DNA of 20,660 bases from a virus, in the IMG/VR virus record IMGVR_UViG_3300045919_000325, positions 1 through 20,660 of that record; one strand, 5' to 3'. The notes beneath the pieces were generated by a model, which was not told the DNA's origin, ran no database searches, and saw only the letters and a program-made list of their open reading frames with translations. Below, piece by piece: positions 1 through 20,660 of the stretch. Position 1 is the first letter of the stretch. Each line of letters begins with the position of its first letter. Both the position numbers and the translations under genes were made by a program.

Positions 1-464
1 TATTGGCCTGGAAAGCTTCGACGCATGTTGTCATCGCCCCATGGTTCGTGTTTATAAATCAAGCTTTCGCTGCTCACGCATAATTTTTTGTCCCCTAAGT
101 TGTTTTCCAACCAAGTACTTGGATTGCTTTGAAAGATCACATCCTTGACATCAGTTGTTATGATGTACCTATATTCATTAAAATTTGGTAAACGATTTAA
201 ATAATGCCAAAGGTTATAAAAACGCTGAACAACAATCGAAAATGATTGTGGGTAGAAAAACAGTTGTTCTTTTGGATCATGTTGGAATGCATATATGTTA
301 TAGTTTCGTTCAACCAATTTAGAGACTGTGGATGCTTCACTGTTATAGACAATCATTGCCTTGTCTCCAGTAAATCCACTGCGATCAATACTGTTTACCC
401 AATACTGTATTTTTTCCCAATTGTAATTGGTAAAGCATCCAATAATTAAATCTTTGACAGCCAA
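1..464 (-). CDS. Glycosyltransferase-like protein, partial (C-terminus beyond the left edge)
   Basis: The minus strand is open from 464 to the window edge, giving about 154 residues. The start is inferred as TTG at 464-462: GGAG lies 7 nt upstream, an in-frame stop lies farther upstream, and no in-frame ATG lies between. The N-terminus MAVKDLIIGCFTNYNW looks like the first beta strand and helix of a GT-A fold. Later, TTDVKDVIFQSNPSTW matches the 'TDvrDvvFQ' D-x-x-D stretch of a family of nucleotide-sugar transferases, where the acidic residues bind metal and sugar nucleotide. It would act in the cytoplasm on phage DNA, virion protein or host surface sugar; the sequence does not say which. It follows the gp15-like gene after about 50 bp on the same strand, so it may be co-transcribed with the tail genes. 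The fold call is moderate and the substrate unknown. Confidence 0.6.
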   Translation of the reverse strand, partial: MAVKDLIIGCFTNYNWEKIQYWVNSIDRSGFTGDKAMIVYNSEASTVSKLVERNYNIYAFQHDPKEQLFFYPQSFSIVVQRFYNLWHYLNRLPNFNEYRYIITTDVKDVIFQSNPSTWLENNLGDKKLCVSSESLIYKHEPWGDDNMRRSFPGQ

Positions 465-514
465 AGAACATCTCCAAATATAATATCTAACTATAGCAAC
501 TTTATTTTGTTAAA

Positions 515-2158
515 TCAAAATTTAAAGTTCCATTCACCTGGGTTTAATGTCTTGGGTATGTATGCTGCCCATCCTTGATTGTATTCTAACAATGATCCAT
601 CAAACAAGTTTTTAGCATAGTGTGTTCCTGTTGCAGTTGCCGCAGCAAAACTCACATTCCATTGTGATCCATTATATTCGATAATATCATTTTCTTTTGC
701 TGTTAATGCACCCCATGTAGTTGGATTGGGATTGGGACCGATACCATTTATTATAAGATACCTTTGTCCAATTGCGGCAGCGCCCAAACCAGCACCAGGT
801 CCAGTTTTCAAAGGATCTATAATTGCTGTGATAGGATTAATATCAGCAGTTGGTAAACTTGTTGAGTCTAAATAAAAATTGAGTATGTTTTGATTTAAAC
901 TATCCCAATCAATCCAACCAGATGCAACAATCGATGTTGCTCCCAAAGGAAGTCCGGTTAGAATATTTATTCTGCTGGCGGATGCTCCATATACGGAATA
1001 TGGTTTTAATTGTCCATAAGCCTGAACCAATGTCCACCAATTCAAATTTCCACCTGAGTAAGTATATGTTTGTAACCCCATGCCGGCCAATGGCGACCCG
1101 ATGCCATCAACCAAAGTTATATCGCCTCCAGTATTATTAACAAACTGTATTTGATCACCATATCTAGCACAATTGAATTGAGTAGCAGACAGCGCTATAT
1201 TCGTGTTAATCACAAATTGATCAATATCAGAGCTTGAAATATTGATTGTTATACCGTTAAACGTAAATGCCGTAGATGCAACTAATGTGGGTTTGATTTT
1301 ACTGAAGACCATAGTTGGTTGTTTTGCGGTATCCACAGGAGAATTATTAGACGTCAAACTAAATGCATATTGACCAGGGGATGTCAACGTAGTACTAATA
1401 CCACTATTACCAGGAGTAGTAACATTTTGAGACAAAAACTCATATGCGGTCCATTCCATATCGTTAGTATCTTTGCTGCCTTCAATGATATTAGTAACTA
1501 TCTCTTGAATCAATCTCTGTGTCTTGACTTTGGCAGGCGGATTCAACCATATGGGAACTTTGAATTGTAGGGTAGAAATATCTATAGGAGTATCTGTGCC
1601 TTGTGGAATACTGGCGCTGGTCCAAGTCACATTATCCATCAATTCAACCACAGTCAACATTGACCAATCCAAACTGTTGTTACTGGTTTGAAAATTTATT
1701 TGTGGGTTATACAGGACCAAAATTTGTTCTAATAACTGTTCTTTGATATCAATATTATCAGTCCATATGGCAACATCAAAAGTTAGATCAAATGGCACAG
1801 GCATATATTTTTCAATTGTATACCTATTACCAATTTGGCTGGTATAAGCTTGTTTCTCTTCATCATAATATCGTTCATTGACTTGAGTTTTTTCCACAAA
1901 TGTGGGATCTTGTCTTCTACTGGGATTCATTGAGAAACCGGTGATGTAACAACTAATGAAGGGGCAGCTTAGAACCACGTTTTCACTATTGCCACGCACC
2001 ACTGTGGCAGCGATTCTACTGGTTTCTCCATAACGACAAGGTACCCTTCTTAATTGTGGGTTGGGACCGTTGGCGCCAAACATCACACTAAAATTACTGA
2101 ATGCTCTAACAAACTGTAATCTGTATTGTCTTATCTGAGAGTTAAACCAAAAATCCAT
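515..2158 (-). CDS. 15: gp15-like tail sheath stabiliser / tail terminator with C-terminal extension
   Basis: The first ~220 of 547 residues resemble T4 gp15, the hexameric protein that caps the tail tube and sheath and joins the tail to the neck. Both begin with a W/F-x-N-S-x-x-R-x-Y stretch (here MDFWFNSQIRQYRLQFVRAF), followed by an 'RVP..Y' strand (RRVPCRYGE). Farther on, a conserved-looking segment PVPFDLTFDVAIWTDN precedes EQILVLYNPQINF, and a 'VPIWLNPPAKVK' strand ends the core. T4 gp15 is about 270 aa, so residues ~230-547 are extra. This part is rich in S, T, N, G and ends in a small beta-rich module (NDIIEYNGSQWNV, LFDGSLLEYNQGW) of the kind seen in virion surface proteins. The start has AAGGA 6 nt upstream and lies 1 bp after the endolysin stop, so translation is probably coupled. 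No promoter of its own is seen. Confidence 0.75.
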   Translation of the reverse strand: MDFWFNSQIRQYRLQFVRAFSNFSVMFGANGPNPQLRRVPCRYGETSRIAATVVRGNSENVVLSCPFISCYITGFSMNPSRRQDPTFVEKTQVNERYYDEEKQAYTSQIGNRYTIEKYMPVPFDLTFDVAIWTDNIDIKEQLLEQILVLYNPQINFQTSNNSLDWSMLTVVELMDNVTWTSASIPQGTDTPIDISTLQFKVPIWLNPPAKVKTQRLIQEIVTNIIEGSKDTNDMEWTAYEFLSQNVTTPGNSGISTTLTSPGQYAFSLTSNNSPVDTAKQPTMVFSKIKPTLVASTAFTFNGITINISSSDIDQFVINTNIALSATQFNCARYGDQIQFVNNTGGDITLVDGIGSPLAGMGLQTYTYSGGNLNWWTLVQAYGQLKPYSVYGASASRINILTGLPLGATSIVASGWIDWDSLNQNILNFYLDSTSLPTADINPITAIIDPLKTGPGAGLGAAAIGQRYLIINGIGPNPNPTTWGALTAKENDIIEYNGSQWNVSFAAATATGTHYAKNLFDGSLLEYNQGWAAYIPKTLNPGEWNFKF

Positions 2159-2159
2159 T

Positions 2160-2801
2160 TTATCCTTGTTGCAATATTGCTAAGAAGTTATGATAGTTTG
2201 CAGTTCTTGCGGCGGCACCATTGTAACCACCATTGATACGATGTGTTACTTCCATTAAGTTACCTGCATTGATCAAATCATTCAAGCTTCGGTTATCCCA
2301 AAACCAGCAAGCAGTTTCCACAGCAGCCTGTTTCTCACAAACCAAATCTGGATTAGTAACCAATCTATCATCTTGATATATGTCGTGACTTGCTTTGGCA
2401 TAATTATCTTTACCAGTGATCTGCAATATGCCGCGGCCACGGTATTTCCATCCCTCGCCACTTGTTGGTGGACCATTACCCAACCTAGAGCCATAAACCA
2501 AATTTGCGATCTTTTGTGGTTGCCTAGCATATTGCAATGCGGCTGCCGTAGTAGGGAAATAATGTGGGAACACACTTCTTAATGCAGCGGCACTATAATT
2601 CATATTTTCTACCAACCTAGTATAGTTAGCACTTTCATATGCAGTCTGTGCCAAGAACTCTGCAACTTGTTGAATGGTAGTAATATTATTTGTTGGTAGT
2701 GTGGTTGATAAAACTTGATACCAACCACTAATATCAGGCAAAGCAGGCAAAATCTTTGATAAGCTGTGCTCTGTAAAATTAAAATTGAAAGTCGTTGTCA
2801 T
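2160..2801 (-). CDS. GH19 (chitinase-like) endolysin
   Basis: This 213-aa protein is a single-domain glycoside hydrolase family 19 enzyme, which in phages cleaves peptidoglycan glycan strands. Family hallmarks are AEFLAQTAYESANYTRLVEN, where E56 sits at the position of the catalytic acid, and GEGWKYRGRGILQITGKDNY (residues 115-134), the GRG(I/L)QxTG substrate cleft with a second acidic residue, E116. A later IN-GGYNG segment (189-194) also fits. No signal peptide or membrane helix is visible, so export would need a holin, or the enzyme may be carried in the virion. The start has AAGGAAG at good spacing and lies 8 nt after the gp14-like stop. Position between two neck/tail-completion genes is compatible with a virion-associated or late-expressed lysin. 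The length is typical for phage GH19 enzymes. Confidence 0.9.
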   Translation of the reverse strand: MTTTFNFNFTEHSLSKILPALPDISGWYQVLSTTLPTNNITTIQQVAEFLAQTAYESANYTRLVENMNYSAAALRSVFPHYFPTTAAALQYARQPQKIANLVYGSRLGNGPPTSGEGWKYRGRGILQITGKDNYAKASHDIYQDDRLVTNPDLVCEKQAAVETACWFWDNRSLNDLINAGNLMEVTHRINGGYNGAAARTANYHNFLAILQQG

Positions 2802-2809
2802 TTGCTTCC

Positions 2810-3925
2810 TTACTCTATGTTGGGATCAAGCTTTGGTTTAATAGCTGTTCTAATATTCTGTTTCTCTGGCGCAGTAGTGCCGTCGGTATATGTCGTTGTT
2901 GAATTATTATTTATAAACGTTTTAAGTATCTCATTTGCAGGCAGCCAAGGAGTTCTATAATTTACTTCGATTCTTACCCATTTTGCAGACTGGCGTTGGT
3001 ATAATACACTGGGCAAATAATCAGTTCTTAAGAAGTAATCACCGATTGCGGCGTCACTAGGAAATACTGATCCTTGAGGGACCGGTTTGCTATGGTTGGG
3101 AGGTATGCCATCCCCTGACCATAGACTGTATGGTTTATCAAGATCAACTTGATACACATAGTAACTGGTGCCTTGAATGTTTCTGAAAGGTACTTGGTTC
3201 TCTGCTTCTTGAACAATGGCATCGCTGATAGACAATTCCTTGTTGTATGTACTGAGAAGATCACCAACTGTTGTGACATTACCGTTGCCATCATTGTTGG
3301 GTATGGGATCGCCCCAAGCGTCTGTAGCAGGTGCATTGAATATCTGACTAAACTCTTGACTGTCTGTTATGGGTTGACATTTAACACGCCACATGTGTGG
3401 GAGCCAAGTTGGGCTCCATCCTTCAGCAGGACGAATACCTTCTTCGACCACATAGAACTTTGACACAGCTATGTCTTGACCTAGAACCAAATCATCACGC
3501 AAATGCACAACTTCAATTACATCTCCGCTCATAAGCTTTCTACCAATCTGATTGACCATGTCATTTAGATGGAAAGTTATCAGCAACGTGTCACTGTTTA
3601 AGAACATGCCAAACTGTCCCAAACTAAATTCGTTGTCGCTCATTTGATAATGGCCACGCATCACATATATGTCTGGTTCATAGGTTCTATCACGTATTTC
3701 CATGTTCAATACGTCCTGAATATCTAACTCTGGAAAAGCTGATGTGGATGTAGCTGTGTTGGACAGTGTGGCATCACCATTGCTGTTCTGCTCGGCAGGT
3801 CCCAAATACTTGTGTATCCAAAATTCTGTTCCGCCAATTCGATATTGTTCACTAACCAATCTATCAATAAGTTGATAGTCTTTGGTCTTGACCCCAACAC
3901 CTTTCCATATAGATAATTTAGGCAT
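2810..3925 (-). CDS. 14: gp14-like neck protein with C-terminal extension
   Basis: In T4, gp13 and gp14 form the neck that closes the filled head and docks the tail. This 371-aa protein resembles gp14 in its first ~200 residues: an 'IQDVLNMEIRDRTYEPDIYVM' segment (compare the gp14 stretch ending in a QMRGxExYYVPR-like strand), followed by FGMFLNSDTLLITFHLN and SGDVIEVVHLRDDLV. T4 gp14 is about 256 aa. Residues ~240-371 appear to be an added module (GDYFLRTDYLPSVLYQRQ...KWVRIEV), similar in style to the end of the gp15-like protein. ATG at 3925 is preceded by GGAG at 7 nt and a GGTAAATA late-promoter-like box 20 nt upstream. It is the first gene of a tightly packed minus-strand cluster with the endolysin and gp15. 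The family assignment is from remembered motifs and needs a profile search. Confidence 0.6.
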   Translation of the reverse strand: MPKLSIWKGVGVKTKDYQLIDRLVSEQYRIGGTEFWIHKYLGPAEQNSNGDATLSNTATSTSAFPELDIQDVLNMEIRDRTYEPDIYVMRGHYQMSDNEFSLGQFGMFLNSDTLLITFHLNDMVNQIGRKLMSGDVIEVVHLRDDLVLGQDIAVSKFYVVEEGIRPAEGWSPTWLPHMWRVKCQPITDSQEFSQIFNAPATDAWGDPIPNNDGNGNVTTVGDLLSTYNKELSISDAIVQEAENQVPFRNIQGTSYYVYQVDLDKPYSLWSGDGIPPNHSKPVPQGSVFPSDAAIGDYFLRTDYLPSVLYQRQSAKWVRIEVNYRTPWLPANEILKTFINNNSTTTYTDGTTAPEKQNIRTAIKPKLDPNIE

Positions 3926-3945
3926 ATGTAGACTCCGTTACTAAC

Positions 3946-3953
3946 TATTTACC
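3946..3953 (-). promoter_or_regulatory. Late-promoter-like box GGTAAATA upstream of gp14
   Basis: The minus strand reads GGTAAATA 20 nt before the gp14-like start. It shares the TAAATA core of the T4 late promoter TATAAATA but differs at the first two bases. The identical 8-mer precedes the portal and the 70-aa gene, which is the main reason for calling it. Confidence 0.45.
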
Positions 3954-3977
3954 ATTCAAATAATTAATTTTATGTCG

Positions 3978-4006
3978 TTGACAGCATTAAAGAAATATGT
4001 TATATT
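3978..4006 (+). promoter_or_regulatory. Sigma70-type early promoter
   Basis: TTGACA (3978-3983), a 17-bp spacer and TATATT (4001-4006) make a near-consensus host sigma70 promoter. Transcription would start about 4013, just ahead of the ribosome site GGAGGA (4015-4020). This gives a very short leader for the plus-strand gene at 4027. It contrasts with the T4-type late boxes near the flanking structural genes and implies early expression by unmodified host RNA polymerase. Confidence 0.8.
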
Positions 4007-4026
4007 AGTGTTACGGAGGAACCAAC

Positions 4027-5073
4027 ATGTCTAGGAATGATCGTACTTTTGGACAACAAGGCGACATGCCAGATTTCAATGATCTGACAGTGAACAATCC
4101 CAACTATGCAACTCTTTACCGTGAAGCACTGGCATATGCTAGGTTCGAGTTCAACAACGCAGAACTCAAGCAGCAAATGGAACGTTGGTGCGAACTTAAT
4201 GATCACGATTGGGATTGGTACAAGACCGCGGCAGATTGGAAGTTTTTGACCGTGGGCAAAATTGCCTGGGTCACCAACAATGGCGGCGAACTTAGTGAAG
4301 AAACACAAGTTTGGTTCAACAAAGAAATCGTTAAGATTCGAAAGGCTGTGGACTCTGCGCCTTTTGAAGAAGACCTCACTGAAGAACTGACCGTCAAGCA
4401 GCGGGCGACAATTCAATATGTGAATCTGTACAGCAGGATTGACCAAATTTGGTACAATAATCGCAATACCCCAGATGTAATTCAAGAACAAGTGGACAAG
4501 CTGTTGCGGAATTATAACCCCAGCATCAACATGCTCAAGAAGCTGTACAAGCATTATCACGAGGAGTATATGCTGGCTGTGAAGAGCATCAAAGAACCCA
4601 GCATCCATAACACTGTGATGCCTCTGATGATTGTGAACAATTTGCTGGCTGCTAGAACTGGCAATGCCAGTGCAGTGATCAACAGCAAGAAGATTCGAAC
4701 TGCCAAGACTCAAAAGAAAGCCAATGCTGTTAAGAGCAAGAGCATTGACATGGAATGGGGTTTGGTCGGAGTAGACCCAGCATTGGTCGTGGGTGCTCGA
4801 GGTGCAATTGCGTTTAACGCCAAGACTCGAGTGCTTTGGATCTATAATGCAACATCAGAACAAGGGTTGGATCTCAGCACCAGCAACATTGTGGGATACG
4901 ACGAAGCTCAAAGCTGGGGCAAGACGATCCGTAAGCCCAAGGAAATGCTGACCGAAACCAACATGAGCAGTGCCAAGCGGGCCGGCATTGTCTTTGGAGA
5001 GTATGTTAAAGGCAAGCGACATGAACCCACTGGTCGTCTCAACAAGGACACAGTATTAATCAAGGTCTTTTAA
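4027..5073 (+). CDS. Uncharacterised 348-aa phage protein, probably early
   Basis: I do not recognise a function. The protein is soluble-looking, with no signal peptide or membrane segment. Residues 1-~190 are rich in aromatic and charged residues with predicted helices (ERWCELNDHDWDWYKTAADW; MLKKLYKHYHEEYMLAVKSI). A lysine-rich linker follows at ~222-240 (KKIRTAKTQKKANAVKSKS). The C-terminal ~110 residues look like a beta-rich domain (VVGARGAIAFNAKTRVLWIY ... GRLNKDTVLIKVF). I have a weak memory of similar C-terminal domains in uncharacterised proteins of other T4-like phages. The ATG follows GGAGGA at ideal spacing and a near-consensus sigma70 promoter, and GC-rich codons are used more than in the downstream endonuclease. 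It sits on the strand opposite to the structural genes, consistent with an early role in takeover or replication, but that is inference. Confidence 0.85.
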   Translation: MSRNDRTFGQQGDMPDFNDLTVNNPNYATLYREALAYARFEFNNAELKQQMERWCELNDHDWDWYKTAADWKFLTVGKIAWVTNNGGELSEETQVWFNKEIVKIRKAVDSAPFEEDLTEELTVKQRATIQYVNLYSRIDQIWYNNRNTPDVIQEQVDKLLRNYNPSINMLKKLYKHYHEEYMLAVKSIKEPSIHNTVMPLMIVNNLLAARTGNASAVINSKKIRTAKTQKKANAVKSKSIDMEWGLVGVDPALVVGARGAIAFNAKTRVLWIYNATSEQGLDLSTSNIVGYDEAQSWGKTIRKPKEMLTETNMSSAKRAGIVFGEYVKGKRHEPTGRLNKDTVLIKVF

Positions 5074-5075
5074 AA

Positions 5076-5279
5076 ATGAGGAACATTGTACAATACCCAA
5101 TTACTAGGGAAGAAATTAGTAACATATTAGATGCACAAATCAAGAAGCAAGATGGATTGATCGGAAGCGTTGCACCAGTTGTGTTAAGTGATATCAAACG
5201 AGCACTAGAAGACAACCCAGAACTATACGAACAAATATTCAAGCACCAATTTGGATATGATCTTACTGCTGATAAATAA
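5076..5279 (+). CDS. Small 67-aa hypothetical protein
   Basis: The ATG lies 2 nt after the stop of the 348-aa gene, with AAGG about 11 nt upstream, so translational coupling is likely. The product is charged and helical (REEISNILDAQIKKQDGLIG; LSDIKRALEDNPELYEQIFK) and ends in DLTADK. It has no cysteines, membrane segment or recognisable motif. Tight coupling to an early gene suggests a shared function or expression class. The stop overlaps a GATAAATA late-promoter-like box. Function unknown. Confidence 0.7.
   Translation: MRNIVQYPITREEISNILDAQIKKQDGLIGSVAPVVLSDIKRALEDNPELYEQIFKHQFGYDLTADK
5271..5278 (+). promoter_or_regulatory. Late-promoter-like box GATAAATA ahead of the homing endonuclease
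   Basis: GATAAATA on the plus strand matches 7 of 8 bases of the T4 late promoter TATAAATA. It overlaps the end of the 67-aa gene and would give a leader of about 130 nt before the endonuclease start at 5417. Confidence 0.4.
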
Positions 5280-5416
5280 CATACAACGATTAAGACTACC
5301 TCTAATGTGTTAGATAATTCTAATGACGCTGTGCGACGGACGAGGCCTTAAACTACATGCTAATGCACCAGATACTTTTTCAGTAGCTGTACCCAGGGTT
5401 TTGAGTAAAAATTAAA
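5280..5416 (+). other. Noncoding leader before the homing endonuclease
   Basis: This 137-bp stretch has no ORF. It holds a small hairpin TCTAA-tgtg-TTAGA (5301-5314) and a more GC-rich patch (5328-5350). CCCAGGGTTT occurs at 5392-5401, repeated exactly as the right arm of the terminator after the endonuclease. The ribosome site ahead of 5417 is weak (GAG, 11 nt away), so translation of the endonuclease may be deliberately low. I looked for group I intron core elements and did not find them. Confidence 0.5.
5392..5401 (+). repeat. CCCAGGGTTT, left copy of a direct repeat flanking the endonuclease gene
   Basis: The 10-mer is identical to 6897-6906 (right arm of the terminator) and complementary to 6881-6890 (left arm). 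The two direct copies bracket the AT-rich endonuclease gene, as expected for an insertion boundary or a duplicated half-terminator. Confidence 0.55.
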
Positions 5417-6877
5417 ATGACACCTAAAGAAAAAATATTAGAATTGGTTAAAAACAAACCCAAGCACTTTGGTATTTTGATTAAAAAAGATCCTATATTA
5501 TGGAATTGGGTACAAGAGAATTCTAAAATAACTGCTAACCAAGATTCCATCTCTGCTAAAATTTATAGTGCTATTAATGAAGTTTCAGATGTTTGTGAAA
5601 GAGGCAATATCAAAAAATACACTCGTTGGTCTGAAGGATTTGCTAATTGTGGTCCAGCAGCTATATGCGAATGCACTAGAAATAGATTAACCCAAGCGTG
5701 TATGTTAGCTCAAAAATCCAAGACACAAGAACAAAAAGAGCATACCGAAAATAAAAGATGCCAAACAATGATCAAAAAGTTTGGTGTTGCATATAGCTTT
5801 CAACGCCCAGAAGTTAAAGCTAAAATCAGTGCACCAAAAATTGATCCAGCAATTTTTAATAAATTAATTGATAAAGATTGGATGTATCAGGAATATGTAG
5901 TCAATAAAAGATCTGCCGCAGATCTAGCTAATGAATTAGGTGTATATTATTCTACTGTATTAGATTATTGTAACCAACATGACTTTACTATTCGAAGAAC
6001 TAGTGGATATTCTGTTGAAGAAAAACAAATCAGCAATTATTTAAGCGAGTTAGGAATACATCACGAAACCAGTGACTGGTCAGTTCTTAAAAAATTAGAA
6101 CTTGATATTTTTGTTCCAAATAAAAATTTTGCTATCGAGATGAATGGATTGCGATGGCATGCATTCAATCCAAACTTCAAAAACCCAGATGGGTTAAAAC
6201 TTGAAGATAGCGAACGGCATATACAAAAAACCAAATTTGCACAAGATCGAGGCGTGACTTTATTTCATGTCACTGATTGGGAATGGAACAACAAACAAGA
6301 TATTATTAAGGCTCAATTAAAAAGCAAATTTGGATTAAACAAAAAAATATACGCTAGAAATTGCAAACTTAAAGAAGTATCATCAAAAGATGCTAGAGAA
6401 TTTTTAGACAAATTTCATCTTCAAGGATTCATAGGAAGCAAATTTTATATCGGATTATATTATGCCGACGAACTTGTAATGATATTATCTGCAGGAAGAC
6501 ATCGATTCGATAAAAAGTTCGATGGTGTAGAAATACACAGGATATGTTCTAGATCAGACATAACAGTTGTCGGTGGAGGATCAAAACTTGTATCTTATCT
6601 TAAAAAGAATATTAACGGCACAATCGAAACATATTGTGATATACAAAAGTCCACTGGAGCCGGTTATCTAGCCATGGGATTTACTTTAAAAGATATATCT
6701 AAGCCAGGATATTTTTGGACCGATACTAAACATATCATTCCGAGATGGAAGGCATCTAGAACTGAACTAAAGAAATGGCTTATTAATTATGATCCATTGA
6801 AAGAAGAGCATGAAAATATGTGGAACAACAAATATGCTCGTTATTATGATTGCGGTAATTATGTGTTTCGTATATAA
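5417..6877 (+). CDS. Free-standing homing endonuclease, PD-(D/E)XK / Vsr-like (EDxHD type)
   Basis: This 486-aa protein has the build of phage mobile endonucleases. A Cys cluster (C60, C78, C84, C86) suggests a zinc-binding element. 'MIKKFGVAYSFQRPEVKAKI' (118-137) is the linker motif common in such proteins. Residues 162-194 (SAADLANELGVYYSTVLDYC) form a helix-turn-helix. The nuclease core is E201-E202, then LELDIFVPNKNFAIEMNGLRWH (D230, E241-x-N243, H248), then FHVTDWEW. A C-terminal domain (~311-486; ARNCKLKEVSSKDAREFLDK onward, ICSRSDITVVGGGSKLVSYL) accompanies this core in other phage homing endonucleases. It would cut a cognate site in related phages lacking the gene and be copied in by repair. 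Codon use is more AT-rich than in its neighbours, as expected for an invader. It converges on the major capsid gene, a frequent place for such insertions. The exact subfamily is uncertain. Confidence 0.8.
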   Translation: MTPKEKILELVKNKPKHFGILIKKDPILWNWVQENSKITANQDSISAKIYSAINEVSDVCERGNIKKYTRWSEGFANCGPAAICECTRNRLTQACMLAQKSKTQEQKEHTENKRCQTMIKKFGVAYSFQRPEVKAKISAPKIDPAIFNKLIDKDWMYQEYVVNKRSAADLANELGVYYSTVLDYCNQHDFTIRRTSGYSVEEKQISNYLSELGIHHETSDWSVLKKLELDIFVPNKNFAIEMNGLRWHAFNPNFKNPDGLKLEDSERHIQKTKFAQDRGVTLFHVTDWEWNNKQDIIKAQLKSKFGLNKKIYARNCKLKEVSSKDAREFLDKFHLQGFIGSKFYIGLYYADELVMILSAGRHRFDKKFDGVEIHRICSRSDITVVGGGSKLVSYLKKNINGTIETYCDIQKSTGAGYLAMGFTLKDISKPGYFWTDTKHIIPRWKASRTELKKWLINYDPLKEEHENMWNNKYARYYDCGNYVFRI

Positions 6878-6880
6878 GGA

Positions 6881-6906
6881 AAACCCTGGGATTTCTCCCA
6901 GGGTTT
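6881..6906. terminator. Bidirectional intrinsic terminator between endonuclease and gp23
   Basis: AAACCCTGGG (6881-6890) and CCCAGGGTTT (6897-6906) form a perfect 10-bp stem with a 6-nt loop. A T-rich tail follows on the plus strand and an A/T-containing flank on the other side. It lies between the convergent ends of the endonuclease and the major capsid gene and can serve both. Confidence 0.85.
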
Positions 6907-6941
6907 AGTTTGTTTAAAATTTTCTAAATTAATTCAATAAC

Positions 6942-8144
6942 CTAGAGGAACTTCAAGTTTGTTGTGTTAACGCCGATACCAGCCAAGTAGTCAGCAGCAT
7001 TACCCAAAGATGATGCTGTGTTGCTTAGTTCGATATAACCATATCTGGTCATAAAAGAAACTACTGGTTCGAATGTTTGTGGGTCAATAACAACGCCTGA
7101 GCTTGTTAGTGGGACCCATGGGCAGTAATAGGCTGCGGCATCAATCTCGCCGGGCCCCTTATAACCAACCAATACTGCTGTGTTATCAGCGGCATATTGG
7201 TCAACATAAACGCGCATGCTGTTGTTCAAAGTACCAACAAACTTGGTGTTGGTTGGAGCTTCGAATGTGCCTTCTGTTGTACGTGCAAAAGCTGAAGTAG
7301 TAGCACTCTGTAGGATGGTAAGAGCAGTTGGGGAAACCACAACCCAGTTACCAGCGCCACGGCGTGTACGTGCAGCGATCAAGTTAGCACCACGATTGAT
7401 TAGAACTGCTAGAGCAGCATGTTCGTCACCAACGTATGTTGCTGTACCGCTTACTGCGCCTTGGTCGTATGTCAATGTAGTACCAGCTAGTGTACGCAAG
7501 CTGACCAAAATTTCTTGGTCAATTTCAGCAGTAATTTCTTGAGCCAAAGCGGCCATGATTTCTGCTTCAATGTCGATACCTTGTTGAGCTTGTGCATCTT
7601 GCACAGCTTCAAAGGTCCAACGTGCGGACAACTTACGTGTTTTTGCTTCAACAGTTTCACGCAAGATTTGGATGTTCAAACGCTTACCAGCAGTACCTTC
7701 GAGAACGCTAACTGGTGCGGCCTTTGGAGTTGTGCTGTTGCCGTTACCTGAATAGTAACGAGCAATTTCGAATGGACTTAGAGCTTCTGCACCTGGAACA
7801 GTTGCAGTTGGTGTTCCGAATGCATCAGCATAACGAACACGCAATGTATGGATTTGACCAACTGGGCCGGTCATTGGCTGAACGCCAATGATTTCGTTGG
7901 CAATAACAGTTGGCATAACACGACGGATAACAGGCAAAATCACTTTGTTAAGTGTTGCAATGTTACCAGCGCTGGTAGCACCGGCACTAGCAGATTCTGT
8001 TAGCATTCCGCCATTAGAAGCTTGCATGTGACGCTTTGTATTTTCTAGGACTACTTCCATGACCTTTTTACGATTGCCAGTCAAACCATCGCATAGTGCA
8101 TTTTTGGTAGCGCCCCAATGTGTTTCGAAGAGGTTCTTACTCAT
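6942..8144 (-). CDS. 23: Major capsid protein, gp23-like
   Basis: The 400-aa product forms the hexamers of the head. The gp23 family signature is VILPVIRRVMPTVIANEIIG (69-88) followed by VQPMTGPVGQIHTLRVRYAD, and the C-terminal FMTRYGYIELSNTASSLG also fits. I place the start at ATG 8144 rather than an upstream in-frame ATG at 8270. MSKNLFETHW is preceded by GGGAGA at good spacing, and the longer form would overlap the scaffold gene by 125 bp. The site GGMLTE|SASAG (after E50) fits the (L/I)-x-E rule of the T4 prohead protease, so about 50 residues should be removed on maturation. T4 gp23 is 521 aa, so this is a compact version, probably lacking the insertion domain. It follows the scaffold gene by 1 bp. 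Confidence 0.93.
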   Translation of the reverse strand: MSKNLFETHWGATKNALCDGLTGNRKKVMEVVLENTKRHMQASNGGMLTESASAGATSAGNIATLNKVILPVIRRVMPTVIANEIIGVQPMTGPVGQIHTLRVRYADAFGTPTATVPGAEALSPFEIARYYSGNGNSTTPKAAPVSVLEGTAGKRLNIQILRETVEAKTRKLSARWTFEAVQDAQAQQGIDIEAEIMAALAQEITAEIDQEILVSLRTLAGTTLTYDQGAVSGTATYVGDEHAALAVLINRGANLIAARTRRGAGNWVVVSPTALTILQSATTSAFARTTEGTFEAPTNTKFVGTLNNSMRVYVDQYAADNTAVLVGYKGPGEIDAAAYYCPWVPLTSSGVVIDPQTFEPVVSFMTRYGYIELSNTASSLGNAADYLAGIGVNTTNLKFL

Positions 8145-8145
8145 C

Positions 8146-9375
8146 TTAATTCTCCCTAACTTGGTTGTTAACGCCTGCGAGGTGAAGAATTTGCGCAATG
8201 TCATGATTGGCACTGCGGTCATCTTCTGTAGTAGACTCCACAAGCTTGATTGAACGATTGCCAGTAGCAACAGTTCGTGTTTGAACGTTTTCGGTCAACT
8301 CTCGTGGACCTGCATTGTTCATTGCATTACCGTTAACCACGGCTGGCAAATAGCGATTGAATGCTTCTTTGAGGTTAGCAGTTTTAACACCTGCTAGCAT
8401 TTCAACCATTATTGTCTTCTTTTCTCTGTTCAAAGGACCAGTCAATTCGTTTAGTACTTCCAAACGCTGAGCACGTTCAGTTGCCTGTTGTGCTGTTTTC
8501 TTAACTGACTCTGTAAGAGCTTGCTGTTGTTTAACTGCTTGATCCTTCTTTGCGATGATCTTGCGGCTTTCAGCAAGTTGATGTTGTAACTTCTTAACTT
8601 CACTTCCTTCGCTGAGATAGCTAGCCATATATTCACTAGCAACTGCTTCGAAGATTCTACGACCAAAGTTGTTCTCACGAGCAACCTTGATATCTTGACG
8701 CCACTGAGAAAGCTCTGCACGAATTACTTCGTTCAAAGTCTTGTCCAGCATGTGTGTTGCACGAGCAACAAACTTGTCACGACTCTCTTGAATTTTCTTA
8801 CGACCTTGTGTAGCCAACTTGACACGCTGCTCAACGAGTGAACGCTTGTCAGTTTGGAACTCAGTAAGTTCTTCACTAAGTTGTTTTAGAACAAATGTTT
8901 CTAGCTTACTAACTCGCTCGCTTACAGCGCTCTTAGTGCTATTTTCCAACATTTGAATTTTGCGTGTCATTTGCTTTCTCTCTGCAATCAACTGCTTACG
9001 GTCAATTGCAAATTCTGAAATTTCTTCTTCTAGTTGTTGAGTTATAAACTTGTTTAGAATTGCCATATGCTTACGCATCTTTTGTTCATAAACCTTTTTT
9101 GCTTCAAGAGTTGATCTTGAAAGTTTAACTCTCTGCTGATTTAATGATTGTCTATCTTGGTTGAATTCACGCAATTCAGTGGCGATAGCATCGCTCAACA
9201 TATTGTCCATTGCTTCAACTAGTACTGCTTTGTCATGTGCATAACGTGCAGCATAGTCTTCTTGCAATTTGGTTTCTGCTAGTTTAATTTTAGTATCAAA
9301 TGCTTCTTGTAGTGCAGTCTTAACATCTTGGCCAAGTACTTCATTTTCAAGAAGGTCTGTCAATGCATCTTTCAT
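8146..9375 (-). CDS. 22: Prohead core scaffold, gp22-like
   Basis: This 409-aa protein is almost wholly charged helix: heptad-like coiled coil runs from ~20 to ~300 (LNQQRVKLSRSTLEAKKVYE; LAESRKIIAKKDQAVKQQQA). A C-terminal region holds GPLNREKKTIMVEMLAGVKT, which matches the end of T4-type gp22. The function is to build the internal core around which gp23 assembles; gp21 then degrades it. Many L-x-E tripeptides fit that fate. It is longer than T4 gp22 (269 aa), and the N-terminal half appears to carry several repeats of a 'F..D++.L..+R..+' coiled-coil unit (EFNQDRQSLNQQRVKL, EFAIDRKQLIAERKQM, EFQTDKRSLVEQRVKL), which suggests expansion by duplication. The start overlaps the protease stop as ATGA, with AGGGAG upstream. 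Confidence 0.88.
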   Translation of the reverse strand: MKDALTDLLENEVLGQDVKTALQEAFDTKIKLAETKLQEDYAARYAHDKAVLVEAMDNMLSDAIATELREFNQDRQSLNQQRVKLSRSTLEAKKVYEQKMRKHMAILNKFITQQLEEEISEFAIDRKQLIAERKQMTRKIQMLENSTKSAVSERVSKLETFVLKQLSEELTEFQTDKRSLVEQRVKLATQGRKKIQESRDKFVARATHMLDKTLNEVIRAELSQWRQDIKVARENNFGRRIFEAVASEYMASYLSEGSEVKKLQHQLAESRKIIAKKDQAVKQQQALTESVKKTAQQATERAQRLEVLNELTGPLNREKKTIMVEMLAGVKTANLKEAFNRYLPAVVNGNAMNNAGPRELTENVQTRTVATGNRSIKLVESTTEDDRSANHDIAQILHLAGVNNQVREN

Positions 9376-10037
9376 CGGATATTACTCCCTTTTGTAAAGT
9401 TCAAATCATTAACATAACTCAATAAGATTTTTTTTAAGTGTCTTTGTGCAGACTCATCGTGTCTTGCACACTGAGCTAGGTCGTGTACCTGATTACCATA
9501 TTTACGGCCCATCATCGCTTCATACACAGGTACTGGGTACGCATTGGGTGCTGATGGGTTAGCTACTATATCAACTGTCAACATATCGAAATCGCTGACG
9601 TCTCCGTTTTCATCCACATTGCCTGAGCCACGAGAACTAACTCCCAACTTGACACCACTTTCCAACAATGTTTTGACAATGATACCTGTTGGTGTTGGTA
9701 AAATTTGAAGTTTACCATAACCATTAGATCCGTCCATCCACATTTTAGTAATTTTATGACTCACTCGGTCCAAGTGAATTTGCAGCTCTTGTGGGTGATC
9801 GCACTCTCCAAGAACGCCATTATTTTTTTCAATGTTTGAGTTGATATTTTCAACAGCTTTTCTAATTTCGCTTACGGGATAAACTCGACCATTATGATTT
9901 CTCTGACCACCTTGAATGAATATGCCTTGCATATACATTTTTTTCTCAGTGCTGTTTTCTTCAGATTCCGTAATCACGCTGGCTTGAGCAACATCAAAAG
10001 TTAAGTGCTCAACTAATAAGTGATTACGTTTAATCAT
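9372..10037 (-). CDS. 21: Prohead maturation protease, gp21-like
   Basis: This 221-aa serine protease of the T4 gp21 (S77) family processes gp23 and the core before DNA packaging. The N-terminal strand MYMQGIFIQGGQRNHNGRVY, GECDHPQ (H81 as the catalytic His), LGVSSRGSG (S134/S135 as nucleophile) and DFDMLTVDIVANPSAPNAYP (D156 region) occur in family order. I use ATG 10037: AAGGAG lies 7-8 nt upstream and a CATAAATA late box 41 bp upstream. The longer in-frame start at 10103 would lie upstream of that promoter and inside a terminator. The stop overlaps the gp22 start (ATGA). The size agrees with T4 gp21 (~212 aa). Confidence 0.92.
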   Translation of the reverse strand: MIKRNHLLVEHLTFDVAQASVITESEENSTEKKMYMQGIFIQGGQRNHNGRVYPVSEIRKAVENINSNIEKNNGVLGECDHPQELQIHLDRVSHKITKMWMDGSNGYGKLQILPTPTGIIVKTLLESGVKLGVSSRGSGNVDENGDVSDFDMLTVDIVANPSAPNAYPVPVYEAMMGRKYGNQVHDLAQCARHDESAQRHLKKILLSYVNDLNFTKGSNIR

Positions 10038-10077
10038 GTTGCTCCTTAATATAACCATACTCAAAAAGTATCGTTGA

Positions 10078-10085
10078 TATTTATG
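10078..10085 (-). promoter_or_regulatory. Late promoter CATAAATA ahead of gp21-22-23
   Basis: The minus strand reads CATAAATA, 7 of 8 bases of the T4 late consensus, about 41 bp before the gp21 start. It lies just after two terminator-like hairpins. It would therefore restart transcription for protease, scaffold and capsid after the gp67-like unit ends. Confidence 0.65.
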
Positions 10086-10093
10086 AACATTAT

Positions 10094-10116
10094 AAAAAAA
10101 CACCCTTAAAGGCGTG
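10094..10116 (-). terminator. Second terminator-like hairpin upstream of gp21
   Basis: On the minus strand ACGCCT-ttaa-GGGTGT pairs over 6 bp, two of them G-U, and runs into seven T residues. The G-U pairs favour the minus strand. It is weaker than the hairpin at 10192-10217 and may be a back-up terminator. Confidence 0.4.
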
Positions 10117-10191
10117 AAAAACTGAGGTTTTTATTATTTAATGGTTTTAACAAACCGTTAAACATATGGTTAATTGTTTTTAGGCAATAAA

Positions 10192-10217
10192 AAAGAGGTG
10201 GGATTAACCACCTCTTT
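10192..10217 (-). terminator. Intrinsic terminator after the gp67-like gene
   Basis: AAAGAGGTGG and CCACCTCTTT form a perfect 10-bp stem with loop gattaa (plus-strand sense). On the minus strand it is followed by TTTTTTATTG, the expected U-tract, 24 bp after the stop of the gp67-like gene. Confidence 0.85.
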
Positions 10218-10240
10218 TAAATTTAGTATGTTATAAGATC

Positions 10241-11161
10241 TTATCTCTTGATCTTAGTAAATGGGCTTGGGGTATTACCTACCTTAAAATCCTTTGCAGT
10301 GGCTTGAAGCTTGGAGTCGCGTGAACGAACCTTGCCGTAGCCTTCTGCTTCTTTTTCTGTGCCAGACTCTGCTCTCTTGCGACGATTGTCTCCACCGTGC
10401 TTTAATTCACCTGGTACCTTGTGATCGTAACCAACTGCTGCATCTGGATAATCAAATCCCTTTGCAGTCTTACCTTGGTCAAACCTAACTGGCTTGGAAC
10501 CTGTTAGACCTGTTGTTTGTGACTTGGGAACTGGGCTTGTCTTTACAACGCCTGGCTTGGCAAACTTTGGACCATCGCCTGATTCGCGCTCTTCTGTACC
10601 GCCCTTGGTATAAACATCACGTAATACGTCTAGGTCCAAGCTTTCCATCATTTCGTCGAACTCTTCGTCTTCGTCGTGTTCTTCTTCATCTGGCTCTTCA
10701 GAACCTTCTGTTTCTTCCTCGTCGTCCATGTCTTCGTCTTCTTCAGATCCAGAAACTTTAGCAAATGCTGCCTTTAGTTCTTCTAGCGCATCTTCCAAAT
10801 CTTCCAACGTGTCGCCCATTCCGGCAAACTTGTCTTCATCATCTTCTTCAGCACCGTCATCCAAATCAATTTCAGATTCATCTTCGTCGTCCATGCTGAA
10901 GTCGCTGTCGTCATCGTCTTCATGACCTTCACTGCGAATTGGCATATCTTCTTCTTCAGCATCAATCTCATCACTTGCTGCTTCTAGGTTTTTACTACCG
11001 TGTTTTACTTCGTTTTCGAGATCTTCACCTTCGTCTTCAATCATTGTTTCATGAATGGCGCGGGCCTTTTCAATGAAAATGTCATGAATTAAAGCTTTGG
11101 CTTTGTCTTCTTGATCGTTCATTAAATATTCTAGTACTAGTTCTAATTTACTTTTGCTCAT
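10241..11161 (-). CDS. Acidic prohead core protein, gp67-like (expanded)
   Basis: The gene lies between the portal and protease genes, where T4 carries the core genes 67 and 68. Residues 1-~45 form a helix (DKAKALIHDIFIEKARAIHE) resembling the start of T4 gp67. Residues ~60-175 are extremely acidic (runs of D/E such as EDDDDSDFSMDDEDESEIDL), another gp67 trait. T4 gp67 is only about 80 aa. This 306-aa protein adds a basic, low-complexity tail (~190-306) with K/G/P-rich stretches and ends in FTKIKR. Proposed role: a scaffold component that helps set head shape and is cleaved by gp21. AAGGAG precedes the ATG, and the leader ATTAAGGAGCAAC is identical to that of gp21. A strong terminator follows. 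The name is by position, N-terminal resemblance and composition, not by an alignment. Confidence 0.65.
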   Translation of the reverse strand: MSKSKLELVLEYLMNDQEDKAKALIHDIFIEKARAIHETMIEDEGEDLENEVKHGSKNLEAASDEIDAEEEDMPIRSEGHEDDDDSDFSMDDEDESEIDLDDGAEEDDEDKFAGMGDTLEDLEDALEELKAAFAKVSGSEEDEDMDDEEETEGSEEPDEEEHDEDEEFDEMMESLDLDVLRDVYTKGGTEERESGDGPKFAKPGVVKTSPVPKSQTTGLTGSKPVRFDQGKTAKGFDYPDAAVGYDHKVPGELKHGGDNRRKRAESGTEKEAEGYGKVRSRDSKLQATAKDFKVGNTPSPFTKIKR

Positions 11162-11202
11162 AGTTGCTCCTTAATTTAAAAGTTATAGTCAGACTCAAGT
11201 AT

Positions 11203-11210
11203 TATTTAAG
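11203..11210 (-). promoter_or_regulatory. Possible late promoter CTTAAATA ahead of the gp67-like gene
   Basis: The minus strand reads CTTAAATA, 6 of 8 to the T4 late consensus with the TAAATA core intact. It lies 42 nt upstream of the start, almost the same distance as the box ahead of gp21. Weak on its own in AT-rich sequence. Confidence 0.3.
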
Positions 11211-11276
11211 TAACAATACAAAAAAGCATCACAAATAGGCTTAAAACACAGTCTTTTTAGATAAAAACCATATAAA

Positions 11277-11489
11277 TCAAAAACCGCCTTGATTTTGAGA
11301 GTCCGCAGACCCATATATAATTTCCAAGAAGTCTGCTCTGATCAAATTTTCCAAGTCTTGAGCAGCTCGCATTTTTTTAAGCTTGTTAAGATGTTTTAAG
11401 GTAAATTTTGGTTTACGAGTATCTTTTAAAGATGCTGTTTCAAACTTATCATCTTGAGGCGTATAATACTGTCCTTGAAACTCGTCCAC
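11277..11489 (-). CDS. Small 70-aa protein between portal and core genes
   Basis: The start is GTG at 11489, with TAGGTAG about 6 nt upstream, the same ribosome-site sequence as precedes the portal. The C-terminal half reads KPKFTLKHLNKLKKMRAAQD followed by LENLIRADFLEIIYG, a compact basic helical hairpin. I recall a similar short protein beside the portal gene in other T4-like phages, but no function is established to my knowledge. Position suggests a prohead or core component, perhaps filling the second of the T4 67/68 slots. No cysteines or membrane segment. A late-promoter-like GGTAAATA lies 23 nt upstream of the start. Confidence 0.7.
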   Translation of the reverse strand: MDEFQGQYYTPQDDKFETASLKDTRKPKFTLKHLNKLKKMRAAQDLENLIRADFLEIIYGSADSQNQGGF

Positions 11490-11512
11490 TGTGCTACCTA
11501 TTTAATTTAAAG

Positions 11513-11520
11513 TATTTACC
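11513..11520 (-). promoter_or_regulatory. Late-promoter-like box GGTAAATA ahead of the 70-aa gene
   Basis: The minus strand reads GGTAAATA immediately after the portal stop codon and 23 nt before the GTG start. The same 8-mer occurs before the portal and gp14 genes at 20-25 nt. Confidence 0.45.
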
Positions 11521-14500
11521 TTAGAAGCCTTCTAAACCTGTACCAGATGTAGCAGAATTAGTTGCCTCGTCACTTACTGCGTTTTGCGCTGTTGATGCCT
11601 CGGGTGGTATTTGAGTTGGGCTTTGTTCTCCTCCTGGAGGTGCCCCAAAGTCGCCGCCATTAAACTCTGGTCTGACACCCACTGCACTCAATCCAAGTTG
11701 ATTGTTGTCTGTTGGGCTTTGTCCTGTCTTCTGTTGCACCTTACTGGCATTTTCTTGCTTCCACATCATTTCGTTCTCTAGAACTTCTTCTTCGGTCCAT
11801 CCCAGATAACGCATCAATGCAAAGCGTTGACTGATATACTTGGCTGCAGCAGTGCCCATGATGCTGCTGAACACGCTGATGCGCTCGCTATCAATCTGCA
11901 TCTGTCTATATTCTCCAAAGCTCTGAGGCGGCCACATCTGCAAGTCAAACAAATTGCTTTGGATTTCAATACCTCTGTCTTTGATAAACATTTTGAATTC
12001 ATGATCCAGCACAGGACTGATCAAGTTCTGAAGTCGCTGACAGTATTTTGTAAACGCAAACTCTTGCACATACGCTGTGCCTATCTTACCGTCGTTGTAC
12101 ACAGTGGTTCCGTCGTCTGCTCCAGTGGGCAAATAGCTGCTGGGAATACCCAATCCTCTGATCATCTTGTTATTGAAATACTTCAAGTCGTCAATCTGAC
12201 CCAAGTTTTCGCCGCCTGCTAGGTTTTCAATCTTTGTTCCCTTGCCGTCAGCATTGGTTGCCAAAAAGAAGTCTTCATTGATACCTATGGGATTGTATGA
12301 AGCGTCGATGGCCGAGTTGAAAGTATATACTCCGCTCTCTAAAGCAAATGTATGATACGTATGATATTGTTCTTTGCCATCGATTGTTATTGTACCAACA
12401 TCCATTGTATCAGAGCGATAAGTTATTTTAACAACTTTATGATTAAACAATGCCAATTTATCTTTAAAATCGTTCCAATGTGCATACCCAAAATCATGTA
12501 GCATTACTCTCAAAGTATTAGATGTGAACTTATCAGGGTTATTATTACCCTTTGTGCTAAAGTTTAGTTTTTTATATAATGACATAAAATTTTCATCAGA
12601 ATTAATGTACATTACCACATCTGATATTGTATTAATATTATGTTTCTGTACCGCATTGACAATGTTTTGCAGCATAGAAATATCCCATTTAATTTTTCTT
12701 GATGGGTTAACAATTGAGCGACCTCGACTTTTTAAAAATTGCTTCCAACTGTTAAATCCATGATACCTTAATATTTTTCTAAAAGATTCATAACAGATAG
12801 TCGAATGAGCAAATTTAACTATTTTTTTATCATTAGGTATATTGATTGCAGAATAGTGATTAATCAACTCTAAATTATTATTAATAGCTGTTAGCATGTC
12901 TGATACCGTTGGTTTTTCTAATGAATCAAATACTTCGCATATTTTTTTAAATAATAGTTCATCTGATGTTATCTTTTGATTCGGCCATGGTTTATCCATC
13001 TGCGTATTTGCGGCGTGCCATTGCTGTATGCGCTTATTATATTCATTAATATCTGTTTCACGCAGTTTTTTTGCTCGAAATTTCATTGCATTAGAACGTT
13101 TAATATGCGAATTTATTTTTTCTTTTTCAGAACGAACTGATAAAGTCTTTAATCTTTTGGTTACTATGGCATCTAACTCTTCTTGTGATTTAGATGCCAT
13201 AGTTCTTCGACCTTTTGCTATAATTTCAAGCTTTTGTTCTTCAGTTAAGGTGTTCCTAAATTCCCTAGCATAATATGCATGTAACTGCATATGATCATAA
13301 CAATTCATATAATATAAATTACTTGGAGAGTTGTTATACTTATTAAAATCTTTATGATGTATTACTCTCTTATTGCCAGTAATATCACTATTAAAAGTCA
13401 TTTCATTTTGTATGTTTTGTTTTTTAAAGAAGTTCGCTACAACACGATGAGTGAATTTCCATGATTTAGATCCGTGGTCAAACACTTGATGGTATTGTGG
13501 ATCATCGATTTTATTTTTCTTATATTCGTTAATAGAATGTAATCTTGTATTAAAACTAATTAAACTGTCTTCACCAACAATAATATCTTTTGCTTCTATT
13601 TTTCCTCGACCCAATACAGGAAATTTGTGATCAGGTGTACAAGTAATAATTTGTCCATTGTCTAATTCAATATCAATTACCTCCGCATCTTTTCTAGTTA
13701 TGCCAGCCCATGTGATAGGCCCTGGAACCATTTTACCAGTAGTTGGATCACAAGAATATGCCCAATTTATCTTACCTAATTCGTATTCGTTTTTTAGATC
13801 TAAGATAGACAATGTTCTTCCATCCAACAATGGAACACGAGTTGACATATCGAAGCATGCTCCCCCACCAGTGCGGTTTGGAATACGTCTCTGATATATT
13901 TCATTCTTAACACGTTCCACAAATCGCATGGCACGTTCACCACTCAAGCTGCCCACATCAATATAGAATACTCGTCGTTCTGGTGCTCGAACAATACGGT
14001 AGATAACAATAGCATCTTCCAGCAAATCCTTTTGCTTGTATACTTTGTATATGTTTTCCAAAATACTGGTACCAAAAGGCCATTGTCCGTCAAGTCCCTC
14101 ACTCAGGCTCAAATGTACTACGTGGATACCATCCACTGCTGCACTGTCACCGTCATTAAGGAAACGACTGTTTCTGCCAGCAGTACTGTGTACTCCTTGG
14201 TTTATGGATCCGGATCCAATACCAGTGTTGGCATTGCGAGGAACACCTGTTGGGAAGGTATAAGAATCGTGTACCAACATGTTGGATCCAACCAAGCTCA
14301 TTAGGTTGAAGTCCAAATTTCGAATCACATATTGTTCGATCTTTTTGCCTTTGGATTCGTTAACAATGATCTTGTCCACATTGTTGGGATCAATCCATAT
14401 CAATTTGAATGTTTCTGGATCTCGGATATATATCTGATCTCCATATTTCAAAGTGTTTCTAAATGTTCTCCAAAGTCTTTTCTGCCATTCATTCAAACTG

Positions 14501-14844
14501 CACCATTGACTCAGAGACTCTTTAAGAATTTTAATTTCGGTTTCTGTTAAAGAGCCTTTATAAACCAAAGTAAATGGTTGATCATCAATACCAAAGTTCT
14601 GTGTACTGAAATCACTTAGAACGTTTAATGCCCTACTGATCTCACTGTCGGCGTCCATTTGGTCATACGCAACATACCTTTCCACACGATTCGGAGCACC
14701 ACTATAAACCTCTGGCAAGAAGCTATTAAACTTACCAGAGGTAATACCCTGTCCAGATTCATCTTTGGAATGTTCACTATGAACATGTTTGTTGACTCGT
14801 GCTGTGGACGGGACTGCTGAGAAATATCTATGCCATCTGGCCAT
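11521..14844 (-). CDS. 20: Portal protein gp20 interrupted by an in-frame intein
   Basis: The 1107-aa precursor contains a 593-aa portal plus a 514-aa intein (residues 330-843). Portal hallmarks in the N-extein are SRALNVLSDFSTQ, DPNNVDKI and VHLSLSEGLDGQWPFGTSIL, then LLEDAIVIYRIVRAPERRVF. The C-extein has INEDFFLATNADGKGTKIEN and LAGGENLGQIDDLKYFNNKM, matching the gp20 'EDFW..R..G.GTEI..L.GG.NLG' segment. Twelve portal subunits form the packaging vertex and the nucleus for prohead assembly. T4 gp20 is 524 aa; the C-terminal tail here is low-complexity (P/Q/G/S/T). ATG 14844 has CAGGTAG upstream and a GGTAAATA box. The intein must be removed for function; the splice would join NRTGGGA to SAIDASYNP. 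Confidence 0.92.
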   Translation of the reverse strand: MARWHRYFSAVPSTARVNKHVHSEHSKDESGQGITSGKFNSFLPEVYSGAPNRVERYVAYDQMDADSEISRALNVLSDFSTQNFGIDDQPFTLVYKGSLTETEIKILKESLSQWCSLNEWQKRLWRTFRNTLKYGDQIYIRDPETFKLIWIDPNNVDKIIVNESKGKKIEQYVIRNLDFNLMSLVGSNMLVHDSYTFPTGVPRNANTGIGSGSINQGVHSTAGRNSRFLNDGDSAAVDGIHVVHLSLSEGLDGQWPFGTSILENIYKVYKQKDLLEDAIVIYRIVRAPERRVFYIDVGSLSGERAMRFVERVKNEIYQRRIPNRTGGGACFDMSTRVPLLDGRTLSILDLKNEYELGKINWAYSCDPTTGKMVPGPITWAGITRKDAEVIDIELDNGQIITCTPDHKFPVLGRGKIEAKDIIVGEDSLISFNTRLHSINEYKKNKIDDPQYHQVFDHGSKSWKFTHRVVANFFKKQNIQNEMTFNSDITGNKRVIHHKDFNKYNNSPSNLYYMNCYDHMQLHAYYAREFRNTLTEEQKLEIIAKGRRTMASKSQEELDAIVTKRLKTLSVRSEKEKINSHIKRSNAMKFRAKKLRETDINEYNKRIQQWHAANTQMDKPWPNQKITSDELLFKKICEVFDSLEKPTVSDMLTAINNNLELINHYSAINIPNDKKIVKFAHSTICYESFRKILRYHGFNSWKQFLKSRGRSIVNPSRKIKWDISMLQNIVNAVQKHNINTISDVVMYINSDENFMSLYKKLNFSTKGNNNPDKFTSNTLRVMLHDFGYAHWNDFKDKLALFNHKVVKITYRSDTMDVGTITIDGKEQYHTYHTFALESGVYTFNSAIDASYNPIGINEDFFLATNADGKGTKIENLAGGENLGQIDDLKYFNNKMIRGLGIPSSYLPTGADDGTTVYNDGKIGTAYVQEFAFTKYCQRLQNLISPVLDHEFKMFIKDRGIEIQSNLFDLQMWPPQSFGEYRQMQIDSERISVFSSIMGTAAAKYISQRFALMRYLGWTEEEVLENEMMWKQENASKVQQKTGQSPTDNNQLGLSAVGVRPEFNGGDFGAPPGGEQSPTQIPPEASTAQNAVSDEATNSATSGTGLEGF
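12316..13857 (-). mobile_element. Intein with HNH homing endonuclease, inserted in the portal gene
   Basis: The intein runs from C330 (block A, CFDMSTRVPLLDGRTLSILD) to N843, with S844 as the +1 residue. Block B is GQIITCTPDHKFPVLG (T403-x-x-H406). Block F/G is YHTFALESGVYTFN|S. The nuclease is of HNH type: VIHHKDFNKYNNSPSNLYYM then H518 and H522. Between the nuclease and the splicing C-terminus lie two similar ~80-residue helical units (about 627-707 and 722-798), probably DNA-recognition modules. The residue before the final Asn is Phe instead of the usual His, which may slow or alter Asn cyclisation. Codon use is clearly more AT-rich than in the exteins. Splice point inference rests on conserved inteins; the start Cys and end Asn-Ser are unambiguous in context because removal restores a continuous portal sequence. 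Confidence 0.92.
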
Positions 14845-14869
14845 TCATACTACCTGTAATATATAAAGT

Positions 14870-14877
14870 TATTTACC
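14870..14877 (-). promoter_or_regulatory. Late-promoter-like box GGTAAATA ahead of the portal gene
   Basis: The minus strand reads GGTAAATA 25 nt upstream of the portal ATG, between the tape measure stop and the portal start. Same 8-mer as at 11513 and 3946. Confidence 0.5.
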
Positions 14878-14889
14878 AAGTTGGCGACC

Positions 14890-17430
14890 TTAATAAATCG
14901 AGTTGCCAGACTTTTTAAGTGCTGACACCATATTTTCATGTCCTCTGGCAGTAGCACTGCCCAAGATATCCAATGCTGTTTCGCACCTAGTCAACAACAA
15001 TATCATTTGTTTGTTGGCTTTTTGCACTTCGGTATAATGATGTAATGTGGCTTTGACAACTTGGTTCATATCAATCTCGGCCACATCTTTGGGCCCGTCA
15101 ACAATAGTGGTGTCGACCGATTTATTTTCATTTTTCTTACCTGCTCCTTCGGTTGCTAGGCCAGCTAGACCCAAACCGCCACTCAACAGACCCAATGGAA
15201 CTCCTGCAACTGCACCAATACCAGTTGCATCCAACCCAGTGGCCAATGCGCCTGTGGCTGCGCCAGCCGCATACAGGCTACCGCTCAAAGCATTGCCTTT
15301 GCTGAATTGGCTGGCAGCACCAGCAGTATCTAAGACCACTCCAACACCAGGTATAAAGCGACCTGCTAGCTTACCACCTAATTTTGCAGCACCTTCCAAC
15401 CCAAATTTCGAAGCTACCTTGACTCCTTCTTCGCCCACCTTGGCTGCTGCTTTGCCACCACCAAGGCCCAACAATTTAGCAGTACCATTAAGTATGCCGC
15501 CGGCCAAATCAAATATGCCTTTGCCCACAACACCTGTGGCCACAACTCCGCCACCAACTATACCTGCACTGACTAGATTGTGTTTTTTCTCTTTTTCTTT
15601 TTCTTCTGGAGTTTGTGCCTTGTTACCACTATGGTCAAAATGCTCCATACCTGGTATTTTTTTAATCCAATCTGTTATACCAGTAAATATCTCTCCGGCA
15701 AGTTTGCCAAAAGGTTTTAATACATGTTCCATTATCCAACTGGTGATATTTGAGACCCCATCGATGAATTTTTTTACCTCTGCATTCCCTTGTATAAATG
15801 TATCAATTGATTTACTTATAGCACCCGTCAATTCTTTGAAGAACGCTCCAAAATCATCAATGAATCCAGAGGTTTCCATAACAGCATCGGCTATCCTTAC
15901 CACAGCTTTACCAAACATGTCCATAGCAGGTATCAGCACAGGCACAAGGTTTAAAATTAATCGGTCAAAAGCTATACTCAGCTTGTCTAATGCCACTTTG
16001 GTTTTGGCCTGAACCTCCAATGCAGCCTTTTGTTCTGCACTTATTTTGTTACCATTAGCATCCAATCCTTGTACAGCATTTCTAGATGCTTGAGCAATTT
16101 TTAGAAGCTCGTTGGCTGCTTCTCCAGCAGCACCGCCAGCATAAGCAAATTGCTGTAATCTCTTGATAGATTCTGGGTTACTCAACTGTTTGCCCAATGC
16201 TTTCATTGCTTCTGTGGTATCTCCCCCAGCTTTGGCAATCTCGGCCATTTGTTGGAATGCATCAAATGCTCCGGATTGGTTCAATGCTTGTACCATTGCA
16301 GGATTCATACCAGCAAAGCCTCGGCTAATATACCCACCCAAAGCATCTTTGATACCATTTGCTTCGGTACCAAACACTAGATTTATCGAAGGCAACACTT
16401 TGTTCAACATGTTGTCTTTAATAGCTTGAGGCAATGTACTAATGGCTAATTGAAAATTGGTTTCTAAGAATTGAGCCTTGATATTTTTCTCTAGCTCTTT
16501 ACGATTTTGACCAGTTATCTCGGTGACTTTGTTTAACTCTGTACCAAATGCAGCAGCATCAGTTGTCAACTTGGTAGTACTACGACCTTGAAGATCACCA
16601 GCCAAACGAATCGTGTCGGTGTAGTCCAGCATCAAATCTCTGGCATCTTCATTGGTCATCAGCAACTCGCTGCCTCTTTTGGTCAATTGACTAAAGCTGT
16701 TGGTCAACTTGGCAGTTTGTTGTATGCCCAAGAAAGCTGCGGCGGCACTGTGTGAAGTAATTTCTTTGTTGAACTCAGATGCTTTGACTCCACTCTTGTA
16801 CAACAAATCTGTATACCCAGTGAGACTCAATCCAAAACCTTGACCCACATCATCCAGTTCCAACAGACTTTTGCTGGTACCTTCAAAGCGTTCGACCACC
16901 ATTTCTAAAACTTTGACCACGCCTTCAAAAGCCAATCCCACAAAGGTACCTTCTTCAACCAATGTCAACAGGCTGCCAGCTAGTCCTGTGATGGCACCTC
17001 CAGCAGTATGACGTCCATCAACCAACCCGCCTGCAAAGTTTTGCAACGATCGATTAAAGAAGACCCCAGATTTTTTTGTTTCTTCTGCTGTTTCATCAGC
17101 GGCATCAGCGGCGCCCTTCTGAGCTTTGCTCAAACCCATGGCACCAGTCAAAATATTTTGACCAGATTTCTTGACCTTTTCGCTTACATCGGTTTGTTCT
17201 TGTACGCTTTTTCTTAGTCCATCATATTTGGCTTTTAAATCAGAGTTTGCACCTTCAAACTTAGTCTCATATACTTTGTACAAAATTTTGTTGGTATCGT
17301 TTGTGGACTCCAGCAACTTTTTCATTGTTGCTTCGGTAGACCAAGGCAACATCCTTTTGGCATCTTTGTCCACGATGATGCTGTATAATGGATTTTGAGG
17401 TGCGCCTAACGGCTTGCTAGTATCAACCAT
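14890..17430 (-). CDS. Tail tape measure protein
   Basis: This 846-aa protein has the build of a tape measure, the extended protein that sets tail length and is ejected ahead of DNA. The first ~120 residues are helical and charged. Then come hydrophobic segments (AGGAITGLAGSLLTLVEEGT; FVGLAFEGVVKVLEMVVERF), a long Ala/Gln-rich helical region, a membrane-active-looking stretch at ~500-590, and a glycine/alanine-rich hydrophobic region at ~620-770 (LVSAGIVGGGVVATGVVGKG; GAVAGVPLGLLSGGLGLAGL). The last 70 residues are helical (VVKATLHHYTEVQKANKQMI). T4 gp29 is 590 aa; direct homology to it cannot be shown by eye. Its neighbours fit: the divergent gp26-like gene with a predicted frameshift resembles the tail chaperones usually next to tape measures. 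The ribosome site is weak (GGTG); a CATAAATA box lies 75 bp upstream. Confidence 0.8.
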   Translation of the reverse strand: MVDTSKPLGAPQNPLYSIIVDKDAKRMLPWSTEATMKKLLESTNDTNKILYKVYETKFEGANSDLKAKYDGLRKSVQEQTDVSEKVKKSGQNILTGAMGLSKAQKGAADAADETAEETKKSGVFFNRSLQNFAGGLVDGRHTAGGAITGLAGSLLTLVEEGTFVGLAFEGVVKVLEMVVERFEGTSKSLLELDDVGQGFGLSLTGYTDLLYKSGVKASEFNKEITSHSAAAAFLGIQQTAKLTNSFSQLTKRGSELLMTNEDARDLMLDYTDTIRLAGDLQGRSTTKLTTDAAAFGTELNKVTEITGQNRKELEKNIKAQFLETNFQLAISTLPQAIKDNMLNKVLPSINLVFGTEANGIKDALGGYISRGFAGMNPAMVQALNQSGAFDAFQQMAEIAKAGGDTTEAMKALGKQLSNPESIKRLQQFAYAGGAAGEAANELLKIAQASRNAVQGLDANGNKISAEQKAALEVQAKTKVALDKLSIAFDRLILNLVPVLIPAMDMFGKAVVRIADAVMETSGFIDDFGAFFKELTGAISKSIDTFIQGNAEVKKFIDGVSNITSWIMEHVLKPFGKLAGEIFTGITDWIKKIPGMEHFDHSGNKAQTPEEKEKEKKHNLVSAGIVGGGVVATGVVGKGIFDLAGGILNGTAKLLGLGGGKAAAKVGEEGVKVASKFGLEGAAKLGGKLAGRFIPGVGVVLDTAGAASQFSKGNALSGSLYAAGAATGALATGLDATGIGAVAGVPLGLLSGGLGLAGLATEGAGKKNENKSVDTTIVDGPKDVAEIDMNQVVKATLHHYTEVQKANKQMILLLTRCETALDILGSATARGHENMVSALKKSGNSIY

Positions 17431-17468
17431 TAATTTTCACCACAGCAGTAAATACCATATTTTAAACC

Positions 17469-17476
17469 AATAAATA
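17469..17476 (+). promoter_or_regulatory. Late-promoter-like box AATAAATA ahead of the gp26-like gene
   Basis: AATAAATA on the plus strand is 7 of 8 to TATAAATA, 49 bp before the start at 17526. It lies in the same short divergent region as a minus-strand box for the tape measure gene, so both tail genes could be switched on together. Confidence 0.45.
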
Positions 17477-17505
17477 CATTGTTAATTGTTGTTGTTATCA
17501 CAATT

Positions 17506-17513
17506 TATTTATG
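17506..17513 (-). promoter_or_regulatory. Late promoter CATAAATA ahead of the tape measure gene
   Basis: The minus strand reads CATAAATA, identical to the box before gp21, about 75 bp upstream of the tape measure ATG at 17430. It overlaps the alternative upstream ATG of the divergent gp26-like gene. Confidence 0.5.
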
Positions 17514-17525
17514 CAGGTAAAAATC

Positions 17526-18380
17526 ATGGAAAATTCCAACCCACTCAAGAGTTATTTTAGACAACCACATATATTTCTTAAACTACCAACTGGCAACAGA
17601 TGGTACACAGAGCAAGATGTGGACACCAGTATATCTGAATTACCTATCTATGCCATGAGAGCAATTGACGACATCATGCTGAATACTCCGGATGCCATGT
17701 TGAACGGACATGCCTTGTGGGGCGTGATCAGTAGTTGTGTGCCTTCGATCAAAAATGTAAAGAACATCAAGCTTCCAGACTTGGATGCTATCTATGTGGC
17801 AATCAAAGCCAGTACTCATAATGGTGTTGTGGAATTGAAAAGAACCTGTGCATCCTGCAATGAAGAGAATCTGCTGGAGTTGAATTGTCAACACCTATTA
17901 GATACCATGACCGTTGTGGAAGAAAGTGATTGCAATGTGGAACTAGATGGTCAGTTGCTGATTCAAATACAACCATACAATTTAGAGATGAAGCAAATGT
18001 TCATGCATCATCAATTTGAAGAAGAAAAGACCATTAAGATTTTGAACATGTCCAATCCAAATCAAGATGAATTTGCACAAGCAGCTATGATAGCAGAAAG
18101 TGTGGAGAGACTGAGCCAACTAACTTTTGAATTGGTATCCAAAAGTATCACCGGAATCAAAATTATTGAGAGCGATGTATTAGTTGATGATCCCAAATGG
18201 ATCAATGAATGGTTACAGAGTATCAGCAAAGAACAAGCTGACCAAGTAATCACAGCAGTCAACACATTAAACCAAATTGGTATTAATAAAAATATAACCA
18301 TAAGTTGCAGCAACTGTGCAGCGCAATGGCAAGAAACATTGGATTTCGAGCCCACAAGTTTTTTCGACAAACGCTCTTGA
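17526..18380 (+). CDS. 26: gp26-like baseplate hub / tail assembly protein (T4_baseplate family)
   Basis: The zero-frame product is 284 aa from ATG 17526 (AGG 8 nt upstream); an in-frame ATG at 17511 would add five residues but has no ribosome site. The family pattern is clear: 'LKLPTGNRWYTEQD', a D-D-x-x-L-N-T-P stretch with NGHALWGVISSCVPSI, then IKLPDLDAIYVAIKASTHNG and the first Cys pair (CASC). A second pair (CSNC) lies 20 residues before the end, so a zinc ribbon is likely. In T4, gp26 belongs to the baseplate hub/hub-assembly set beside gp51 and the tape measure gp29. Here it lies divergent from the tape measure gene. A slippery heptamer at its 3' end suggests a longer -1 frameshift product. 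It may act as a tape-measure chaperone instead of a structural hub protein; that is inference. Confidence 0.75.
   Translation: MENSNPLKSYFRQPHIFLKLPTGNRWYTEQDVDTSISELPIYAMRAIDDIMLNTPDAMLNGHALWGVISSCVPSIKNVKNIKLPDLDAIYVAIKASTHNGVVELKRTCASCNEENLLELNCQHLLDTMTVVEESDCNVELDGQLLIQIQPYNLEMKQMFMHHQFEEEKTIKILNMSNPNQDEFAQAAMIAESVERLSQLTFELVSKSITGIKIIESDVLVDDPKWINEWLQSISKEQADQVITAVNTLNQIGINKNITISCSNCAAQWQETLDFEPTSFFDKRS
18359..18365 (+). promoter_or_regulatory. Predicted -1 ribosomal frameshift site T TTT TTC
   Basis: Zero-frame codons here are AGT TTT TTC GAC, so the heptamer T-TTT-TTC is in exact X-XXY-YYZ phase, five codons before the zero-frame stop. Slipping back one base continues as CGA CAA ACG and stays open for 80 codons. 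A possible downstream stem, TGGGATC (18383-18389) with GATTCCA (18401-18407), has 7 bp including one G-U but starts 17 nt away, farther than usual. Confidence 0.6.
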
Positions 18381-18607
18381 CTTGGGATCCAGTGATTATC
18401 GATTCCATGATAGAGCAAATGAAGAAAAATAGAAGTGCTATCGAAAACGAATTAATGACTTTGGTATTTTATTCCAAAGGCAGTTTGGATCTCAATACTG
18501 TGTATCAATTGGGTGGGGACCAACGCGAAAAATTTGTGGCCATAATGGAAAAGCACTACAAAACCATGAACGCCAACAACGAAAATAATATCATCGACAA
18601 TACCTAA
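18365..18607 (+). CDS. -1 frame extension of the gp26-like protein (predicted fusion domain)
   Basis: This frame encodes an 80-residue segment beginning RQTLLTWDPVIIDSMIEQMK and containing SAIENELMTLVFYSKGSLDL and LGGDQREKFVAIMEKHYKTM. The pattern, helix then LxYxxG-SLDxVYxL then REKFxxIMEKH, is like the short protein that follows T4_baseplate genes in other phages. No independent start is convincing: the frame opens at a TTG (18305) or ATG (18326) inside the upstream gene with no Shine-Dalgarno, a GTG at 18392 has only a weak GGGA, and ATG 18407 has none. Frameshifting would give a fusion of about 360 residues alongside the 284-aa form. The gene ends 2 bp before the convergent minus-strand gene. 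If separate translation does occur, the product would be a small hub-assembly factor analogous to T4 gp51 by position. Confidence 0.65.
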   Translation, partial: RQTLLTWDPVIIDSMIEQMKKNRSAIENELMTLVFYSKGSLDLNTVYQLGGDQREKFVAIMEKHYKTMNANNENNIIDNT

Positions 18608-18609
18608 TA

Positions 18610-19179
18610 TTATCGAATCCTTAAACTTTTTCTAGCATCTTCTATATCTTTATAATCCGTTTGGTTAATAATTCGATTTGACACAGGAGTTAAGAATTTA
18701 TCCGCTGACACAGCATTAAAGTTTATTCTGTACCAATCTAAGATGTTTCTTCCTCGAGCTTTGGCAAAATAACATTGTCCGTTTGGATTAGCAAGAACAG
18801 TATCACATATCAGACTGATATGTGTGCCATTATGCAATCTACCAATGAATATATACTTGTTATGATGAATCATTAAGCTATTAGATATATCTCTATCATA
18901 ATTAAATATTAAAACAAAACCATGTGCATCCAATACATCATCGGTTCTTTGTAAGATTTTATAAGACACAGTTCCTAATCTACCGCTACAATCTTCGCCA
19001 GGGCGCCAAGGATCCACATCTTTTTTAGGACTTGGACTAACATTTCCTGAAGGACTTGGACTAATTTTATCATTTGGTATATTTTTACGATCTGTATCTA
19101 TGGATATATCTGGTTCAAAATCATTTTCAGATATCTGCTCTAATAATGTTATTAATTTTCGAATATCTGCACTTGACAT
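18610..19179 (-). CDS. Uncharacterised late protein, 189 aa
   Basis: I place the start at ATG 19179 (AAAGG 7-8 nt upstream). An upstream ATG at 19200 would fall almost on the transcript start from the TATAAATA box at 19207-19214. The N-terminus MSSADIRKLITLLEQI is an amphipathic helix, followed by an acidic segment and a short S/P repeat (SPSPSGNVSPSP). A mixed domain then follows (WRPGEDCSGRLGTVSYKILQ, HGFVLIFNYDRD, YIFIGRLHNGTHISLICDTV), with no motif I recognise. An exact late promoter argues for a virion or assembly role. It is convergent with the frameshift gene, with only 2 bp between stops and no terminator visible, so the transcripts may overlap. Confidence 0.75.
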   Translation of the reverse strand: MSSADIRKLITLLEQISENDFEPDISIDTDRKNIPNDKISPSPSGNVSPSPKKDVDPWRPGEDCSGRLGTVSYKILQRTDDVLDAHGFVLIFNYDRDISNSLMIHHNKYIFIGRLHNGTHISLICDTVLANPNGQCYFAKARGRNILDWYRINFNAVSADKFLTPVSNRIINQTDYKDIEDARKSLRIR

Positions 19180-19206
19180 TTTAATCCTTTTAAAGGTCAT
19201 TTGTTC

Positions 19207-19214
19207 TATTTATA
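19207..19214 (-). promoter_or_regulatory. T4-type late promoter TATAAATA (exact)
   Basis: The minus strand reads GCATATAAATAGAAC, containing the complete T4 late consensus TATAAATA. It is 28 bp upstream of ATG 19179, leaving a short leader that holds the AAAGG ribosome site. It directly abuts the structured region at 19216 and up. Confidence 0.8.
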
Positions 19215-19215
19215 T

Positions 19216-20082
19216 GCCTTGAAGCTGGCGGTGCCAAGCCGCATATATTATCTTCAAGGCCTACCGGCCAAACCCATGGTCTTCTTAACGAAGTTTACGG
19301 CCAGAGCCGATATTTCAGATTGATTTTTCTGGCGGCGCAGCGAAGCGAGCAGAGCCGAAGAAAAATCAATCTGCAGACGAACTGCGCAGCAGTTCGGCTA
19401 GAAGACGAACCAAGAAACATAAAAATTTCAGATAGAATTATGGCAATAAAAATTTTTTGATTTTTTTTTAGAAATTTCAATTTGTATGAATTTCTTAATA
19501 ATGCGGTTGCATCATTCTCAGTCCGAACTACGTTCGTCCTTTGTTGGGTTTTGTTCTCGTTGTCACTCGACCAGTTCAACCCAACAATGTTGTCTTTATA
19601 TATTATTCTTTGATTATTATCGTTCAGGTACAGTACTCCCTCTTGGGAGTCATACATGTCCAAGACATACATCACACAGTTCCTTTGTGGATTGTTTACC
19701 ACTTGCTGGCGGAGTACCTAGTTTCCAGCTTTCGGAACCAAAACTCTGAGATTTCTCTCATACTCGGTCAGAGGATTCTCACCTCCACTACAATATCTGC
19801 AGATGTGATGTGCTGCGTGATACTGCATCGTGTAGCAGAGTTCACCGGTACACGATCCTTTGCGTCATTTTCCTAGCAGGGGCTTATGACAAGCAATCCC
19901 TCAAGCGTGATGGTCCGTGGTTGCGTCCCAGTGGCACGAGTGGCACCAGTTCAACTGGGTTACCACCATTCAAGGCTAGTATGTTAAACTCACTATTTTT
20001 GCTTTAGATGGTTACTCATCCCTATAGACGAGCAAGCAACGGGGTGCCCTATGGCCGATTAAAAATTAAGATGCTTGTCATA
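19216..20082 (-). ncRNA. Candidate large structured noncoding RNA (strand tentative)
   Basis: About 0.87 kb without a credible gene, but packed with perfect inverted repeats. They are GCCTTGAAG 19216/19252 (9 bp); a 15-bp stem 19316-19330/19359-19373; CGAACTGC-gca-GCAGTTCG 19378-19396; CGAAC-tac-GTTCG 19524-19536; TTGTTGGGTT 19541/19578 (10 bp); ACTCCC-tctt-GGGAGT 19635-19650; ATCGTGTA 19827/19849 (8 bp); CCAGT-tca-ACTGG 19946-19958; and TATGACAAGCA 19885/20072 (11 bp closing a ~200-nt domain). The minus strand is favoured: TGAGA-GAAA-TCTCA (19747-19760) presents a GNRA loop only there, and CTCGTC...GATGAG (20015-20032) has a G-U pair that would be A-C on the plus strand. Size, ornateness and phage context recall GOLLD/ROOL-type giant RNAs, but identity is unproven. 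Short ORFs in it have no ribosome sites. The promoter is not identified. Confidence 0.6.
19316..19373. repeat. 15-bp perfect inverted repeat around a GC-rich loop
   Basis: CAGATTGATTTTTCT (19316-19330) and AGAAAAATCAATCTG (19359-19373) enclose 28 bp containing GCGCAGCGAAGCGAGC and an inner GGC/GCC pair. It is the strongest single hairpin in the noncoding region. AGAGCCGA occurs both just before it (19303) and within its loop (19351). Confidence 0.85.
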
Positions 20083-20218
20083 CCTATGTACGATCAAACA
20101 ACACGCAAACGTTTTACCGCTTACATCATTACTTTATTATATATCACATGCCAGAGTCAAATAGAAAAATAATCTTTTTAAATTTTTTTGAATATATTTT
20201 CAAGCAGTTAAAACTATA

Positions 20219-20226
20219 GATAAATA
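20219..20226 (+). promoter_or_regulatory. GATAAATA box just upstream of the Acb1-like gene
   Basis: GATAAATA is 7 of 8 to the T4 late consensus but ends only 5 nt before the ATG at 20232, so it would give a nearly leaderless mRNA. It may be fortuitous; the 20100-20231 stretch is AT-rich and no clear sigma70 promoter was found on the plus strand. Confidence 0.25.
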
Positions 20227-20231
20227 TTTGT

Positions 20232-20660
20232 ATGAAACTTAGTGAAATAACACAACCCAACAAACCACTATACGTAAGTAGAAAGTTGTTGAATGCTCAA
20301 GAATTATATCTTTGGGCCAAATTGCAAGGATGGGACAAACCTTTAAAACCCAAGGACATGCACGTGACTGTGGTTTCTTCTAGCACTCCTATTAGTTGGA
20401 CTCAGTTGCCTCCACAGACCAATACATTGACTGTTAAACCAATCCGTGCAGCAGTGAAAATTTTTGGAGAGAATAAAAATTCAGCAGTGTTTATTTTTGA
20501 ATGTCCAGAGCTGCATACCAGATGGCAGCAGTTCCTAGACATGGGTGCTAGTTGGGATCACGGAACATATACACCACACGTTTCATTGACATATAATCAT
20601 GGATACATTGAGCAAGATTTGGATACCATGCCATTGTTCTCTGGAGATTTAATACTGGGT
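20232..20660 (+). CDS. acb1: 2H phosphoesterase, likely Acb1-type anti-CBASS nuclease (C-terminus beyond the right edge)
   Basis: 143 residues are visible. Two H-x-T/S motifs define the 2H phosphoesterase fold: H44-V-T46 (KDMHVTVV) and H116-V-S118 (YTPHVSLTY). The spacing and context, LYVSRKLLN near the N-terminus and 'W-DHGTYTPHVSLTYNHG' around the second motif, resemble T4 gp57B/Acb1, whose catalytic residues as I recall are H44/T46 and H113/T115. Acb1 cleaves the cyclic oligonucleotide signals made by bacterial CBASS immunity, so infection is not aborted. T4 Acb1 is 152 aa, so only ~10-20 residues should be missing. MKLSEITQP is a plausible phage N-terminus; no Shine-Dalgarno is visible, so the start is less sure. 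Other 2H enzymes (RNA ligase-like cyclic phosphodiesterases) share the motifs; the Acb1 assignment is likely but not proven. Confidence 0.7.
   Translation, partial: MKLSEITQPNKPLYVSRKLLNAQELYLWAKLQGWDKPLKPKDMHVTVVSSSTPISWTQLPPQTNTLTVKPIRAAVKIFGENKNSAVFIFECPELHTRWQQFLDMGASWDHGTYTPHVSLTYNHGYIEQDLDTMPLFSGDLILG

Follow-up and report, generated by a model that had tools for sequence, protein, structure and literature searches.

The window analyzed here is an entire IMG/VR record of 20,660 bp, and its gene content corresponds to a T4-like phage cluster of head and tail genes. The gene for the capsid protein gp23 is located at 6945-8270 on the minus strand, beside a homing-endonuclease-like gene (5417-6877, plus strand), and the gene for the portal protein gp20 (11521-14844, minus strand) carries a probable intein, as suggested by matches to a splicing domain and an HNH domain that were both below the cut-offs. 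The gene termed bph, a member of the T4 baseplate family, is present at 17511-18380 on the plus strand and is followed by a gene without an assigned product (18610-19200, minus strand), directly upstream of which is a T4-late-promoter-like box, TATAAATA (19215-19208, minus strand). The record ends with an Acb1-like anti-CBASS gene (20232-20660, plus strand; PF23474, E = 5e-28), which adjoins the RNA described below; the same Acb1 neighbor was also found at L127 and L135. The closest capsid relatives of the window include contigs of 450-610 kb, and the nearest isolates by capsid are Sinorhizobium phage Phosso, PA5oct, and the GAP32/121Q group.

The stretch from 19216 to 20082 had been proposed, in a sequence-only reading, to be a gene-free region of about 0.9 kb that holds a giant structured RNA, preferably on the minus strand. 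Perfect stems were indeed present, with lengths of 15 bp (19316-19330/19359-19373), 11 bp (19885-19895/20072-20082, arms 176 nt apart), and 10 bp (19541-19550/19578-19587), together with further, shorter ones. Folding against dinucleotide-preserving shuffles of the stretch gave a z score of -6.84 for the minus strand, compared with -4.68 for the plus strand, and none of 20 shuffles was as stable as the native sequence on either strand. The longest ORFs in the stretch encode 135 aa (GTG, minus strand) and 111 aa (TTG, plus strand), neither of which had a match in PHROGs or Pfam. The former had no relative in the fetched loci, and no frame open across all homologues was found, in agreement with the earlier statement that credible ORFs are absent.

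Homologues were identified in capsid-related contigs by nhmmer and blastn, which located the element in two relatives, at a distance of about 9-10 kb upstream of gp23, and further IMG/VR members were retrieved using the loop motif GCUGG-AANUAGG-YRYKC-CGCCNGC (RNA). Twelve distinct sequences were aligned to construct a covariance model, R1, from which the pseudoknot PK1 was left out. In each phage record searched, R1 detected a single copy, invariably at this locus beside the gp20/gp23 cluster, and it matched the core in the window with 87.1 bits (E = 9e-17), a match expected by construction, the window being in the model alignment. In alignment A3, changes on both sides were observed in 17 of the 28 pairs, and the covariation score was 0.314, compared with 0.139 for shuffled alignments and no more than 0.133 with the partner strand slid; none of 500 shuffles reached the score. 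PK1 was paired in all 25 sequences in spite of its absence from R1, and it occurred in four versions (GAGUG/CACUC, GAGUA/UACUC, GAACG/CGUUC, and GCGUG/CACGC). In single-sequence folding, the RNA strand was better than the opposite strand, relative to shuffles, in 11 of the 12 members. Homologues and covariation were both found on the minus strand, as the earlier reading had favored, and covariation in homologous regions, which it had set as a test, was present in A3, PK1, and PK2. The gene-free stretch encodes a real, conserved, folded phage non-coding RNA. Three pattern matches (L124, L125, and L129) were rejected as family members, having neither the conserved neighbors nor the core, and the marginal R1 matches L160 to L162 were left out.

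The conserved RNA extends, as delimited by homologues, covariation, and synteny, from P0 to P12 at about 19979-19520 on the minus strand, to which all positions in this paragraph refer. The idea of a large, ornate phage RNA was borne out, but not its extent over the whole 867 nt. The 5' end of the RNA probably lies further upstream, at about 20130-20080, and both ends are approximate. In the conserved fold, a 5' domain is closed by P0 (19979-19975 with 19877-19873, CUAGC/GCUAG; CUGGC/GCCAG and UUGGC/GCCAA in relatives) and contains P3 (19901-19898 with 19881-19878, AGGG/CCCU; CAGGG/CCCUG, CGGGAG/CUCCCG, and CCAAGG/CCUUGG in relatives), and it is followed by a core, P4 to P9, locked by two pseudoknots. 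P4 consists of 19856-19849 paired with 19834-19827 (AUCGUGUA/UACACGAU; AUCACAG/CUGUGAU and others in relatives), and P5 of 19825-19819 paired with 19797-19791 (CAGUAUC/GAUAUUG), with a loop that carries the 5' strand of PK2. The best-conserved part, comprising P6, PK1, P7, and P8, is the R1 match at 19681-19795. P6 (19786-19782 with 19774-19770) is followed by P7 (19760-19756 with 19751-19747, UGAGA-GAAA-UCUCA), and the GAAA capping P7 is the GNRA tetraloop that had been noticed previously on the minus strand. P8 has an outer helix (19739-19734 with 19683-19678, GGUUCC/GGAACU), which appears in relatives as CAUCC/GGAUG or CACCC/GGGUG, and an inner helix (19705-19729, GCUGG/CCAGC), the loop of which is the most conserved of the family; a hairpin between the P8 strands, P8b (19687-19702, GUGG/CCAC), has another sequence in relatives and is still paired. 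PK1 joins the linker between P6 and P7 to the P8 loop, by pairing of 19765-19761 (GAGUA) with 19716-19712 (UACUC), as supported by the pairing count and the variants. PK2, of 8 bp, joins the P5 loop (19811-19804, ACAUCACA) to the segment just 3' of P8 (19676-19669, UGUGAUGU). Further 3' lie the P9 hairpin (19650-19645 with 19640-19635, ACUCCC/GGGAGU), P11, which is the 10-bp stem (19587-19578 with 19550-19541) and is represented by unrelated stems at this position in relatives, and the P12 hairpin (19524-19536, CGAAC-GUA-GUUCG).

P0, P3, P4, P5, P9, and PK2 are present in each of the 12 distinct members, with differing sequences and nearly constant spacing, and their strands are almost all fully paired. 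Mismatches were observed in P5 (L104 and L110) and in P8 (the L111 clade), and the L128 clade has one in PK2, which leaves 6 of 7 pairs. P0-P5, P9, and PK2 were aligned by hand, which selects complementary strands, so that these pairing counts are descriptive; controls exist for the covariation of PK1 and A3 and, in the form of a shuffle test, for PK2. In the latter, the summed length of PK2 over eight representatives was 54, compared with a mean of 32.8 and a maximum of 43 in 2000 shuffles, although PK2 of L104 taken alone was at the chance level. In relatives, PK2 appears as UGUGCAUA/UAUGCACA, UAUGCAUA/UAUGCAUA, CAUGCCGUG/CACGGCAUG, and GCUGAAUA/UAUUCAGC. Altogether, the distinct homologues form ten helices and two pseudoknots that interlock, with numerous compensatory changes, and both pseudoknots are present in the window and covary within the family.

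Some elements around the conserved RNA are of a different nature. The 11-bp pairing, which had been described as closing a domain, is real in the window (reached by none of 300 shuffles), but the relatives have no equivalent of it, and it was rejected as a family feature. It connects, on the minus strand, the P3 loop (19895-19885) with a sequence 190 nt upstream (20082-20072), possibly as an extension specific to this lineage. Upstream of the RNA, there is a weak sigma-70-like promoter candidate (20131-20160, minus strand, TTGACT-18-TAAAGT), and a scan for such promoters gave no more than chance. The hairpins at 19216-19410 seem to be a separate module outside the conserved RNA. They include, at 19316-19400 on the plus strand, two adjacent hairpins, the 15-bp stem with GCGAAGC in its loop and then GAACUGC/GCAGUUC; L127 and L135 have a similar hairpin, and the pair resembles the 3'-terminal P11-P12 hairpins of the type-C RNAs described below, but on the opposite strand.

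The position of the RNA is conserved. In the family represented by R1 (family A), bph is the convergent downstream gene, at 0.8-1.25 kb, in every member whose contig includes this neighbor, and the portal gene follows further on; the window likewise shows convergent bph and then portal and gp23. A gene-free stretch is present at the same place in many other huge-phage contigs, among which a group termed type C has the P8 loop GGUACCGG-ACAAC-CGCC, a pattern that gave at least 120 stretches in IMG/VR. Rfam assigns type C to Polynucleobacter-1 (RF01718) with about 69-120 bits; the match spans only 141 nt at the 5' end, and the full RNA, of about 400-500 nt, is represented in the RF01718 model by its 5' part alone. 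Downstream of the Rfam-covered part, type C has a PK1-like pseudoknot, GUUGU/ACAAC, in 72 of 74 sequences, with GUUAU/AUAAC in one of the two remaining variants, and a covariation scan of 70 sequences revealed a second, PK2-like pseudoknot, GCGU/ACGC. In type C, bph is convergent at 0.8-4 kb in all of the 45 loci listed, of 90 with neighbors, and the portal gene lies behind bph wherever the contig extends that far. In all, the RNA was found beside capsid genes in more than 100 uncultured large phages.

A further covariance model, R2, was made from the 3' domain of type C alone. Over 333 kb, R2 gave five matches at E < 5, of which those in L145, L111, and L136 fell exactly at the family-A core (E = 4e-4, 2e-3, and 0.012, respectively), and those in L116 and L119 were also upstream of a bph gene. 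R2 did not match the RNA in the window, although it matched these three relatives; R1 did not match type C, and RF01718 gave nothing above the gathering cut-off (37 bits) in the window or the family-A records. Because the three models miss across the window and type C, the link between them runs through the L111/L145 clade, which is recognized by R2, together with synteny and the shared double-pseudoknot topology. On this basis, it is highly likely that the window RNA and Polynucleobacter-1 diverged from a single RNA and form a superfamily, a link that is good and is not proven for the window alone. The RNA thus groups with the full-length Polynucleobacter-1 form and does not stand as the isolated new class that had been considered. 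The two RNAs share the place upstream of convergent bph and the portal/capsid cluster in T4-like large phages, the strand direction, the topology of the two pseudoknots, and a similar P8 loop ending in GG-PK1-CGCC, whereas their sequences are otherwise hardly alignable and those of PK1 and PK2 differ. Polynucleobacter-1 was tabled in 2010 for "Burkholderiales, fresh water/estuary," as possibly cis-regulatory ("y") and with no function (Weinberg et al, 2010; PMC2864571), and it is named only there in the literature searched, most subscription papers lying outside that scope, so that prior notice of the full-length form is possible. In a review of jumbo phages from 2026, PhiKZ is the only phage for which non-coding RNA is mentioned.

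Another feature in common is a duplicated single-stranded motif that flanks P9 in type C and in most family-A relatives, including L127 and L135, the nearest relatives of the window; it was not recognizable in the window. The two copies were concordant in all 66 cleanly parsed type-C sequences, counting four in which the regular expression had shifted the first copy, with the core pairs GGAU/GGAU (40), AGAU/AGAU (20), and single cases of GCAU/GCAU and GAAU/GAAU; the remaining pairs look like misplaced matches of the regular expression, and four of these are AGAU/AGAU. This concerted variation, with an identical variable core in both copies, can be seen, for example, in L187, L179, and L118. 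A covariation search for a pairing partner of the motif gave no clear pairing.

The window, L103, and a type-C RNA had no blastn match among 50,697 phage records, R1 had no credible match in PA5oct, Phosso, GAP32, and a Vibrio phage, and the family-A core pattern was not found in bacterial genomes. The type-C core gave six matches in 84,980 bacterial and archaeal genomes, each a 17-nt piece under R2 and taken as chance, and, because it was absent beyond these pieces, the window-type and type-C RNAs appear to be phage elements. RNA-like regions in syntenic positions were observed in the gap of L109 that lies some 1.0-1.8 kb before bph and in Phosso (L164:3050-4060). These two share the motif GCCGCUGG..UGAGCAA..GGAGUAACGA..CGACCGUCCUG, with 73% identity over 67 nt, have no Rfam match, and are possibly another branch of the same RNA. 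PA5oct also has a syntenic, gene-poor, RNA-like region, in which tiny ORFs are annotated (L165:9982-10930, about 75798-76746 of the record), directly preceded by a consensus sigma-70 promoter, TTGACA-17-TATAAT; the RNA-Seq-based ncRNA features in its GenBank record exclude this gap. The RNA-like gaps of PA5oct and Phosso are, at most, candidate relatives of the window RNA.

Regarding the nature of the element, a decayed or frameshifted protein gene has practically no probability: the 135-aa and 111-aa ORFs do overlap the region, but they are without protein-family or, for the former, locus relatives, no frame is open in all members, and the pattern of changes is compensatory. A run of independent hairpins, such as terminators and repeat-derived stems, without a common fold would describe the outer part, where the hairpins at 19316-19400 appear to form a module of their own, and P11/P12 could be a terminator, but the long-range pairings P0, P8 outer helix, PK1, and PK2 covary at nearly constant spacing in all members, making such a run very improbable for the conserved RNA. 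By Rfam covariance search, the RNA in the window is not GOLLD or ROOL, as had been suggested, nor is it HEARO or another Rfam family: the search gave no relevant family at the gathering cut-off or, on the region alone, at E up to 5, and its only results were unrelated weak matches (E of 0.8 or more). A diverged member of GOLLD or ROOL would also be a large, ornate, phage-associated RNA with pseudoknots, and GOLLD has a loop-linker pseudoknot as well (PMC12286853). However, the GOLLD model (RF02032) matched neither the window nor the RNA loci of the relatives, the ROOL model (RF03087) had no match in ten records, in a search made without a positive control, and the window RNA has no tRNA island, neither tRNA nor tmRNA being found near it. 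Furthermore, true GOLLD is present separately in two related jumbo phages, Phosso (L171, 33533-34001, 187 bits) and the 518-kb G013 (L173, G013:C1:153462-153918, 234 bits), and in the latter the window-type RNA is at 415.7 kb, 262 kb from GOLLD at 153.5 kb. Membership in either class is, hence, scarcely conceivable. The hallmark of GOLLD is a 14-mer nanocage.

What we observed of the RNA is its fold, its strand, its single copy per searched record, and its fixed place, and we consider it likely that the minus strand at about 19979-19520 encodes a large non-coding RNA, belonging to a T4-like jumbo phage, that is a diverged form of the Polynucleobacter-1 RNA. The gene arrangement suggests that it is probably transcribed during infection and acts in trans as a folded RNA, because no downstream gene has a constant orientation, the next gene being convergent in relatives, and the downstream gene in the window has its own TATAAATA box. 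A cis-regulatory element, that is, a leader or 3'-UTR structure of a neighboring phage gene, would agree with the tabling of Polynucleobacter-1 as cis-regulatory (PMC2864571), with the same-strand gene that ends 300-370 nt before the core motif in most relatives, and with the same-strand gene downstream at some type-C loci. It is, nevertheless, unlikely, as bph downstream in family A is convergent, the downstream gene in the window begins 320 nt further on behind its late-promoter-like box, Acb1 upstream is divergent, and the size and the two pseudoknots would be unusual for a leader. The RNA could tentatively be of an assembly or scaffold type, as an RNA-protein particle or an RNA oligomer with a part in the assembly of the virion or in packaging, because its position next to the head genes is maintained in more than 100 phages and because most relatives carry the duplicated P9-flanking motif in two copies with the same variable core. 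The matching cores are what two identical docking sites would predict, and the motif might represent such twin sites. A packaging or assembly RNA functionally analogous to the phi29 pRNA is a rather doubtful alternative. The fixed place beside the portal, scaffold/protease, and capsid genes, the one copy per record, and the docking-like motif may point to it, but position alone is weak, and the analogy comes from gene position only: pRNA showed no link in sequence or structure, and its structure and phage type are unrelated. The phi29 pRNA is a phage structural RNA of 174 nt, and T4-type packaging is not known to require an RNA.

This study extends an orphan lake-water motif of 141 nt, reported in 2010, to a large RNA with two pseudoknots that occupies a fixed place next to the capsid genes in more than 100 large phages; the full size and the phage home of the Polynucleobacter-1 RNA had escaped notice. 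One phage of 518 kb carries two different large RNAs, the window type and GOLLD. The conserved place offers a concrete handle on the function of such RNAs, and, if the regions in Phosso and PA5oct prove to be relatives, the function would become testable in culturable jumbo phages. It is conceivable, as a speculative extension, that a single RNA of ancient origin and rapid evolution, kept within the head-gene cluster of jumbo T4-like phages, is represented by both the window RNA and full-length Polynucleobacter-1 and is directly engaged in making the virion, as a scaffold, in packaging, or as a component of an RNA particle. If true, this would represent a new kind of phage assembly RNA, which coexists with GOLLD in some phages.
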